DNA of 64,000 bases from Acidimicrobiales bacterium (lineage in GTDB: Bacteria > Actinomycetota > Acidimicrobiia > Acidimicrobiales > Iamiaceae): NCBI GenBank assembly GCA_035547835.1, contig DASZTW010000007.1, forward strand, positions 1 through 64,000, given 5' to 3'. This document shows, piece by piece, positions 1 through 64,000 of this stretch. Position 1 is the stretch's first letter; each line of letters starts with the position of its first letter. A program made the position numbers and the translations under genes. Below the pieces are notes generated by a model. That model saw nothing but the letters and a program-made list of their open reading frames with translations. It did not search any database and was not told the DNA's origin.

Positions 1-848
1 CGGCTGAGGAGCGGCGCGAGCTGTTCGAGCAGCTGTGGAACAGCCCCGGGTTCATGAAACTCACGAGCAACTACTACGACCTGCTGTTCAACGACGCCGT
101 GAACGACGAGTGGTGCGCGTTCATCGCCGAGCAGATCCGCGGCATCGTGCGCGATCCCGCCGTCGCGGAGAAGCTCATCCCCACCGACCACCGATTCGGT
201 GGCAAGCGCCCACCGTTCGTCACCGGCTACTTCGAGGCGTTCAACGACCCGAAGGTCTCGTTGGTCGACCTCCGCGAGACCCCGATCGTGCGCGTCACCG
301 ACACCGGCATCGAGACGACCGACGGCCTGCGCGAGCACGACATCGTCGTCTGGGCCACCGGCTTCGACTTCGGCACCGGCGCGCTCACCCGGATGGGCAT
401 CCACGGGCGCGACGGGCTGGCGCTCACCGAGCACTGGGCCGACGGGCCGACCACGTTCTTGGGCTTGCAGACCCGCGGCTTCCCGAACTTGTTCTTCCCC
501 GGCGGGCCGCACGCAGCGGCGGGCAACAACCCCCGCTACAACGGCGACCAGGTCGACTTCCTCACCGACGTGCTCACGCACGCAGCAGCCCGCGGCTGCG
601 ACGTGATCGAAGTGAGCGCCACGTCAGAGGAGCGCTGGACCCGCATGGTCGACAAGGGCGCCGCCAAGACCACGTTCGGGGTGATCGGCCAGTACGTCGG
701 CGGCAACATCCCGGGCAAACCCAAGCGGTACTTGCTGAACACCGGCGGTCGGCCGAAGTTCTTCGAGGTCACCGCCGACGTCGTGGCCCACGGCTACGAC
801 GCGTTCGAGTTCACGAGCTCGTCCGCCCCGGCGGCGGCCGACGGCTGA
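1..848 (+). CDS. Flavin-containing / Baeyer-Villiger-type monooxygenase, C-terminal part
   Basis: The reading frame is open from base 3 and is cut by the window edge, leaving about 281 residues. The piece carries the ATGF signature (VVWATGFDFGTGAL) typical of FAD/NADPH monooxygenases of the cyclohexanone/steroid monooxygenase group, followed by the family's C-terminal FPNLFFPGGPH segment. Such enzymes insert oxygen next to a ketone or oxidise heteroatoms in the cytoplasm. The N-terminal FAD-binding Rossmann motif would lie upstream and is not visible. Its neighbours (hydrolases, SDR, acyl-CoA dehydrogenase, P450s) suit a ketone-ring degradation pathway. The substrate cannot be told from the sequence. 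Confidence 0.85.
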   Translation, partial: AEERRELFEQLWNSPGFMKLTSNYYDLLFNDAVNDEWCAFIAEQIRGIVRDPAVAEKLIPTDHRFGGKRPPFVTGYFEAFNDPKVSLVDLRETPIVRVTDTGIETTDGLREHDIVVWATGFDFGTGALTRMGIHGRDGLALTEHWADGPTTFLGLQTRGFPNLFFPGGPHAAAGNNPRYNGDQVDFLTDVLTHAAARGCDVIEVSATSEERWTRMVDKGAAKTTFGVIGQYVGGNIPGKPKRYLLNTGGRPKFFEVTADVVAHGYDAFEFTSSSAPAAADG

Positions 849-912
849 CGGGCCCTCCGCGAGCGGCGCGGCGCGCGATCTGGGCGCGGCGAGCTGAAGA
901 TGACGGGCCGAG

Positions 913-1971
913 TCAGACCGTGGCGATCGGGGTGAGTGGCGAGCCCACGATGCCGGGCAGGCGCAGCGGGGGAGCGGTGAGCAGGAAGCGGTTGCGGCCG
1001 TGCTCGCGCAGCCAGCCGGCGAGCTCGTGCAAGTACCACATCTCTCCGAGCGGCACCCCGAGCTTGAACAGGCACAAGTGGTGGATCGGCAAGAACGAGT
1101 GGCGGCTCGGATCGCGGTCCTTGCCCAGCAGGCCCTCGACCGCGTAGTTGTCGGCCACCAGCGCGGCGATCTGCGAGTCGGCGATCCACTCGAGCAGCGC
1201 GGGGTCGCGCCCGTCGAGGTACGACGAGGTGGTGAAGATCTTGCGCGGGTCGGGGTTGCGGTCCCACTCGAGGACTCGGGTCGCGAACCCGGTGTGGAAC
1301 AGCAACATGTCGCCCGGTTCGACCACCACCTGGTCGGCGGCGAGGATCTCCTGGAGGAGCTCGAGGTCGACGGCCCGCCACTCGTCGCCGAGGTGGTGCG
1401 CCAAGTCGACGAGCACCCCCCGGCCCTGTACGCCGTGGAAGGCCATGTGCTCCAGGCCGAGGTGGCGGGCGAAGCAGCGGTGGCCGATCCCGTCGCCCGC
1501 CACGTCGTCGCCGGGGCCGACCAGGTCGGTGCCGGCCCGGTAGCCGTTGTAGTAGACGCCCTCGTCAACCCCGTCGCCGTCGGCGTCGAACTCCGCGCCG
1601 ACGTGCGCGAGCGAGTCCCACTGCGTCGAGTACTGCAACGAGAGCGTGACCACATCGTCGGCCCACACGTCGACGTACTTCGGGTCGCCGAAGTCGGGCA
1701 TCTCGCTCATGTGGATGTTGTAGAAGGTGTCCGCGTTGCCATCCATGTCCTCAGTGGGTGCGAGCACCGGGGGGTGGCGCCGCTGGTTGAGCGCCGTGCC
1801 GCCCGGGAAGTCGAGCGGCAGGCTGAGACAGAACGTGACCCCGGCCTCGACTTCGTGCACGCCTTGGCGGACCTTTTCAGGGGTGAGCAGGTTGATGCGT
1901 CCGAGCTCGTCGTCGTCGCCCCAATCACCCCAAGTCGAGCCGTCCGGGCGTTGCGCCCATCGCTTGGTCAC
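913..1971 (-). CDS. Cyclase-family hydrolase (kynurenine formamidase-like)
   Basis: A 352-residue protein of the metal-dependent cyclase/formamidase family (PF04199). It starts at a GTG preceded by GGGGGAAGCC on the minus strand, giving VTKRWAQRPDGSTWG. The core has the family's STQWDSLAHVG segment, which matches the usual HxGTHxDxPxH metal site only loosely, followed by HMAFHGVQGRGVLVDLA and EPGDMLLFHTGF. It probably hydrolyses a cyclic or amide/ester-type intermediate. It is divergent from the amidohydrolase at 2071 and shares a palindromic operator with it (2016-2035). The substrate is not known. Confidence 0.75.
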   Translation of the reverse strand: MTKRWAQRPDGSTWGDWGDDDELGRINLLTPEKVRQGVHEVEAGVTFCLSLPLDFPGGTALNQRRHPPVLAPTEDMDGNADTFYNIHMSEMPDFGDPKYVDVWADDVVTLSLQYSTQWDSLAHVGAEFDADGDGVDEGVYYNGYRAGTDLVGPGDDVAGDGIGHRCFARHLGLEHMAFHGVQGRGVLVDLAHHLGDEWRAVDLELLQEILAADQVVVEPGDMLLFHTGFATRVLEWDRNPDPRKIFTTSSYLDGRDPALLEWIADSQIAALVADNYAVEGLLGKDRDPSRHSFLPIHHLCLFKLGVPLGEMWYLHELAGWLREHGRNRFLLTAPPLRLPGIVGSPLTPIATV

Positions 1972-2015
1972 GGCTTCCCCCTTGTGCCTGTCGCGGGCCG
2001 ATCCGTCGCATTGTA

Positions 2016-2035
2016 TGTACCGACCGGTTGGTCTA
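2016..2035. promoter_or_regulatory. TetR-type operator palindrome, copy 1
   Basis: TGTACCGACCGGTTGGTCTA sits between the divergent cyclase (starts at 1971) and amidohydrolase (starts at 2071). The inner ACCGACC/GGTTGGT arms form an imperfect palindrome with one mismatch. A near-identical site occurs in the opposite orientation at 8147-8166, in the promoter of the local TetR gene. The link to that TetR protein is inferred from this match. Confidence 0.55.
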
Positions 2036-2070
2036 ACGTCGGCGCGAGTGGTCACCGAGAAGGTCAAGCC

Positions 2071-3315
2071 ATGACGGCGAAGGATTTCGTTGTATCGGCC
2101 GACGGGCACTTGCTGGAGCCGCCCGACCTCTTCCGCACCCGGATGCCCGCGCACTTGCGCGACCGGGCGGTGTGGGAGGAGGACTTCGAGCTCGACGAGC
2201 CATGGGAGGGCGGAGCCCGGATCTTCCGTCGCCTGCACACGGCCGGGTTCGAAGGCTGGACGATCTCGCGGTACCGCCAGACCCGGGGGCGCATGCCCGA
2301 GGGTGACCCCGACCTCATCCTCGAGGACATGGACTTCGACGGCGTCGACGCGCAGGTGTTGCACCCGAACCTGTCGCTGTTCGGCTTGTACTCCGACGAC
2401 CACGAGCTGTCGATGGCCCACGCCCGCGTGTACAACGACTACGTGATGGAGCGGTTCTCGCCGTACTTCCATCGCTTGGCGCCGACGGCCCCCATCCCGA
2501 TCACCGACATCGACGACGCGGTGGCCGAAGTGGAGCGGGTCGCCGATGGCGGGTTCCGTGCGGTGCTGCTTCCTGCCACCCCGCCCAAGCCGTACCACTC
2601 CCGCGAGTACGACCCGATCTGGGCCGCGATCCAAGACGCCCAGCTGTCGGTGTTCGTGCACACCCAGACCGGCGGGATCAAGGTCGACGACGCGGAGTCG
2701 ACCACGCTGCGGGTGGTCATGGAGAACGCCCGCCAGGTCAACGAGCCGATGACCGAGAAGGCCGCCGCCAAGCGGATGATCACCCAGGCGGTGTACCAGC
2801 CGATCGTGCCGCAGCAGGTCATGTGTCAGCTGATCGGCGGCGGTGTGCCGGAGCGGTTCCCCGACCTGCACTTCTCGCTGATCGAGTTCAACGCGCATTG
2901 GCTGTCGTCGTTGGTCGGCTCGATGGACAAGTGCTGGATCACCGGGCTCGGCCAGGATGCCGACTGGTGGCTCGGCGTGTGGGACGAGGAACGTCCGGCG
3001 TCCGACCAACCGAACATGGCGCAGCTGTTCCGCCTCAACGAGAAGTGGCCCTACCCGCTCATGCCGAGCGAGTACGTCCGGCGCCAGTTCCACGTGTCGT
3101 TCCAAGACGACCCCGTGGCGGTCGCGTGCCGGCACATCACCGGCCTGTCGACCATCGTGTGGGGCAACGACTACCCCCACGCGGAAGGCACGTTCCGTGC
3201 CAGCCGGGAGCTGCTCGCCACCCAGCTCGGCGACCTCCCCGACGACGACCGCAAGGCCATCGTGGGCGGCACCCTCGGCGACCTGCTCGGCTTCGCTCCC
3301 GCGGTGTCGAGCTGA
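2071..3315 (+). CDS. Amidohydrolase family protein (PF04909 type)
   Basis: 414 residues, with an ATG start. The N-terminus reads VVSADGHLLEPPDLF, where D-G-H is the metal-binding start of the ACMSD/LigI-like amidohydrolase TIM barrel. Late in the protein TIVWGNDYPHAEGTF supplies the conserved WGNDYPH motif with the catalytic aspartate. The family performs hydrolysis or non-oxidative decarboxylation of ring-derived acids in the cytoplasm. The downstream SDR starts inside its stop codon (CTGA overlap), so the genes 2071-5365 probably form one transcript driven by the promoter near 2016. Confidence 0.85.
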   Translation: MTAKDFVVSADGHLLEPPDLFRTRMPAHLRDRAVWEEDFELDEPWEGGARIFRRLHTAGFEGWTISRYRQTRGRMPEGDPDLILEDMDFDGVDAQVLHPNLSLFGLYSDDHELSMAHARVYNDYVMERFSPYFHRLAPTAPIPITDIDDAVAEVERVADGGFRAVLLPATPPKPYHSREYDPIWAAIQDAQLSVFVHTQTGGIKVDDAESTTLRVVMENARQVNEPMTEKAAAKRMITQAVYQPIVPQQVMCQLIGGGVPERFPDLHFSLIEFNAHWLSSLVGSMDKCWITGLGQDADWWLGVWDEERPASDQPNMAQLFRLNEKWPYPLMPSEYVRRQFHVSFQDDPVAVACRHITGLSTIVWGNDYPHAEGTFRASRELLATQLGDLPDDDRKAIVGGTLGDLLGFAPAVSS

Positions 3316-4214
3316 GCGAGCTTCGCTTCGACGGGCGCGTCGCCGTCGTGACCGGCGCCGGACGCGGCATCGGGCGCGCGTACGCGCGGCTCCTCGCCGC
3401 GCGCGGCGCCACCGTGGTGGTCAACGACCTCGGCGGCTCGATGACGGGGGTGGGCGTCGGCGACGAGCCGGCCACCGCGGCCGTCGAGGAGATCACCGCG
3501 GGCGGTGGGACGGCCGTCGCCGACACCAACGACGTCGCCACACCCGGCGGGGCCGCCGCACTGGTCGAAGGTGCCGTCGAGCGCTTCGGACGCCTCGACG
3601 TCTTGGTCAACAACGCCGGGATCATGCGCTGGGCGCGGTTTCCCGACGTGTCCGACGACGACTTCGAGCGGCACCTCGCGGTGCACCTCGGCGCCTCGTT
3701 CCTGACGGCGCGCGCCGCGTGGCCCCACTTGGCCGCGCGGGGCACCGGCCGGATCGTCATGACCACGTCGGCGGGCGTCTTCGGGCTCCCCGACAACACG
3801 GCTTACGCGGCGGCCAAGGGCGGCGTCATCGGGCTCACCCGGAGCCTGGCGACGGCCGGCGCCACTGACGGCATCAAGGTCAACCTCATCGCGCCGGCGG
3901 CAATCACCCGCCTGGCCGGTGGGCAGACCGACGACGACGGGTCGATGTCACCGGACCTCGTCGCCCCGCTGGTGGCGTTCCTCGCCCACGACGACTGCCC
4001 GTCGAACGGCGAGATCTACACCGCCGGAGCGGGCCGCTTCGCCCGCATCTTCCTCGCGTCGACGCCGGGCTACGTCCACCGTGGCGAGGCGCCGACCATC
4101 GAGGACGTCGTGGCGCACTGGAACGAGGTCGTCGACGACACCGGGTACTCGTGCCCGGACAGCCTCATGGACTGGTCCGCTTCGTTCACCGCCCACCTCG
4201 ACCAGCAGGGTTGA
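3312..4214 (+). CDS. SDR oxidoreductase (multifunctional-enzyme-2-like 3-hydroxyacyl-CoA dehydrogenase type)
   Basis: About 300 residues. The NAD(P) site VVTGAGRGIGRAYA lies near residue 14, NNAG near 98, a catalytic serine in TTSAG, and the YAAAK pair follows. The early VNDLGG and a C-terminal tail ending in the MDWSASFTAHLDQ region resemble the dehydrogenase part of peroxisomal-type multifunctional enzymes acting on 3-hydroxyacyl-CoA. There is no ATG, GTG or TTG that would keep the first beta strand. The only start near the upstream gene is CTG at 3312, which overlaps that gene's TGA. This start is inferred. It is followed 2 bp later by an acyl-CoA dehydrogenase, consistent with beta-oxidation of a side chain. 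Confidence 0.8.
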   Translation: MSELRFDGRVAVVTGAGRGIGRAYARLLAARGATVVVNDLGGSMTGVGVGDEPATAAVEEITAGGGTAVADTNDVATPGGAAALVEGAVERFGRLDVLVNNAGIMRWARFPDVSDDDFERHLAVHLGASFLTARAAWPHLAARGTGRIVMTTSAGVFGLPDNTAYAAAKGGVIGLTRSLATAGATDGIKVNLIAPAAITRLAGGQTDDDGSMSPDLVAPLVAFLAHDDCPSNGEIYTAGAGRFARIFLASTPGYVHRGEAPTIEDVVAHWNEVVDDTGYSCPDSLMDWSASFTAHLDQQG

Positions 4215-4216
4215 CC

Positions 4217-5365
4217 ATGGACTTCTCCCTCGACGAGATCGAGCGCGACCTCGTGGCGCTGTGCCGCACGTTTGCACAAGAGCAGATCGCCGTCCGTGCC
4301 CCGGCCGCATGGGAGGAAGCTCGCTGCCCGACCGACCTGTTGCGCGAGATGGGCGAGCTCGGGCTCCTCGGCATGTTGGTGCCCGAGCAGTGGGGCGGGA
4401 TCGGCATGTCGACCGTCGGGTTCGTGGCGGCGATGGAGCAGATCGGGTTGGCCGACCAGTCGGTCGCGGCGGCCTGGCAGGCCCATGTGACGATCGGGTC
4501 GCTCCCGCTGTTGCTGTTCGGCACCGACGAGCAACGTGAGCGGTGGCTGCGCCCGCTGGCCGAAGGCCGTGCCCTCGGCGCGTTCGGGCTCACCGAACCC
4601 GGCGCGGGATCCGACGCCCGTGGGATCAGCACCCGGGCTGAGCGCCGCGACGGTGGTTGGGTGATCAACGGCACGAAGACGTTCATCTCCAACGCCGGCA
4701 CCGATCTATCCTTCGGCGTCACGCTTCTCGCACGCACCGACGACGGCGACGGCGGCGCGGCGAGGTACGGCAGCTTCGTGGTCGAACGGGGCACCGACGG
4801 ATTCACGATGGGCCCGAAGATGCGCGGCATCGGCTGGCGCGGGCTCGACACCCGCGAGCTGTACTTCACCGATGTGTGGGTTCCCGAGGACCACCTCGTG
4901 GGCGACCCGGCGATGGGGCTCGGCCAGTTCCTGCGCACCCTCGAAGTGGGTCGCATCTCGATCGCCGCGCTGTCGCTCAGCCTCACCCAGGCCGTGCTCG
5001 ACCTGGCCACCGGCTACGCACGCAGCCGGGTGCAGTTCGGCCAGCCGATCTCCGGGTTCCAAGCCGTGCAGTTCAAGCTCGCCGACATCGCCACCGAGCT
5101 CGAAGCCGCCCGCTGGCTGACATATCGAGCGGCGTCGCTGCGCGACCACGACCAGCCGTTCATGAAAGAAGCGGCCATGGCGAAGCTCAAGGCCAGCCGG
5201 CTGGCCGCGTGGGCCGCGTCGGAAGCGGTGCAGATCCACGGCGGGATCGGCTACATGCTCGACACTCCCGTGGCCCGGTTCTACTGCGACTCGAAAGTGC
5301 TCGAGATCGGCGAGGGCACCAACGAGATCCAGCACCTGGTCATCGCCCGCGCCCTCGGCTGCTGA
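4217..5365 (+). CDS. Acyl-CoA dehydrogenase
   Basis: 382 residues, the normal length for the family, with ATG 2 bp after the SDR stop. It has the FAD/substrate signature AFGLTEPGAGSDARG, the second signature QIHGGIGYMLDTPVARFYCD, and the catalytic base region IGEGTNEIQ with its glutamate present. It introduces the alpha,beta double bond into an acyl-CoA, passing electrons to ETF. Together with the preceding SDR it forms a beta-oxidation pair. It ends in a convergent region containing a long palindrome at 5432-5472. Confidence 0.9.
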   Translation: MDFSLDEIERDLVALCRTFAQEQIAVRAPAAWEEARCPTDLLREMGELGLLGMLVPEQWGGIGMSTVGFVAAMEQIGLADQSVAAAWQAHVTIGSLPLLLFGTDEQRERWLRPLAEGRALGAFGLTEPGAGSDARGISTRAERRDGGWVINGTKTFISNAGTDLSFGVTLLARTDDGDGGAARYGSFVVERGTDGFTMGPKMRGIGWRGLDTRELYFTDVWVPEDHLVGDPAMGLGQFLRTLEVGRISIAALSLSLTQAVLDLATGYARSRVQFGQPISGFQAVQFKLADIATELEAARWLTYRAASLRDHDQPFMKEAAMAKLKASRLAAWAASEAVQIHGGIGYMLDTPVARFYCDSKVLEIGEGTNEIQHLVIARALGC

Positions 5366-5431
5366 CCCACCACCCTCCTCCCGCCGCCCCGGCCGCCCGC
5401 CCCGGCCGCCCCGGTCGTGCCCCGGTTGTGG

Positions 5432-5472
5432 TGTGAGCACCTAGCCACGTCCCAGGTGGTCAAGTGCTCACA
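5432..5472. terminator. Long hairpin between convergent genes, copy 1 of a three-copy family
   Basis: Left arm TGTGAGCACCTAGCCACGT, 3-nt loop CCC, right arm AGGTGGTCAAGTGCTCACA; 15 of 19 positions pair. It lies between the ends of the acyl-CoA dehydrogenase (+) and E1 (-) genes. The same sequence and shape recur at 28448-28496 and 61118-61162, both also between convergent genes. A role as a bidirectional terminator is inferred from position. There is no U-tract. Confidence 0.6.
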
Positions 5473-5488
5473 GCAGTGGGGTGCGGGG

Positions 5489-7480
5489 TCAGGTGTGGAC
5501 GACCTCGCGGATGGCGGCGGCGATCGTGTCGCGGTCGGGCAGCCACGCCCGTTCGAGTCCGGGTGCGTACGGGGGCGGCGTGGCTGCGGCGCCCACCCGA
5601 TGGATGGGTGCGTCGAGGTCCCAGAAGGCCTCGCGGGCAACTGTCGCCGCGATCTCGGCGCCGATGCCGAACGGCACCACGGCTTCGTGCGCGATCACCA
5701 GGCGGCTCGTCTTGTGCACCGACTCGAGCACCGGCACGAGGTCGAGCGGAGCGACGGTCCGCAGGTCGATGACTTCGACCGAGACGTGCTCGTCAGCGAG
5801 CGTTTCGGCTGCGGCCACCGCCTCGTGCACCATCCGCGACACCGACACGACGGTCACGTCGTCGCCGTGGCGTACCACTCGCGAGCGACCGATCGGCACC
5901 AGGTGGTCGACCGGCGGCTGCGGACCCTTCTTGCCGTACAGCAGCCGATTCTCGATGAAGATCACCGGGTTCGGGTCCTGGATGGCGGATCGCAGCAGCC
6001 CGTACGTGTCGGCCGGGGTCGACGGCATGACCACCGTCAGGCCCGGTACGTGGGCCAGCAGGGCCTCGAGGCTCTGGGAGTGCTGGCTGCCCGACGAACG
6101 GCCGGCGCCGAACTGGGTGCGAACGGTGAGCCCCATGCGCGCCGCGCCGCCGGTCATGAACGGCAGCTTGGCCGCCTGGTTGAGGAGTTGGTCGAAGCAC
6201 ACGCCGAGGAAGTCCAGGTACATGACCTCGACCAGCGGGCGCATGCCCGCCATGGCGGCGCCGACGCCCAGCCCCACGATCGCGGTCTCCGATATCGGTG
6301 TGTCGCGCACCCGCTCGCCGAACTGCTCGTGCAAGCCGGGCAAGATGCCGAACACGTTGCCGCCCTCGGCGACGTCGATGCCGGCGACGAACACCTCGGG
6401 GTCGTTCGCCATCTCGACTTCGATGGCGCTGCGGATGGCGTCCATGGTGCGGATGACGGGGGCATCGGGCGGAGGGTCAGGCGGCTCTGGCGGTGCGGGC
6501 CGCTCGCGCACCACGAAGTCGTGCAATGTCTGCGGGTCGGGATCGGCGAGTCGGCGTGCCGTCTCGACCGCTTCGTCGAGCTCCGTGGCCACGGCGTCCT
6601 CCATGGCCTCGAGCTCGTCGTCGGTGATGCCGGCATCGCGCAGGTGCTGTGCGTGGATCACGAGCGGATCGCGCTCGGCCCACTCGCGGACTTCGTCGGC
6701 CGACCGGTACCGCTCAGGGTCACCTTCGTAGTGACCGTGCCAGCGGTACGTGGCCGCTTCGACGACGATGGGCCCCTCGCCGGCCCGGACCCGAGCCACC
6801 GCGTCGGCCATGGTGGCGGTGGTGGCCATCACATCGTTGCCGTCGACCGCCGCATAGGCGACCCCGTAGCCAGCCGCCCGCCGCGCCAGCGGCGCCGCGT
6901 GCTGGTTGGCTACCGGCGAGAACTCGGCATAGCCGTTGTTCTCGCAGAAGAACACGACCGGCAACGACCAGACCGCAGCCAAGTTGACGGCCTCGTGGAA
7001 CGCGCCCTGCGCCGGTGCGCCGTCACCGAAGAACGCCACGGCCACGCCGCCGTCGCCGCGCAGCTTCGCAGCGGTCGCTGCGCCGACGGCCAGCGGCACG
7101 CCGGCAGCCACGATGCCGTTGGCACCGAAGATGCCGAGCTCGGGGTCGGCGATGTGCATCGATCCGCCCCGCCCGCGGTTGGTGCCGGCGTCCTTGCCCA
7201 TCAGCTCGGCGAACATCGCAAGCGGGTCGAGGCCTTTGGCCAGGCAGTGCCCGTGGCCCCGGTGTGTCGAGGTGATCGCGTCGGACGGCCGCAGCGGCCA
7301 GCACGCGCCGACCGCACTGGCCTCTTGGCCGATCGACAGGTGGACGAAGCCCGGGATCTCGTTGCCGCGGTACAAGCGCGACACGCGCTCTTCGAAGCCC
7401 CGGATCACCAGCATGCGGCGGTGGAGCTCGAGCAGGTCGTGGCGGGTGAGCTCGAGCGGGGGGACGGGCGTGGCGGTCAC
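5489..7480 (-). CDS. Fused alpha-beta E1 component of a 2-oxoacid dehydrogenase (branched-chain/acetoin type)
   Basis: 663 residues. Residues 1 to about 320 are an E1-alpha domain with THRGHGH, GGSMHI and the thiamine diphosphate motif beginning GDGAPAQGAFHEAVN and ending CENN. After a proline-rich linker (RPAPPEPPDPPPDAP), residues about 340-663 are an E1-beta (transketolase-type) domain ending AIREVVHT. Alpha and beta are usually separate genes; here they are joined. The reaction would be oxidative decarboxylation of a 2-oxoacid onto a lipoyl carrier, but no E2 or E3 gene is in the window. It starts at a GTG 15 bp after the TetR gene, so the two are probably co-transcribed. Confidence 0.87.
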   Translation of the reverse strand: MTATPVPPLELTRHDLLELHRRMLVIRGFEERVSRLYRGNEIPGFVHLSIGQEASAVGACWPLRPSDAITSTHRGHGHCLAKGLDPLAMFAELMGKDAGTNRGRGGSMHIADPELGIFGANGIVAAGVPLAVGAATAAKLRGDGGVAVAFFGDGAPAQGAFHEAVNLAAVWSLPVVFFCENNGYAEFSPVANQHAAPLARRAAGYGVAYAAVDGNDVMATTATMADAVARVRAGEGPIVVEAATYRWHGHYEGDPERYRSADEVREWAERDPLVIHAQHLRDAGITDDELEAMEDAVATELDEAVETARRLADPDPQTLHDFVVRERPAPPEPPDPPPDAPVIRTMDAIRSAIEVEMANDPEVFVAGIDVAEGGNVFGILPGLHEQFGERVRDTPISETAIVGLGVGAAMAGMRPLVEVMYLDFLGVCFDQLLNQAAKLPFMTGGAARMGLTVRTQFGAGRSSGSQHSQSLEALLAHVPGLTVVMPSTPADTYGLLRSAIQDPNPVIFIENRLLYGKKGPQPPVDHLVPIGRSRVVRHGDDVTVVSVSRMVHEAVAAAETLADEHVSVEVIDLRTVAPLDLVPVLESVHKTSRLVIAHEAVVPFGIGAEIAATVAREAFWDLDAPIHRVGAAATPPPYAPGLERAWLPDRDTIAAAIREVVHT

Positions 7481-7495
7481 GGGGATGGGGCTCTG

Positions 7496-8125
7496 CTACT
7501 CGGCGCGGCGCGCGATGCCGCGCATGAAGATCTCGGCGAACGGGTCGGCGATGTCGTCGACGAGCGGCCGCTGGCCGCGCTGCCACCACAAGTACGTGTA
7601 GTTGTGCATGCCGAGCCAGGCCCGCGACGTCAGCCAGGGGTCGAGCGCCCGGAAGTCGCCCGCGTCGACACCTGCTTGGAGCACCTTTTCGATCGTGGCC
7701 TCATACTCCCGGCGACGCTGCCGGAAGTGCTTGGCGCGCTCGCCGGTGAGGGCCGGGAAGTCGTGCAGGAAGACCCACACGTGGTCGGGGTACCGCTGGA
7801 TCGTGTCGAGCAGCGCGCGACCGAGTCGCCGGAGCTGCTCGGGGGGCGCGCCGCCTTCGTCGGTGATCTGGGCCGCGCCTTGGAGCACTTCGTCCATCAC
7901 CCGGTCGTGGATCGCGACCAGCAACGCTTCTTTGGAGCCGATGTAGTGGTAGAGGGCACCTTTGCCGAGCTCGTTCGCCTCGCAGAGCTCGACGATGCCG
8001 GTCGCGTGGTACCCCTTCGCCGCGAACAGCCGAGCCGACGTGTCGACGATCGCGTCGTGGCGCGCTTTCCAGTTGGCGTTGTGCCCGGTTCCGTTCCGGG
8101 CCTCCGCTCGCGGCATCGACCCCAC
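7496..8125 (-). CDS. TetR-family transcriptional regulator
   Basis: 209 residues from ATG at 8125; a second ATG three codons later is possible. The N-terminal helix-turn-helix runs through ARLFAAKGYHATGIVELCE to KGALYHYIGSKEALL, which is classic TetR. The C-terminal ligand domain (about 80-200) is rich in aromatic residues (HNYTYLWWQRG), suggesting a hydrophobic or acyl-CoA ligand. It is divergent from the acyl-CoA ligase at 8191. The 65-bp gap holds a palindrome (8147-8166) that recurs at 2016, so it probably represses itself, the E1 gene, the ligase and the 2-5.4 kb operon. That regulon is inferred. Confidence 0.88.
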   Translation of the reverse strand: MGSMPRAEARNGTGHNANWKARHDAIVDTSARLFAAKGYHATGIVELCEANELGKGALYHYIGSKEALLVAIHDRVMDEVLQGAAQITDEGGAPPEQLRRLGRALLDTIQRYPDHVWVFLHDFPALTGERAKHFRQRRREYEATIEKVLQAGVDAGDFRALDPWLTSRAWLGMHNYTYLWWQRGQRPLVDDIADPFAEIFMRGIARRAE

Positions 8126-8146
8126 GCTAGCGGTTGCCCACTTCTC

Positions 8147-8166
8147 TAGACTGACTGGTCGGTACA
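8147..8166. promoter_or_regulatory. TetR-type operator palindrome, copy 2
   Basis: TAGACTGACTGGTCGGTACA lies between the divergent TetR and acyl-CoA ligase genes. Read on the minus strand it is TGTACCGACCAGTCAGTCTA, matching copy 1 at 17 of 20 positions. It overlaps where a ligase promoter should lie, as expected for a repressor site. Confidence 0.6.
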
Positions 8167-8190
8167 GAACCTTGGTCGAAGAGGACGGTG

Positions 8191-9747
8191 ATGGCGGAGC
8201 CCCACGTAGAGGTCGATGTCAACTGGTTCGCAGTGCTGGCCCACCACGCGCGCCACGCACCGGACAAGGCCATCACCATCTTCGAGGGGCAGACCGTCAC
8301 GTACGGCGAGATGGCGGACCGGGCCGGTCGTCTGGCTGCGGGCCTCCATGCGCGCGGCGTCCGCGCCGGCGACGTGGTGGCGCTGCTGTCGTACAACTGC
8401 CCCGAGTTCCTCGAAGTGCTGTTCGCGGCCAACTACCTCGGTGCCATCGCCATGCCGATCAACTGGCGTCTCGCCGCGCCGGAAGTGCGCTACATCCTCG
8501 AGCACTCCGCGGCGCGGGCACTCGTGTGCGACGAGGCGCTCGTCGAGCTCGGCGCGGCGGCGTCGGAGGGATCCGACGCGTTGGTGGTCCGGGGCACGAC
8601 CACGTCCACCTCGGCCGCTGGGTGGGAGGCGGTGGCCGACTTGCGCGGTGCGGCCGCTTCCCTCGCGCCGGCGATGGCGGCACCCGACGACGTGCACCGC
8701 CTCATGTACACGTCCGGCACGACCGGCCACCCGAAGGGCGTGATGCTCACGCACGCCAACCTGGCGTGGAAGAACTTCGCCCACCTGGTGGAGTTCGGGT
8801 TCAACGCGAACGACCTGGGCTTGGCTTGCGGCCCGCTGTACCACGTCGGCGCGCTCGACCTCACCACCACCACGTTGATCGCAGCAGGCGCCACCACGAT
8901 CTTGCATCGCGTGTTCGACGCCGGAGCCGTAGTCGACGAGCTCGAACGTTCGCGGGTCACCACCGTGTGGCTGGCCCCCGCGATGGTCAACGCGATCCTC
9001 GCCCTGCCCGGCATCGACCAGCGCGACCTCTCGTCGGTACGAGTGGTGATCAACGGTGGTGAGAAGATGCCGGTCCCCCTCATCGAACGGATCCAGCGGA
9101 CCTTCCCCTCTGCGTGGTTCGCCGACGCGTACGGCCTCACCGAGACGGTCTCGGGCGACACGTTCCTCGACCGGGACAGCATCATCACCAAGCTGGGCAG
9201 CGTCGGCCGGCCGTGCCTGCACCTCGACGTCGCCATCTGGGACGGCAACGGCAAGCCGGTGCCACCGGGCGAGCCGGGCGAGGTCGTGTTGCGCGGCCCG
9301 AAAGTGTTCAAGGGCTACTGGCGTGATCCCGACGCCACCGCCGCGGCATTTGCCGGCGGGTGGTTCCACACCGGTGACGTCGGCATCGTCGACACCGACG
9401 GCTACCTGTTCATCGTCGACCGGCTCAAGGACATGATCGTGTCCGGCGGCGAGAACATCGCCGGGTCCGAGATCGAGCGGGTCCTGTACGAGCACGACGC
9501 GGTCCGTGAGGCAGCAGCGGTCGGTCGACCCGACGACAAGTGGGGTGAGGTGCCGGTGGCGTTCGTCGTGCTCCGAGACGGCGCTTTGGCGTCGGCCGAC
9601 GATCTGCTGGCCCACTGCGGCGAGCGCCTGGCCCGGTTCAAGACCCCGAAGGCCATCACGTTCCTCGACGAACTGCCGCGCAACCCCTCGGGCAAGGTCC
9701 TCAAGCGCGAGCTGCGGGCCGGGCGCGGGACGGGCGGATCAGGATGA
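8191..9747 (+). CDS. Acyl-CoA synthetase (AMP-forming, FadD-type)
   Basis: 518 residues. It activates a carboxylic acid to its CoA thioester through an acyl-adenylate. The P-loop YTSGTTGHPKG is near residue 173, AYGLTET provides the adenine motif, GWFHTGD the hinge region, and NPSGKVLKREL the C-terminal catalytic lysine. The ATG at 8191 was chosen over the GTG at 8188 because AGAGGA is correctly spaced from it. It is divergent from the TetR regulator and probably produces the CoA ester consumed by the beta-oxidation genes at 3.3-5.4 kb. Its 3' end overlaps the converging ABM gene by 9 bp. Confidence 0.92.
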   Translation: MAEPHVEVDVNWFAVLAHHARHAPDKAITIFEGQTVTYGEMADRAGRLAAGLHARGVRAGDVVALLSYNCPEFLEVLFAANYLGAIAMPINWRLAAPEVRYILEHSAARALVCDEALVELGAAASEGSDALVVRGTTTSTSAAGWEAVADLRGAAASLAPAMAAPDDVHRLMYTSGTTGHPKGVMLTHANLAWKNFAHLVEFGFNANDLGLACGPLYHVGALDLTTTTLIAAGATTILHRVFDAGAVVDELERSRVTTVWLAPAMVNAILALPGIDQRDLSSVRVVINGGEKMPVPLIERIQRTFPSAWFADAYGLTETVSGDTFLDRDSIITKLGSVGRPCLHLDVAIWDGNGKPVPPGEPGEVVLRGPKVFKGYWRDPDATAAAFAGGWFHTGDVGIVDTDGYLFIVDRLKDMIVSGGENIAGSEIERVLYEHDAVREAAAVGRPDDKWGEVPVAFVVLRDGALASADDLLAHCGERLARFKTPKAITFLDELPRNPSGKVLKRELRAGRGTGGSG

Positions 9748-10059
9748 TCCTTCGCTCACCCCGGTCCAGCCGTCGCCCGGCGCCTCGACGTGGATGATCT
9801 CGGGCGCAGCCGCGAGCCAGCGCGGCATCTGCTCCGACGCCGTGCGGAAGTGCTCGGAGTCGACGTGGACCTGGCCGGCAGCCTCGTCGCGGAACACCTC
9901 GATCAACATCCAGAGGTTGGGGTCGTCGGCGCTGCGGCACCAGTCGAACGAGATGCAGCCCGGCTCGGCGCGCGACGCCGTGGTGAAGTCCGCGACGAGC
10001 GACGGGAAGTCGTCCGCGTACTTCTCGCGGACCGGCTGTTTGACGACGATCAGGATCAC
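9739..10059 (-). CDS. Antibiotic-biosynthesis-monooxygenase (ABM) domain protein
   Basis: 106 residues from a GTG at 10059 preceded by GGGAGGG; a TTG at 10080 would add seven residues but has a poorer ribosome site. The fold family (YgiN/quinol monooxygenase-like dimeric ferredoxin folds) is shown by VILIVVKQPVREKYADDFP, the EPGCISFDWCRS strand and the WMLIEVFRDEAAGQVHVDS segment. Members oxidise quinols or act as small cofactor-free oxygenases; some are only binding proteins. It is divergent from the first P450 across an 91-bp AT-richer gap. Confidence 0.82.
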   Translation of the reverse strand: MILIVVKQPVREKYADDFPSLVADFTTASRAEPGCISFDWCRSADDPNLWMLIEVFRDEAAGQVHVDSEHFRTASEQMPRWLAAAPEIIHVEAPGDGWTGVSEGSS

Positions 10060-10150
10060 GGGCCCTCCCGGTGAAATCAATCTTCTCGTTTTCTAGCAAG
10101 ATGATTGCCTGATCTGAGAAACTTGTTCATCCACACCTCGGAGGGGCGCT

Positions 10151-11437
10151 GTGCCGGATTGGAAGACCATCGACTTTTTCACCGACCAGTCGTTGGTCGA
10201 GGACCCGTATCCGTACTTCGACGAGCTGCGATCCGAGTGCCCGGTGCTGGCGCTCCCGCACCTCGGAGTCGTTGCTGTGTCGGGCTACGACGAAGCAGCC
10301 GACGTGTACCGCGAGCCCGAGGCGTTCTCGTCGTGCAACTCGGTGATCGGGCCGTACGCGACGTTCCCGGTGCCGCTCGACGGCGACGACGTCGGTGCGA
10401 TCGTCGCCGAATACCGCGACCAACTCCCGATGCACGAGCACATGGTCACGATGGATCCGCCCGACCACACGCGCGAGCGCGCGCTGCTCATGCGCCTCAT
10501 CACGCCCAAGCGGCTTCGTGACAACGAAGACTTCATGTGGCGGCTCGCCGACCAGCAACTCGACACGTACGTCGCCGCGGGCGGCGGTGAGTTCATCTCG
10601 TCGTACGCGCAGCCGTTCGCGATGCTGGTGGTGGCCGACCTGCTCGGTGTGCCCGCCGAGGACCACCAACGCTTCGTCGAGGGCTTCGGGCTCAGCGAGA
10701 CGCCGGGGGAGGTCGGTGCCGGCGAAGAGGGCGCCACGTCGGAGAACCCGCTGTCGTGGCTCGACGAGGTCTTCGCGGAGTACATCGAGGACCGGCGCAA
10801 GACCCCGCGGTCCGACGTGCTCACCAGCCTCGCTTCGGCGACGTACCCCGACGGCACCACGCCAGATGTCGTGTCGGTCGTGCGAACGTCGACGTTCCTG
10901 TTCGCTGCGGGCCAGGAAACCACCGCACGGCTGCTGGCCGCGGCGCTGAAGTACCTGGCCGAGAACCCCGACCAGCAAGAGGTCCTGCGCGCCGACCGGG
11001 AGCAGATCCCAGCCTTCCTCGAGGAAGTGCTGCGCGTGGAGAGCCCGGTGAAGACCGACTTTCGCCTGGCCACGCGCTCCACCACGGTGGGCGGCGTCGA
11101 CATCCACGCCGGCACGCCGGTCATGTTGCTCAACGGTGCCGCCAACCGCGATCCGCGCCGCTTCGAGTGTCCGCATGAGTTCCGTGCTGACCGCGAGAAC
11201 GCGCAGGCCCACATCGCGTTCGGGCGCGGCATCCACTCGTGTCCCGGCGCGCCGCTGGCGCGTGCGGAGGCTCGCATCAGCATCGAGCGGATCTTGAGCC
11301 GGATGCGCAACATCCGGCTGTCCGAAGCGCACCACGGCCCGCCCGGCGCACGGCGCTTCACGTACGAGCCGACGTGGATCCTGCGCGGCCTGACCGAGTT
11401 GCACCTGGAGTTCGACCCCATGGAGGTTGCGAAGTGA
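10151..11437 (+). CDS. Cytochrome P450, first of two paralogues
   Basis: 428 residues from a GTG with GGAGGGG upstream. It shows the oxygen-binding helix AGQETT, the K-helix EEVLRVESP (ExxR), and the haem-cysteine loop FGRGIHSCPGAPLARAEA. This is a class I bacterial P450 that needs separate ferredoxin and reductase, neither of which is in the window. Substrate hydroxylation is expected in the cytoplasm or at the membrane face. It is closely similar, at equal length, to the P450 at 12210, sharing opening segments such as DPYPYFDEL and the whole haem loop. The SDR downstream overlaps its stop by 4 bp (GTGA). Confidence 0.92.
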   Translation: MPDWKTIDFFTDQSLVEDPYPYFDELRSECPVLALPHLGVVAVSGYDEAADVYREPEAFSSCNSVIGPYATFPVPLDGDDVGAIVAEYRDQLPMHEHMVTMDPPDHTRERALLMRLITPKRLRDNEDFMWRLADQQLDTYVAAGGGEFISSYAQPFAMLVVADLLGVPAEDHQRFVEGFGLSETPGEVGAGEEGATSENPLSWLDEVFAEYIEDRRKTPRSDVLTSLASATYPDGTTPDVVSVVRTSTFLFAAGQETTARLLAAALKYLAENPDQQEVLRADREQIPAFLEEVLRVESPVKTDFRLATRSTTVGGVDIHAGTPVMLLNGAANRDPRRFECPHEFRADRENAQAHIAFGRGIHSCPGAPLARAEARISIERILSRMRNIRLSEAHHGPPGARRFTYEPTWILRGLTELHLEFDPMEVAK

Positions 11438-12177
11438 GCCCAGTTGCCGTCATCACGGGCGCCGCGTCGGGTATCGGCCTGGGCGTGGCTCAGCGCCTGT
11501 CCGCCGACGGCCACCCTGTCGCCTTGCTCGACCGCGACGGCGACGGGGCCGAAGCGGCCGCGGCCGAGCTTCGCGGCGGGGGAGCGTCGGCCGTCGCGGC
11601 CACGGTCGACGTCGCGGACCGTTCCGCTGTCGACGCGGCCTTCGCGCACGTGCGTGCCGAGCTCGGGCCCGTCGGGTTCTTGGTGACGAGCGCGGGGATC
11701 GAGTCGTTCACGCCCGTGCTGGAGATCACGCCCGAGTTGTGGGACCACATCGTGGCCGTGAACCTCACCGGCACGTTCAGCTGCGTGCAGGCCGCACTGC
11801 CCGACATGCTCGAAGCAGGCGCGGGACGGATCGTCACGATCGCCTCGTCGAGCGCCCAGTCCGGCGCGCCGCACATGGCGCACTACGCCGCGTCGAAAGG
11901 CGGCGTGATCAGCCTGACCCGAGCGTTGGCGGTCGAGCTCGCCAAGCAGCAGATCACCGTCAACACGATCACCCCGAGCCTGGTCGACACTCCGATGGCC
12001 CGCCACGCCGAGGAGACTGGTGACTTCCCCGGCATCGACGTGGTCGCACCGATGGTCCCGCTCGGACGGGCCGGCACGCCGGACGACATCGCGGCCGCCT
12101 GCTCGTACTTGTGCTCCGCCGACGGCAGCTACGTCACCGGGCAAGTGCTCGGCGTCAACGGCGGCATGTACATCTGA
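11434..12177 (+). CDS. SDR-family oxidoreductase
   Basis: 247 residues. Classical SDR: nucleotide site VITGAASGIGLG at residues 6-17, then a TSAGIE segment where NNAG normally stands, serine in TIASSSAQ and YAASK as the catalytic pair, ending VTGQVLGVNGGMYI. It likely oxidises the alcohol made by one of the flanking P450s; that link rests on the 4-bp overlap with the upstream P450 and the 32-bp gap to the next. Cofactor preference is probably NAD(H), because LLDRDGDG places an acidic residue after beta strand 2. Confidence 0.88.
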   Translation: MSPVAVITGAASGIGLGVAQRLSADGHPVALLDRDGDGAEAAAAELRGGGASAVAATVDVADRSAVDAAFAHVRAELGPVGFLVTSAGIESFTPVLEITPELWDHIVAVNLTGTFSCVQAALPDMLEAGAGRIVTIASSSAQSGAPHMAHYAASKGGVISLTRALAVELAKQQITVNTITPSLVDTPMARHAEETGDFPGIDVVAPMVPLGRAGTPDDIAAACSYLCSADGSYVTGQVLGVNGGMYI

Positions 12178-12209
12178 CCAGTTCCACGCCGACCGCACGG
12201 GGGACCCCG

Positions 12210-13496
12210 ATGGCCGACTTCGACGCAATCGACTTCTTCCGCGACCAAGACCTCGTCGCGGATCCGTACCCGTACTTCGAGTACTTGCGCGCCAAGTGCC
12301 CGGTGGTCCGCGAGTCGCACCACGACGTGATGATGGTGACGGGCTACGACGAGGCCTGGGAGATCTACCGCGACGTCGAGCGGTTCTCATCGTGCAACTC
12401 GGTGAGCGGCCCGTTCCCCGGCTTCCCCGTGCCGCTGGTGGGCGACGATGTCAGCGAGCTCATCGAGGCGCACCGCGACGAGATGCCGATGAGCGACCAG
12501 CTCCCGACCATGGACCCGCCGATGCACAAGGCACACCGCGGGCTCCTCATGCGCTTGCTCACCCCGAAACGTCTCAAGGAGAACGAGGAGTTCATGTGGG
12601 GTCTGGCCGACCGCCAGATCGACGAGTTCGCCGCGGCCGGTCACTGCGAGTTCATCCGTGAGTTCGCGGGCCCCTACACCCTGCTCGTGATCGCCGATCT
12701 GCTCGGGGTGCCCGAGGAGGACCACGAGATGTTCCGGGCCGAGCTGCAGGGCAATCGCCACCGGCAAGGCCAAGCGGTGGGCAGCACTGGGGCCGAGTCC
12801 CTTGCGCGGAGCCCTCTCGAGTGGTTGTACGAGCGGTTCAGCGACTACATCAGCGACCGGCGGCGCAACCCGCGCGACGACGTGCTCACCAAAGTCGCCA
12901 GCGCAACGTTCCCCGACGGCTCGATGCCGGAAGTGATCGACGCGGTCCGGGTGGCGGCCAACTTGTTCGCGGCGGGTCAGGAGACCACGGTTCGCCTGCT
13001 CGCGTCGGCGCTGCAGCTCATCGCCGAGCGGCCCGACCTCCAGCAGTGGTTGCGGGAAGACCGGTCACGGATCCCCGACTTCGTCGAGGAGACGCTGCGG
13101 TGGGAGAGCCCGGTCAAGGGCGACTTCCGTCTGTCCCGGGTGCCCACCACGATCGGTGGCGTCGACATCCCGGCTGGCACGACGGTGATGTTGGTGAACG
13201 GTGCCATCAACCGCGACCCCGCTCGCTTCGAGTGCCCACACGAGTTCCGCGCCGACCGTCCCAACTCCCGGGAGCACGTGGCGTTCGGGCGGGGCGTCCA
13301 CTCTTGCCCGGGCGGGCCGCTGGCGCGCGCCGAGGCCCGGGTGAGCATCGAGCGGCTCCTCGATCGGCTCGAGGACATCACGATCTCCGAGGAGCACCAC
13401 GGCCCGCCGGGCGACCGGCGCTACGCGTACGCGCCCACCTTCATCTTGCGCGGTCTGCAGAAGCTGCACCTGGACTTCACCCCGGCCACGCCCTGA
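12210..13496 (+). CDS. Cytochrome P450, second of two paralogues
   Basis: 428 residues from ATG, with a GGGGGACCC stretch upstream. It has AGQETT in the I helix, EETLRWESP in the K helix and FGRGVHSCPGGPLARAEA at the haem cysteine. It aligns along its length with the P450 at 10151, implying a duplication that now brackets the SDR. Divergence in the middle (RAELQGNRHRQGQAVGSTG against EGFGLSETPGEVGAGEEG) falls in the substrate-recognition F/G region, so the two may act on different positions or intermediates. A GC-rich hairpin follows its stop. Confidence 0.92.
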   Translation: MADFDAIDFFRDQDLVADPYPYFEYLRAKCPVVRESHHDVMMVTGYDEAWEIYRDVERFSSCNSVSGPFPGFPVPLVGDDVSELIEAHRDEMPMSDQLPTMDPPMHKAHRGLLMRLLTPKRLKENEEFMWGLADRQIDEFAAAGHCEFIREFAGPYTLLVIADLLGVPEEDHEMFRAELQGNRHRQGQAVGSTGAESLARSPLEWLYERFSDYISDRRRNPRDDVLTKVASATFPDGSMPEVIDAVRVAANLFAAGQETTVRLLASALQLIAERPDLQQWLREDRSRIPDFVEETLRWESPVKGDFRLSRVPTTIGGVDIPAGTTVMLVNGAINRDPARFECPHEFRADRPNSREHVAFGRGVHSCPGGPLARAEARVSIERLLDRLEDITISEEHHGPPGDRRYAYAPTFILRGLQKLHLDFTPATP

Positions 13497-13497
13497 A

Positions 13498-13514
13498 ACC
13501 CCCGTTCTGGGGGT
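13498..13514. terminator. Hairpin after the P450 cluster
   Basis: ACCCCC, loop GTTCT, then GGGGGT: a 6-bp GC stem just after the P450 stop and before the convergent metallo-beta-lactamase-fold gene ends at 13534. There is no T-tract, so termination is inferred from placement. Confidence 0.45.
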
Positions 13515-13533
13515 GGAGTCAGATCGGGTTGCG

Positions 13534-14352
13534 TCAGACGGCGAGGTGGTCGGCCATGAGCGCGTAGCCGTCGCCGTCGGCCCGCACCCGACCACCGCCG
13601 GACCCACCCATCAGCGTGGTGAGCAACAGGCCGCCGCGGTCGGCCAGCTCGCCGAGGATCGCCCGGCGAGTCACGGTGGCGAGGGCCAAGTCGGCGTCGC
13701 CCACGTCGAACCCCGGGTCGTCGACTTGGATCGGCGACAGGACCAGGTGGCCTGGCACGATCGCGAGGTCGTCGCCTGACTCGATGCGCACCGCGAAATG
13801 GCCGGGGTTGTGCCCGGGAGCGTCGACCACCTCGATGCCGGGCGCGAGCGTGGCCGGCGCGACCACTGAGTCGATCACCCCGGCCGCTCGCAACACGCCC
13901 ACTTCGTCGCCGCCGTACACCGGGTCGCCCCGGTCGACGGAGGCGAGCTCGTCGGCGGGGTACACGTAGCGCGCATTCGCGAAGGCGGCCACCCATCCGC
14001 CCGAGGCGTCAGGTCGGGTGTTCCACCCGATCCCGTCGATGTGGCTGTTGATCACGAGGTCGACGTCGTCGGCGGGGAACCCGGCGGCGGCGAGCTGGTC
14101 CAGCAGCCCCGCCGCGTGGTCGGCGGCATCGGGCTGTGACCGCGGGTTGTCGTCGGCAAGCCATGGATCGATCACGACCCGCTGCCCGTCGGCCGTCCGC
14201 AGCGCCAGCGCGCTGAAGGCCAGTCCGATCTCGTCGGGGGTGGGCGCGAGGTCCGGCACCATCCAGCCCGGCACGTCATACGTCGTGGGAAGCGAGAACG
14301 AGGCATCCTCGATCCGGACGATGTCGATCTCACCCACGCGCCAGCGGTGCAT
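13534..14352 (-). CDS. Metallo-beta-lactamase-fold protein with incomplete metal site
   Basis: 272 residues from ATG at 14352. The overall layout matches the quorum-lactonase-like MBL branch: VVIDPWLADDNP early, an INSHIDGIGWN loop at 101-111, GHNPGHFAV in the second metal region and IVPGHLVLSP later. In active enzymes the loop reads HxHxDH; here the first position is N102 and the last is G107, leaving only H104 and D106. It may be a catalytically inactive binding protein or use one metal in an altered way. It is divergent from the ABC ATPase at 14408, with only 55 bp between them. Confidence 0.75.
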   Translation of the reverse strand: MHRWRVGEIDIVRIEDASFSLPTTYDVPGWMVPDLAPTPDEIGLAFSALALRTADGQRVVIDPWLADDNPRSQPDAADHAAGLLDQLAAAGFPADDVDLVINSHIDGIGWNTRPDASGGWVAAFANARYVYPADELASVDRGDPVYGGDEVGVLRAAGVIDSVVAPATLAPGIEVVDAPGHNPGHFAVRIESGDDLAIVPGHLVLSPIQVDDPGFDVGDADLALATVTRRAILGELADRGGLLLTTLMGGSGGGRVRADGDGYALMADHLAV

Positions 14353-14407
14353 GCCCCGAGTGTCGCGGATGCCTGGCGCACATGCGCGCCGAATTGCGGG
14401 TTGACTG

Positions 14408-15409
14408 GTGCGGATGACGCCACGACCAGATGCCGACCGCGCGGCCACCGCGGTCGCCGAGCGAGCGCCGATCATCCGCACGGTCGACCTCACGAAGGTG
14501 TACGCAGGCTCGGACTTCCGGGCCGTCGACGCCCTGAGCCTCGAAGTCCACACCGGCGAGATCTTCGGACTGCTCGGACCCAACGGTGCCGGCAAGACCA
14601 CCACCGCCGGGATGTTGACCACCCGGGTGATCCCCACCTCGGGCCGAGCCAGCATCGCGGGGATCGACGTGGTGACCCAGCCGGCCCTCACCAAGCAGCT
14701 GATCGGTGTGGTCAGCCAGCAGAACACGCTCGATCGCCAGCTCGACGTCTGGGAGAACCTCTACTTCCACGGTCTGCTGTTCGGGCTCGGCACGTCGGAG
14801 TCGAAGCGGCTGGCCACCGAACTGCTCGAGCAGTTCCACCTCGCGAACTGGGCCAAAGCGTCGGTGTACGCGCTGTCGGGCGGCATGGCGCAACGGCTGA
14901 TGGTGGCGCGCTCGATCATGCACCGGCCGGCCGTGCTCTTCCTCGATGAACCCACGGCGGGCCTCGACCCCCAGTCGCGGCTCGCGCTGTGGGAGATCCT
15001 CGGCGACCTCCATGCCCAAGGCCAGACCATCGTGCTCACCACCCACTACATGGAAGAGGCCGATCAGCTCTGCGATCGCGTCGCGGTCATGGACCACGGT
15101 CGCATCCTCGCCCTGGACACACCGGCGCGACTCAAGGCCGGTGTCGGCGCCGACACCATCGCGACCGTGAAGGTCGACGGCGACGCGGGTGGCCTGGACC
15201 GCCGCTTCGAGGCCGAGCTCGACGGCGTCACCGGCATCCGTCCCGTCGACGGCGGCTACGAGCTGCGCGTCCGCGGCGCTGAGCGGCTGATCCCACGCCT
15301 GGTCGCCGTCGCCGAGGAAGCCGGCGTCGACCTGGTCGACCTGAGCATCGCCGAACCCACGCTCGAGGACGTGTTCATCGACCTCACCGGCAAGGAGCTG
15401 CGCGACTGA
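14408..15409 (+). CDS. ABC-2 type exporter, ATP-binding subunit (DrrA-like)
   Basis: 333 residues from GTG at 14408, or 331 from ATG at 14414. Walker A GPNGAGKTTT, Q-loop in VSQQNTLD, signature LSGGMAQRL, and Walker B VLFLDEPTAGLDP are all intact. The C-terminal 80 residues carry the extra domain common to drug-resistance/daunorubicin-type ATPases. It powers export of a hydrophobic compound through the permease at 15409, with which it shares one base (TGATG). No polyketide or antibiotic genes adjoin, so the substrate is unknown. Confidence 0.9.
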   Translation: MRMTPRPDADRAATAVAERAPIIRTVDLTKVYAGSDFRAVDALSLEVHTGEIFGLLGPNGAGKTTTAGMLTTRVIPTSGRASIAGIDVVTQPALTKQLIGVVSQQNTLDRQLDVWENLYFHGLLFGLGTSESKRLATELLEQFHLANWAKASVYALSGGMAQRLMVARSIMHRPAVLFLDEPTAGLDPQSRLALWEILGDLHAQGQTIVLTTHYMEEADQLCDRVAVMDHGRILALDTPARLKAGVGADTIATVKVDGDAGGLDRRFEAELDGVTGIRPVDGGYELRVRGAERLIPRLVAVAEEAGVDLVDLSIAEPTLEDVFIDLTGKELRD

Positions 15410-16311
15410 TGACCGAGCTCTCGACCGCGCCCGCCACAGCCGGCGCCGTGCCACCGGACACCACCCCCTCGATCGCAACCGCGCCGACCCGATCGGTGGG
15501 AGCGGCCAGCCGCGCCGCCTTCACGGCGCTGATCCGTCGCGACCTCGTGGTGCTCGAGAAGAACCTCATCGAGTTCGTCACCCGCACCCTGGTCCAGCCG
15601 TTCTTGTTGGTGTTCACGTTCTTGTACGTGTTCCCGACGATCGGCCAGGGGATCGGCGGGGGTAGCGGTGGTACGGCCGCCTTCGCGACCGTGCTGGTTC
15701 CCGGCGTGGTCGGCATCTCGGTCATGTTCCAGGGCATCCAGGCCGTGGCCATGCAGCTCGCGCAGGAGTTCGGCTACACGCGGGAGATCGAGGACCGCGT
15801 CCAGGCGCCGTGCCCGCTGTGGATGGTGGCGGCCGCCAAAGTCATCTCGGGCGCGGTGCAAGGCGTGATCGCCGCGGTGATCGTGTTCCCGATCGCGTCG
15901 GTCGTCCACGCCAAAGGCGTGCACGCACACTTCGACGTGCACTGGGCGGTGGCCATCACGCTGATCCCGCTGGCGTGCCTGTCGATGACCGCGCTCGGCC
16001 TGCTGTTGGGCACGATCTTCGAGCCGCGCAACCTCGGCTTGATGTTCGGGTTCGTGGTGCTGCCCATCACCTTCCTCGGCGGCACGTACTACCCGTGGGT
16101 GAGCCTCGAGGGGGTGAAGGTCGGCTCGTTCTCGTGGCTGCAGGTGCTGGTGCTGGTCAACCCGCTGATCTACATCAACGAGGGGTTGCGCGCCGCGTTC
16201 ACCACGGTGCCGCACATGCACTTGTACGTCGTGTACCCGGTGGTCGTGGGCCTGACGGCCGGCTTGTGGTGGCTCGGCATCCGCGGCTTCAGGCGCCGCG
16301 TGCTCAGCTGA
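15409..16311 (+). CDS. ABC-2 type transporter permease
   Basis: 300 residues. After a cytoplasmic lead of about 45 residues there are six hydrophobic stretches, including LVQPFLLVFTFLYVFPTIG, VLVPGVVGISVMFQGIQ, VISGAVQGVIAAVIVFPIA, VAITLIPLACLSMTALGL, LGLMFGFVVLPITFLGG and VVYPVVVGLTAGLWWLGI. EFGYTREIEDRVQAP matches the conserved ABC-2 loop near the second helix. It forms the membrane channel for the ATPase encoded just before it. Its last 8 bp overlap the convergent gene at 16304-16900. Confidence 0.88.
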   Translation: MTELSTAPATAGAVPPDTTPSIATAPTRSVGAASRAAFTALIRRDLVVLEKNLIEFVTRTLVQPFLLVFTFLYVFPTIGQGIGGGSGGTAAFATVLVPGVVGISVMFQGIQAVAMQLAQEFGYTREIEDRVQAPCPLWMVAAAKVISGAVQGVIAAVIVFPIASVVHAKGVHAHFDVHWAVAITLIPLACLSMTALGLLLGTIFEPRNLGLMFGFVVLPITFLGGTYYPWVSLEGVKVGSFSWLQVLVLVNPLIYINEGLRAAFTTVPHMHLYVVYPVVVGLTAGLWWLGIRGFRRRVLS

Positions 16312-16900
16312 CCGGATCGGCGAGACCCAGGTCGTCGAGCAGCTCGACCACCGAGCAGCAGGCCATCACCTGCACCAGCGCGTCGTGGAGCTCCGCCGAC
16401 TTCACTTCGTCGCCCGCCTCGCAGCTCAAGTGCAGCACGAGCACATCGGTCTCGTCGTCACGGTGGACCGCGATGGCCCGGGTCGTGGCGGCGGGGAACG
16501 TCACGTCGGTCGGCCGCGCCTCGAGCGTGGCGACGATGGCCTCCTGGGTCAACGTGGTGGGCAGCACGTGCGTCCACTCCGATCCCCGGGTGACCCGGTA
16601 GATGCCGCCCGGGAAGGCGCGGTCACCTGGGGGGAGGCCGATCTCCACCCGTGGGTCGTGACCTTCCTCGAGGCCGGCGAACGCGAGGTCCTGGCCCGCG
16701 GCCATCGCCCGGTGCGCCCGACCCACTGCTCGGTTGAAGGCGCAGGGAGGGACGTAGCGGGCGCAGCCATCGGGGAACGGTGGGCGTCGCACTTCGATCA
16801 ACGTCCGTCGCCCGTCGGCGACGCGGACCCGCAGGGCGGGCGCGATCATCGACAGCGCGGCGGCCTTTCGCAGCGCGCGCAGCGCGCGGGGAGTGATCAC
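16304..16900 (-). CDS. Hypothetical protein
   Basis: 198 residues from a GTG at 16900. I do not recognise a family. The protein is soluble, has no signal peptide, and contains an ERHP-like acidic stretch (HRDDETDVLVLHLS) and two closely placed cysteines in VMACCSVVELL. Strand-turn-strand spacing around WTHVLPTTLTQEAI suggests an alpha/beta fold. It overlaps the ABC permease end by 8 bp on the opposite strand, and its start lies about 210 bp from the lipoprotein esterase. Codon use resembles its neighbours, so it is probably a real gene. Confidence 0.55.
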   Translation of the reverse strand: MITPRALRALRKAAALSMIAPALRVRVADGRRTLIEVRRPPFPDGCARYVPPCAFNRAVGRAHRAMAAGQDLAFAGLEEGHDPRVEIGLPPGDRAFPGGIYRVTRGSEWTHVLPTTLTQEAIVATLEARPTDVTFPAATTRAIAVHRDDETDVLVLHLSCEAGDEVKSAELHDALVQVMACCSVVELLDDLGLADPVS

Positions 16901-17030
16901 CGGCCCGCCGATCGACGGTTGGTCGTGGGCCGTGGTAGGTCGCTGGAGCGGCGATCGGCGCGGTGGCCAGGCCGGGGGCGGGGCGGGCGCTCGGCGATCA
17001 GGTGCACAGGGCTACCTCCGACTCGGGACT

Positions 17031-17062
17031 GTTAGGGATACCTTACTAACTGATACAGGTAT
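17031..17062 (+). promoter_or_regulatory. AT-rich promoter region with an iron-box-like palindrome
   Basis: In very GC-rich surroundings there is an AT-rich patch containing TTAGGGATACCTTACTAA. Its outer TTAG/CTAA arms and TTAGG start resemble the DtxR/IdeR box (TTAGGTTAGSCTAACCTAA), though several inner positions differ. It precedes the lipoprotein esterase. Iron control is only a possibility. Confidence 0.35.
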
Positions 17063-17111
17063 GCCGATCAAGCCCGGGTCGGTGCGCGGGTCGGACGGTA
17101 CCGTGGTCGCG

Positions 17112-18119
17112 GTGTCCGCCCGATCCGGTTGTCAGCCGCGCCGCCGAGCTCGGACGGTCCGGGGCCTGCTCGTGGCGTCGGCGCTGGCGCTCGCCGTGGC
17201 GGGGTGCGGCCGCGCGGGGGGCGAGCTCGCGCGGTCGAGTCCCGGCGCGCAGGGCCGGGTGGCAACAGCCGATCATTCGAGGCCTGCGCGGCGCCCAACG
17301 ACCACGACGCTGCCCACGAGAGTCGCACGCGTCGGCCGCGGCAAGGCCCCGGAGTGCACGCGACCCGGCCGCGATCAGGTCGTGCGCGTACCCGACCCCA
17401 CCGCCGTGGGCGGCGTCCGGGTCGTCCTCGTGCATCGCCCGCCCGGGCCGGACCGCAGCGACATCCCCATCCTGTACCTGCTTCACGGTTCGACCACCCA
17501 CCCGTCGACGTTCGTGCAGTTCGGTACGGTCGCGGCGCTCGACGCGGGGATGTGCCAGACCGGCGTGCCGTTCGTGGTGGCGATGCCCGACGGAGAGGTG
17601 GCCGACGGGACCGACACGGAATGGTCCGACGCGGACGACCACCGGTTCATGATCGAGACGTTCGTGACCGAGCGGCTGATCTCCGAGGTCGAAGGCGACC
17701 ATCCCCGCACGCCACAGCTGCGCGCGATCGGTGGCATCTCGATGGGCGGCTTCGGCGCCGCGTCGATCGCGCTGCGACACCCTGACCTGTATCGCCAGGT
17801 CCTGACGTTCGGCGGCTACTTCCACGTCGACGATCCGGCGGGGGTGTTCAAGGGCCATGACGCCCTCCACGCACCCGACGTGCTGGTGCGACCGGCCGCG
17901 AAGTCGCTGCGGTGGTTCCTGGTCGAGGGCCTTGACGACAAGACCCCGCTCCAGCAGGGGACGATCGGTGGCGAGGCCGACCGATTCGCGGCGATCCTCC
18001 ACCGGTACGGCATGACCTACGTGGTCCGCCATCCACCAGGCGGCCACACGTTCGCGACCTGGAACCCGCAGATGGGTGCCGCCGTGGCGTTTCTCGCCCA
18101 GGGGTGGACCGGCAGCTGA
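17112..18119 (+). CDS. Secreted lipoprotein esterase (esterase D / antigen-85-like)
   Basis: About 335 residues from GTG at 17112; GTG at 17103 or ATG at 17061 are alternatives. A signal peptide (RRRARTVRGLLVASALALA) ends in lipobox VAGC, so it is membrane-anchored outside. The alpha/beta-hydrolase core has LLHGSTTHPS for the oxyanion region, the nucleophile elbow GGISMGGFGA and the terminal histidine PPGGHTFATW. This is the PF00756 family, which includes mycolyltransferases and siderophore esterases. A possible iron-box upstream would favour siderophore hydrolysis, but this is weak evidence. Confidence 0.8.
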   Translation: MSARSGCQPRRRARTVRGLLVASALALAVAGCGRAGGELARSSPGAQGRVATADHSRPARRPTTTTLPTRVARVGRGKAPECTRPGRDQVVRVPDPTAVGGVRVVLVHRPPGPDRSDIPILYLLHGSTTHPSTFVQFGTVAALDAGMCQTGVPFVVAMPDGEVADGTDTEWSDADDHRFMIETFVTERLISEVEGDHPRTPQLRAIGGISMGGFGAASIALRHPDLYRQVLTFGGYFHVDDPAGVFKGHDALHAPDVLVRPAAKSLRWFLVEGLDDKTPLQQGTIGGEADRFAAILHRYGMTYVVRHPPGGHTFATWNPQMGAAVAFLAQGWTGS

Positions 18120-18172
18120 GCGCCGGTTCGGAGTCGGGCGACCAGCAGAGGCGGCGGTAGCTTGGTGCCCGC

Positions 18173-19153
18173 TTGGACGTGATCCGTGACCTCCGTGCGT
18201 GCCCGCGCCCCGTCGACGGCTGTGCCGTCACCATCGGCGCGTACGACGGCGTGCACCGCGGTCATCAGCTCGTGATCGCCGAGGTGCGGCGGCGGGCCGC
18301 GGAGCGTGGGTTGGCCACCGCGGTCGTCACGTTCGATCGCCATCCCGCCACGGTCGTGCGGCCCGACTCGGCCCCCCTGCTGCTCAGCACGCTCGACCAG
18401 AAGCTCGGGCTGCTCGACGCCACCGGGATCGACTACGTGCTCGTCCTCACCTTCGACGAGGCCCGCTCGAAAGAGCCGGCCGTGCAGTTCGTCGACGAGG
18501 TCCTGGTCGATTGCCTGCGCGCCCGGCTCGTGGCGGTGGGCGCCGACTTCCACTTCGGCCACAAGCGCGAGGGCAACGTCGAGCTGTTGCGGGAGTTGGG
18601 CGCGACCCGGGGCTATGACGTCGAGGTCCTCGACTTGGTCGGGCTCGACGGGCAGCCGGCCGGCGGCGGTACGAGCGTGTCGTCCACTGCGATCCGCGCG
18701 GCGCTCGCTGCAGGTGACCTCGCACGCGCCAACGAGCTGCTCGGGCGACCCCACGAAGTTCGCGGCGTGGTGGAGCACGGCGACAAGCGCGGGCGTGACT
18801 GGGGCTTCCCGACGGCCAACATCGCCTTGCCGGACTCGACCGCGCTGCCCGACGACGGGGTCTACGCCGGGTGGTACGTGCGGCCCGATGGCAGCGTGCA
18901 CCCGGCTGCTCTGTCGCTCGGTCGCCGCCCCACGGTGTACGCCGACCACGGTCTCCGCTTGCTCGAGGCGCACCTGCTCGACTTCGACGGCGACTTGTAC
19001 GGCGAAGCTGCACACGTCCGGTTCGTCCGCCGGCTGCGAGGCCAGGAACGCTACGACGACATCGCCGACCTGGTCGCCCAGATGCACCGCGACGTCGACG
19101 ACACCCGCTCGGTGCTGGCCGCCGATGCGGTGGTCGAGGGCGACGGTCGGTAG
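18173..19153 (+). CDS. ribF: Bifunctional riboflavin kinase / FAD synthetase
   Basis: 326 residues from TTG at 18173; GTG at 18179 is an alternative. The N-terminal FAD synthetase half has VTIGAYDGVHRGHQ (nucleotidyltransferase GxDGxHxGH site) and TSVSSTAIR. The C-terminal riboflavin kinase half has KRGRDWGFPTANIAL, and GVYAGWYV before the ATP-binding GRRPTV strand. It converts riboflavin to FMN and then FAD in the cytoplasm, supplying flavin for the many flavoenzymes here. In most bacteria ribF lies near truB/rpsO; that linkage is not present here. Confidence 0.93.
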   Translation: MDVIRDLRACPRPVDGCAVTIGAYDGVHRGHQLVIAEVRRRAAERGLATAVVTFDRHPATVVRPDSAPLLLSTLDQKLGLLDATGIDYVLVLTFDEARSKEPAVQFVDEVLVDCLRARLVAVGADFHFGHKREGNVELLRELGATRGYDVEVLDLVGLDGQPAGGGTSVSSTAIRAALAAGDLARANELLGRPHEVRGVVEHGDKRGRDWGFPTANIALPDSTALPDDGVYAGWYVRPDGSVHPAALSLGRRPTVYADHGLRLLEAHLLDFDGDLYGEAAHVRFVRRLRGQERYDDIADLVAQMHRDVDDTRSVLAADAVVEGDGR

Positions 19154-19224
19154 CCTGGGGAGATCCACGGGATGCCACGAGGCGCGTCGACACGCGTCCG
19201 GCTCCCCTGAAGCAGGAGCGTTGT

Positions 19225-20382
19225 TTGCCCACGTTCGCCTCGTTGGGCGTCGACCCACGCATCGTCGATGCCCTGAACCGGGCCGGGATCACCGAGCCCT
19301 TTCCGATCCAGGCCCAGACCATCCCTGACGGGCTCGCCGGTACAGACGTCTGTGGCAAGGCCAAGACCGGTTCCGGCAAGACCCTCGCGTTCGGCATCCC
19401 GTTGCTGCAGCGCACGACGCCGGCCGACAAAGGGCGCCCGACCTCGCTGGTCCTGGTGCCCACACGGGAGCTGGCCATGCAGGTCTGCGAGGTCCTCCAG
19501 CCGCTCGGCGCCGCGGTGGAACGGCGCGTCGAGCCGGTGTACGGCGGTGTCGACATCAACCGCCAGATCCGGGCCATCGAGCGCGGGGTCGAAGTCCTGG
19601 TGGCGACGCCTGGCAGGCTCATCGACCTGATCAACCGCGACGAGGTGTCGTTGGCCGACCTCTCGTTCGTGGTGGTCGACGAAGCCGACCGCATGGCCGA
19701 CATGGGTTTCCTTCCCCAAGTCGAGTGGGTGCTGCGCCACGCGCCGCGTGGACACCAGACCCTGCTGTTCTCCGCCACCCTCGACGGCGCCGTGCAAGCC
19801 CTGGTCACCCGCTATCAGACCGATCCGGTCCGTCACGAGGTCGGCGATGCCCAGGTCAGCATCGAGGCGATGACGCATCGTTTCTTGCTGGTACACGAGA
19901 TGGACAAAGCGAAAGTCGCCGGCGCGATCATCGCCAGCGCGCACCGCACGATCGTCTTCTGCAACACCAAGCGCGCGGCCGACCGGTTGGTGCGCGACTT
20001 GGAGGACCTCGGTTTCGACGTCGCCGCGATGCACGGCGACCTGCGTCAACGCGATCGCACCCGGGCGGTCGCCGACTTCTCGAGCGGCAAGGTCCACGCG
20101 CTGGTGGCCACCGACGCGGCGGCACGTGGACTCGACATCGACGACGTCGATGTGGTGATCCACTACGACCCCACCGACGACCCGAAGAACTACCTGCACC
20201 GCTCCGGGCGCACCGCCCGAGCCGGCGCGTCGGGCGCGGTGGCCACGTTGCTGTTGTGGAACGAGGAGCTGGCAGTCCGCCGGCTGCGCACGCGCTTGCG
20301 GCTCGAGGAGCCCATCGTCGAGGTCTTCTCGAACGACAAACGCTTGTCCGACCTCACCAGCTGGGACACCCTGGTCAGCTGA
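19225..20382 (+). CDS. DEAD-box ATP-dependent RNA helicase
   Basis: 385 residues from TTG at 19225, with AGGAG upstream. Helicase motifs in order: Q motif (FPIQAQTIP), I (AKTGSGKT), Ia (PTRELA), Ib (TPGR), II (DEAD), III (SAT), IV (IVFCNTK), V (ATDAAARGLDI) and VI (HRSGRTARAG). It has only the two-domain core and no basic C-terminal tail, so it is shorter than RhlE/DeaD types. It unwinds RNA duplexes in ribosome assembly or RNA decay. A small hairpin at 20383 and a GCCACG hexamer repeat follow. Confidence 0.93.
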   Translation: MPTFASLGVDPRIVDALNRAGITEPFPIQAQTIPDGLAGTDVCGKAKTGSGKTLAFGIPLLQRTTPADKGRPTSLVLVPTRELAMQVCEVLQPLGAAVERRVEPVYGGVDINRQIRAIERGVEVLVATPGRLIDLINRDEVSLADLSFVVVDEADRMADMGFLPQVEWVLRHAPRGHQTLLFSATLDGAVQALVTRYQTDPVRHEVGDAQVSIEAMTHRFLLVHEMDKAKVAGAIIASAHRTIVFCNTKRAADRLVRDLEDLGFDVAAMHGDLRQRDRTRAVADFSSGKVHALVATDAAARGLDIDDVDVVIHYDPTDDPKNYLHRSGRTARAGASGAVATLLLWNEELAVRRLRTRLRLEEPIVEVFSNDKRLSDLTSWDTLVS

Positions 20383-20397
20383 GCCACCCGTGGCTTG

Positions 20398-20421
20398 ACG
20401 GCCACGGCCACGGCCACGGCC
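20398..20421. repeat. GCCACG hexamer repeat
   Basis: Four consecutive (ACG)GCCACG-type units follow a small inverted repeat GCCACCCGTGGC (20383-20394) directly after the helicase stop. This probably terminates helicase transcription before the ABC binding-protein gene. The repeat is short and may be coincidental in GC-rich DNA. Confidence 0.4.
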
Positions 20422-20595
20422 ATTGCCACGCCGACGGTCACAGTCGAAGGTCGCCCACGGTCGCTCCGGTGTCGGCGGTGCCGGCTCGGCTACGGAGCGC
20501 AGTTGGCCCGCCTCGCCGCGCACGTGGGGGTTACCATCCCCGCGTGCGTCCCAGGGGTGGACGCCGCAGCTCTGCAATCGACCGAAAGGCGTGTG

Positions 20596-21942
20596 GTGCG
20601 TAGCAAACGTGTGTCGGTGAAGTGGCTGGTTCCGGTGGTGGCGATCTCGCTCGTCGCCGCCGCGTGCAGCTCCAGCAAGAGCACGACCAAGACCGGCGAC
20701 ACCGGGTCAAGTGGCACTGCGGCGACCACCACCGTCGCCGCGGTGAGCCCAGCAGACAACGGTGGACGCAAGACGGGCAACAGCGCCGGCTTCACGCTCG
20801 GCACCCTGTTGCCCCTCACTGGCGACCTGTCGCAGCTCGGCCCGCCGATGGTCAAGGCCGGCGAGATGGCGGTGCGCGACATCAACGCGGCTGGTGGCGT
20901 GAACGGCAAGCAGATCACCGTGGTCGCCAAGGATGACGGCGGCGGTTCGCAGAACGACCTCGCCAAGGCGAACGTCGGCCAGCTCATCAACCAGAGCAAG
21001 GTCGACATGATCCTCGGCGCCGCGTCGTCGGCCACCACCAAAGAAGTGATAGGCGACATCGTCTCGAGCGGCACGGTCGAGTGCTCGCCCTCCAACACGG
21101 GTGCCGACCTCACCCAGTACCCCGACAAGGGCCTGTACTTCCGCACAGCTCCGCCCGACGAGCTCCAAGGCCCCGCCTTGGCCAAGGCCATCACCAACGA
21201 CGGCCACTCGAAGGTGGCGGTGATCGCGCTGAACAACGACTACGGCCAAGGGTTCGTGCCCTTCCTGCAACAAGGGTTGTCGAGTGCGGGCGCGAAGATC
21301 GTGACCACGGTGCCGATCGACCCGAAGGGCTCGTCGTTCGACGCCGACGTCGACAAGGCGCTGCGGTCGAACCCCGACTCGATCGTGATCGTGGCGTACC
21401 CCGACACGGGTGGTGCGGTGCTGAAGTCGCTGGCGCAAAAGGGCAAGGGCCCCAAGGTGCTGCCCACGTACGTGACCGACGGCTTGCAGTCGAACGACCT
21501 CTACAAGAACGTCGATCCCAACAACCCGGCGTCGGTGGCGGGCATCAAGGGGACCGCGGCGTCGGCCGCACCCGAAGGTGGCACGCCGGACTTCGCGTCG
21601 CAGCTCAAGGCGTTCGCGCCGGAGGTGACGTCACCGATCTACTCGGCACAGTCCTATGACTGCGTCACCATCGCCGCGCTGGCCGCCGAGAAGGCCAAGT
21701 CGAACGCCCCGTACGACATCGCCAAGAACTTCGCCGCAGTGACGTCGAAGAACGGCGAGAAGTGCACGTCGTTCAAGCAGTGCAAGGACCTCTTGGCGCA
21801 AGGAAAGACCATCAACTACGTCGGCGCGGCCGGCCAGCTCAACTTGAACAAGTACGGCGAGCCCAGCAAGGGCGACTACGAGCTGTACGAGTTCCAAGCC
21901 GACGGCACGTACAAGACACTGCAGCACGTCGCCGTCGGCTGA
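20596..21942 (+). CDS. Branched-chain-amino-acid-type ABC transporter substrate-binding lipoprotein
   Basis: 448 residues from GTG at 20596 (an adjoining GTG is three bases earlier). The signal peptide VKWLVPVVAISLVAAAC carries the lipobox AAAC, followed by a serine/threonine linker. The Leu/Ile/Val-binding family fold is seen in TLLPLTGDLSQLGPP, INAAGGVNGKQI and VAVIALNNDYGQGFV. It catches a ligand outside the membrane for the permease complex encoded on the opposite strand at 22067-26219. In this family ligands range from amino acids to aromatic acids and short-chain amides; the ligand here is unknown. Confidence 0.9.
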   Translation: MRSKRVSVKWLVPVVAISLVAAACSSSKSTTKTGDTGSSGTAATTTVAAVSPADNGGRKTGNSAGFTLGTLLPLTGDLSQLGPPMVKAGEMAVRDINAAGGVNGKQITVVAKDDGGGSQNDLAKANVGQLINQSKVDMILGAASSATTKEVIGDIVSSGTVECSPSNTGADLTQYPDKGLYFRTAPPDELQGPALAKAITNDGHSKVAVIALNNDYGQGFVPFLQQGLSSAGAKIVTTVPIDPKGSSFDADVDKALRSNPDSIVIVAYPDTGGAVLKSLAQKGKGPKVLPTYVTDGLQSNDLYKNVDPNNPASVAGIKGTAASAAPEGGTPDFASQLKAFAPEVTSPIYSAQSYDCVTIAALAAEKAKSNAPYDIAKNFAAVTSKNGEKCTSFKQCKDLLAQGKTINYVGAAGQLNLNKYGEPSKGDYELYEFQADGTYKTLQHVAVG

Positions 21943-21978
21943 CGAGGACCGCTGACGCCGACCGCCGGCCCCCTCCCG

Positions 21979-22034
21979 ACCGTTCTGGGCTGAGAATTAC
22001 GCGCTGGGACGCGTAGAAAGCAGCCCAGAACGGT
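21979..22034. terminator. Bidirectional hairpin between the binding protein and livF
   Basis: The perfect 14-bp arms ACCGTTCTGGGCTG and CAGCCCAGAACGGT enclose 28 nt, which include a second 6-bp stem TACGCG/CGCGTA. It lies between convergent genes (stops at 21942 and 22067). Placement and symmetry support a two-way terminator. Confidence 0.65.
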
Positions 22035-22066
22035 GGGTCGGACGGGGGGACGGACGGTGGGTCGGG

Positions 22067-22831
22067 TCAGTCGCGGCGGCCCGCGGCGAGCGTGCCGAGG
22101 TAGAGCTGGACGACCTTGGGGTCGTCGAGCAGCTCCTGGCCGGTGCCGACCCGGGCGTTGCGTCCCTGGTCGAGTACGACAGCCTGGTCGCAGATCTGCA
22201 GGCAGCGCCGTGCGTTCTGCTCGACCATGACGATCGACACGCCCGCGTCGGCGATCTCCTTCACCCGCAGGAACACGTCGTCCTGGTTGATCGGGGAGAG
22301 GCCGGCCGAGGGCTCGTCGAGCAGCAACACCTCGGGCTCCATCATCAGGGCGCGACCCATCGCGACCATCTGACGCTGCCCGCCGCTCAACAGGCCGGCA
22401 CGCTCGTGGCGGCGGTCGGAGAGGATGGGCCACAGCTCGGCCACTTCCGCCAGCCGTGCCGCGAACGCCTTCGGGCGCAGGTACACACCCATCCGGAGGT
22501 TCTCCTCGATGGTGAGCGAGGGAAACACGTTCTGCGTCTGCGGCACGTAACCGACGCCCAGGGCGACGAGGTCGTGAGCTTTGGCCCGGGCGATGTCATG
22601 GCCGCGGAACAACACGGTTCCGCTGCGGACCGGCACCAGCCCGAACAGCGCCTTGATGAGCGTGGACTTGCCCGCGCCGTTGGGGCCGATCACGCCGACC
22701 ACTTCGTGCTCGTGCAGCGTGAGGGAGCAGCCGTGGAGGATGTCGACCCCGGGCAGGTAGCCGGCGACGATGTCGGTGGCCTCCAACAGCGCCTCGTGAT
22801 GCGCCGGGCGCGGCTCGGCGGCGTCGCGCAT
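22067..22831 (-). CDS. livF: Branched-chain-amino-acid-type ABC transporter ATP-binding protein LivF
   Basis: 254 residues from ATG at 22831, overlapping the livG stop by one base. Walker A GPNGAGKST, signature LLSGGQRQM and Walker B LLLDEPSAGLSP are all present. The IVMVEQNARRCLQICDQ switch region is typical of LivF. It energises uptake together with LivG. The order here is livH-livM-livG-livF on the minus strand. Confidence 0.92.
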   Translation of the reverse strand: MRDAAEPRPAHHEALLEATDIVAGYLPGVDILHGCSLTLHEHEVVGVIGPNGAGKSTLIKALFGLVPVRSGTVLFRGHDIARAKAHDLVALGVGYVPQTQNVFPSLTIEENLRMGVYLRPKAFAARLAEVAELWPILSDRRHERAGLLSGGQRQMVAMGRALMMEPEVLLLDEPSAGLSPINQDDVFLRVKEIADAGVSIVMVEQNARRCLQICDQAVVLDQGRNARVGTGQELLDDPKVVQLYLGTLAAGRRD

Positions 22832-23763
22832 CACACTCGCCCGCCGGCATCAGGATCGTCGTCGGCGGACGGCTCGTCGGGCCGCGCCTCGGGGGCGCGG
22901 CCGGTCCGGCCGTCGGGTTGCGACTCGGCTTCGAGCTGCTCGATCGACTCGTCGTGGTGCCGTCCGAGATACGCGGCGATGACGTCCTCGTTGCCCGCCA
23001 CATCGCCCGGTCGGCCCTCCGCGATGATCGCACCCTCGGCCATCACGACGACCCAGTCGCTGATCGACATGATCACGTCCATGTCGTGCTCGACGAACAT
23101 CACCGTGAGGCCGTCGTCGCGCAGCGCCTTGATGTGACCGAGCAGCGACTGGGTGAGCGCCGGGTTCACGCCGGCCATGGGTTCATCGAGCATCACCAGT
23201 TGCGGGCCGACCATCAACGCCCGAGCCAGTTCCAACAGCTTGCGCTGGCCGCCGGACAGGCCTCCCGACAGCTCGTCCGCCATGTGACCGAGGTTGAACC
23301 GCTCGAGCAGCTCTCGTGCCCGCGCCGCGTTGGCGCGCTCCTGGCCGCGCCACGATCCGGGCACCAGAGAGGACCAGAAGCGTTCGCCGCGCTGCCCGGG
23401 GGCCGCCAGCAGGAGGTTCTCCAGCACCGTCATCCGGTTGAGCGACTTGGTGAGCTGGAACGTGCGCACCATGCCGAGCTGTGCGAGGCGGTGCGGCCGA
23501 GCTCCGGTGACACCGCGGCCCCCGAACGACCAATGACCCTCATCGGAGTGGTCGAACCCCGTCAGCACGTTGAACAGCGTGGTCTTGCCGGCGCCGTTGG
23601 GTCCGATCAACGCGGTGATCAGGCCCTGCTGCACTTCGAGGTGGTCGACGTCGACCGCGAGCACTCCTCCGTAGCGGCGGCGGACGCCGTCGATCACCAG
23701 CACCGGGTCGGGCTTGGCGACGCCCGGCTCGGGCGCGATGCCGGCGAGCGCGACGTCAGTCAT
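22831..23763 (-). CDS. livG: Branched-chain-amino-acid-type ABC transporter ATP-binding protein LivG
   Basis: 310 residues. Walker A GPNGAGKTT, signature LSGGLSGGQRKL, Walker B LVMLDEPMAGVNP and the LivG-typical RTFQLTKSL and VMFVEHDMDVIM segments are visible. About 40 acidic, proline-rich residues (from ESIEQLEAES onward) extend the C-terminus beyond the family norm. It starts inside the end of livM (8-bp overlap). Confidence 0.92.
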   Translation of the reverse strand: MTDVALAGIAPEPGVAKPDPVLVIDGVRRRYGGVLAVDVDHLEVQQGLITALIGPNGAGKTTLFNVLTGFDHSDEGHWSFGGRGVTGARPHRLAQLGMVRTFQLTKSLNRMTVLENLLLAAPGQRGERFWSSLVPGSWRGQERANAARARELLERFNLGHMADELSGGLSGGQRKLLELARALMVGPQLVMLDEPMAGVNPALTQSLLGHIKALRDDGLTVMFVEHDMDVIMSISDWVVVMAEGAIIAEGRPGDVAGNEDVIAAYLGRHHDESIEQLEAESQPDGRTGRAPEARPDEPSADDDPDAGGRV

Positions 23764-24772
23764 GGAGCATCATCTCCGCCTTGTCGCCGAAGATCCCCTG
23801 GGGTCGGAAGATCATCAACAGCATGAGCCCGAGACCGACGAGTGCGAAGCGGACCGCCGCGAGCGTGCCGGCATCGATCGGATGGTGCAGCACCGGGTCG
23901 AGCCAGCCCCAGAGGCCGGCGAAGTGGTGGCTGGTCACCGTGTTGAGGAGGCCTTCGCTGAACTCGAGCAGGAACCAGAACAGCATGGCGCCCACGATCG
24001 GACCGAGGATCCGGCCGGGCCCGCCCAGGATCACCACGGTGAACACGTAGAACGTGAAGCCGGCGACCCATTTCGTGGGGTCCGTGTAGTCGTCGTTCAG
24101 CGCGATGAGCATGCCCGACAGCGCGGCGATGGCGCCGCCGAGCACGAGGCTCTGGAGTTTGTAGGCAAAGACGTTCTTTCCGAGCGCGCGCGCCGCGTCT
24201 TCGTCCTCGCGGATGGCCCGCAGCACCCGGCCCCACGGGCTGCGCATCAACGCCCACACGAGCAGCGAGCTCGATGCCACGAGGCCCCAGCCGACGATCA
24301 TCGTCCACAGCTCCGTGCTGGTGAACGAGAAGCGGCCCCAGCCGTAGCTGCCGGTCGACAACGGGTCGAGGCTTCGGTACGTCCCGTTGAACAAGTTGAT
24401 GCCCTCGGCGGAGTTCGTGACGCTCTTGCTCGGTGCGGCGTTGGCCACGATGCGCAGCATCTCGGCGATGGCGATCGTCACCACCGCCAGGTAGTCGGCG
24501 CGCAGCCGGAGGGTCGTGAAGCCCACGAGCAGGCTGAGAGCGATCGACAGTCCGAAGCCCAGCGCCACGCCCGCCCACAGCGACCAGTGCCATTGGTGGA
24601 CCGCGATGGCCACGCCGTAGGCGCCGAGGCCCATCGAGGCGACGTGACCGAAGTTCAACAGGCCCGTGTAGCCGAACTGCACGTTCAGGCCGACGGCCGA
24701 CAGCGCGTACGTGGCCCCGTTCGATCCCACCGCGAACGTCAACGCGATCAGGAACACGCCCCACACGTCCAT
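23756..24772 (-). CDS. livM: Branched-chain-amino-acid-type ABC transporter permease LivM
   Basis: 338 residues, with about nine hydrophobic stretches beginning WGVFLIALTFAVGSNGATYAL. The LivM signature is seen around GYTGLLNFGHVASMGLGAYG and GWGRVLRAIREDEDAA-like SPWGRVLRAIREDE, the EAA loop that docks on the ATPase. It makes the channel with LivH. A 19-bp gap separates it from livH. Confidence 0.9.
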   Translation of the reverse strand: MDVWGVFLIALTFAVGSNGATYALSAVGLNVQFGYTGLLNFGHVASMGLGAYGVAIAVHQWHWSLWAGVALGFGLSIALSLLVGFTTLRLRADYLAVVTIAIAEMLRIVANAAPSKSVTNSAEGINLFNGTYRSLDPLSTGSYGWGRFSFTSTELWTMIVGWGLVASSSLLVWALMRSPWGRVLRAIREDEDAARALGKNVFAYKLQSLVLGGAIAALSGMLIALNDDYTDPTKWVAGFTFYVFTVVILGGPGRILGPIVGAMLFWFLLEFSEGLLNTVTSHHFAGLWGWLDPVLHHPIDAGTLAAVRFALVGLGLMLLMIFRPQGIFGDKAEMMLHD

Positions 24773-24791
24773 CAGTGCGCCCCTCGCCGGA

Positions 24792-26219
24792 TCATCCGAA
24801 CCGCTCCCGCTGGCTCAACAGCCCTTGTGGCCGGAACAACAGCACGACGACCAGCACTGCGAGCGGCACCGCGAACTGGTAGCTCGTGTCCAGCCAGTAC
24901 GTGGCGACTTCCTGGACGATGCCGATGAACAGGCCGCCGAGGATCGCTCCGTAGGCGGAGCCGAGCCCGCCGAGCACCACCGCCGCGAACAGGGCGAGCA
25001 GCAGCAGCCAACCCATGTCGAACTTCACGTCCTGGGTCAGCCCGTACAGCATCCCGCCCAGGCCGGCCAGCGCCGAGCCGATGAACCAGACCCAGCGGAT
25101 CACGACGTCGACGTCGATACCGGAGGCCTCGGCCAAGTCCCGGTTGTCGGCGACCGCCCGAATTGCGGTGCCCAGCCGGGAGTACTTGATCAGGGCGGTG
25201 ACGGCGAGCAGCACGCCGGTGGCAACCACGATGATCGTCCAGTCCTTCGGCACCAGGGAGAAGGGGCCGATCCCGAACTCTCGTTGGACGGAGTACTGCC
25301 CGTACAGCCGGGCCGTGGGTCCGTAGAAGATCTGAAAGACGTTCCGCAACAGCACCGACAAGCCGATCGACACGACCATCATCGACAGCAAGGCGGCCCG
25401 CCGGCGGCGCAACGGCGCCCACAACACAACGTCGGTGGCGGTCCCGAACAAGGCCACCAGCAGCACGGCGATCAGCGCGGCGAGGCCGAGCCAGAGGTGC
25501 CCGAACCCCGGTGTCGTCGAGAGCAGGTACGTCAACAGGGCACCGAGCGTGACCAGCTCTCCGTGGGCGAAGTTGATCAACCCGGTGGCGCCGTAGACCA
25601 TCGACAGCCCGCACGCCGCGACACCGATGACCAAGCCGAGCTTCACGCCGGTGCCGAGCAGCTTCAGCAACTCGGACAGCGTTCCAGGGCCGCTCGCCGC
25701 CTGGCCGAGCGGGAACAGTGCGCGGGTGCTCCCGAACGACGTGTCGACGGCCGGCAGGACGGTCTTGGACTTGTCGGTGAGGCCGAAGGGTTCAGGGAGG
25801 GTCGACACGTCGAGGACGACGCGGTACGTGGTGGCGTCCGGGACGTCGACTTGCCACTTGCCCTGACGGTCGGTGCGCACCGATCCGATCGGGGTGCCGT
25901 CGTGGCTCACCGTGATCCGGACGCCTTTGGCGAACTGCGCCCGCCCGTCGATCACTTGGCACAACTGGCCGAAGATCACCCGACCGGTGTCAGGTGTCGG
26001 CAGCGGCGGGCAGGTGGCGGCGGGTTCCCCGGTTGCGGCCGGCTGCGCACCGACGGGGATGCTCACGGCGGCCGGCTGCGCACCGACGGGGGTGCTCGCG
26101 CTGGCCAGCGCGACGGCGATCGCGACCGCGCCGAGCGCGGCCCGCAGCGTGGCCCCGATCAGCCTTCCCAGCTTCGCGTCGTCGCGGTCACCAGCCGCGT
26201 GCCCCGATGCACGTTGCAC
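24792..26219 (-). CDS. livH: LivH permease with an extra N-terminal extracytoplasmic domain
   Basis: 475 residues, whereas a typical LivH is about 290-300. Residues from about 190 onward are the normal permease: LGLVIGVAACGLSMVYG, TGLINFAHGELVTLGAL, RAVADNRDLAEASGIDVD and FRPQGLLSQRERFG. Before this there is a signal-like hydrophobic segment (about 22-45), a repeated PVGAQPAA stretch, and a domain at about 75-165 (VRITVSHDGTPIGSVRTDR, GKWQVDVPDATTYRVVLD). That domain looks like a carboxypeptidase-regulatory/Ig-like beta sandwich. It probably faces outside, perhaps docking the binding protein; that role is inferred. Start is GTG at 26219. Confidence 0.85.
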   Translation of the reverse strand: MQRASGHAAGDRDDAKLGRLIGATLRAALGAVAIAVALASASTPVGAQPAAVSIPVGAQPAATGEPAATCPPLPTPDTGRVIFGQLCQVIDGRAQFAKGVRITVSHDGTPIGSVRTDRQGKWQVDVPDATTYRVVLDVSTLPEPFGLTDKSKTVLPAVDTSFGSTRALFPLGQAASGPGTLSELLKLLGTGVKLGLVIGVAACGLSMVYGATGLINFAHGELVTLGALLTYLLSTTPGFGHLWLGLAALIAVLLVALFGTATDVVLWAPLRRRRAALLSMMVVSIGLSVLLRNVFQIFYGPTARLYGQYSVQREFGIGPFSLVPKDWTIIVVATGVLLAVTALIKYSRLGTAIRAVADNRDLAEASGIDVDVVIRWVWFIGSALAGLGGMLYGLTQDVKFDMGWLLLLALFAAVVLGGLGSAYGAILGGLFIGIVQEVATYWLDTSYQFAVPLAVLVVVLLFRPQGLLSQRERFG

Positions 26220-26303
26220 GATCGGGCGAGCTTATGGCGCCGCTCGGGCGCGGTGCCGTGACCTCGAGGGGGCCGACGGATCGGGTCGACGCTCGGAGGT
26301 CGG

Positions 26304-27740
26304 TCAGCCGGGGAGCGCGATCGACTTGTGCTCGAGGTAACCGCTCAGCCCCTCGGGGCCGAACTCCCGGCCGATGCCCGACGCCTTGTAGCCGCCGAAC
26401 GGCGAGCTGATGTCCATCAGGTAGCCGTTGACGCCGTACGTGCCGGTGCGCACCTGCCGGGCGATGTCGATGCCATGGTCGACGTCGGCGGTCCACACGG
26501 TGCCGGCCAGGCCGTAGTCGGAGTCGTTGGCGATGCGGAGCGCGTCGGCTTCGTCGTCGTAGGGGATCGCCACCAGGACCGGGCCGAAGATCTCTTCCCG
26601 GGCGATGCGCATGTCGTTGTCGACGCCGGCGAAGATCGTCGGCTCGACGTACCAGCCCTTTTCGAGCCCTGCCGGGCGGCCGCCGCCGGTGACGGCCTTG
26701 GCGCCCTCGTCCTGGCCGATCTTGATGTAGCCCTCGACGCGCTCGCGCTGGCGGGCGGACACCAAGGGGCCGATCTCGGTCGTGGCGTCGAGTGGGTCAC
26801 CGACCTTGAAGCCGTTGGCGAGGTCGGCGAGCGCTTCGACCACCTCGTCGTAGCGACTCCGCGACGCCAGGATCCGGGTCTGGGCAACGCAGGCCTGCCC
26901 GTTGTTCATGAACGACGCCATCTTGAGGCCCTCGGTGAGCTGGCCTAGGTCGGCGTCGTCGAGCACGATCGCCGCGGACTTGCCGCCGAGCTCGAGGCTG
27001 CAGCGCTTCAGGTTCTCACCGCACAGCGCCGCGATCTTGCGGCCCGCAGCAGTGGAGCCGGTGAACGCGATCTTGTCGACACCCGGGTGGGTCACGAGGT
27101 GCTCACCGACTTCGCGGCCCGCCGGCACGATGTTGATCGCGCCGGCTGGGATGCCGGCTTCATGGGCGATCTCGGCCATGAGGAACGCATCGAGCGGGGT
27201 CTCCGGAGCGGGTTTCAGGACCACCGCGCAACCGGCAACCAACGCCGGGGCGAGCTTCGACATGGTGGTGAACTGCGGGACGTTCCACGGCACGATCGCG
27301 CCGACCACGCCGACCGGCTCGTGGCGCACCAGCACGTTGCCCAGCATGCCCTGGCGCTCTTCCTCGAACGGGAACTCGCGTGCCAGGCCCACGAAGTAGT
27401 TCAACATCATGTACGGCATCGGCGCCTGGGCGAGCTGTGCGAACAGCAACGGCGACCCCATCTCGGTGCTGATGATGTTGGCCATGTCGTCGAGGCGGGT
27501 GGCGTAGAGGTTGGCGAACTTCTCCACCGCGTCGGCCCGTTCGGTGGGGGACAGGCGGGGCCACGGGCCTTCGTCGAACGCCTTGCGGGCCGCAGCCACC
27601 GCCGCGTCGATGTCGGCGGTGGTGCCGTCAGGCACCCGGCCCACCACTTCCTCGGTGGCAGGCGAGATGACCTCGATCGTGTCGCTGCCGGCGGGCGCGG
27701 CCCACTCGCCTCCGATGTAGAGCTTGTCGTACGCGTGCAT
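26304..27740 (-). CDS. NAD-dependent aldehyde dehydrogenase
   Basis: 478 residues from ATG at 27740, preceded by AGGGGGA. The catalytic cysteine lies in NNGQACVAQTR, the general base glutamate in ELGGKS, and the cofactor loop in FTGSTAAGRKI. It oxidises aldehydes to acids. Its position beside the mycofactocin genes suggests it takes the product of the mycofactocin-linked alcohol dehydrogenase, though the two are not in one operon. A TGGAACACGTTCCA palindrome lies 40 bp upstream of its start. Confidence 0.92.
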   Translation of the reverse strand: MHAYDKLYIGGEWAAPAGSDTIEVISPATEEVVGRVPDGTTADIDAAVAAARKAFDEGPWPRLSPTERADAVEKFANLYATRLDDMANIISTEMGSPLLFAQLAQAPMPYMMLNYFVGLAREFPFEEERQGMLGNVLVRHEPVGVVGAIVPWNVPQFTTMSKLAPALVAGCAVVLKPAPETPLDAFLMAEIAHEAGIPAGAINIVPAGREVGEHLVTHPGVDKIAFTGSTAAGRKIAALCGENLKRCSLELGGKSAAIVLDDADLGQLTEGLKMASFMNNGQACVAQTRILASRSRYDEVVEALADLANGFKVGDPLDATTEIGPLVSARQRERVEGYIKIGQDEGAKAVTGGGRPAGLEKGWYVEPTIFAGVDNDMRIAREEIFGPVLVAIPYDDEADALRIANDSDYGLAGTVWTADVDHGIDIARQVRTGTYGVNGYLMDISSPFGGYKASGIGREFGPEGLSGYLEHKSIALPG

Positions 27741-27779
27741 GCGTCCCCCTGAGCGTTGCTGCGGTAGAGCTGACTGTAG

Positions 27780-27793
27780 TGGAACACGTTCCA
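27780..27793. promoter_or_regulatory. Operator-like palindrome between ALDH and MarR genes
   Basis: TGGAACACGTTCCA has 6-bp arms and fits the published KstR-type pattern TNNAACNNGTTNNA. It lies in the divergent promoter between the aldehyde dehydrogenase (start 27740) and the MarR-family gene. Either that MarR or an unseen KstR-like regulator could bind; the sequence does not decide. Confidence 0.5.
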
Positions 27794-27880
27794 GTTGCGG
27801 CAGGGCGCCGGCGGGGGTGACGGGGTGCTCGAGTCCCGAGCTCGGGGGCCGGCGGCGATCCGGCGGCCCTGGCAGCCCCG

Positions 27881-28456
27881 ATGCGGCTCGGTGCGCGGGC
27901 TACCGTCGGCCCCGTGGCGCCGGAACCGTTGTCGTTCGACCCCATCGCGGAGGCGTGGCGACAATGGCGAGGTGCCTGGCCCGACGCAGCCGAGCACATG
28001 GCGGCGATCACGTCGATCATGCGGGCCCAGCAGCTCGTGTTGGCGGCCGTGGAGCGGGCGTTGCAGCCGTTCGATCTCACCTTCGCCAGCTACGAGGCGT
28101 TGCGGTTGCTGGCGTTCACGCGCCATGGCTCGTTGCCCATGGGCAAGATGGGGGAGCGGCTGATGGTGCACCCGGCGAGCGTGACCAACACCATCGACCG
28201 TCTCGCAGAACGCAGCCTGGTGGTGCGCGAGACCGACGAGGCGGACCGGCGTCGAACGCTGGCCGTCCTCACCGACGACGGGCGCAAGTTGGTGGAGGAC
28301 GCCACGCTCGTGCTCAACGACACCCAGTTCGGCCTCGGCGCACTCGACGACGCCGCGGCCCGAGACCTGAGTCACCTCCTGCGTCAAGTCCGCGCCGACG
28401 CCGCGGACTTCGACCCCGCCACCTCCCCCGATCCCTGGCAAAAACCCCTGCTGTGA
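27881..28456 (+). CDS. MarR-family transcriptional regulator
   Basis: 191 residues from ATG at 27881; GTG at 27914 may be the real start because the first 11 residues are not conserved-looking. The winged helix runs from FASYEALRLLAF through GKMGERLMVHPASVTNTIDRLAERSLVVRETDEADRRRTLAVLTDDG, with the D-RR wing of MarR. It is divergent from the aldehyde dehydrogenase and probably controls it. Its stop codon lies within the left arm of the convergent-gene palindrome at 28448. Confidence 0.87.
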   Translation: MRLGARATVGPVAPEPLSFDPIAEAWRQWRGAWPDAAEHMAAITSIMRAQQLVLAAVERALQPFDLTFASYEALRLLAFTRHGSLPMGKMGERLMVHPASVTNTIDRLAERSLVVRETDEADRRRTLAVLTDDGRKLVEDATLVLNDTQFGLGALDDAAARDLSHLLRQVRADAADFDPATSPDPWQKPLL

Positions 28457-28496
28457 GCACTTGGCCACCTGGTGGGTGGTTGAGCGCGCACAGCAG
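28448..28496. terminator. Long hairpin between convergent genes, copy 2 of a three-copy family
   Basis: The left arm begins CTGCTGTGAGCACTTGGCCA, the loop is GGT, and the right arm ends GCGCGCACAGCAG; about 17 of 23 positions pair, plus G-U pairs. It includes the MarR stop codon and ends 7 bp before the mftF stop. It shares the GTGAGCACTTGGCCACCT core with the copies at 5432 and 61118. Confidence 0.6.
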
Positions 28497-28502
28497 GGTG
28501 GG

Positions 28503-30137
28503 TCAGGGGCGCCAGGGGGTGAGCGCGGGGGTGACGGGCTCCCAGGTGCCGGTCCGGGCGGCGCCGAGCCACACGCCGGCGCCGTACGCGATGTCGTCGG
28601 CGGTGGCGAGGGCGACGAACCGGGCGGGGTCGAGGGCGGGGCGGAGTGTCCACCAGTCCACGAGTGCCGGCACCACGGCCGCTGCCAGCGCCACTCGCCG
28701 GCCGCGGCCGGACAGGACCATGGTGGCCGCGGTGATCGGCAGCCACGCGCGGGTGAGTGATCGGGCGATCAACCGTCCCGCACCCACATGCCCTCGCGCG
28801 GTCAGGCGGGCAGCCTCGGCGATCGGGTGGACGAGACCGCGGTCGCGCAGGCGCCTGCCGAGGGCGACGGCCGTTCCACCGGCGATGGTGGCCCCCGCGA
28901 CCGGATGTCCCGCCGCGGTCAGTGCCCACACGGCGGCGCTCCAGGGCGACACACCCAGCGGGGCGAGCATGCCGGTGTGGCGCGCGGCAAGGGGTGCCGC
29001 CGACGTGCCGTAGTCGACCCGCCGCCGCAGCCACGGGCCGAGGCGGGTCGGGTGGTCATGGCCGACCTCCGCCGCCGGCTCGTAGCGCACCCGATGCCCG
29101 GCCTCGTGAAGGCGCCACACCAAGTCGACGTCTTCGCCCACCTTCAGTTCCTCGTCGAACCCACCGGCCTCGTGGAGGTGGGTGGCGCGGCCGACGAAGG
29201 TGGTCGACGGCACGTACGGCACCCGTGACCGGGGCCGGACGGGTGCGGGGTCGGCCCCGAGATCGAGGGCCGAGCGCACGGCTTCGTAGCGAGCCACCGC
29301 GGTGCGCGACTCGCCGGCCCAGCTGGCCGCGCCGGTGCGGGTGTGGGGTCCAGCCTCGCGACCACGCACGCGCGGGGCGACCAAGGCCACCCGCTCGTCG
29401 GCGAAGTGGGGGAGCAGCGCCTCCAACCAACCCGGACGCACCTCGCACCCGGCATCCACGAACGCCATGAAAGGCGATTGGGCGGCGGCCAGCCCGGTGT
29501 TGCGTGCCGCGCCGGCGCCGCCGTTCACGGGTCGCCGCACCAACTGGATGTGCCACGGCCAGCCGGGAGCCCGGGCGCGGGTGGGTGACACCCGGCCGTC
29601 CACGTCGGAGGCTGGCGTGGTGACGCGCGGCGACACGGGTGGGGCGCCGGTCATGGCTGCGGTGCCGGCCACCACCTCGCGCACCGGGTCGGGGTCCGTG
29701 GAGGCGTCGTCCACCACCACCACCTCGGCCACGTCAGGACTGACCCGGGCCAGCGAGCGGAGCGTGGTCGCGAGCCCATCCGGGCGATCGAACACCGGGA
29801 TCACCACCGCCACCTCGCCGGGCGAAGGGCCGTCCTCCGGCGAGCACACGGGCACGATCGCGCCGGAGTCGACCAACCGGTCGAGCAGCCCCTGCGCCGG
29901 TTCGCTCAGGGACTCGACCGCGATGGGTTCGCCACGCTCGGCCCGCCGCACCAGCGCAGCCCCCGCCGGGGTGAGACGCAGCAGCGACAACGGCGAGCCG
30001 CCGAGCAGCGCGGTGCCCCCGCCTCGGACGGGCAGGAGGCGTGTCGCCCGGTCGAGCACCCAGCGGCTCAGCGCCACGGAGGTCGGCTCGGCGGTGCCGG
30101 GGCAACGCTCGGGCGAGCGACCCGACGGGTCCGCCAC
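28503..30137 (-). CDS. mftF: Mycofactocin glycosyltransferase MftF
   Basis: 544 residues from GTG at 30137; a later GTG at the VALSRW position is possible. Residues about 25-110 form the MftF-specific lead (ALLGGSPLSLLRLTPAG). A GT-A/family-2 glycosyltransferase follows: VAVVIPVFDRPDGLATTLRS, VVVVDDASTDPD (the DxD-like metal site), and FMAFVDAGCEVRPGW. Hydrophobic stretches near the C-terminus suggest membrane contact. In mycobacteria MftF adds beta-1,4-glucose units to premycofactocin. It is separated from the upstream SDR by 157 bp that hold a copy of that SDR's 3' end. Confidence 0.9.
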   Translation of the reverse strand: MADPSGRSPERCPGTAEPTSVALSRWVLDRATRLLPVRGGGTALLGGSPLSLLRLTPAGAALVRRAERGEPIAVESLSEPAQGLLDRLVDSGAIVPVCSPEDGPSPGEVAVVIPVFDRPDGLATTLRSLARVSPDVAEVVVVDDASTDPDPVREVVAGTAAMTGAPPVSPRVTTPASDVDGRVSPTRARAPGWPWHIQLVRRPVNGGAGAARNTGLAAAQSPFMAFVDAGCEVRPGWLEALLPHFADERVALVAPRVRGREAGPHTRTGAASWAGESRTAVARYEAVRSALDLGADPAPVRPRSRVPYVPSTTFVGRATHLHEAGGFDEELKVGEDVDLVWRLHEAGHRVRYEPAAEVGHDHPTRLGPWLRRRVDYGTSAAPLAARHTGMLAPLGVSPWSAAVWALTAAGHPVAGATIAGGTAVALGRRLRDRGLVHPIAEAARLTARGHVGAGRLIARSLTRAWLPITAATMVLSGRGRRVALAAAVVPALVDWWTLRPALDPARFVALATADDIAYGAGVWLGAARTGTWEPVTPALTPWRP

Positions 30138-30207
30138 CCAGCTCTCGCGACCGTTGCCCCGATGTGCCGGACAGACGGCTCCCCCCTCGCCGACACCGGC
30201 ACCACGG

Positions 30208-30321
30208 GGGTTGCCGTGGTCACCGGGCGTCCATGCCCGCGTCGACGTCCGTCTTGCCGTCCGCCTCGTCGCGGGCGGCGTCGGGTTGCCGTATTCACCG
30301 GGCGTCCATGCCCGCGTCGAC
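30208..30321. repeat. Imperfect 39-bp direct repeat of the SDR 3' end
   Basis: Positions 30208-30246 and 30283-30321 match at 37 of 39 bases, 75 bp apart. The second copy encodes the last residues of the SDR (VDAGMDAR and stop) on the minus strand. The first copy lies downstream of that stop and retains the same codons in frame, so it looks like a relic of a small tandem duplication. Confidence 0.7.
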
Positions 30322-31104
30322 TGGGACGACGGCGCCGGTCATGCCGCTCCCGCCAGGTCCGCACAAGAAGGCGATCACGCCCGCGATCTCCTCGGGGCGC
30401 AAGAGCCGGGGCAACAGGTGGTGGGTCGCGAACTCCTCCGGCGAGTCGAGGCCGTAGACCGCCGCGCTCGCATCGAGGATCGGGCCCACCGTGGAGCCGG
30501 GGCAGACGACGTTCGCGCAGATGCCGTATGGGCCCAGCTCGGCCGCCATCGAGGTCACCAGTCCGACGAGCCCGTGCTTGGACGCCGAGTAGGCGGCCAG
30601 CATCGGCAGCCCTTTCACGCCCGCGGCGGACGACACGGCGATGAACCGGCCGCGGCGCGGCTCGGGCCGGGCGAGCATGGCCGGGACCGCGGCGCGCGCC
30701 AGTCGCCAGGCGCCAGTCAGGTTGACGTCCAGCTGCACGTGCCACGCGGCCTCGGTCGTCTCCCAGGCAGGGTGGCCGCCTCGCAACACGCCGGCGACCG
30801 GCACCGCGGCATCGAGGCCGCCGAACGTGTCGACCGCGGTCTTCACCGCTGCGTCGAGGCCGGCCTGGTCGCGCACGTCGGCCACCACGCCGATGCACCG
30901 GTCGCCGCCGTCGGCCACGACAGCTTCGAGGTCGGCCTGGTTGGCCAGGGGATAGCTGAGGACCGGGTCGTCTGCGCACGCGTCGGTGGCCACGACCGCC
31001 CACCCGCCGGCGAGCAGCGCTCGGACGGTGGCAGCGCCGATCCCGCGCGCGGCGCCGGTCACCAGTGCAACGGGCGGGTCGGACCTGCCGTCGTCGGAAG
31101 CCAT
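30295..31104 (-). CDS. Mycofactocin-locus SDR oxidoreductase
   Basis: 269 residues from ATG at 31104 (GTG two codons earlier). SDR motifs: VALVTGAARGIGAAT, PVAGVL in place of NNAG, SSAAG, YSASKHG. The tail NVVCPGSTVGPILDASAAVY and the PRLLRPEEIAGVIAFLCG segment are characteristic of the SDR subfamily that sits inside mycofactocin loci. It probably uses a tightly held nicotinamide re-oxidised by mycofactocin; this is family inference. It lies between mftF and the acyl-ACP desaturase on the same strand. Confidence 0.83.
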   Translation of the reverse strand: MASDDGRSDPPVALVTGAARGIGAATVRALLAGGWAVVATDACADDPVLSYPLANQADLEAVVADGGDRCIGVVADVRDQAGLDAAVKTAVDTFGGLDAAVPVAGVLRGGHPAWETTEAAWHVQLDVNLTGAWRLARAAVPAMLARPEPRRGRFIAVSSAAGVKGLPMLAAYSASKHGLVGLVTSMAAELGPYGICANVVCPGSTVGPILDASAAVYGLDSPEEFATHHLLPRLLRPEEIAGVIAFLCGPGGSGMTGAVVPVDAGMDAR

Positions 31105-31153
31105 GGGCACGTTTTAGGACGTGAACGGATGGGCCGGGAAGCCCGTCGCCGGC

Positions 31154-32101
31154 TCAGACGAGCCGCGGGGTGGCGCCGCCGGCGGCTTCCGCAGCGCGCT
31201 CTGCCGCCCGGCGGGCCAGGCGCTGGCCGGCCTTCCCGATGCGCTCGATGCGCTTGAGCACGCGGTCGCGGGCTTGCTCGGCCGCGTCGGTGAGGCCGGT
31301 GACCTTCTCGATGGCCCAGTGGCGCAACACGACCGGCACGAGCACCTGGTCGTGGTGCAAGAGGAAGTCGTAGATCCCCGCTCGGGCGATGGCGTTGGCG
31401 TGCTCGGTGAACGCCGGGATGCCGGTTCCGGGCATCTCGAAGTCGCGGACTTGGCGCTCGATCGACGCCAGCACGGTCGACGGGTCGATCTCGAGCGCGG
31501 TGGCCACGAGGTCGCGGTAGAAGAGGAAGTGCAGGTTCTCGTCGGCGGCGACCCGTGACATCACGGCCATGCCGGCCGGGTCGTCGAGCGCTTTGCCGGT
31601 GTTGCGGTGGGCGATGCGGGTGGCCAGCTCCTGCAAGGCCACGTAGACCAGTCCGTCGACCGGGTCGGCGGGCTCGGGCACGACACCCCGCGACACCTGC
31701 ACCATCCGGGATCGCTCCAGCTCGACCGGGTCGAGCGCATCGGTGACCGTGAGGTAGTCGCGGATCACCATCGAGTGCCGACCTTCCTCGGCCGTCCACC
31801 GCCGCGCCCACTCGCCCCACGCCCCGTCGCGGCCGAACATCCGGTCGATGGTGTGGAAGTAGTACGGCAGGTTGTCCTCCGTGAGGAGGTTGACGAACAA
31901 GGCGCTGCGGACCCCGTCCGACATCGGGAACATGTCGGGCTTCCAGTCGCGATCCGCATCGTCGATGCCGCGCCCGGCCGCGCGGTCCCACGGGACCAGC
32001 TCGTGGGGGAACCACTCCTTGGCCATGTCGAGGTGGCGGTCGAGGAGTTCCTCGACCTTCGGGGTCAGCTCGGCGGCCAGCGCCGTGCTCGGAGAGGTCA
32101 C
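31154..32101 (-). CDS. Acyl-ACP desaturase (DesA-like di-iron enzyme)
   Basis: 315 residues. Two ExxH iron motifs are visible, EEGRHSMVIRDYL and DENLHFLFYRD, in a ferritin-like helical bundle, matching mycobacterial DesA1/DesA2 (about 275-340 residues). It introduces a cis double bond in ACP-bound fatty acids using O2 and ferredoxin. A basic, alanine-rich tail (RLARRAAERAAEAAGG) ends the protein. Its start overlaps the MftR-MftE stop by 4 bp (ATGA), so it is translationally coupled to a mycofactocin gene. Confidence 0.88.
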   Translation of the reverse strand: MTSPSTALAAELTPKVEELLDRHLDMAKEWFPHELVPWDRAAGRGIDDADRDWKPDMFPMSDGVRSALFVNLLTEDNLPYYFHTIDRMFGRDGAWGEWARRWTAEEGRHSMVIRDYLTVTDALDPVELERSRMVQVSRGVVPEPADPVDGLVYVALQELATRIAHRNTGKALDDPAGMAVMSRVAADENLHFLFYRDLVATALEIDPSTVLASIERQVRDFEMPGTGIPAFTEHANAIARAGIYDFLLHHDQVLVPVVLRHWAIEKVTGLTDAAEQARDRVLKRIERIGKAGQRLARRAAERAAEAAGGATPRLV

Positions 32102-33516
32102 GACGGAAGGGTAGTGCCCGAGCCGCCTGGTGGGCAGGTCGAGGCCTCATCGACCACCGCATCGACCACCGCATGGACCACGGCGGACAGGTCGGCCACC
32201 AGGGCGTCGAGGAGCGCTTCGCCCTCGCCAGGCGTCGCACCGGTGGGGTCCCCGAGCACGCCGTTCGGGGTCACGGCCGCGAGCCCGCCCTTGCGCAGGT
32301 CCGCGAGCAGCTCGCCGAGCGGTGCCGTGTTGCCCGCCTCGGCCAGGTCGGGGCGGACCGAGCGGGGCGCGAGGTGCAACAGGAGCGAGGTCTCGGTTCG
32401 CCCTGCGTGGGCGTCGCCTCCGGCGGGGCGAGGCGACCAGCCGGCGACGTTGCGGCCCTCGTGGCGGAGGCGGTCGACCGCCCGGCGGAGCGCTTCGACG
32501 TTGCCGCCGTGACCGTTCACGATCACCATGCCGGCGAAGTGGTCGGCCGACCGCCCCAACTCGACCAGCTGGGCCTCGAGGGCGATCTGACCAACCGACA
32601 AGGTGCCGGCGAACGCCGCGTGCTCGCCTGACGACCCGTACGCGATCGCCGGCGCGACGGCGATGGCATGGCCGCGGCGACGGAGGTCGTCGGCAGCCCG
32701 CTCGGCAACTGCCACGGCCACCCGGGTGTCGGTGTCGAGCGGTAAGTGCGGCCCGTGTTGCTCGACGCTGCCGAGCGGCACGAGCAGCACCGGGTGCGAC
32801 GCGTCCAGGTCTGGGCTGCGGGCTTCCGCCAGGTGGCTCGGGGGGCTGGCGGCGCCCGCAGCGCGCCCGCCAGCCGTGTCGCCCCTGCCGACCCCGTCGG
32901 CCGCTGTGTCGCCCCCGTCGAGCTGGTCGAAGTCGAGGCCGCTGCCGAGGGTGGCGAAGCCGGCTTGCAGCAGCCCGGCGAGGTCGGCGTCCGGGTCGGC
33001 GAGCCATTGCTCGTACGCGGCCACCGACACCGCGAGCGACACGTGCCCGACGAGCTGGGGGATCGGCGCGAACGGGTCGGTGCCGAGGCGCCCGGCCACG
33101 AAGCGGGCGATCACGGCGCGCCAGTCGGCGTAGCGGAGGGTGCCGTGGGCTTGCAGCGCCGGGACCCGCAAGATCAGGGCCATGCGCTGGCGGTGCTCCG
33201 GTACGGCGCCGGCGGGCAGCGAGTTGAACCGCACGACGGCTCCCGCCACTGCGGCGAGCACCGGGGTCGAGGGCGGTGCGGCGCCCAGCCAGTGGTCCAT
33301 CGACGCGAGCAGCTCGTCGAACGCGCCCCACACCACGTCGTTCTTGGAGGGGTAGTAGCGGAAGAACGTGCGGCGGGACACGCCGGCCGCGTCGGCGATG
33401 TCGTCGACGGTCGTGCGCTCAAACCCCTGGTCCGCGAACAGGTCGAGCGCGACGGCCTCCAGCTCGGCGCGGCTGGTGGCCGGCGGTCGCCCGCTGGGTG
33501 CGTTGGACTTTGACAC
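32098..33516 (-). CDS. mftRE: MftR-MftE fusion: TetR regulator joined to mycofactocin peptidase
   Basis: 472 residues from GTG at 33516. Residues 1-198 are a TetR protein of the mycofactocin-regulator type (TTVDDIADAAGVSRRTFFRY and YPSKNDVVWG). Residues 199-235 are a Gly/Ala/Asp-rich linker. Residues 236-472 are a creatininase-family peptidase with SVEQHGPHLPLDTD (E252, H254, D261), VNGHGGN and the GRTE metal site, matching MftE, which cuts the modified C-terminal dipeptide from MftA. In known loci mftR and mftE are separate genes. No stop or well-placed ribosome site separates the halves. A palindromic operator covers its start codon (33510-33526). Confidence 0.85.
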   Translation of the reverse strand: MSKSNAPSGRPPATSRAELEAVALDLFADQGFERTTVDDIADAAGVSRRTFFRYYPSKNDVVWGAFDELLASMDHWLGAAPPSTPVLAAVAGAVVRFNSLPAGAVPEHRQRMALILRVPALQAHGTLRYADWRAVIARFVAGRLGTDPFAPIPQLVGHVSLAVSVAAYEQWLADPDADLAGLLQAGFATLGSGLDFDQLDGGDTAADGVGRGDTAGGRAAGAASPPSHLAEARSPDLDASHPVLLVPLGSVEQHGPHLPLDTDTRVAVAVAERAADDLRRRGHAIAVAPAIAYGSSGEHAAFAGTLSVGQIALEAQLVELGRSADHFAGMVIVNGHGGNVEALRRAVDRLRHEGRNVAGWSPRPAGGDAHAGRTETSLLLHLAPRSVRPDLAEAGNTAPLGELLADLRKGGLAAVTPNGVLGDPTGATPGEGEALLDALVADLSAVVHAVVDAVVDEASTCPPGGSGTTLPS

Positions 33517-33526
33517 TGAGTGTCAA
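33510..33526. promoter_or_regulatory. Palindromic operator at the mftRE/mftD divergent promoter
   Basis: TTGACACTGAGTGTCAA is a perfect 8-bp inverted repeat around one central G. It overlaps the mftRE start codon (33514-33516) and sits 13 bp before the mftD ATG. With a TetR domain encoded by the very next codons, self-binding by MftR is the natural reading. No second copy was seen near mftA. Confidence 0.7.
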
Positions 33527-33538
33527 TATAGTCCGGCC

Positions 33539-34714
33539 ATGGCAGACGCATGGTTCGAGACGGTGGCCGAAGCGCAGCGACGGGCGAAGAAGCGGCTGCC
33601 CGCGCCGGTGTACGGCGCGCTGCTGGCCGGCTCCGAAGCCGGCGTGTCGCGCGACGGCAACGTCGAGGCGTTCTCCCGCCTCGGCTTCGCGCCGGAAGTC
33701 GCCAACAAGCCGGCCACCCGCGACCAGGCCACCAACGTGATGGGCCAGCCGATCTCGATGCCGGTCATGATCTCGCCCACCGGTGTGCAGGCGGTCCACC
33801 CCGACGGCGAAGTGGCCGTGGCCCGCGCCGCTGCGGCGCGCGGCACCGCCATGGGGCTCAGCTCGTTCGCGAGCAAGCCGATCGAGGAAGTGGTCGAGGC
33901 CAACCCGCAGACGTTCTTCCAGATCTACTGGTGCGGCACCAAAGACCAGATGGCGCAACGGATCGCCCGCGCCCGCGCCGCAGGTGCGGCCGGCCTGATC
34001 GTCACGCTCGACTGGTCGTTCGCCAACGGCCGCGACTGGGGGAGCCCGTTCATCCCCGAGCACATCGACGTCGAGGCTGCCAAGCGCTACGCGGTGCCGG
34101 TGGCGCTGCGCCCTCGCTGGTTGCTCGACTGGGCAAAGACGAAGAAGCTGCCCGATCTGACCGTGCCCAACATGCAGCTCGACGGGCAGCCGGCCCCCAC
34201 CTTCTTCGAGGCGTACGGCGAGTGGATGGGCACGCCGCCCGCCACGTGGGACGACCTCGCCTGGCTGCGTGCCGAGTGGGAGGGCCCGCTGATGATCAAG
34301 GGCGTCATCCGCGTCGACGACGCCCGGCGCGCCCGCGACCTCGGCGCCACCTGCATCTCGGTGTCGAACCACGGCGGCAACAACCTCGACACCACGCCCG
34401 CACCGATCCGTGCACTGGCGGCGATCAAGGCAGCCGTGGGCGACGACATCGAGATCGTCCTCGACGGCGGCGTGCGGCGCGGCGCCGACGCGGTCAAGGC
34501 AGTGGCCCTCGGCGCCCGAGCGGTGATGCTGGGTCGGGCGTACCTCTGGGGGCTGGCTGCCAACGGCCAAGCAGGCGTCGAGAACGTCCTCGACCTGTTG
34601 CGCAGCGGCATCGACGCCGTGCTGCTCGGCTTGTCGAAGCCGTCGATCGCGGACTTGACCCCCGCCGACATCGTCATCCCCGACGGCTTCCACGTCGCCC
34701 TCGGCACCAGCTGA
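33539..34714 (+). CDS. mftD: Mycofactocin FMN-dependent oxidoreductase MftD
   Basis: 391 residues from ATG at 33539. The L-lactate-dehydrogenase/glycolate-oxidase fold is clear: ISPTGVQAVHPDGEVAVARA, SNHGGNNLDTTPAPIRAL (substrate/FMN histidine), DGGVRRGADAVKAVALGA and GRAYLWGLAANGQAG. MftD turns the AHDP intermediate into the redox-active premycofactocin by oxidative deamination. It is transcribed opposite to mftA/B/C and mftRE, whereas in standard loci it follows mftC in one operon. It ends convergent to mftC with a 118-bp gap that holds a weak GGTGGTGGCC-type hairpin. Confidence 0.93.
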   Translation: MADAWFETVAEAQRRAKKRLPAPVYGALLAGSEAGVSRDGNVEAFSRLGFAPEVANKPATRDQATNVMGQPISMPVMISPTGVQAVHPDGEVAVARAAAARGTAMGLSSFASKPIEEVVEANPQTFFQIYWCGTKDQMAQRIARARAAGAAGLIVTLDWSFANGRDWGSPFIPEHIDVEAAKRYAVPVALRPRWLLDWAKTKKLPDLTVPNMQLDGQPAPTFFEAYGEWMGTPPATWDDLAWLRAEWEGPLMIKGVIRVDDARRARDLGATCISVSNHGGNNLDTTPAPIRALAAIKAAVGDDIEIVLDGGVRRGADAVKAVALGARAVMLGRAYLWGLAANGQAGVENVLDLLRSGIDAVLLGLSKPSIADLTPADIVIPDGFHVALGTS

Positions 34715-34832
34715 TCCTCACCACCGCCCCGCACCCATCCCCAAGCCCAAGATCCCGAGCCGGGGAGCGTGGTGGTGGCCCCAGTGGCCAGATCACCACC
34801 CCCGTTCGGTCATGCGAGGTGGCGCGGCGGCT

Positions 34833-36023
34833 TCAGGCAGGTGCGCGACGGGTGAAGGCGACGGGTTGCGGGCCGGCGCCGGCCGGCTTGGAGTGACCTG
34901 GGCCGGGCGACGGGACGGGCACCCCGTCGGCCACCAAGGCGGCGAGCGCGGCTTCGCCGTGGCCGTTCACGCACTCGGGGTCGGGTCCGTCGAGCGGCAT
35001 GCCGTTGAAGAACTTGGCTGCCATGCAGCCGCCCTGGCAGGCGTCGTACTGGCCGCAGGACGAGCAGGCGCCCTCGGACTCCGGCTCGCGCAAGCTGAGG
35101 AACAGCTCCGACTCCCGCCACACCTTGGTGAACCCGCCCGGGTCGCGCACCGAGCCGGCGCGGAACTCGTCGTGCAACACGAACGGGCAGGCGTAGACGT
35201 CGCCGACCGGGTCGATCAGGCACACCACCCGTCCTGCGCCGCACAAGTTGAGGCCCGGCAGCGGCTCGCCGAGGGCCGACAAGTGGAAGAACGAGTCGCC
35301 GGTGAGCACGTGGGGACGGTCGAGCAGCCAGCGGTAGATCGTGCGCTGCTGGTCGTTGGTGGGGTGCAGCTCGTGCCAGGTGTCTGCGCCGCGACCGGAC
35401 GGCCGCAAGCGGGTGACGCGCAGCTGCGCGCCGTACGACGCCGCCAACGCCTCGAAGTCGTCGAGCTGATCGACGTTGTGGCGGGTGACCACGATCGAGA
35501 TCTTGAACGGTCCGAAGTCGGCCGCGGCCAAGTTGTCCATGGCGGTGCGGGCCATGGCGAACGAACCCTCGCCGCGCACGGCGTCGTTGACCCCGGCGGT
35601 CGCGCCGTCGATCGAGATCTGCACGTCGAGGTAGTCGGTGCCGGCGAGTCGGCGCGCCACCTCGGGCGTGATCCGGCTGCCGTTCGTGGAGAACTTCACG
35701 CCGACGTCGTTGGCAATGGCGTAGTCGACCAACTCGAAGAAGTCGCGCCGGATCGTGGGTTCGCCCCCGCCGACGTTGACGTAGAAGACCTGGATGCGTC
35801 GCAGCTCGTCGATCACCGCCTTCGCTTCGGTCGTGGTGAGCTCGCGGGGATCGCGGCGACCCGACGAGGACAGGCAGTGCACGCACGCCAAGTTGCACGC
35901 GTACGTGAGCTCCCACGTGAGGCAGATGGGCGCGTCGAGCCCACCCTTGAGGTCATGCGCCAAGCGCGCCGGGCCGGCGGCAGGGCGGCCGGTGGTCGGC
36001 TCGGGGGCAAGGTCAACGGGCAC
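34833..36023 (-). CDS. mftC: Mycofactocin radical SAM maturase MftC
   Basis: 396 residues from GTG at 36023. The SAM-cleaving 4Fe-4S site is CNLACVHC (C43, C47, C50; CX3CX2C). The SPASM region near residues 280-340 has CGAGRVVCLIDPVGDVYACPF and CSSCGQYDACQGGCM for auxiliary clusters. MftC decarboxylates the C-terminal tyrosine of MftA and then crosslinks it to the neighbouring valine. It overlaps mftB by 11 bp. Confidence 0.95.
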   Translation of the reverse strand: MPVDLAPEPTTGRPAAGPARLAHDLKGGLDAPICLTWELTYACNLACVHCLSSSGRRDPRELTTTEAKAVIDELRRIQVFYVNVGGGEPTIRRDFFELVDYAIANDVGVKFSTNGSRITPEVARRLAGTDYLDVQISIDGATAGVNDAVRGEGSFAMARTAMDNLAAADFGPFKISIVVTRHNVDQLDDFEALAASYGAQLRVTRLRPSGRGADTWHELHPTNDQQRTIYRWLLDRPHVLTGDSFFHLSALGEPLPGLNLCGAGRVVCLIDPVGDVYACPFVLHDEFRAGSVRDPGGFTKVWRESELFLSLREPESEGACSSCGQYDACQGGCMAAKFFNGMPLDGPDPECVNGHGEAALAALVADGVPVPSPGPGHSKPAGAGPQPVAFTRRAPA

Positions 36024-36279
36024 GGATCACCTCAGAGGACGCCAGATGGTCGAGGGCGGACAGGAACGACGGCCAGCGCGACTCGGCCACCGCAGCGGTG
36101 CGGAGGGCGTCGGCCACCGTCGGCGCCTCGGCGAGCCCCTCCACCACCCGGACCATGTCGGGCGAACGGAGGAACACCAGCCGGCGGTTGCCGTAGTGGT
36201 ACGCGAGCGCACCGAACGGTTCGGGCCGGAGGGCGACTTGCGGGTCGAGCGCGAACGCGCGGTCGAGCGTGACGGTCAT
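36013..36279 (-). CDS. mftB: Mycofactocin precursor-binding protein MftB
   Basis: 88 residues from ATG at 36279, typical for the family. It is a PqqD-like RiPP recognition element: RAFALDPQVALRPEPFGALA, YGNRRLVFLRSPDMVRVV and a C-terminal helix in which SFLSALDHLASSEVI is conserved. It binds the MftA leader and hands the core to MftC. It starts 43 bp after the mftA stop. Confidence 0.93.
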   Translation of the reverse strand: MTVTLDRAFALDPQVALRPEPFGALAYHYGNRRLVFLRSPDMVRVVEGLAEAPTVADALRTAAVAESRWPSFLSALDHLASSEVIRAR

Positions 36280-36322
36280 GGGTGGCGACGCCGCAGCGGG
36301 GAGCCAGCCTCGAGTGCCGGGC

Positions 36323-36436
36323 TCAGTAGACCCCGCACATGCCGTCGATCGAGATCTCCTCGACCAGGACCTCTTCGACGGCCTCGTCGGTGTCGTCGGT
36401 CGTGACCTGGTCGGCCGTCGTCGTGTCTGGGCTCAC
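36323..36436 (-). CDS. mftA: Mycofactocin precursor peptide MftA
   Basis: 37 residues from GTG at 36436, with AGGGGGA placed for it; an in-frame ATG at 36463 would add nine residues. The peptide starts VSPDTTTADQVTTDD, has an acidic leader (EAVEEVLVEEI), and ends SIDGMCGVY, the conserved MftA core. The final Val-Tyr is the pair converted into the cofactor. It is followed by mftB and mftC on the same strand. It is too short for routine gene prediction, and the C-terminal match makes the call firm. Confidence 0.95.
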   Translation of the reverse strand: MSPDTTTADQVTTDDTDEAVEEVLVEEISIDGMCGVY

Positions 36437-36590
36437 GTTGTTCCCCCTGAGGAGTGCCGTCATCGTGCGGAGCGTCGAACACGATCGCCCCGTCGACGTC
36501 GGACACTACCGGCCGCCGGCCTCGCGCCGGTACGAGCAGCGACGTGCGACGTGCCACAGGCTCGGGGCCTGAACGGCCGGTCAGATCTGC

Positions 36591-36767
36591 CCAGGTGGTC
36601 TGTCGGGTAGGTGAGGAGGGTGAGCTGGTGGTCAGGCTCGTCGTTCGGCGCCGCTGGCAGGGACGCACGACGAAGGCGTAGCCGAAGCAGCGGTCAGGAC
36701 GGGGACGCCGTCCAGCGATGGCGAGGGCCGCCTGGGCCGCCCGCCAACTGCCAGACGCACCACTAGG
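36591..36767 (+). repeat. Dispersed element with inverted ends, copy A
   Basis: This 177-bp stretch fills most of the 368-bp gap between mftA and the alcohol dehydrogenase. It matches 59004-59173 in order and spacing: GTGAGGAGG, then the shared CAGGACGCACGACGAAGGCG core (here CAGGGACGCACGACGAAG), and finally TGCCAGACGCACCACTAGG. The two ends are inverted versions of each other (left GGTGGTCTGTCGGG; right end on the minus strand GTGGTGCGTCTGG). It ends with TAGGAT, a possible -10 box, 38 bp before the dehydrogenase GTG. No protein coding is evident within it. Confidence 0.7.
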
Positions 36768-36804
36768 ATGCGGCGACAGGCGACGAACCGAAGGGGGCAC
36801 GCAG

Positions 36805-37917
36805 GTGCAGACCGAAGCCGCAGTGTTGTGGGAGACCGGTGCTGACTGGAGCATCGAGACGGTCGAGCTCGACGATCCCAAGGCGGGTGAGGTGCGCGTG
36901 AAGCTCGCCGCCTCTGGCATGTGCCACTCCGACGAGCACCTCGTCACGGGCGACCTGCCCTTCGAGCTGCCGATCATCGGTGGCCACGAAGGCGCCGGTG
37001 TGGTCGAGGAGGTCGGCCCAGGCGTCACCAGCCTCCAAGTCGGCGACCACGTGGTGTTCGGGTTCATCCCCGCGTGCGGTCGCTGCCCGTCGTGCTCGAC
37101 CGGTCACCAGAACTTGTGCGACCTCGGCCAGTTCCTCGCCACCGGCAAGCAGATCGCCGACCTCACGAGCCGCCACCACGCCAACGACCGCGACCTCAAC
37201 TTGATGTGCTGCCTCGGCACGTTCGCGAAGTACACGGTCGTCAACGAGGCGTCGTGTATCAAGATCGACGACGACATCCCGCTCGACAAGGCTTGCCTGG
37301 TCGGCTGCGGCGTCACCACCGGGTGGGGTTCCGCGGTCTACGCCGCGGGCGTCTCGCCGGGCGACAACGTGGCGGTGATCGGCGCGGGCGGCATCGGCAT
37401 GAACGCCATCCAGGGCGCCAAGCTCGCCGGCGCGGAGCGGATCTTCGCCATCGACCCCGTCGAGTTCAAGCGGGAGCAGGCCCAGAAGTTCGGCGCCACC
37501 CACACCGGAACGACCGCGGCAGAGTCGTTCGACCTGGTCCAAGGCGAGACGTGGGGTCGCATGTGCGACAAGGTCATCGTCACGATGGGCGTCGGCGACG
37601 GCTCGCAGATGGCCGCGATCATGGGCCTCGTCGCCAAGCGCGGGCGGGCGATCATCACCAACATCACGCCGTGGACCGAGATGTCGGCGAGCCTCAGCAT
37701 GCTCGACCTCACGCTCATGGAGAAGGGCCTGGTCGGATCGCTGTTCGGTTCGGCCAACCCGCGCTACGACATCCCGAAGCTGCTCGAGCTGTACCGCCAG
37801 GGTCAGCTCGACCTCGACGGGCTCGTCACCCGCACGTACAAGCTCGAAGACGTCAACCAGGGCTACGCCGACATGCGTGACGGCAAGAACATCCGTGGCG
37901 TCTTGATCTACGAGTGA
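36805..37917 (+). CDS. NDMA-type, mycofactocin-associated zinc alcohol dehydrogenase
   Basis: 370 residues from GTG at 36805, with AGGGGG upstream. Zinc ligands: catalytic C in ASGMCHSDEH, GGHEGAGVVEEVG, and structural cysteines in PACGRCPSCSTGHQNLC. NAD site: VAVIGAGGIGMNAIQGAK. The insert DLTSRHHANDRDLNLMCCLG and the TGWGSAVYAAGV stretch match the nicotinoprotein subfamily that needs the artificial acceptor NDMA in assays and mycofactocin in cells. It oxidises primary alcohols to aldehydes with an NAD that does not leave the enzyme. It is divergent from mftABC. Confidence 0.93.
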   Translation: MQTEAAVLWETGADWSIETVELDDPKAGEVRVKLAASGMCHSDEHLVTGDLPFELPIIGGHEGAGVVEEVGPGVTSLQVGDHVVFGFIPACGRCPSCSTGHQNLCDLGQFLATGKQIADLTSRHHANDRDLNLMCCLGTFAKYTVVNEASCIKIDDDIPLDKACLVGCGVTTGWGSAVYAAGVSPGDNVAVIGAGGIGMNAIQGAKLAGAERIFAIDPVEFKREQAQKFGATHTGTTAAESFDLVQGETWGRMCDKVIVTMGVGDGSQMAAIMGLVAKRGRAIITNITPWTEMSASLSMLDLTLMEKGLVGSLFGSANPRYDIPKLLELYRQGQLDLDGLVTRTYKLEDVNQGYADMRDGKNIRGVLIYE

Positions 37918-37927
37918 CGCAGCACCG

Positions 37928-38908
37928 TTGACCGACCTCCGTTCGCCCGGGCTCCGGGCCCGGCTCGCGAGCCGCGTCGTCGGCCGCGACCGCGAGGTCG
38001 AGCTGGTGCTCGCGGCGCTCGACGCCGGCCGCCACATCTTGCTCGAGGGCCCGCCCGGCACGGGCAAGTCCACGCTGTTGCGCGCGATCGCGATCGAGAC
38101 GGGTGTGGGGTTCGAGTTCGTGGAGGGCAACGCCGAGCTGACCCCGGCGCGCCTGGTCGGCCACTTCGACCCCGCGCTGGTGCTCACCGAGGGCTACTCG
38201 CCCGACGTGTTCGTCGATGGTCCGCTCGTGGCGGCGTTGCGCAACGGCTCCCTGCTGTACGTCGAGGAGCTGAACCGTGTGCCCGAGGAGACGCTCAACG
38301 CGCTGATCACGGTGATGAGCGAGCGCGAGCTCCACGTCCCACGCCTCGGGGTGGTGCACGCCGCGCCGGGGTTCCGCCTGGTGGCAGCCATGAACCCGTT
38401 CGACGCGGTCGGCACCGCCCGCATCTCGTCCGCGGTCTACGACCGCACGTGCCGCCTCGTGGTCGACTACCAACCCGCGGCCGACGAAGCGCGGGTGGTG
38501 GCGTTCGCGCTCAGCGGTGAAGAGCCCGACGAGGCCCCGTCGCCGAGCCCGCTGCGGGCCGACGCGAACTGGCTGGCCAAGGTGGTCGAAGTCGTCCGGC
38601 GCACTCGCACGCATCCCGAAGTGCGGGTCGGGTCGTCGGTCCGTGGCGCGATCGACACGGCCATGGTCGCCACCTCGCTCGCGGCGTTGCGCGGTGGCAC
38701 GCCGGCCGACCCCGCGCTCGGCCTCGACGCCGCGCTGGTGGCGTTGTCGGGCCGCATCCGGGTGCGTGAAGGCGTGGCGCGCCCCGCCGAGGACATCATC
38801 CGAGAGCTGTGGGCCGAAGTGTTCGACCCTGCCCGGCAGGGCCGGGACGAGGCGGGTGACGGCGAGGCGGCCGACGCGGGAAAAGCCGCGGCCCCGCACC
38901 GGGGCTGA
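37928..38908 (+). CDS. MoxR-family AAA+ ATPase
   Basis: 326 residues from TTG at 37928, 10 bp after the dehydrogenase stop. Walker A is EGPPGTGKSTLLRAIA; Walker B is LLYVEELNRVPEETLN; sensor 1 is VAAMNPFDAVG. MoxR ATPases act as chaperones with a VWA-domain partner, usually to insert a metal or cofactor in an enzyme. The VWA partner follows directly with a 4-bp overlap. Location behind a mycofactocin-type dehydrogenase suggests that enzyme, or another in the pathway, as client; this is inference. Confidence 0.87.
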   Translation: MTDLRSPGLRARLASRVVGRDREVELVLAALDAGRHILLEGPPGTGKSTLLRAIAIETGVGFEFVEGNAELTPARLVGHFDPALVLTEGYSPDVFVDGPLVAALRNGSLLYVEELNRVPEETLNALITVMSERELHVPRLGVVHAAPGFRLVAAMNPFDAVGTARISSAVYDRTCRLVVDYQPAADEARVVAFALSGEEPDEAPSPSPLRADANWLAKVVEVVRRTRTHPEVRVGSSVRGAIDTAMVATSLAALRGGTPADPALGLDAALVALSGRIRVREGVARPAEDIIRELWAEVFDPARQGRDEAGDGEAADAGKAAAPHRG

Positions 38909-39864
38909 AACCCCCTTCCGACGACGCCGACCGTGACCAGGAGCGCCAGGACGCGGTCGACGACGCGCAGCGGCGCACCGAGAGCCGCCGTGATCTGTCC
39001 CGCCGGCACGAGCGCTTCGAGCAGGTGTCCCCACAGACCGGCGCGCTCGACCAGGCCGCGTTCGACGAGCTGGCCACCGACGACCTCGACGCCGCGCTCG
39101 CCCTGTTGGCCGACCTGAGCGGCGCGACGGACCCCCGGCTTCGCGCCCTGGCCCGCCAACTCGCCGGACGCGTGGTGATCGACCTCGCAGCGCCCGTCAG
39201 CCGCGAGGGCCGCGGTTCAGCCGGCCGGCTGCGCACCACCCGCCTGCCCGACACCGGTGGCGACCTCGATCTCGACGCCAGCCTGGGCCCGCTCATCGAG
39301 GCGCGGGCCGGCGGGCGGCCGCCGTCGGTCGACGACCTGCGCGGCCGGTGGTGGGCGGAGCGGTCGTTGGCGTTGTGCCTTGTGGTCGACCGGTCGGGGT
39401 CGATGGGCGGTGAGCGCCTGGCGACCGCCGCGGTCGCCGCGGCCTGCTTGGCGCTGCGGGCACCTGACGACCACAGCGTCCTCGCATTCAGCGACCGCAC
39501 GCTCGTGCTGCAACGCCAAGGCGGCCTGCGTTCGACCGACGAGGTGATCGGCGACCTGCTGTCGTTGCGTGGCCACGGCACCACCGACCTCGCCGGCGCG
39601 CTGCACGAGGCGACGGTCCAGCTCGCCCGCTCCCGAGCACATCGCCGCCTGGCCATCCTGCTCTCCGACGGGCGGCCGACCGCCGGCGACGATCCGATCG
39701 AGGCCGCCCGGTCGCTCACCGCCGTCGGCGAGCTCGCCGTCCTCGCCCCTCACGACGACGCGGAGGAGGCCCGGGCCCTGGCCGAGTCGGTCGGTGGTCG
39801 TTGCCAGCCCGTCACCGGCCCGTCGTCGGTTCCCGCCGCGCTCGCCGCCCTGTTCGCCCGCTGA
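38905..39864 (+). CDS. VWA-domain protein, partner of the MoxR ATPase
   Basis: About 319 residues if it begins at CTG 38905, which overlaps the MoxR TGA (CTGA). The first standard start, GTG at 39025, would drop a clearly coding stretch that includes RRHERFEQ just before VSPQTGALDQAAF. The VWA domain covers about 155-310, with the metal-site motif DRSGSMGGERL, HGTTDLAGAL and LLSDGRPTAGD. Such proteins bind the client and the MoxR hexamer in the cytoplasm. A hairpin sits after its stop (39968-39995). Confidence 0.82.
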   Translation: MKPPSDDADRDQERQDAVDDAQRRTESRRDLSRRHERFEQVSPQTGALDQAAFDELATDDLDAALALLADLSGATDPRLRALARQLAGRVVIDLAAPVSREGRGSAGRLRTTRLPDTGGDLDLDASLGPLIEARAGGRPPSVDDLRGRWWAERSLALCLVVDRSGSMGGERLATAAVAAACLALRAPDDHSVLAFSDRTLVLQRQGGLRSTDEVIGDLLSLRGHGTTDLAGALHEATVQLARSRAHRRLAILLSDGRPTAGDDPIEAARSLTAVGELAVLAPHDDAEEARALAESVGGRCQPVTGPSSVPAALAALFAR

Positions 39865-39967
39865 GCGATCGAGCGGCAGTCTCGATGTGCGGTCGCGCCT
39901 TCCATCGTCTTGATCTGCAGCCGTACTGCGCGTGGAATCGGACCGCTGCGGTCACATTTCGCGCGCG

Positions 39968-39995
39968 GAACCGCTGACGCGCCGCGGTTCAGCGG
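39968..39995. terminator. Overlapping alternative hairpins between convergent genes
   Basis: GAACCGC/GCGGTTC and CCGCTGA/TCAGCGG are two mutually exclusive stems in the same 28 bp, between the VWA gene stop and the stop of the repeat protein (39989). They may stop transcription from one side each. No T-tract is present. Confidence 0.4.
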
Positions 39996-42193
39996 CCGGG
40001 CCGACGTAAGAGGCGGAGCAGGTGGTGTCGCCGGGTGAGGCCCGCGACCGCGAGCCCGGCGGCCAACACGGCAACCGGGAGGTACGGCGTGCGCACGGCG
40101 CGCTGCCACCAGGCCCCGTTCGCCGAGAGGCTCGCGGTCGGCGTAGCCGGGCGCTCCCCGCTCGCCGGCGACGCCGCCTGGGTGGCGAGCGGTCTGCCGG
40201 CAAGGGCGTGCGCGGCGCTGACGGTGTTGGCGGCGGCAGCGGGCGTCAGGTCCATGCTGGTCGCCGTGAGTCGCGTCGAGACCGCATGCAACTGGTGACC
40301 GGGCTCGCCTGGCGCCGAGTCGGACCGTCCGGTTGGACCGACCGAACCGGGCCGGAGGGCGCCGACCCCGATCCCGCCCGATGAAGGGTCGCCGACGGTC
40401 GGTGGGGTGGCAACCGGGACAGAGCTGCCTTCGCCGGCTGCGAGCGTCTGGTGGACCACGGTGCGCACGACGTCGGCCACCAGCGTCGAGATCTGCACCG
40501 GTGCGGACGGGTTGTCGACGGTCACCGGGATGGCGCTGTGCACGTCGACCGTGGGGTCCTGCAGCACTTGGATCGTGCCGTCGGTCGAGTGGGTCGTGAA
40601 CGTCGCGCCGCCGGCGACCAACGTGCCCGACGACGAGTTGCCCGCGGCGGCCTGCAATGTGGTCGTGATCAGCGACGCGATCGTGGCGTCGATGTGCACC
40701 GGCGCGACCGGGTTGGTGATGGTGATCGGCACTTGCTGCTGCAGCGACACGTGGGGCGCCTGCACGATCATCACCGAGCTGCTCGAGCGGTCCGTGACCG
40801 AGCCGTCGTTCACCCCGGTGGGCGAGCCGCCCGTGCTGGTGCCGTCGGTGATGGCCGTGCCGTTCGACTCGTTGGTGCCGACGGCCACCATCTGCGTGTC
40901 GACCACCCCGGCGATGAGGGCGTGGATGTCGACCGGGCCCTGCGGGTCGATGATGGTGATCGGGATCTCGAACACGACGGTGATGTCGGGCGTCTGGATC
41001 ACGATCACGCGGTTGGTCGACTCGTTGCCCGTGGCGAGCGCGGTCCCGGCGCCGCCACCTGCCAGCGCGCCTTGGCCGTTCGAGGTGTTGGCGCCCACAC
41101 CGACCACCCGGGTGATCACCACGCCGGCGATCACCGTGTTGATCGTCACCCGGCCGTCGGGGTGCACCAGCACGATGGGGATCGACTGCACCACGACCAC
41201 ATGCGGCGCCTGGCTCACGACGGCCACGTTGCGCGACGAGTTGCCGGTCACCACCGACGTGCCGCGCACTGCTCCGGCCTGGCTGCTGACGGTGACCGGC
41301 TGGGCGCTGGTGACCTGCACTTGCGAAGTGGTCTGGGCCTCGATGCCGGTGGTCACCGACGCCGAGCCGTCAGAGGTGTTGGTCGCCACCGCGGTGACGG
41401 TCGTCGTGACCGTGCCGCCGAGGGTGATGTTGATCGTGGTGTCGCCGGTGGCGCCGACGATCACGATCGGCTGTTGATCGACGACCGTCACGTCCACGGG
41501 CTGGGTTGCGACCGCGGTGTTGGACGAGTTGTTGCCGACCGACGAGTCGCCGGTGGTCGCCGGAGCCGAGCCCGTCGTGGCCGGTGTGTCCGAGCCGGTC
41601 GTGGCCGGGTCGGTGGTGGCCGGAGGCTCGGCGCCGGTGGTCGGAGACGCCGGGTCGGTTGCCACGATGGTGGCCGGGGCGGCTTCGCTGGCGGCGGTCG
41701 ATGCCGGGGTGCCGGGGGCGCTCACGGCCGGCCCGGGCGCGGTGTCCGGGCCTGGCGACATCGTCGAGGTTGGGCCGGCCACCTCGATGCCCCCGATGGC
41801 ACCGCCTTCGGTGCGGTCGACGACGTTGGACGAGACCGAGGCCGATTCGGGTCCCGCTGAGGGATCGGCCGGCGCGGGGCTCGTGGCCGGAGCCGTCGCG
41901 GGCGGAGCCGTCGCACGTGCGTGGGTTGCCCGAACGGCGACCCTGCGGACGGTGGGATCGGCGGACCGCGCGGCGCTCGGGCGTGCCACCCGACCGCCGG
42001 CAGCCGGCGATGTGGCGGCCGACGACCCGGTCGGGCTCGGTGGGGCAGTGGCCGCGTGCGACGCAGCAGCCGTGGCCACCAGGCCGACGGCGCCGCCTGC
42101 GCCGGTCAGGATCGCGGCTCGGATGGCCCGCACAAGCAGCTGGCCGCTGTAGCTGTTGGACGAGCCCGCGGCCCGCGTTGGGTGGTGTGGCAC
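39989..42193 (-). CDS. Large repetitive cell-surface protein with C-terminal membrane anchor
   Basis: 734 residues from GTG at 42193. I do not recognise a named family. A signal-like segment (LVRAIRAAILTGAGGAVGLV) is followed by a Pro/Ala/Thr-rich region to about residue 220. Then come about five beta-rich repeats of 65-90 residues, with a shared frame: an IPI-type strand (IPIVLVHPDG, IPITIIDPQGPV, VPITITNPVAPV, IPVTVDNPSAPV), then VxI, then a VVxT-type strand, then a NxSNG-type turn. After a Ser/Pro linker it ends with a hydrophobic helix (YLPVAVLAAGLAVAGL) and an Arg-rich tail, fitting membrane anchoring. It is probably an exposed fibre or adhesin-like protein; that function is inferred. 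Confidence 0.8.
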   Translation of the reverse strand: MPHHPTRAAGSSNSYSGQLLVRAIRAAILTGAGGAVGLVATAAASHAATAPPSPTGSSAATSPAAGGRVARPSAARSADPTVRRVAVRATHARATAPPATAPATSPAPADPSAGPESASVSSNVVDRTEGGAIGGIEVAGPTSTMSPGPDTAPGPAVSAPGTPASTAASEAAPATIVATDPASPTTGAEPPATTDPATTGSDTPATTGSAPATTGDSSVGNNSSNTAVATQPVDVTVVDQQPIVIVGATGDTTINITLGGTVTTTVTAVATNTSDGSASVTTGIEAQTTSQVQVTSAQPVTVSSQAGAVRGTSVVTGNSSRNVAVVSQAPHVVVVQSIPIVLVHPDGRVTINTVIAGVVITRVVGVGANTSNGQGALAGGGAGTALATGNESTNRVIVIQTPDITVVFEIPITIIDPQGPVDIHALIAGVVDTQMVAVGTNESNGTAITDGTSTGGSPTGVNDGSVTDRSSSSVMIVQAPHVSLQQQVPITITNPVAPVHIDATIASLITTTLQAAAGNSSSGTLVAGGATFTTHSTDGTIQVLQDPTVDVHSAIPVTVDNPSAPVQISTLVADVVRTVVHQTLAAGEGSSVPVATPPTVGDPSSGGIGVGALRPGSVGPTGRSDSAPGEPGHQLHAVSTRLTATSMDLTPAAAANTVSAAHALAGRPLATQAASPASGERPATPTASLSANGAWWQRAVRTPYLPVAVLAAGLAVAGLTRRHHLLRLLRRPGR

Positions 42194-42376
42194 CCGAAAG
42201 CCCCTCTGTTGGTCACCGCTGACGCCGCCCGGCGCCGTGTCCGTGTCCGCTCACGGAACGTGCTCGAAGCTACCACCTACCGGGTCAACACTGTCCGCGG
42301 TGAGAGGCCCGTCGTGCGTCGCCGCCGTGGCGGTCGACACCCGGACCGCCGGGGTCCTCGTCGGTAGCCTGCGGGT

Positions 42377-45142
42377 GTGCCGGAGCCCGCGGATCCGTCG
42401 ACGTCGATCGCGACCAGCCCGTCGGGTGGCTACCCGGCGCACTGGGAAGCCGATGTCGTCTTGTCCGACGGCGGCACCATGCACGTCCGCCCGATCCGGC
42501 CAGACGACGGCGAGCGGCTCGAGGCGTTCCACGCCCGCCAGTCGCCCGAGAGCATCTACTTCCGCTACTTCAGCCCACGTCCGCGGCTGACGCCCCGCGA
42601 CATCGAGCGGCTCACGCACCTCGACTACGCCGACCGCATGGCGTTCGTCGGCCTCATCGGCGACGAGCTGGTGGGTATCGCCCGCTACGACCGGCTGCCC
42701 ACCCAGTCCGTGGCCGAGGTCGCCTTCTTCACCGACGACCGCCACGCCGGCCGCGGCATGGCCACCGTCCTGCTCGAGTACCTCGCGGCAGCGGCACGTG
42801 AGGTCGGCATCGCCGGGTTCACCGCCACCGTGTTGCCGAACAACCGCAAGATGCTCGGCGTCTTCCACCAAGTGGGTTTCGAGACCAAGAGCCGGTTCGC
42901 CGACGGCGTGATCGAAGTCGAGCTCGGCATCGAACCGACCCCCGAGGCACTGGCCAAGATCGAAGAGCGCGCCCGACTCGCATACGCGCGCTCGGTTCGG
43001 CGCATCTTGCGGCCGCACTCGATCGCGGTCGTGGGCGCGTCCCGGACGCCCGGCACGATCGGCAACGAGCTGGTGCGCCGCATCGTGCTCGGCGGATTCC
43101 ACGGCCCGGTGTATCCCGTGAACCCGCACGCGTCGTACGTGGCGAGCGTGCGTGCCCATCGCACGGTGAGCGACGTGCCCGACGAGGTCGACGTGGCCGT
43201 GATCTGCGTGCCGGCCGAGGCCGTGCTCGACGTGGTCCGTGACTGCGCCCGCAAGCGGGTGCAAGGCCTGGTGGTGATCAGCGCCGGCTTCGCCGAGACG
43301 GGCCCGGCCGGCGCGGACCTCGAGCGCCAGGTGGTCGAGCTCGCGCATCGTCACGGCATGCGTCTCGTGGGGCCGAACTCGATGGGATTCGTGAACACCG
43401 ACCCCGATGTGCAGCTCGGCGCCACATACCTCGGCCACCTTCCGAAGCGCGGCCGGATCGGGTTCTCCTCGCAGTCCGGCACCCTCGGCGCAGCGGTGCT
43501 CAGCCACCTCCGCCAACTCGACCTCGGCATCTCCACGTTCGTGTCGGTCGGCAACCGGCCCGACGTGTCGGGCAACGACCTCTTGCAGTACTGGGAAGAC
43601 GACCCCGAGACCGACCTCGTGCTGCTGTACCTCGAGAACTTCGGCAACCCGCGCAACTTCGCCCGCATCTGCCGCCGCATGTGCCGATCGAAGCCGGTGA
43701 TCGCCGTCAAGAGTGGCCGGGGGATGTCGCGCGGGCCCGGCGCGCGCGAGGCCGCAACCGACGACGACTGGCCCGCCGAGGCTTCCATCGACGCGATGCT
43801 GCGACAGACCGGCGTGATCCGGGTCGACACGTTGGAGCAGCTGTTCGACGTCACTCGAGTCCTCACGCATCAGCCGGTCCCCAACGGCCGACGGGTGGCG
43901 CTCATCTCCAACTCGTGGGGGCCGGCGGTCCTGGCGGCCGACGCGTGCGTGGGCGCGGGTCTGCAGCTCGCCGACCTGGCGCCCGAGACCAGCGCCCGGA
44001 TGCGAGCGCGGGTCGAGGGCTTGTCAGGCGGGCCGGCGAACCGCGCCGCGAACCCGGTCGACCTCGGCTACGCCGCCGGTCCGGACGACTTCCAGGCCGC
44101 GGTCGCCGCGGTGCTCGACGACCCGGGGGTCGACGCGGTGCTGGTGGTGCACGCACCCCCGGTGCCCGAGGGCAGCGAGGCGGTGCACGCGGCGTTGGCC
44201 GACGTGGCGGCGACCGGCGACATCCCGGTGGTTGCCACGTTCCTGGCGTTGGGGGAGCGCCTCGTCCAGCACCCGGTTCGCTGCCTCCCGGTGTTCGAGT
44301 TCCCCGAGGCCGCTGCGCAGGCGCTGGGGCGCGTCGCCGCCTATGGCCAGTGGCGGGCGCAGGACCCCGGCGCAGTGCCCGAGTACGACGACGTCGACCA
44401 CGATGCGGTGCAACGGCTGGTCGACCGCGCGTTGGCCGACGCCCCGGCGGGCGCCTGGCTCGACGCCGCGACGGCGCGGGCGGTGCTCGACGCGGCCGGT
44501 GTGGCGGGTGTGCGCCAGACCGCGGTGCGCGGCGCCGACGAGGCCGTGGCGGCGGCAGCCGAAGTCGGTTACCCGATCGCGTTGAAGGCCACGGGTCTGC
44601 CTCGCCTCGCGAAGACCGAGGCGGGTGGCGTGGCGATCGATGTGCACGACGATGACGAAGTGCGCCAGGCCTTCGGGCGGATGGTCGAACTGCTCGGCAC
44701 GGCCATGGAGCCGGCGCTCGTGCAGCAGATGGCCCCGCCGGGGGTCGACTGCCTGGTCGAGGTCCACCAGCACCCCTCGCTGGGCGCGGTCATCCGCTTC
44801 GGTCTCGGCGGGGTGAGCGCTCGCGGTCTCGACACGGCCATGCAGGTCCTGCCGCTCACCGACGCCGATGCCCGACGCCTGGTGGCCATGTCACCGGTCG
44901 CTGCGCTGATCGCCGAGCAAGGCCCGCAGGCCGCAGCGGCGATGGCCGAAGCGCTGCTGCGTGTCGCCGCCATCGCGCAGGAGCGGCCGGAGCTGGCCGT
45001 GATCCGCTGCAACCCGGTGATCGTGTCGGGCGAAGGAGCGTTCGTGACCGACGCCCGGGTGCGCGTGGCCCCTTGGCGGGTGCCGCGCGATCCGGTGAGC
45101 CCGTACCGGCGCCTCGAAGCCCAGCCACTACCCGAGACCTGA
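42377..45142 (+). CDS. GNAT acetyltransferase fused to NDP-forming acyl-CoA synthetase (Pat-like)
   Basis: 921 residues from GTG at 42377. Residues about 35-190 are a GNAT domain (VRPIRPDDGERLEAFHAR, VAFFTDDRHAGRGMATVLL is the acetyl-CoA loop). Residues about 215-350 are a CoA-binding Rossmann domain (SIAVVGASRTPGTIGNELVR), then a succinyl-CoA-ligase-like domain (FSSQSGTLGAA), and an ATP-grasp domain from about 690 (AEVGYPIALKATG, LAKTEAGGVAIDV). This layout marks protein lysine acetyltransferases that silence acetyl-CoA synthetase, but PatZ has the GNAT at the other end. Whether the synthetase half is active is unclear. It is divergent from the repeat protein. Confidence 0.87.
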   Translation: MPEPADPSTSIATSPSGGYPAHWEADVVLSDGGTMHVRPIRPDDGERLEAFHARQSPESIYFRYFSPRPRLTPRDIERLTHLDYADRMAFVGLIGDELVGIARYDRLPTQSVAEVAFFTDDRHAGRGMATVLLEYLAAAAREVGIAGFTATVLPNNRKMLGVFHQVGFETKSRFADGVIEVELGIEPTPEALAKIEERARLAYARSVRRILRPHSIAVVGASRTPGTIGNELVRRIVLGGFHGPVYPVNPHASYVASVRAHRTVSDVPDEVDVAVICVPAEAVLDVVRDCARKRVQGLVVISAGFAETGPAGADLERQVVELAHRHGMRLVGPNSMGFVNTDPDVQLGATYLGHLPKRGRIGFSSQSGTLGAAVLSHLRQLDLGISTFVSVGNRPDVSGNDLLQYWEDDPETDLVLLYLENFGNPRNFARICRRMCRSKPVIAVKSGRGMSRGPGAREAATDDDWPAEASIDAMLRQTGVIRVDTLEQLFDVTRVLTHQPVPNGRRVALISNSWGPAVLAADACVGAGLQLADLAPETSARMRARVEGLSGGPANRAANPVDLGYAAGPDDFQAAVAAVLDDPGVDAVLVVHAPPVPEGSEAVHAALADVAATGDIPVVATFLALGERLVQHPVRCLPVFEFPEAAAQALGRVAAYGQWRAQDPGAVPEYDDVDHDAVQRLVDRALADAPAGAWLDAATARAVLDAAGVAGVRQTAVRGADEAVAAAAEVGYPIALKATGLPRLAKTEAGGVAIDVHDDDEVRQAFGRMVELLGTAMEPALVQQMAPPGVDCLVEVHQHPSLGAVIRFGLGGVSARGLDTAMQVLPLTDADARRLVAMSPVAALIAEQGPQAAAAMAEALLRVAAIAQERPELAVIRCNPVIVSGEGAFVTDARVRVAPWRVPRDPVSPYRRLEAQPLPET

Positions 45143-45160
45143 TGGCCGGCGGCGTGCCGG

Positions 45161-46273
45161 CTACCGAGGCAGACCGAGCACCCGCTCACCCAAGATGTTG
45201 CGCAGGATCTGCGTCGTGCCGCCCATGATCGTGTAGGCGCTCGCATAGACGAGGTTGCGCGACACCCGCGCCGGCAACCCGGGCTCGGCGAGGGTCGCGG
45301 CAGGGCCGAGCACCCGCCCGCAGAACGTCGCCACTCGTTGCTCGTACTCGGTGCAGAAGGTCTTGGTCGCAGCCGAAAACGAGCGGGGTGCCTGACCGAC
45401 GACCTCGCGGTACACGAGCAGCCGACCGATCTGGTAGCCGGTCTCCAGCGCGGCGATCTCTTGGCGAACCAGCGGGTCGTCGCCGTCGGCCAGCGCCAGG
45501 CAGTCCAGATACAGCCGCCGGTTCGACACCAGCCGGTCGATGCCCCCGCGCTCGTGTTCCATCTGGCGCATCACTTGGCGGAAGCTGCCGTTCGGCTCGC
45601 CGATCAGGTGGTCGGCCGGCACGCGCACGTCGGTGTAGACCACCTCGCAGAAGTGGCGGTTGCCGGTGGCGTCGACGATCGGGCGCACTTCCACGCCGGG
45701 GCTGTGCAGGTCGACCACGAACTCCGACAGCCCCTGGTGGGGCGGTGCATCGGGATCGGTTCGGCAGATGAGGTAGCAGTAGTCGGCCAGCGCGGCGCCG
45801 CTGGTCCACACTTTGGCGCCGTTCACCACCCAGGTGTCGCCGTCGCGCACCGCTCGGGTGCGCAGCGACGCGACATCGGATCCCGCGTCGGGCTCGCTCA
45901 TGCCGATCGCCCACATGTCGGTGCCGGCGAGGATCCCCGGCAGCCATCGCTGCTGCTGCTCGTCGGTGCCGAACTGCAACAACGTGGGGCCGATCTGGCG
46001 ATCGGCGAACCACGCCGCGGCCACCGGAGCGCCTTCGCCGATGAGCGCTTCGAAGATCAGCGCCCGCTCGATCGGCGGCCGCCCACCCCCGCCGGCCGAG
46101 GTGGGCCACGTCAGCCCGAGCCAACGGCGTGCGGCGAGCTGGCGAGCGAACTCCTCGTCGTGGCCGACCATCCAGGCGTCTTCGCGCATGTCGAGGCGCG
46201 CGCCGACTTCGCGGCCCAACGCGGTGGCCTCGGCTTGCAGATCAGCCAACGCGGGGTCGACGGCGAAGTCCAT
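45161..46273 (-). CDS. Acyl-CoA dehydrogenase lacking the usual catalytic glutamate
   Basis: 370 residues from ATG at 46273. The FAD signature IGMSEPDAGSDVASLRT and RQMEHERGG are typical of actinobacterial FadE proteins for branched or steroid side chains. At the end, where most enzymes read YEGT or GEGT, it reads IMGGTTQILRNIL, so the glutamate is a glycine. In heteromeric FadE pairs one subunit is like this; no partner adjoins, so it may pair with the ACAD at 4217 or use another base. It is convergent with the gene ending at 45142; a small GCCGG hairpin lies between. Confidence 0.87.
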   Translation of the reverse strand: MDFAVDPALADLQAEATALGREVGARLDMREDAWMVGHDEEFARQLAARRWLGLTWPTSAGGGGRPPIERALIFEALIGEGAPVAAAWFADRQIGPTLLQFGTDEQQQRWLPGILAGTDMWAIGMSEPDAGSDVASLRTRAVRDGDTWVVNGAKVWTSGAALADYCYLICRTDPDAPPHQGLSEFVVDLHSPGVEVRPIVDATGNRHFCEVVYTDVRVPADHLIGEPNGSFRQVMRQMEHERGGIDRLVSNRRLYLDCLALADGDDPLVRQEIAALETGYQIGRLLVYREVVGQAPRSFSAATKTFCTEYEQRVATFCGRVLGPAATLAEPGLPARVSRNLVYASAYTIMGGTTQILRNILGERVLGLPR

Positions 46274-46334
46274 CGCTCCTTCTTAGTCGCCGCCCGGTTG
46301 GCGTCCCGACACGGCATCTCCGAAACTGCAGCAC

Positions 46335-47162
46335 GTGGACTTCGCGTCGATCATGAACCTCGAACCGCACGGCCCGGACACGTATGTCGGTGTCGGGCCG
46401 CAGTACCCGTGGGGCGGGCTGTACGGCGGCCAGATCGTGTCGCAGGCCCTGCGTGCCGCCACGCTCGCCGTCGAGCCCGAGTTCGAGGTGCACTCGCTGC
46501 ACGCTTACTTCATCCGCCGAGGCGACCACGACGAGCCCACCCGGTTCGAGGTCGAGCGGGTGCGCAACGGCCGGTCGTTCGTGACGCGGCGCGTGGTCGC
46601 CCGCCAGGCCGTGGGTGCGATCTTGTCGATGTCGGCCTCGTTCCAACGGCCCGAGCCGGGTGCCGAGGTGCAGACGGCCGTGCTGCCCGACGTGCCCTTG
46701 CCCGACCAGCTCGACGACAGCGAGAGCTGGAGCACGATGTTCAGCCGCCGGTTCGTCACGCGCTCCACGTGGTCGGGGGAGGCCGAGTCCGAGGCAGGGC
46801 GGCGGCTCGGCCCGGGACGGGCGGCGGCATGGTTGCGCAACACCGAGCCCGTTGCGGACGAACCCGGCCTGCAGTCATGCGCCCTTGCCTACTTGTCCGA
46901 CGACATCCCCACCGACGCGGTGGTCGCGCAACACCCGGACCGGCTGAAGGGCGAGGAGCACGACTGGTGGAGCGCCAGCCTCGACCACGCGATCTGGTTC
47001 CACCGACCGTTGCGCGCCGACGAATGGCATCTCTACGACTTCACCTGTCACGGGCTGCTCAGCTCGCGGGGGCTGGCCGTCGGCCACGTGTTCACCCTCG
47101 GCGGGTCGCACGTGGCGACGATCGCTCAAGAAGTGCTGCTCCGCCGGCCACCGAAGGCCTGA
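46335..47162 (+). CDS. Acyl-CoA thioesterase II (TesB family)
   Basis: 275 residues from GTG at 46335. It has two hot-dog domains: GGLYGGQIVSQALRAATLAV opens the first, SLHAYFIRRGDHDEPTRF is the strand typical of TesB, and the second contains SLDHAIWFHRPLRADEWHLYD with the conserved D-H-A substrate-site segment. It hydrolyses acyl-CoA to free acid and CoA, relieving CoA shortage during degradation. It is divergent from the dehydrogenase at 46273 and 10 bp ahead of the quinone oxidoreductase. Confidence 0.9.
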   Translation: MDFASIMNLEPHGPDTYVGVGPQYPWGGLYGGQIVSQALRAATLAVEPEFEVHSLHAYFIRRGDHDEPTRFEVERVRNGRSFVTRRVVARQAVGAILSMSASFQRPEPGAEVQTAVLPDVPLPDQLDDSESWSTMFSRRFVTRSTWSGEAESEAGRRLGPGRAAAWLRNTEPVADEPGLQSCALAYLSDDIPTDAVVAQHPDRLKGEEHDWWSASLDHAIWFHRPLRADEWHLYDFTCHGLLSSRGLAVGHVFTLGGSHVATIAQEVLLRRPPKA

Positions 47163-47172
47163 GGCGGCTGCT

Positions 47173-48195
47173 GTGCGTGCGATCGTGCTGAACGGCGTGG
47201 GCGGGACCGATGTGTTGGAGTTGGCCGACGTCGCCGACCCCGAGCCTGGCCCCGAGGAGATCCTCGTCGACGTGGTGGCCACCGCGTTGAACCGGGCCGA
47301 CCTCATCCAACGCCGCGGGTTCTATCCCGACCCCGACCGCCAACGGCTGCTGGCAGCGCTCGAGCGAACCCCAGGTGTCGCGCCGCCGCCGGAGATCCTC
47401 GGCATGGAGTTCGCCGGCCGGGTCGCCGCCCTCGGCCGGCGTGCCACCGCGTGGCAGGTGGGCGACGAGGTCATGGGCATCGTGGCCGGCGGCGCGTACG
47501 CCGAGCGGCTGTGCGTCCACGAGCGCCAGGCGATCGCCGTGCCAGCCGGCGTCGCAGTTGCCGACGCGGCCGCGATCCCCGAGGTGTTCATCACGGCGTT
47601 CGACGCGCTGGTGCTCCAAGGCGGCCTCGGTTCGGGCGGTTGGGCGTTGGTGCACGCGGGTGCGTCCGGCGTCGGCACCGCGGCGATCCAGATCGCCGGA
47701 GCGGTGGGCGCGCGCGTGGCGGTCACCACTTCGACGGGAAAGGTCGACGCGTGCAGGTCGCTCGGGGCCGACCTCGTGGTCGACTACAAGGTCGACGACT
47801 TCGTGGCAGCGGTCGCCACGGCGGTGCCCGGCGGCGTCGACGTGGTCCTCGACGTGATCGGTGGCGACTACCTCGACCGCAACCTCGACGTGATCCGCGT
47901 GGGTGCCACGATCGTGCAGGTCGGCGTCATGGGCGGTGGTCGCACCGAGGTGACACTGGGCAAGTTCCTCCCCAAGCGCGCCCATCTGGTGGGAACCGTG
48001 CTGCGGGGCCGCCCGCTCGAGGAGAAGATCGCGGTCTCGCAGCGGTTCGCCGCCGCCATGGGCCCCCGGTTCGCGGACGGCACGCTGCGCCCGGTGATCG
48101 ATCAGCGGTTCGCACTTGAACAGGTCGCGGCCGCGCATGAGCGGATGGAAGCCAACGAGAACGTCGGCAAGTTGGTGCTCGACATCCAGCCGTGA
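47173..48195 (+). CDS. NADPH:quinone oxidoreductase (zinc-free MDR)
   Basis: 340 residues from GTG at 47173. It lacks zinc cysteines and has the quinone-reductase marks NRADLIQRRGFYPDP, GMEFAGRVAALG, the nucleotide loop HAGASGVGTAAIQIA and GGDYLDRNL. Members reduce quinones or alpha,beta-unsaturated carbonyls with NADPH. It probably shares a transcript with the thioesterase. Confidence 0.88.
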   Translation: MRAIVLNGVGGTDVLELADVADPEPGPEEILVDVVATALNRADLIQRRGFYPDPDRQRLLAALERTPGVAPPPEILGMEFAGRVAALGRRATAWQVGDEVMGIVAGGAYAERLCVHERQAIAVPAGVAVADAAAIPEVFITAFDALVLQGGLGSGGWALVHAGASGVGTAAIQIAGAVGARVAVTTSTGKVDACRSLGADLVVDYKVDDFVAAVATAVPGGVDVVLDVIGGDYLDRNLDVIRVGATIVQVGVMGGGRTEVTLGKFLPKRAHLVGTVLRGRPLEEKIAVSQRFAAAMGPRFADGTLRPVIDQRFALEQVAAAHERMEANENVGKLVLDIQP

Positions 48196-48231
48196 GCCAG
48201 CGGGTTGCGCGGGTCGCAGCGGGGCCGGACG

Positions 48232-49023
48232 TCAGCCGGTCGGGGTGAGTGCGACCGTGGGCAGTGGCTGCGTACGGCCCCGGCGGCGACCGTAGAGCCA
48301 GATACCGAGGCCGCACAGCACGCCGAACAACATGCCGCCCACGTGGGCCTGCCACGCGACGGTGTCGTCGCCGTAGAAGAACTGCGACGCGAAGAACAAG
48401 CCCAGCACCGCCCACGCAGGGACGTACGCGACTTGGGCGCCGGGCGTCTGCAGCACGCTCAGCAGTCGCCGTCGTGGTTGGAGCACCACGGCTACGCCCA
48501 TGATCGCCGCGATGGCGCCGGACGCGCCGAGCCCGGGTCCGGTCGAGTGGTAGTGCGCGTAGCAGAACGTGAACGTGGCGATCATGCCGCCAACGAGGTA
48601 GATGGCCAGGAAGGCGAGCGGTCCGAGTCGGTCTTCGATCAACCGTCCGAAGATCCACAGGTAGAGCATGTTGCCGGCGATGTGCAGCAGGTTCGCGTGG
48701 AGCCACATCGAGAAGAAGACCGACAGCCAGACGTTCTTGCCGTGCTCGTCGGCGTAGAAGGGGAGCGTGCCGTCGCACTCTTTGGCGCCTTGTTCCACGG
48801 TCTCGCCCGAGGTGACCTCGCACGGGATCGCCGTCCACCGGTAGACGAACCGGTTGGCCTCGAGCACCGCGGTGCGGTCACCGCTACGCGTCGTGTCGAG
48901 GGTTGGCCGCTGGAAGGCGGACGACTGCAGCACCAGGAACACGAAGATGCAGATGCCGATCAGACACGCGGTCACGATCGGGAACCTGCGCGTCGGCGCG
49001 GGGTCGAGGAACGGCGTGGCCAT
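48232..49023 (-). CDS. Rhomboid-family intramembrane serine protease
   Basis: 263 residues from ATG at 49023. Six to seven hydrophobic helices are visible. The conserved HANLLHIAGN of helix 2, nucleophile GASGAIAA in helix 4 and the dyad histidine in AWQAHVGGM are all intact. A soluble loop of about 60 residues with two cysteines (IPCEVTS, AKECDG) lies between the first helix and the core, probably outside. It cleaves substrates inside the membrane. The RDD protein gene lies 3 bp upstream on the same strand. Confidence 0.9.
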   Translation of the reverse strand: MATPFLDPAPTRRFPIVTACLIGICIFVFLVLQSSAFQRPTLDTTRSGDRTAVLEANRFVYRWTAIPCEVTSGETVEQGAKECDGTLPFYADEHGKNVWLSVFFSMWLHANLLHIAGNMLYLWIFGRLIEDRLGPLAFLAIYLVGGMIATFTFCYAHYHSTGPGLGASGAIAAIMGVAVVLQPRRRLLSVLQTPGAQVAYVPAWAVLGLFFASQFFYGDDTVAWQAHVGGMLFGVLCGLGIWLYGRRRGRTQPLPTVALTPTG

Positions 49024-49026
49024 GGC

Positions 49027-50151
49027 TCAGAAGCGCTCGACGGGCGCCGTGGGTGGGACGGGGAGCCGACTCACCCGGTCACTCAGCGCGGGGTGGGCGA
49101 CCACCACGGTGCGGCCGGCGAGGTCGTGCGGGCCGCGTTGCTCGTCGGCCACCTTGGTCCACAGCGCCAGCACCGGCAGGAAGGGCGTGAACATGCCGAG
49201 GCCGAGCACGAACGCTCGCAACGTGGACCGCCACCACCCCGGCGGCCGTCCGGTGCGGCGATCGACGATCACGAGACCCAAGGCGGTGTGGCCCGAGGTC
49301 GTGCCCGAGCGGTGCACGCGAATGGTCTCGTCAACCGTGAAGACGACGATCCATGCCAGGGTCAGCCAGACGAACGCGGCCAACGTCTGCCAGATCGTGA
49401 CGAACAGCAGCGCCGAGCCGACCAGGTAGGCGAGCAGGAAGGGTGCGTGCTCGAGGCGTTGCGCGCGGGCCCGACGTCGCTCGGCGAAGGTCGCCAGCAA
49501 GCCGAGGTCGATCCACGTGCGGGCATGGCGCAGGTCGATCCACTGGTCGAGGTCGTCTTGGGTGACGATCCGAGGCCGGCGCTTGGCCTCCACCACGTAC
49601 GTGCGCGCGGCACGGTCGTGGCCGCCGCGGTAATGCAGCGACGAGCTGGTCGACACGAGCAGGTACACGCCGAGGAGGATCCCCGGACCGGCGCCCGCGA
49701 AGAATCCGAGTGCGACGCTCGCCACGGCCGCACCACGCCGGGCCGCAGCGGACCAGGTGATCGGTCCGGTGCGGCCGACCGGTACGACCTCGAGACCGAC
49801 CAGGCGCTTGCCGAGGGTGGCGCCGCCGGCCGCGACGCAGATCGTCTCGTACGCGAACACGAGAGCGAACGCGATCACGCCCGACAGCAGGGGGCGCCCG
49901 GCCGGCCCGTTCACGGCGACGATGATCGTGGCGGTACCTTCGAGCACCAGGTCGATCGCCCGCGCGCCGATGCGCTGGCGGATGTTGGCTTCAGGGCCGG
50001 TCGGCAGGCTGGCGATCAGCGCGGCGCGGGGGTCGTGAAAGACGTTCGAGCCCCAACCGTTCGAACCCCAGCCGTTGCCGCCCCACCCGCGCGCCCCGGG
50101 GGGCGCCACACCAGCGGGCGACCCGGCAGGTCCCCAGCCACCACTCGCCAA
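49027..50151 (-). CDS. RDD-family membrane protein with two RDD domains
   Basis: 374 residues from TTG at 50151. The N-terminus has Gly/Trp/Asn repeats (GWGGNGWGSNGWGSN). Residues about 55-185 form one RDD-type unit (RIGARAIDLVLEGT, GATLGKRLVGLEVV), and about 205-345 a second, more divergent one (RTWIDLGLLATFAE, SGHTALGLVIVDR). RDD proteins are small membrane proteins with transport or unknown functions. The pairing with a rhomboid protease may mean that they work together, but that is inferred only from adjacency. Confidence 0.8.
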   Translation of the reverse strand: MASGGWGPAGSPAGVAPPGARGWGGNGWGSNGWGSNVFHDPRAALIASLPTGPEANIRQRIGARAIDLVLEGTATIIVAVNGPAGRPLLSGVIAFALVFAYETICVAAGGATLGKRLVGLEVVPVGRTGPITWSAAARRGAAVASVALGFFAGAGPGILLGVYLLVSTSSSLHYRGGHDRAARTYVVEAKRRPRIVTQDDLDQWIDLRHARTWIDLGLLATFAERRRARAQRLEHAPFLLAYLVGSALLFVTIWQTLAAFVWLTLAWIVVFTVDETIRVHRSGTTSGHTALGLVIVDRRTGRPPGWWRSTLRAFVLGLGMFTPFLPVLALWTKVADEQRGPHDLAGRTVVVAHPALSDRVSRLPVPPTAPVERF

Positions 50152-50184
50152 GGTCGGGCCCCCTGGTTCGGTCGCGGTTGCCGC

Positions 50185-51453
50185 TCAGCGGGCGCTGATC
50201 GGCGTGTACGGGCGCTCGCCCTGCCCGACGTACAGCTGCCGGGGTCGGGCGATCTTCTGGTCCTGCTCCAGCAGCTCTTTCCAGTGCGCCAACCAGCCCG
50301 ACACCCGCGGGATGGCGAACAGCACCGTGAACATCTCCATCGGGAAGCCCATCGCCTGGTAGATGAGCCCCGAGTAGAAGTCGACGTTCGGATACAGCTT
50401 CCGGCTGACGAAGTATTCGTCGCTCAGCGCGGTCTCCTCGAGCTTCAAGGCGATGTCGAGCAGCGGGTTCTTCCCGGTGACTTCGAACACCTGGTAGGCG
50501 ATGTCCTTGATGATCTTCGCCCGGGGGTCGTAGTTCTTGTACACGCGGTGGCCGAAGCCCTGGAGGCGACCGTTGCCGGCCTTCACGCCGTCGATGAACG
50601 CGGGGACCGCGTCGAGTGAGCCGATGTCGCCGAGCATGCGGATGACCGCTTCGTTGGCGCCGCCGTGGCGGGGTCCGTACAGCGCGGCTGCGGCGCCGGC
50701 GGCCGACACGTAGGGGTCGGCGTGGGAGGAGCCGATGACGCGCATGGCGGCGGTGCCGCAGTTCTGCTCGTGGTCGGCATGGAGGATGAACAACACGTCG
50801 AGCGCCCGCGACAGGACTGGGTCCGCTTCGTAGTGGGGCTCGGCGACCTTCCACATCATGGACAGGAAGTTCGTGGCGAACGGCAGCGTGTTGTCGGGGT
50901 AGACGAACGGCTGGCCGACGCTGAAGCGGTGCGCGCCGGCGGCGATCGTGGGGAGCTTGGCGATCAGCCGGACGATCTGCTTGTCACGAACGTCCTCGTC
51001 GAAGATCTGCTTGGCTTCGGGATAGAACGTCGACAGCGCGGCCAGTGCCGACACCAACATCCCCATGGGGTGGGCGTCGTGATGGAAGCCCTCCATGAAG
51101 CGCTTGCGCACGTTCTCGTGGATGAACGTGTGGTACGTGATGTCGTGCACCCACTGCTCGTAGGCCTGCTCGGTGGGAAGCTCGCCGTGCACGAGGAGGT
51201 AGGCGACCTCGAGATACGTCGACTGCTCGGCGAGCTGTTCGATCGGGTAGCCGCGGTAGCGCAAGATGCCGTTGTCACCGTCGATCTCGGTGATCGAGCT
51301 GCTCGTACACGCCGTCTGCGTGAAGCCGGGGTCGTAGAACCAGGTGTTGCCGACGAGCTTGCGCACCGCGGCGGCGTCGATCCCACCGTTCTCGATGGGC
51401 ACTTCGATCGTCTCGCCTGTGCGGTTGTCGGTGATGGTTACGCTCTCGGCCAA
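50185..51453 (-). CDS. gltA: Citrate synthase (type I)
   Basis: 422 residues from TTG at 51453, preceded by GGGAGCAACG. Key residues sit in LHADHEQNCGTAAMR (substrate histidine), GFGHRVYKNYDPRAK (catalytic histidine) and the aspartate in the KLEETALSDEYF region; GPRHGGANEAV is conserved. It joins acetyl-CoA and oxaloacetate, the entry to the TCA cycle, and would take up acetyl-CoA from the beta-oxidation pathways. Its N-terminal VTITDNRTGETIEVPI strand is normal for hexameric bacterial enzymes. Confidence 0.95.
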   Translation of the reverse strand: MAESVTITDNRTGETIEVPIENGGIDAAAVRKLVGNTWFYDPGFTQTACTSSSITEIDGDNGILRYRGYPIEQLAEQSTYLEVAYLLVHGELPTEQAYEQWVHDITYHTFIHENVRKRFMEGFHHDAHPMGMLVSALAALSTFYPEAKQIFDEDVRDKQIVRLIAKLPTIAAGAHRFSVGQPFVYPDNTLPFATNFLSMMWKVAEPHYEADPVLSRALDVLFILHADHEQNCGTAAMRVIGSSHADPYVSAAGAAAALYGPRHGGANEAVIRMLGDIGSLDAVPAFIDGVKAGNGRLQGFGHRVYKNYDPRAKIIKDIAYQVFEVTGKNPLLDIALKLEETALSDEYFVSRKLYPNVDFYSGLIYQAMGFPMEMFTVLFAIPRVSGWLAHWKELLEQDQKIARPRQLYVGQGERPYTPISAR

Positions 51454-51583
51454 CGTTGCTCCCGTAGCCCTCGTGTGTCGGTGATGTACCCGCAACCGTG
51501 GCGGTCAGGGGCAAGACGTGCAAGCCGAGCGTACCGGTACGAGCCGTTCGTCGGGAACGGTGGCGGTGTGCCCGCGCTCCGCG

Positions 51584-52495
51584 TCATGGCTCGTGGGTGA
51601 GGTGCAGGCCGGGCAGGCGGCCGATCTCGGAGCGCACCACTCGGACCAGCACTTCCCGCAGGGCCCGTGCCGGCGCGGACAGGATCGCCCTCCGTCGCTG
51701 CACGATCCCGGCCGAGCGGGGCGCGACATCCTCCAGTGAGGCCGACCAGACCGCGGCGTCGGGGCGGAACGCGCTCGCCGGGAGCACCGAGGGGCCGACG
51801 CCCTCGAACGTGAGCGAGGCCACCAGGCGCATGCCGTCGACTTCGGCGAGCGGCTGCAAGGTCACCCCCGCGCGCGCGGCCTCGATGTCGAGCTCGTCGC
51901 GAAACGACGTGCCGGGCGGCTCGAGGATCAGCGGGAACTCCGCCAAGTCGCCGAGCGTGAGGTGCTCTCGGCCATGGAGGGGGTGGTCGCGCGGGCACAC
52001 CAGCATGCGGTCCTCGTCGAACAGCGGCTCGGTGACGAGGTCGGGGTCGTCGACCGGGAGGTTGACCAACGCCAGATCGAGGGCGCCCGACGCCACTTGG
52101 GGGAGCAGCGACGTGGTGCTGGCGTCGACCAGGACCATGCGGACGTTGGGGTGCGCCGCGTCCATGGTCTCGAGCAGCAGGGGAGCGAGCCAGCGGCCGG
52201 TCGTGCTGATGATGCCGAAGCGGACCGTGCCGGAGATCTCATCGAACGCCGAGGCGACATCGGCCGCGAGCGCATCGAGCTCGGCCTGGACGATCCGGGC
52301 GCGGGCCACCACGATCTCGCCGACCTCCGTGAGCGTGCCCGTGGCGCGATCGACCAGGGAGGCGCGCAGTTCCTTCTCGAGCCGGGCGATGTGGGTGGAG
52401 ACGTTGGACTGGACGGTGTGCAGGGCGCGGGCGGCGGCGGAGAACGAGCCGTGGTCGGCAACGGCGGTGAGCGCCGCGAGCTGTCGAAGGTCCAT
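51584..52495 (-). CDS. LysR-family transcriptional regulator
   Basis: 303 residues from ATG at 52495. The N-terminal helix-turn-helix (ALTAVADHGSFSAAARAL and QSNVSTHIARLEKEL) and a two-lobed effector domain (GTVRFGIISTTGRWLAPLL, LALVNLPVDDPDLVTEPL) are clear. LysR proteins usually regulate a divergent gene. Here the divergent transcript is a 6C-type RNA and then the HAD-acyltransferase gene. Citrate synthase lies downstream on the same strand. The effector is unknown. Confidence 0.9.
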   Translation of the reverse strand: MDLRQLAALTAVADHGSFSAAARALHTVQSNVSTHIARLEKELRASLVDRATGTLTEVGEIVVARARIVQAELDALAADVASAFDEISGTVRFGIISTTGRWLAPLLLETMDAAHPNVRMVLVDASTTSLLPQVASGALDLALVNLPVDDPDLVTEPLFDEDRMLVCPRDHPLHGREHLTLGDLAEFPLILEPPGTSFRDELDIEAARAGVTLQPLAEVDGMRLVASLTFEGVGPSVLPASAFRPDAAVWSASLEDVAPRSAGIVQRRRAILSAPARALREVLVRVVRSEIGRLPGLHLTHEP

Positions 52496-52529
52496 CGCTG
52501 TTCATGATGCCACCTATCGCCACAAACTG

Positions 52530-52559
52530 TTAGACAGATTGTGCAGCAGCCCGCATACT
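52530..52559 (+). promoter_or_regulatory. Promoter of the 6C-type RNA
   Basis: TTAGAC (52530-52535) and CATACT (52554-52559) are separated by 18 bp, a plausible vegetative sigma-factor promoter. A start near 52566 would begin the RNA just before the GGCACAACACAAAACG leader. Confidence 0.5.
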
Positions 52560-52564
52560 GGGAG

Positions 52565-52690
52565 GCACAACACAAAACGCCGAGGAGATGCCGGTTCCCC
52601 CGCTGGCCCCTCGAGCGCCGGTCGAGGGGTTCCCCCACCCCGAAGACCCGAGAAGCGGCCGGTTCCCCCACCGGCCGCTTCGTTTGTTTT
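52565..52690 (+). ncRNA. 6C-type small RNA with C-rich loops
   Basis: Three stems carry GGTTCCCCC-type loops: around 52591-52605, the CCCCTCGA/TCGAGGGG hairpin followed by GTTCCCCCAC, and a terminal stem AAGCGGCCGGT/ACCGGCCGCTT with loop TCCCCC. The last stem (52653-52680) is followed by CGTTTGTTTT, so it is also an intrinsic terminator. This matches the actinobacterial 6C motif (B11 RNA in M. tuberculosis), which there also precedes a HAD-phosphatase gene (Rv3661). Here a HAD gene follows at 52743. The loops hold five Cs, one fewer than the name implies. In mycobacteria the RNA pairs through its C-loops with G-rich mRNA. Confidence 0.8.
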
Positions 52691-52742
52691 CGTCGCACCT
52701 TCCCGGCGGTCGAACCCGGTGGACGAGGGTACGGTTCCGTTC

Positions 52743-54173
52743 GTGGCCAGCGAAGCGAACAGCGCGGCGTTCTTCGACCTCGACCGCACCTTGCTGCGTG
52801 GGGCGTCGGGCCCGGTGATCTCCGAGGCGCTTCGCGCGGTGGGGGTGGTCAGCGGCAAGTCGGTGCCGGGTGAGCAGCTGCTGTACCGGGTGTTCGACGC
52901 GGTGGGAGAGACGTTGCCGGCGATGGTCGTGACCCGGCAGCTGGCCCGCGCCGCCAATGGCTGGGACCGAGCGTCCGTCCAAGAGGCCGGCCGGAAGGCC
53001 GCGGAGCACCTGGTCGACCAAGTGCCCACCTTCGCCAAGATGGCGATCGCCCAGCACCAGGCCGCCGGCCGCCGGGTGGTCATGGCGACGACCACGCCGT
53101 ATGACCTGGTGAAGCCGCTGGCCGACGCGCTCGGCCTCGACGACGTGATCGCCACGCGCTACACGGAATCGGGCGGGCGTTACACGGGCGGCATCGTCGG
53201 CAACTTCGTGTGGGGCACGGGGAAGTTGGCCTCGGTACGGGACTGGTCCGCCGACCACGGCGTGTCGATGGCGGACAGCTGGGCGTACAGCGACTCCGTG
53301 TTCGACGTCCCGCTCCTGTCGGCCGTCGGCCGCGCAGTCGCCGTGAACCCCGACCCGCGACTCACGCTCGTCGCCTTGGCGCGCCGCTGGCCGATCCAGC
53401 ACTTCGACGTGCCCGAAGGGGTGGTGAAGGTCGGCCCGATCGAGACCCAGCGCGTGCTCCAGCTCTTCGCCCAGCCGGCGCTGTTCCCTTGGGTGCGCTT
53501 CGACATCGACGGCGTCGAGCACATCCCGCGCGAAGGCCCGGCGATCGTGGTCGCCAACCATCGGAGCTACTTCGACCCGCTGGCGATCGGCTTCGCGATG
53601 GCGCGGGCAAAGCGGTCGGTGCGGTTCCTCGGCAAGAAGGAAGTGTTCGACGCGCCGGTCGTGGGCCAGCTCGCTGCCGCCATCGGCGGGATCGCGGTCG
53701 ACCGAGGGTCGGGTTCTGACGAGCCCCTCGCTGCGGCTGCTCGGGCGCTCGAGGGCGGCGAGATCGTGGTGATCTTGCCGCAGGGCACCATCCCCCGGGG
53801 CCGGGCGTTCTTCGAGCCGGAGCTCGAGGGGCGGTGGGGGGCGGCGCGCTTGGCGGCGCTGTCGGAGGTGCCCGTGATCCCGATGGGGCTGTGGAACACC
53901 GAGGCGGTATGGCCGAGGAGCAGCCGCACGCCCAACGTGCTGGCCCTCGCCAACCCCCCCACGGTTCGGGTTCGAGTGGGCCCATCGGTCGACGTGAAGC
54001 ACCGCTCCCCCGACGCCGACACCAAGCGGATGATGAAAGCGATCTCCGCCCTGTTGCCCGCCGAGGCGCGCCAGCGGCACGAGCCCACCCCTGAGGAGCT
54101 CGCCCGCACCTTCCCGCCCGGCTACAAGGGCGACCCCGACGCCGAAGTCGGCCGCCGCCCCGGCACGGACTGA
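52743..54173 (+). CDS. HAD-IB phosphatase fused to PlsC-type acyltransferase
   Basis: 476 residues from GTG at 52743; an upstream GTG (VDEGTVPF) is possible. Residues 1 to about 220 are a SerB-like HAD domain: nucleophile AFFDLDRTLLRG (DxDxT), VVMATTTPYDL and the terminal acid motif AYSDSVFDVPLL. Residues about 250-430 are an acyltransferase: VVANHRSYFDPLAIG (H-X4-D) and LPQGTIPRG, where glutamine takes the place of the usual glutamate of PEGT. Such fusions occur in actinobacterial phospholipid or lipid synthesis: acylation with lysophosphatidate followed by dephosphorylation is plausible. It follows the 6C RNA. Confidence 0.87.
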   Translation: MASEANSAAFFDLDRTLLRGASGPVISEALRAVGVVSGKSVPGEQLLYRVFDAVGETLPAMVVTRQLARAANGWDRASVQEAGRKAAEHLVDQVPTFAKMAIAQHQAAGRRVVMATTTPYDLVKPLADALGLDDVIATRYTESGGRYTGGIVGNFVWGTGKLASVRDWSADHGVSMADSWAYSDSVFDVPLLSAVGRAVAVNPDPRLTLVALARRWPIQHFDVPEGVVKVGPIETQRVLQLFAQPALFPWVRFDIDGVEHIPREGPAIVVANHRSYFDPLAIGFAMARAKRSVRFLGKKEVFDAPVVGQLAAAIGGIAVDRGSGSDEPLAAAARALEGGEIVVILPQGTIPRGRAFFEPELEGRWGAARLAALSEVPVIPMGLWNTEAVWPRSSRTPNVLALANPPTVRVRVGPSVDVKHRSPDADTKRMMKAISALLPAEARQRHEPTPEELARTFPPGYKGDPDAEVGRRPGTD

Positions 54174-54285
54174 GAGCCCGCCCCGGTACCGCCGCCGCCC
54201 GCGTGGGCACACCCGTTCTCCACGGCTGGGCGACGATCCCACCGTTCCGGTCGCATTTCCGCCCAACCTCAGAGTTCCTGCGGGG

Positions 54286-55128
54286 TCAGACCTCGGCGGC
54301 GCCGGCGTCGACGGGGATGGTCGCGGCAGTCACCCACTTGGCCTCGTCGGACAGCAACCACAGCACGGCGTCGCTGATGTCGTCGGGCTCGACCGACCCG
54401 ATCGGCAACATGTTGCCGAACGACCGGGTGAAGCCCGGGTAGGCGTCGAACGCCGCACGAAGGTCCGGGTCGCGCCCCATCGGCGTGCGGACCGCGGTCG
54501 GGTGGATCGTGTTCACCCGGATCGAATGCTCCGCCACCTCGTTCGCCAACGTGCGGGCCATGCCGACGAGCGCCCACTTGGTGGCGCCGTAGTGGCCGAG
54601 GAGGGGTAGGCCCTTCAGGCCGGCGCCGGAGCTGGTGAGCACGATCGAGCCGCCGTTGCCCGCTTCGATCATCGCCGGCACCGTGGCGCGCAGGGTGTGC
54701 CACACGCCGGTGAGGTTGACATCGATCATCTCGCGCCACTGCTCGGGCGACAGATCCCACAGCCGCCCGTACGAGCAGATCGCGGCGTTGGCCACGACCC
54801 CGTCGAGGCGACCGAACGTCGAGGACGTCTCGGCAACCAGGTCATCGAGCGCAGCGGCCGAACGGACGTCGCCGACGTGGGCGATGGCGCGGCGCCCGGT
54901 GGCTTCCACTTCGGCCACGGTCTCGGCCAGATCGTCCGGCGTCGCCGCCTCGTAGCCGGTGGTCTCGAACCCGGCGCACGCGTCGATGAGCGCCACATCG
55001 GCTCCCTCGCGTGCCAGGCGAACGGCGTGCGCCCGGCCTTGGCCGCGGGCGGCGCCGGTGATCAAGACGACCCGGTCCGTGAAGCGGTCCGGGCGGTTGC
55101 GTGGGTGTGATGGGGATCCGTCGGTCAT
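54286..55128 (-). CDS. Mycofactocin-coupled SDR oxidoreductase
   Basis: 280 residues from ATG at 55128. The cofactor site [20 protein letters not shown] is followed after ALIDACAGF by an insert ([20 protein letters not shown]) that marks the SDR subfamily tied to mycofactocin, in which NAD(H) is buried. [15 protein letters not shown] and YGATK supply the catalytic parts. It would oxidise an alcohol with mycofactocin as electron acceptor. It lies 18 kb from mftA, so it is a distant user rather than part of that operon. Confidence 0.88.
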
Positions 55129-55239
55129 CGCAGGCCGACGGTAGTGCGAAGGCGTGGTTCACGATCACGCCCGGCACAATGGGTCGGTCCGGCGTGGTGG
55201 GGTGGCGCGGCGGACGTTGTCGTTGCGAAGGAGACCACT

Positions 55240-55860
55240 GTGGCCGAGACACCCGCCCGCGAGACCGCTGACTTCTGGTTCGACCCGATGTGCCCATGGG
55301 CGTGGATGACCTCCCGCTGGATGCTGGAGGTGGAGAAGGTCCGCGACGTCGACACGCACTTCCACGTGATGAGCCTCGCGGTGCTGAACGAGGGGCGGGA
55401 CGACCTGCCCGAGCAGTACAAGGACCTGATGAAGCGGGCGTGGGGGCCGGTCCGCGTGTGCATCGCGGCAGAGCAGGCCAAAGGACTCGGCATCCTCGAG
55501 CCGCTCTACACGGCGCTGGGCACCCGCATCCACCCCGGCCAACGTAAGGATCTCGAAGCGGTGATCGCCGAGGCGCTCGCCGAGGTCGGCCTCCCGCCCG
55601 AGCTGGCCGACGCGGCCACCTCCACCGAGTTCGACAAGGCGCTCCGCGCCTCGCACGAGGACGGCATGAGCCGGGTGGGGCTCGACGTGGGCACGCCGGT
55701 GATCTCCGTGAGCGGCGTGGGATTCTTTGGTCCCGTCGTCACCCCCGCGCCCAAAGGCGAGGCAGCCGGAAGGCTGTGGGACGGCGTGTTGCTCGTCGCG
55801 GGTACGCCTGGCTTCTACGAGCTCAAGCGCACCCGCGATTCCCGCCCGATCTTCGACTGA
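55240..55860 (+). CDS. Mycothiol-dependent nitroreductase family protein (Rv2466c-like DsbA fold)
   Basis: 206 residues from GTG at 55240, preceded by AAGGAG. It closely follows Rv2466c: [51 protein letters not shown] and [17 protein letters not shown]. The active site reads CPWA rather than CPWC, so the resolving cysteine is absent and catalysis would rely on one cysteine plus mycothiol. The family reduces disulfides and some nitro compounds. Its presence implies that the organism makes mycothiol. Confidence 0.88.
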
Positions 55861-55884
55861 CCGAGCGGCCGACGACCCGCCGGC

Positions 55885-58164
55885 TCAGCCGGCCTGCAGT
55901 TCCTGGCGGATCACGTTCAGCGCGCTCCCCGCGCGGAACCACTTGACCTGCTCGTCGGAGAAGGTGTGGTTGGCCTCGAAGTCGACCGTCGAGCCATCGG
56001 CCTTGACGATCTGGCACTGCACGGGCCTGCCGGGGGCCAGCTCGGCCAGGCCGAGGAACGAGAGCTTGTCGCCTTCGTCGATCTGGTCGTAGGTGGCCGG
56101 GTCGGCGAACGTCAGGGGCAACATGCCTTGCTTCTTCAGGTTCGTCTCGTGGATGCGCGCGAACGACCGAACCAGGACCACCAGGCCACCCCGGAACCGT
56201 GGCTCCATCGCTGCGTGCTCGCGCGAGGAGCCCTCGCCGTAGTTCTCGTCACCCACGACACACCACGCGACGCCCGCTTCGTGGAGGCGCTTGGCGATGT
56301 CGGGGAACGGCCTGGTCTCGCCGTCGAGCGGGTCCTTGCCTTCACCGGCCGCACCGGTGAAGGAGTTGATCGCCCCGTTCAACAAGTTGCCCGAGATGTT
56401 CTCGAGGTGACCGCGGTACTTCAGCCACGGACCGGCCGGCGAGATGTGGTCGGTGGTGCACTTGCCCTTGGCCTTGACCAGCACGGGCAGCGCCACATAG
56501 TCGTTGCCGTCCCACGGCGCGAACGGGGCAAGGAGCTGCAAGCGGTCGGAGGTCGGCGAGACCTCGACGGTGATGGCGGACCCGTCGGCCGGCGGCGCTT
56601 CGAACGTGTTGGAGCCGGGGTCGAAGCCCTGCTCGGGGAACATCTCGCCGACCGGCTCGTCGAGGCGGACTTCCTCACCGCTCTCCGTCGTCAGCGCGTC
56701 GGAGGTCGGGTCGAAGTCGAGCGTGCCGGCCAGCGCCAACGCGATCACCGTGTCGGGCGAGGTGACGAAGGCGAACGTGTTCGCAGAGCCGTCGTTGCGC
56801 TTGGGGAAGTTGCGGTTGTAGCTGTTGACGATCGTGTTCTTGGTGTTCGGGTCCATGTCCGGCCGGGCCCACTGGCCGATGCACGGCCCGCACGCGTTGG
56901 CGAGCACTTCGCCGCCGATCGACTCCAAGTCGGCGAGCAGCCCGTCGCGCTCGATCGTTGCTCGCACCTGTTCGGAGCCCGGTGTGATCAGCAGCTTCGT
57001 CTTGGCTCGCAGACCTTTGGCGGACGCTTGACGGGCGATGGACGCCGCCCGCGTGATGTCCTCATAGCTCGAGTTCGTGCAGGACCCGATCAGTGCAGCC
57101 GAGATCTCGACGGGCCAGCCCTCGCGCTCGGCGTCGTCGGCCACCTCTGCCAGCGAGTGCGCCAAGTCGGGGGAGTGAGGCCCGTTGATGAGCGGCTTGA
57201 GCTGGTCGAGGTCGATTTCGATGACCTGGTCGTAGAAGTCGGCCGGGCGCTCGTAGACCTCGGAGTCGGGTCGCAGGTCGGCGCGGACCGCGTCGGCAGC
57301 GGCGGCGATCTCCTCGCGGCGGGTGGCCCGCAAGTAGTCGGCCATGTTGTCGTCGTACGCGAACAGCGAGCAGGTGGCGCCGATCTCGGCCCCCATGTTG
57401 CAGATCGTGCCCTTGCCGGTGGCCGAGATGGACTCCGCGCCGGGACCGAAGTACTCGACGATCGCGCCGGTGCCGCCCTTGACGGTGAGGATGCGCGCGA
57501 CTTCCAAGATGATGTCTTTCGGCGCGCTCCAACCCGAGAGGCGCCCCGTCAGGTGGACGCCGATGACCTTGGGGAAGCGGACGTTGAACGGGAAACCGGT
57601 CATCACGTCGACCGCGTCGGCCCCACCGACGCCGATCGCGACCATGCCGAGCCCGCCGGCGTTGGGCGTGTGGGAGTCGGTGCCGATCATCATCCCGCCG
57701 GGGAAGGCGTACTGCTCGAGCACGACCTGGTGGATGATGCCGCTGCCCGGCCCCCAAAAGCCGATGCCGTACTTGGCCGAGACGGAGCGGAGGAAGTCGT
57801 AGACCTCGCGGTTGGTGTCGATGGCCACGCCGAGGTCGATCTGCGCGCCGACCTTCGCTTGGATCAGGTGGTCGCAGTGGACAGTGGTGGGCACCGCGGT
57901 CTCGGGCAGTCCCGCGGTCATGAACTGCAGCAGCGCCATCTGGGCGGTGGCGTCCTGCATGGCGATGCGGTCCGGCGCGAAGTCGGTGTAGTCGACCCCC
58001 CGGTCGAGCCCGCCGGTTGCGGGATCGGTGAGATGGTTGACGAGGATCTTCTCGGTCAGCGTCAACGGTCGGCCCACCCGCTTGCGTCCCTGCTCGACCC
58101 GCTCGGGGAGACGGTCGTAGACCCCGTTCACGAGCTCGATGGGGGTGCTGGCGGATACAGCCAT
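55885..58164 (-). CDS. acn: Aconitate hydratase (mitochondrial-type)
   Basis: 759 residues from ATG at 58164, with GAGAGGTGACC upstream. The 4Fe-4S cysteines lie in [10 protein letters not shown] and in [14 protein letters not shown]; substrate residues are seen in [13 protein letters not shown] and [14 protein letters not shown]. Length and these motifs match the mitochondrial/AcnA2 branch rather than the 890-900-residue AcnA. It interconverts citrate and isocitrate in the TCA and glyoxylate cycles. It is divergent from a GntR regulator across 80 bp with a palindrome, so that regulator probably controls it. Confidence 0.94.
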
Positions 58165-58223
58165 GGCGGTCACCTCTCGACGGTTGGGCAAGTTCTCGTC
58201 GCGATCACTTGCGGACGGCGCCA

Positions 58224-58244
58224 TTGTAGACAAGTGTCATACAA
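58224..58244. promoter_or_regulatory. GntR-type operator between acn and gntR
   Basis: TTGTAGACAAGTGTCATACA plus a final A gives nested inverted repeats, TTGTA/TACAA outside and GACA/TGTC inside. It ends directly at the GntR gene's GTG (58245) and 60 bp from the aconitase ATG. This fits a self-regulating GntR/HutC site. Confidence 0.55.
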
Positions 58245-58988
58245 GTGCGCACCATCCGATACCGAGAAATCGCGGACGACCTCCGTGGGCGCCTGGCGGG
58301 TGGGGAGTTCGCGTCGGGCGGATTGCTGCCCTCGGAGGCCGAGCTCGCGGCAGCGTACCGGGCGAGCCGGGTGACCATTCGCCGTGCGCTCGAAGAGCTT
58401 CGGACCGAGGGTCTGGTGGGCGCGCGCCAGGGCTTCGGGTGGTTCGCGGCCGGTGCCCCGCTCCGACAGCGACTCGCCCGGTTGGGCACGATCGAGGACC
58501 AGCTCACCGAACGAGGCCTTCACTCCGCACGCCGGATCCTGTCGTTCCACGTGGTCGACCCGCCGGCCGACGTCGCCGCAGTGCTCGGGCCGGGAAAGGT
58601 CCTCGAAGTGGTCCGGCTCAACTTGGCTGACAGCCATCCGTTTGCCCGTGTCACGGTGTGGTGCCCCCGTTCGCTGGCGAAGGGGATGACGCAGGAGCAG
58701 CTGGCCGAGCAGACGTTCTACGACCTGCTGCCCGCCGTCGCAGGGCGGCAGCTCGGTGACGCGGTGCAGACCATCGCTGCGGCCGCCGCGGACCCGACCG
58801 ACGCCGAGCTGCTCGAAGTCCCGGTGGGCTCGCCGGTGCTCGTCTGCCGGCGGGTCACCTCCGACGCCGAAGGAGTCCCCGTGCTCGTCGCGGTCCACGT
58901 CTTTCCCGGCCTGCGCACCGAATTCGTGGCCGACTTGGCGCGTCCCGAGGCCTCGATCGCGCCGAGCGGCCTGCGCCTGGTCGACTGA
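58245..58988 (+). CDS. GntR/HutC-family transcriptional regulator
   Basis: 247 residues from GTG at 58245. The N-terminal winged helix (YREIADDLRGRLAGGEF, LLPSEAELAAAYRASRVTIR, RALEELRTEGLVGARQGFG) is HutC-type, and a UTRA ligand domain spans about 85-240. With no space for a leader after the operator, translation may begin at or very near the mRNA 5' end. Divergent aconitase is the probable target, which is unusual since AcnR in corynebacteria is a TetR protein. Confidence 0.9.
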   Translation: MRTIRYREIADDLRGRLAGGEFASGGLLPSEAELAAAYRASRVTIRRALEELRTEGLVGARQGFGWFAAGAPLRQRLARLGTIEDQLTERGLHSARRILSFHVVDPPADVAAVLGPGKVLEVVRLNLADSHPFARVTVWCPRSLAKGMTQEQLAEQTFYDLLPAVAGRQLGDAVQTIAAAAADPTDAELLEVPVGSPVLVCRRVTSDAEGVPVLVAVHVFPGLRTEFVADLARPEASIAPSGLRLVD

Positions 58989-59003
58989 CCACCGCGGCGG
59001 ACG

Positions 59004-59173
59004 CTTGGTGGTGTGCCTGGTGGGTGAGGAGGTGGTCATGGCGAGTCATTCGGTGCCGCTGGCCAGGACGCACGACGAAGGCGCAGCCGTGGCTGCGGTG
59101 AGGAGGAGGACGTCGCCCAGCGGGGCCGGGGGCCGCGAGGACCGCCCCGCCACTTGCCAGACGCACCACTAGG
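59004..59173 (+). repeat. Dispersed element with inverted ends, copy B
   Basis: 170 bp matching copy A (36591-36767) over its length, with GTGAGGAGG near the start, CAGGACGCACGACGAAGGCG in the middle and TGCCAGACGCACCACTAGG at the end. The left end GTGGTGTGCCTGG pairs with the right end (GTGGTGCGTCTGG on the minus strand) at 11 of 13 positions. It ends with TAGGGT 10 bp before the ATG of the first small lipoprotein. Both copies have the same orientation relative to the downstream gene. Confidence 0.7.
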
Positions 59174-59182
59174 GTGCCGCCG

Positions 59183-59542
59183 ATGCGCGAGGTGCGGGGG
59201 GTCACCGTGGTCGTGGTCCTGACGTTGGGTCTGTTGCTCGTCGTGGGTTGCAGCAGCGGCCCGAAGTCGTCGCATGACCGGAGCCAGGTCCAGTCGGTGT
59301 TGCGCCAGGCCGGCTACCCCGCCGCCACGGCCAAGTGCGCCACCGACCGCGTCTTCGCCGCGCTGACCGACGGGGAGCTTCGCCAGTTGATGCGCCAGGG
59401 CGACAGCCCGACCGCCTCGGTGAGCCCGACGCTTCGCCAGAAGGTCATGACGGCGATCCGCGGCTGCGTCGACGCGTCGACGTCTTCGACCTCGTCGTCG
59501 GTCGCATCGTCGACCACGTCCGCGCCGTCTTCCTCCGGGTGA
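59183..59542 (+). CDS. Small lipoprotein, member 1 of a five-gene array
   Basis: 119 residues from ATG at 59183 (GTG three codons earlier). Signal peptide VTVVVVLTLGLLLVVGC with lipobox VVGC. The mature part has AKCATDRVFAALTDGELRQL and a later cysteine in IRGCVDAS, then a Ser/Thr tail. The two cysteines, about 50 residues apart, recur in all five members and could form a disulfide outside the cell. No known function. Confidence 0.72.
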   Translation: MREVRGVTVVVVLTLGLLLVVGCSSGPKSSHDRSQVQSVLRQAGYPAATAKCATDRVFAALTDGELRQLMRQGDSPTASVSPTLRQKVMTAIRGCVDASTSSTSSSVASSTTSAPSSSG

Positions 59543-59654
59543 TGCCCGGGGCGGGCCGCCCGGGGGTTTCGATCCGGGGCCCGATGGGCAGTTCGCCGCC
59601 CGTCCGCCGGGGCCGAGTACCCTCTCCGTCCCGCCTACACCTGGGGAGATCCCT

Positions 59655-59975
59655 GTGAAGAAGCTTCTCGTCACGCTCGTCGCGCTGTTGGCGCTGGCGG
59701 CACCCATCGCGGCCTGCAGCAGCGGCGGCGGCAACATCAGCCGCTCGAAAGCGCTCAGCGAGCTGGAGAAGAAGGCGTCGTCGCCGCTCCAGAAGAAGGT
59801 CGCCGAGTGCATCGTCTCCAAGGTGTACGACAGCGGCAAGTTCTCCGATTCGGAGATCCAAAAGATCGTCAAGGCGGACAACGAGTCCGACGTCGGCACG
59901 GACCTCGCCAAGCGCTTCGAGGACGACGCCGTGACGCCTTGCGCCAGCGAGGTCACGGGCAGCACCAGCAGTTGA
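59655..59975 (+). CDS. Small lipoprotein, member 2 of a five-gene array
   Basis: 106 residues from GTG at 59655, with GGGGAGATC upstream. Signal MKKLLVTLVALLALAAPIA and lipobox AAC. Mature motif AECIVSKVYDSGKFSDSEIQ, then a second cysteine in VTPCASEV. It is more lysine/serine-rich than member 1 but keeps the cysteine and acidic-helix pattern. Confidence 0.72.
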   Translation: MKKLLVTLVALLALAAPIAACSSGGGNISRSKALSELEKKASSPLQKKVAECIVSKVYDSGKFSDSEIQKIVKADNESDVGTDLAKRFEDDAVTPCASEVTGSTSS

Positions 59976-60111
59976 GCGAAGACGGGCGGCCGTCGGGTCG
60001 CCCGCCGCTCACACGGTCGGTGTTCCGGCGGGGGGCCGGCGGCGTCTAGCGTCGTCCCGGTCCGCCGCCGGCCGATCGTCGGCGACGGAGCACCAGATCC
60101 CAAGGAGCCCC

Positions 60112-60432
60112 ATGTCGTTGCGCAAGCTGGTCGTCGCTCTCGTTGCCACGGGCTGCCTCGTGATGCTCGGCGGCTGCACCGGGACCAAGAGCGGCCCGAT
60201 CAGCCAGAAGGACTTCGCCAAGCAGTACCGCAGCCACCAGGGCGTGAGCAGCAAATGGGCCGATTGCATGGCCACCCAGCTGTTCCAGAACAAGAACCAC
60301 TCGCTGCGGCTCACGACCGCCGAGCGCAAGGCGTTCAACGCCACCAACCCCAAGGCATCGCTGAGCAAGACGATCGCTCCGAAGGCCGAAAAGGCGGGCG
60401 AGGCGTGCAGGGCCAAGGGCCTCACTCCCTGA
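60112..60432 (+). CDS. Small lipoprotein, member 3 of a five-gene array
   Basis: 106 residues from ATG at 60112, with AAGGAG upstream. Signal LRKLVVALVATGCLVMLGGC with lipobox LGGC. Mature segment WADCMATQLFQNKNHSLRLT, then a C-terminal cysteine in GEACRAKG. Member 4 starts in its stop codon (CTGA). Confidence 0.72.
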   Translation: MSLRKLVVALVATGCLVMLGGCTGTKSGPISQKDFAKQYRSHQGVSSKWADCMATQLFQNKNHSLRLTTAERKAFNATNPKASLSKTIAPKAEKAGEACRAKGLTP

Positions 60433-60722
60433 CCGGGCGGCGCGTCGTCGCAGCTGCCGTGGCCGCGGTGGCGGCCCTCACCGTCGGCGTGGGCTGCAGC
60501 AGTTCGTCGAAGCCGTCGCGGTCGGAGCTCGTCGTAGCCCTCCGCAACCGTTACGGCCTGAGCCAGTCCCAAGCCACGTGCGCGGCCGACGTGCTGTTCA
60601 CCCGCTTCTCGTCGCATGACCTCGACAAGATCCGCGATGCCAGCAACCAGGCCGTGCTGCCGAAGTCGCTGCAGGATCGCTACGGCGCCGCGCTCGACCA
60701 GATCGAGCGTCGCTGCCGCTGA
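60429..60722 (+). CDS. Small lipoprotein, member 4, apparently starting with CTG
   Basis: 97 residues from CTG at 60429, overlapping the previous TGA. The signal is TGRRVVAAAVAAVAALTVGVGC with a lipobox; the basic TGRR part would be lost with any later GTG start, so the CTG is preferred. AAGGG lies upstream at suitable spacing. The mature motif ATCAADVLFTRFSSHDLDKI and the last residues RRCR keep the two-cysteine pattern. Confidence 0.7.
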   Translation: MTGRRVVAAAVAAVAALTVGVGCSSSSKPSRSELVVALRNRYGLSQSQATCAADVLFTRFSSHDLDKIRDASNQAVLPKSLQDRYGAALDQIERRCR

Positions 60723-60750
60723 GCGCGGCGGCTCGCGCGAAAGTGGTCCG

Positions 60751-61107
60751 ATGCGTGCCGTTCGGGGGATTCGTGCCGTGGTGGTGGGACTGGCGTCGAT
60801 GATGACGCTCGCCCTCGTGTCGGGCGGTGCACTGGCAGGCTGCTCGAAGTCGATCCCCGCATCGCGGAATCCGCAGGCCACGTCCACAGTCGCGCCTGGC
60901 GAGCTCACGCCGATCTCCAAGAACGGCCTCGTCGACAAGCTCCAGCAGTTCGGTGGCCTCGACGAGACGTACGCGACGTGTGCCGCCGATGCCGTGTGGC
61001 CGACGTTGACGGCCTCCGAGAAGAAGGGGCTGAACCAGCCCAACCCGCCCGACGCGCTGACGACCACGATCCTCGACCGCCTCCAGGACGTCGCCACCCA
61101 CTGCTGA
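60751..61107 (+). CDS. Small lipoprotein, member 5 of a five-gene array
   Basis: 118 residues from ATG at 60751. Signal VVVGLASMMTLALVSGGALA with lipobox LAGC. Mature motif ATCAADAVWPTLTASEKKGL is near-identical in start (ATCAAD) to member 4, and the protein ends in cysteine (VATHC). It is followed by the perfect palindrome at 61118. Confidence 0.72.
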   Translation: MRAVRGIRAVVVGLASMMTLALVSGGALAGCSKSIPASRNPQATSTVAPGELTPISKNGLVDKLQQFGGLDETYATCAADAVWPTLTASEKKGLNQPNPPDALTTTILDRLQDVATHC

Positions 61108-61117
61108 TACCCCTCGT

Positions 61118-61162
61118 GCTGTGAGCACTTGGCCACCTGGGAGGTGGCCAAGTGCTCACAGC
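61118..61162. terminator. Perfect 21-bp hairpin between convergent genes, copy 3 of a three-copy family
   Basis: CTGTGAGCACTTGGCCACCT, preceded by G, pairs perfectly with its inverse after a GGG loop. It lies 10 bp after the lipoprotein stop and 7 bp before the stop of the convergent acyltransferase. It is the best-kept copy of the family at 5432 and 28448. Confidence 0.7.
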
Positions 61163-61169
61163 TGGAGGG

Positions 61170-62201
61170 TCAGTCGAGGTCGGGCCAGGTGCGCGACGGG
61201 GCCCGGTCGGCGGGGCGGCCGAGGGGGGTGCGGTCGCCGAGCTCCCAAGCGCGTCGCCACGAGCTGGTGGCGGGCCCGGCCATCGCCGGGGTCGACGAGT
61301 CGTGCGCGCGGCGCCGGGCGGTCCACCAGTCGGTGCGCGCCTCGTCACCCAGGGCCGCCACCGCGGCTTCGATGCGCACGCTGAAGCGGCGCGAGTCCTC
61401 GCCGTCGGCGAGCTCCAAGGGCGCGCCGAACGTGACCACCGTCTGGCCCCGCTTGAGTCGGGTGGCCCCTTTTGGCAACAGCCGATCGACGCCGAGCAGG
61501 TGGACCGGCACCACCGCCACGTCGCACCGCTGGGCGAGGTAGGCGGCGCCGGGTTTGAACTCCTGGCCCCATCCGTCGGGGCTGCGACCGCCCTCGGGGA
61601 AGATCACCATGTTCCACCCGTCGCCGAGCAGCTCGGCGGCCTGGTCGGCGGAGCGTCGGCCGATCTTGACCCGCTCGAACGGAATGGCGTTCAGCGCCAA
61701 GGCCGACGCGGCCGAGGTGGCCCGGTTGGCGAAGAAGTAGTCGGCAGCGGCCACCACGAAGGCCTTGTGGCGGAACCGCGACGGCAAGGCGCTGAGCAGG
61801 ATTGCGGTGTCGAGGTGGCTGTGGTGGTTGGCAGCGAAGATCACCGGTCCGTCGACGTGGAGCAGCCGGTCGAGGCCGCGTACTTCCGGGTCGGCGACGG
61901 CGCGCATGGCGGGACGCGTGACGCCTTCGAGCAGCGCAGCGCGCGCGGCGCGGGCGGCTGGGCGGCGGGCCCACTCGGTCTCGTAGTCTCCACCGACCTT
62001 GCGCGTGCTCGGGGGCGGCTCCACCCCGAGGGGCACGGTCGGCGCGCGCAGTGGGAAGTCGAGACGGCCGACCAGCCGGCTCAGGCTCGGACGGCTCCGG
62101 GCGCTCAAGAGAGCAAGCGCGGTGCGGGCCCGGTCGACCACCTGCTTGTCGAGCGGTGCAGACGCACCGGCCGGGCGTCCACGGCGCAGCTCGTCGGCCA
62201 T
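61170..62201 (-). CDS. PlsC-type 1-acyl-glycerol-phosphate acyltransferase-like protein
   Basis: 343 residues from ATG at 62201, sharing one base with the upstream stop. The acyltransferase core covers about 125-290: FAANHHSHLDTAIL (H-X4-D motif) and FPEGGRSPDGWG (the acceptor-phosphate site, with GG for the usual GT). A lead of about 100 residues is basic and unusual. The C-terminus ends in a low-complexity charged tail. It transfers an acyl chain onto a glycerol-phosphate or similar acceptor at the membrane. Confidence 0.83.
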   Translation of the reverse strand: MADELRRGRPAGASAPLDKQVVDRARTALALLSARSRPSLSRLVGRLDFPLRAPTVPLGVEPPPSTRKVGGDYETEWARRPAARAARAALLEGVTRPAMRAVADPEVRGLDRLLHVDGPVIFAANHHSHLDTAILLSALPSRFRHKAFVVAAADYFFANRATSAASALALNAIPFERVKIGRRSADQAAELLGDGWNMVIFPEGGRSPDGWGQEFKPGAAYLAQRCDVAVVPVHLLGVDRLLPKGATRLKRGQTVVTFGAPLELADGEDSRRFSVRIEAAVAALGDEARTDWWTARRRAHDSSTPAMAGPATSSWRRAWELGDRTPLGRPADRAPSRTWPDLD

Positions 62202-63793
62202 CAGCTGACCTCGGCGACCACGAGGGGCGGGTTGTGGAAGTGGGAGATGGTCGGCGACGGACCCACGACGTCGCTCGCCATCTCGAGCGCGTCGGCCAGC
62301 GTGCTGGCGGGCCGGAACCCGAGGCGCCGCACGGACCGAGCCTCGCCGCCGACGATGATCACCTGGCTCAGGTACTGCAGGGCGTGGCTGCCCCAGTACC
62401 ACATGTAGAACGGGTGCACCCCGTGATACGCGTAGCTCGTGCGGTACAGGTGGCGGTACCACTCGTCTTCGGCGTAGCTCTTCTCGAACCGCTGCTCGAT
62501 CTCGATCGGGTCGGTGGTCTCGGCCAGGACCTGCTCGAAGAAGTCGATGTAGCTCGGGTGGTGGACCGGGTGGAACTCCCAGGGCGTGGGGTGGGTCATG
62601 ATCAACACCCCGCCCTGACGCACGAGTGGCTTGCCCCGGTACATGTTGAAGAAGTACCCGAGCCCGAGGCACATCACGAGGATCGGGTTCATCACCGAGT
62701 TGACGTTGTACGGGCAGATGTAGGGCAGCCCCATGGTCAGCACGTCGGTCTGACCCTCGACGTGCACCAACTGCTCGGACCACACCTGCTCGAGCGTGCG
62801 AGCGTGCACCGCGTCGACGTCGCCGGCTTGCACCGACGTGAGCGCGTAAGGCGCCCGCCAACCCTGGAAGATCTTGCGGGCAGCCTTGGCCGGCATGCGG
62901 TCGAGGCCGGCCTTCATGGTCATGAAGGTCGCGCGGTCGCGCCACGTCCACTCCCATTCACGCTTCTGGAGCATCGACAGGGGGGAGTCGGTGCCGAACG
63001 TGTCGTTGTTGACCGTGGTCTCGATCTGGAAGATCTTCGGTCCGTTGCGCTTGAGCACTTCACCCATGCGCCAGTTCGAGTGGTGCAGCTCTGACTTGTG
63101 CCGATCCATGAACGAGGTGCTGTGCTGCATGGTGCGGACGTTGTGGTGGTGGCGCAGGCTCCGGTAGCTCGCCAGCCCGGTGGCCGTGCTCTTCCAGCCG
63201 CCGTCCATCGCCACCAAGTTCAGGTTGACGTATACGACGAGATCGCTTTCCGCGGCCCGACGGTTGATCTCGACTTCCTCGCCCTGGTCGGTTTCGCCGA
63301 GGAAGGCGAGGTTGTCGGCGTCCTCGGCGTCGTGGTTGTACAGGGCGCCGCGGGGCGCGAACGCGTCGTACACCCGGTCGCCGACTGCGTGGCGCAGTTC
63401 GGCCTCCGTCATGCGACGGTGCAGCGCGAGCGCGGCGATCAGGTGGACGTCGTCGACGCCCGCGGCGGCCGCCGCGTCGAGGACCGCCTCGATCACCCGC
63501 TGGCGGATGTCGGGCGCCCGCATCTGCGGCAGCGGGAGGGAGATGTCGTCGAAGCAGATCGTGAGCTTCATGCCCGGGCGGAGCAACGCCGACAGCGGCT
63601 CGGAGTCGAGTGGATGCTCGAGGGCGTGGCGGATCGCGGCGTCGGGGTCCCGGATGCCCTCGTGGGGTTCACCGGGGTAGATGACCCGGCTGCGATCGGC
63701 GGGCAGCTTCTCGAGGCGGAACTGCTCGCCGTGGTGGAACAGGATCGGCGGCGTCGACTTGTCGACCTCGAGGACGAATCCGGGGCGAGGCAT
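62201..63793 (-). CDS. LarA-domain (nickel-pincer lactate racemase-like) protein
   Basis: 530 residues from ATG at 63793, with GGGGGGTG upstream; the frame is open further, but into the preceding gene. The N-terminal half matches LarA/DUF2088: DDISLPLPQMRAPDIRQRV, and AALALHRRMTEAELRHAVG with the conserved histidine. The second half, with SMLQKREWEWTWRDRATF and THPTPWEFHPVHHPSYIDFF, goes beyond the 420-residue LarA size. No larB, larC or larE cofactor genes are nearby. The substrate is probably a 2-hydroxyacid-like compound, but that is open. Confidence 0.78.
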   Translation of the reverse strand: MPRPGFVLEVDKSTPPILFHHGEQFRLEKLPADRSRVIYPGEPHEGIRDPDAAIRHALEHPLDSEPLSALLRPGMKLTICFDDISLPLPQMRAPDIRQRVIEAVLDAAAAAGVDDVHLIAALALHRRMTEAELRHAVGDRVYDAFAPRGALYNHDAEDADNLAFLGETDQGEEVEINRRAAESDLVVYVNLNLVAMDGGWKSTATGLASYRSLRHHHNVRTMQHSTSFMDRHKSELHHSNWRMGEVLKRNGPKIFQIETTVNNDTFGTDSPLSMLQKREWEWTWRDRATFMTMKAGLDRMPAKAARKIFQGWRAPYALTSVQAGDVDAVHARTLEQVWSEQLVHVEGQTDVLTMGLPYICPYNVNSVMNPILVMCLGLGYFFNMYRGKPLVRQGGVLIMTHPTPWEFHPVHHPSYIDFFEQVLAETTDPIEIEQRFEKSYAEDEWYRHLYRTSYAYHGVHPFYMWYWGSHALQYLSQVIIVGGEARSVRRLGFRPASTLADALEMASDVVGPSPTISHFHNPPLVVAEVS

Positions 63794-63884
63794 CAGCGCA
63801 CCCCCCGCCGGCAACGGGGAGCGGGGGCGGGGTGGGACCGGGACTGGGACTGGGAGTGCGGGTCGCAGATGGAGGGCACGGGCG

Positions 63885-64000
63885 TCATGGGTGTTGGCGC
63901 TCCTTTTCGGCACGCAGGTCGAAGGCGACCTTCACGGCGCCGCGCCGGCCGGCGTTGGCCGCGTGTTCGATGGCGTCGCGGTAACGGGACAGGGGATAGG
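63885..64000 (-). CDS. Zinc-type alcohol dehydrogenase/MDR, C-terminal end (partial)
   Basis: The last 37 residues, cut by the window edge. They read LSRYRDAIEHAANAGRRGAV and then KVAFDLRAEKERQHP, the usual ending of medium-chain dehydrogenases. It is followed on the minus strand by the LarA-domain gene after 91 bp, so the two and the acyltransferase probably form one transcript. Confidence 0.72.
   Translation of the reverse strand, partial: YPLSRYRDAIEHAANAGRRGAVKVAFDLRAEKERQHP

Follow-up and report, generated by a model that had tools for sequence, protein, structure and literature searches.

A natural in-frame fusion of the mycofactocin regulator MftR with the peptidase MftE in an Acidimicrobiales genome

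In the 64,000-nucleotide stretch of an Acidimicrobiales genome analyzed here (the window), the mycofactocin regulator MftR and the mycofactocin peptidase MftE are encoded in one uninterrupted reading frame (32098..33516, minus strand) of 472 amino acids, which runs from a GTG start to a TGA stop without internal stops. That the two domains share a frame without a stop had been proposed in an earlier note on this DNA, and the proposal is borne out, with both domains scoring above the cut-offs of their NCBIfam equivalog models: TIGR03968 (MftR) matches residues 8-194 with 260.9 bits (cut-off 224.9), and TIGR03964 (MftE) matches residues 229-449 with 289.4 bits (cut-off 172). Two complete equivalog domains sharing one frame are beyond chance and, as read from the sequence of the one genome and one assembly from which it is known, mftR-mftE is confirmed as a real, well supported gene fusion. 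The fused architecture is new; the membership of the MftR half in its family is unaffected.

The MftR half (32935..33495, minus strand) consists of a TetR-type helix-turn-helix (HTH) and the MftR C-terminal domain, the MftE half (32170..32832, minus strand) adopts the creatininase fold, and the Pfam matches in the fusion are, accordingly, TetR_N (PF00440), the MftR C-terminal domain (PF17754) and Creatininase. The two halves are joined by a linker (residues 195-228; 32833..32934, minus strand) that is rich in Gly, Ala and Asp and is predicted to be disordered, with pLDDT mostly below 50. The succession of MftR, linker and MftE stands as first described, but the beginning of MftE, originally put at residue 236, does not: the LAEARSPDL stretch of the fusion aligns with the N-termini of free MftEs (for example, VLRAARSPEL in locus L041), so that the homology to MftE begins at about residue 229 and the linker is about 34 residues long. 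The fusion frame is open for 474 codons in full and no farther, which makes the GTG at 33516 essentially the sole possible start.

The fusion is embedded in a complete mftA-F locus that consists of mftA, B, C, D and F along with the fusion itself. On the minus strand, the locus includes the genes for the precursor peptide MftA, with the C-terminus IDGMCGVY (36323..36436; TIGR03969, 46.1 bits, cut-off 25), the chaperone MftB (36013..36279; TIGR03967, 99.5 bits, cut-off 33), the radical SAM maturase MftC (34833..36023; TIGR03962, 626.8 bits, cut-off 265), an acyl-ACP desaturase-like protein (31154..32101; PF03405, 223.6 bits; GTG start), a mycofactocin-coupled SDR oxidoreductase (30295..31110; TIGR04504, 348.7 bits, cut-off 250) and the glycosyltransferase MftF (28503..30137; TIGR03965, 427.6 bits, cut-off 280). 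On the plus strand, mftD (33539..34714; TIGR03966, 657.6 bits, cut-off 470.85) diverges from the fusion, with 22 bp between the two start codons, and an NDMA-dependent, mycofactocin-partner alcohol dehydrogenase is encoded at 36808..37917 (TIGR03989, 562.7 bits, cut-off 440). With the window flipped, the gene order reads A> B> C> D< [operator] RE> desaturase> SDR> F>. Within the 3.7 Mb genome, the sole MftR and the sole MftE over the cut-offs are those in the fusion, no unfused second copy of either being detected over the cut-off elsewhere. Given these sole copies and the complete mftA-F locus, MftE has to come from the fusion frame if the organism makes mycofactocin. No MftG (TIGR04542) scores over the cut-off genome-wide, the top score being 27.6 bits; reoxidation of mycofactocin would, then, be performed by something else or by a diverged GMC enzyme.

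The openness of the linker is, by itself, weak evidence, being unremarkable by chance: when a 47-codon GC-rich linker was shuffled, 65% of the resulting sequences were stop-free, and 29% contained neither a stop nor a start; the codon signal in the linker is weak, though best in the fusion frame. The case for the fusion rests on the two complete in-frame equivalog domains together with the missing start of MftE, and it is against this combination that a sequence artefact has to be weighed. A miscalled stop is conceivable, whereby the true genome would have a stop, such as TAG in place of CAG198 (32923-32925), and two genes. CAG198 is one substitution away from TAG and lies 4 residues beyond the MftR domain, where free MftRs end, and there is a single assembly. 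However, single-base consensus errors are generally rare, and, with that stop in place, MftE would still be left without an ATG, GTG or TTG start and without a Shine-Dalgarno-like stretch, so that this explanation would require either a CTG start or a second error coinciding with the first; we consider such an artefact highly improbable. A single-base indel as the cause of the fusion is ruled out by the other two frames, which have no nearby stop (frame +1 is stop-free over codons 135-331, and frame +2 over codons 32-456). A sequencing indel had been named at the outset as something that would undo the fusion; on this check, no single indel in the linker could conceal two separate genes.

The in-frame internal start candidates within residues 181-262 are CTG182, CTG183, CTG229, CTG237, GTG243, CTG244 and GTG246. 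The first in-frame ATG, GTG or TTG past the MftR domain is GTG243, which lies inside the first strand of MftE (residues 243-248 in the model), and no purine-rich Shine-Dalgarno-like stretch was found before any of the internal start candidates tested, CTG229 included. The earlier observation that internal GTGs are confined to the first strand of the peptidase and lack a ribosome site thus holds; CTG229 was not mentioned there. An MftE that begins at CTG229 would have an N-terminus of normal length compared to free MftEs, and disordered Gly/Ala/Asp linkers are often cut, so free MftE might be produced in addition to the fused protein, by internal initiation at this codon or by proteolysis of the linker. 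CTG starts are rare, however, and this one lacks a Shine-Dalgarno-like sequence; on balance, additional production of free MftE appears improbable.

Searches of roughly 1,150 genomes from the same family, order, class, phylum and other classes turned up no further case of the fusion, nor was a fused MftR-MftE found on PLSDB plasmids; a query with the junction only (residues 151-280) against 395 genomes of the class matched this genome alone. No fused MftR-MftE or TetR-creatininase protein came up in the literature searched, and the papers cited here describe MftR and MftE only as products of separate genes (Haft 2011, PMC3023750; PMC8728441; PMC11778925). This agrees with the claim of the earlier note that the two are separate in known loci: mftR and mftE are unfused in every other locus examined. 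Among 30 other loci with both genes, mftR and mftE are on opposite strands in 28. In locus L050, both genes are on one strand, with mftE about 2 kb upstream of mftR; in L066, the two genes form an mftR-mftE tandem, in different frames and 128 bp apart. L066 was considered as a second fusion, with one match spanning residues 5-451, and was rejected given that it consists of two genes in different frames. In genome G706 (L140, G706:C112, 412-1796), mftR is followed by mftE with a 4-bp GTGA stop/start overlap, an unfused coupled pair. Close relatives with two separate genes, which had been put forward as potential evidence against the fusion, do exist in the same family (genome G016, with the canonical arrangement R< B> C> D> E> SDR> F>), but the gene order differs there, which dates the fusion as lineage-specific and does not refute it.

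The unfused mftR-mftE tandems in two lineages suggest that the fusion originated by loss of a stop. From a tandem of mftR and mftE located beside a divergent mftD, loss of the stop would be a short step, to be followed, presumably in this order, by decay of the mftE start. Genomes G249 and G182 have divergent mftD and mftR with an operator-like site in between, and G080 has the arrangement D< E> without mftR. In trees of each half, neither the MftR nor the MftE part of the fusion is firmly placed. As a separate observation, the MftE of genome G222 (L121/L098), a member of the same taxonomic order as the genome analyzed here, is identical to the MftE encoded in the public metagenome-assembled genome Actinomycetes bacterium JPNG_maxbin.048.

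Judging from the sequence and the structure models, both halves of the protein look functional. The MftE half retains all near-invariant columns of 98 free MftEs, including E252, H254, D263, H336 and E375, and the motif residues of the creatininase family (EQHGPHLPL.TD, GHGGN and DAHAG.TE) are present. The MftR half keeps nearly all near-invariant columns in an alignment of 41 MftRs, the altered ones being D74 and G125, which are Arg and Ser, respectively, elsewhere, and, mildly, V46, so that binding of DNA or of the ligand could be altered. The model of the MftR half has a pLDDT of about 97, with 2rae and Mycobacterium tuberculosis MftR (8x0a) as the best structural matches; that of the MftE half has a pLDDT of mostly 88-98 and matches creatininase structures both by sequence and by fold; in each model, confidence is low over the linker. 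Because a separate alignment was used to model each domain, the models say nothing on the mutual packing of the halves. The possibility that the fusion is neutral or decaying, with one half non-functional, could draw on its being a singleton among the genomes searched and on the changes of D74 and G125. Against this, the invariant HTH and creatininase-motif residues are kept, the domain scores are high, and a palindrome at the start of the gene, described below, is perfect and unique in the genome, all of which makes decay of either half a very remote prospect.

This palindrome, TTGACACTGAGTGTCAA (33510..33526), is a perfect 17-bp sequence of the form GACA-N5-TGTC and represents a candidate MftR operator. 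It covers the start codon of the fusion and, on the other side, occupies the spacer of a promoter-like pair directed toward mftD (TGGACT-17-TATAGT; 33504..33532, plus strand), identified by consensus match only, with 1 such pair found and 0.0 expected. The mycobacterial operator Omft, defined by footprinting, has the form T-N2-GGCA-N5-TGCC-N2-A and is located before mftA (PMC8728441); TTGACACTGAGTGTCAA agrees with it in form, with one outer base off the consensus. Counting sites within 250 bp 5' of, or just over, the mftR start, GRCA-N5-TGYC is found at 26 of 41 other mftR genes (27 of 42 with the fusion), compared to about 1 expected from shuffles, and appears from these sequences to be a candidate for a general operator of MftR outside mycobacteria as well. 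The sites before mftR in L042-L100 often read AATATTGGCACnnnGTGCCA or TAATGACACnnnGTGTCA. Whereas the mycobacterial operator precedes mftA, the candidate operator described here precedes mftD and the fusion. Because the genome has no exact site other than TTGACACTGAGTGTCAA, and no operator site was found before mftA, the targets of the fused repressor are most likely its own operon and mftD, and mftABC most likely lies beyond its direct reach. This suggests a rewiring relative to mycobacteria, in which control has shifted from mftA toward the mftD and mftE side.

Taken together, these features make it probable that the fusion is bifunctional and autorepressed, tying the dose of the repressor to the dose of the peptidase, with the two halves acting independently. 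Under this scenario, a single polypeptide would carry an N-terminal MftR repressor and a C-terminal MftE peptidase, the latter releasing the cyclised core of the MftA precursor. Through binding of its repressor half to the palindrome at 33510-33526, over its own start and in the divergent mftD promoter, the protein would repress its own operon, that is, the fusion itself, the desaturase, the SDR and probably mftF, together with mftD; control of the genes that follow the fusion is suggested by their spacing. With one repressor made per peptidase, negative feedback would cap the dose of MftE until the operator is released by an effector, which in mycobacteria is long-chain acyl-CoA. The predicted disorder of the linker argues for halves that work independently, and a D3 creatininase hexamer could accommodate three TetR dimers. 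From the gene, the candidate operator and the models, we infer intact synthesis, operator binding, cleavage of MftA, the assembly state and the feedback.

A more intimate form of coupling can be envisaged, along the lines of the idea in the earlier note that the joined regulator could sense pathway intermediates directly, in which the substrate or product of the peptidase half (processed MftA or AHDP), when bound there, alters the operator binding of the repressor, making the fusion a trigger enzyme. The physical joining of the two domains and the presence of the operator at the fusion's own promoter make such coupling possible, and the effector could differ from that of mycobacterial MftR, given that the position apparently equivalent to the acyl-CoA-binding His68 of M. 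smegmatis MftR (PMC8728441) is Leu in the fusion (by inferred numbering). However, many free MftRs lack the His68 equivalent, which is not conserved outside mycobacteria-like MftRs, so its loss does not set the fusion apart. No feature of the sequence endows the MftR pocket with a new ligand or marks a coupling of catalysis to repression, and disorder in the linker, as predicted, speaks against communication between the halves. Furthermore, the only characterised effectors of MftR, and the sole effector class reported in the papers cited here, are long-chain acyl-CoAs (PMC8728441); oleoyl-CoA is one to which MftR is reported to respond. We therefore regard the trigger enzyme scenario as rather unlikely and prefer independently acting halves with a shared dose; should it be true, the flux of the cofactor precursor would control its own operon as well as mftD.

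The two halves of the fusion have well-characterized counterparts, MftR and MftE being among the best-defined mycofactocin proteins. With MftR (TIGR03968; MSMEG_1420, Rv0691c; 8x0a), the fusion shares the equivalog score, the HTH, the C-terminal domain and GRCA-N5-TGYC at its own promoter, but it carries a C-terminal peptidase; free MftR is a stand-alone TetR protein of about 190-230 amino acids, whereas here, MftR is the N-terminal half of a 472-residue frame. With MftE (TIGR03964; Rv0695), a creatininase-family peptidase, the shared features are the equivalog score, the fold, the E/H/D residues and the mft locus, but the half in the fusion has no start codon of its own and is preceded by an N-terminal DNA-binding domain. 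The G706 and L066 tandems likewise have mftR directly 5' of mftE on the same strand, but in separate frames, with a stop. More broadly, PutA, BirA and NadR are autogenous enzyme-repressors, in which a single polypeptide couples catalysis or ligand state to repression. The combination of an enzyme and a repressor in one chain is common to these proteins and the fusion, whereas the DNA-binding folds and the pathways differ, and so does the status of the coupling, which is established for PutA, BirA and NadR and hypothetical for the fusion. A natural fusion of this kind ties the repressor dose to the peptidase dose and offers a reagent in which a response of MftR to pathway intermediates can be probed with one protein. 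Comparison of the operators, in turn, broadens the mycobacterial mft operator into a site common to many actinobacterial mftR genes.

Several neighbors of the fusion deserve mention in their own right. The GTG start of the desaturase-like gene overlaps the TGA of the fusion by 4 bp (GTGA), and a desaturase in this position would fit control by fatty acids, if only suggestively; no homologue of this gene was found in the other mft loci retrieved. MftF, of 544 amino acids, is matched by TIGR03965 in two stretches, and its residues ~150-190 are rich in Pro, Ala and Thr, resembling a low-complexity insertion. Farther away, a repetitive protein of 734 amino acids, rich in Gly, Thr and Val and with no Pfam match, is encoded at 39989-42193 (minus strand), adjoining a MoxR-type AAA gene (37928-38908) and a VWA gene (39025-39864).
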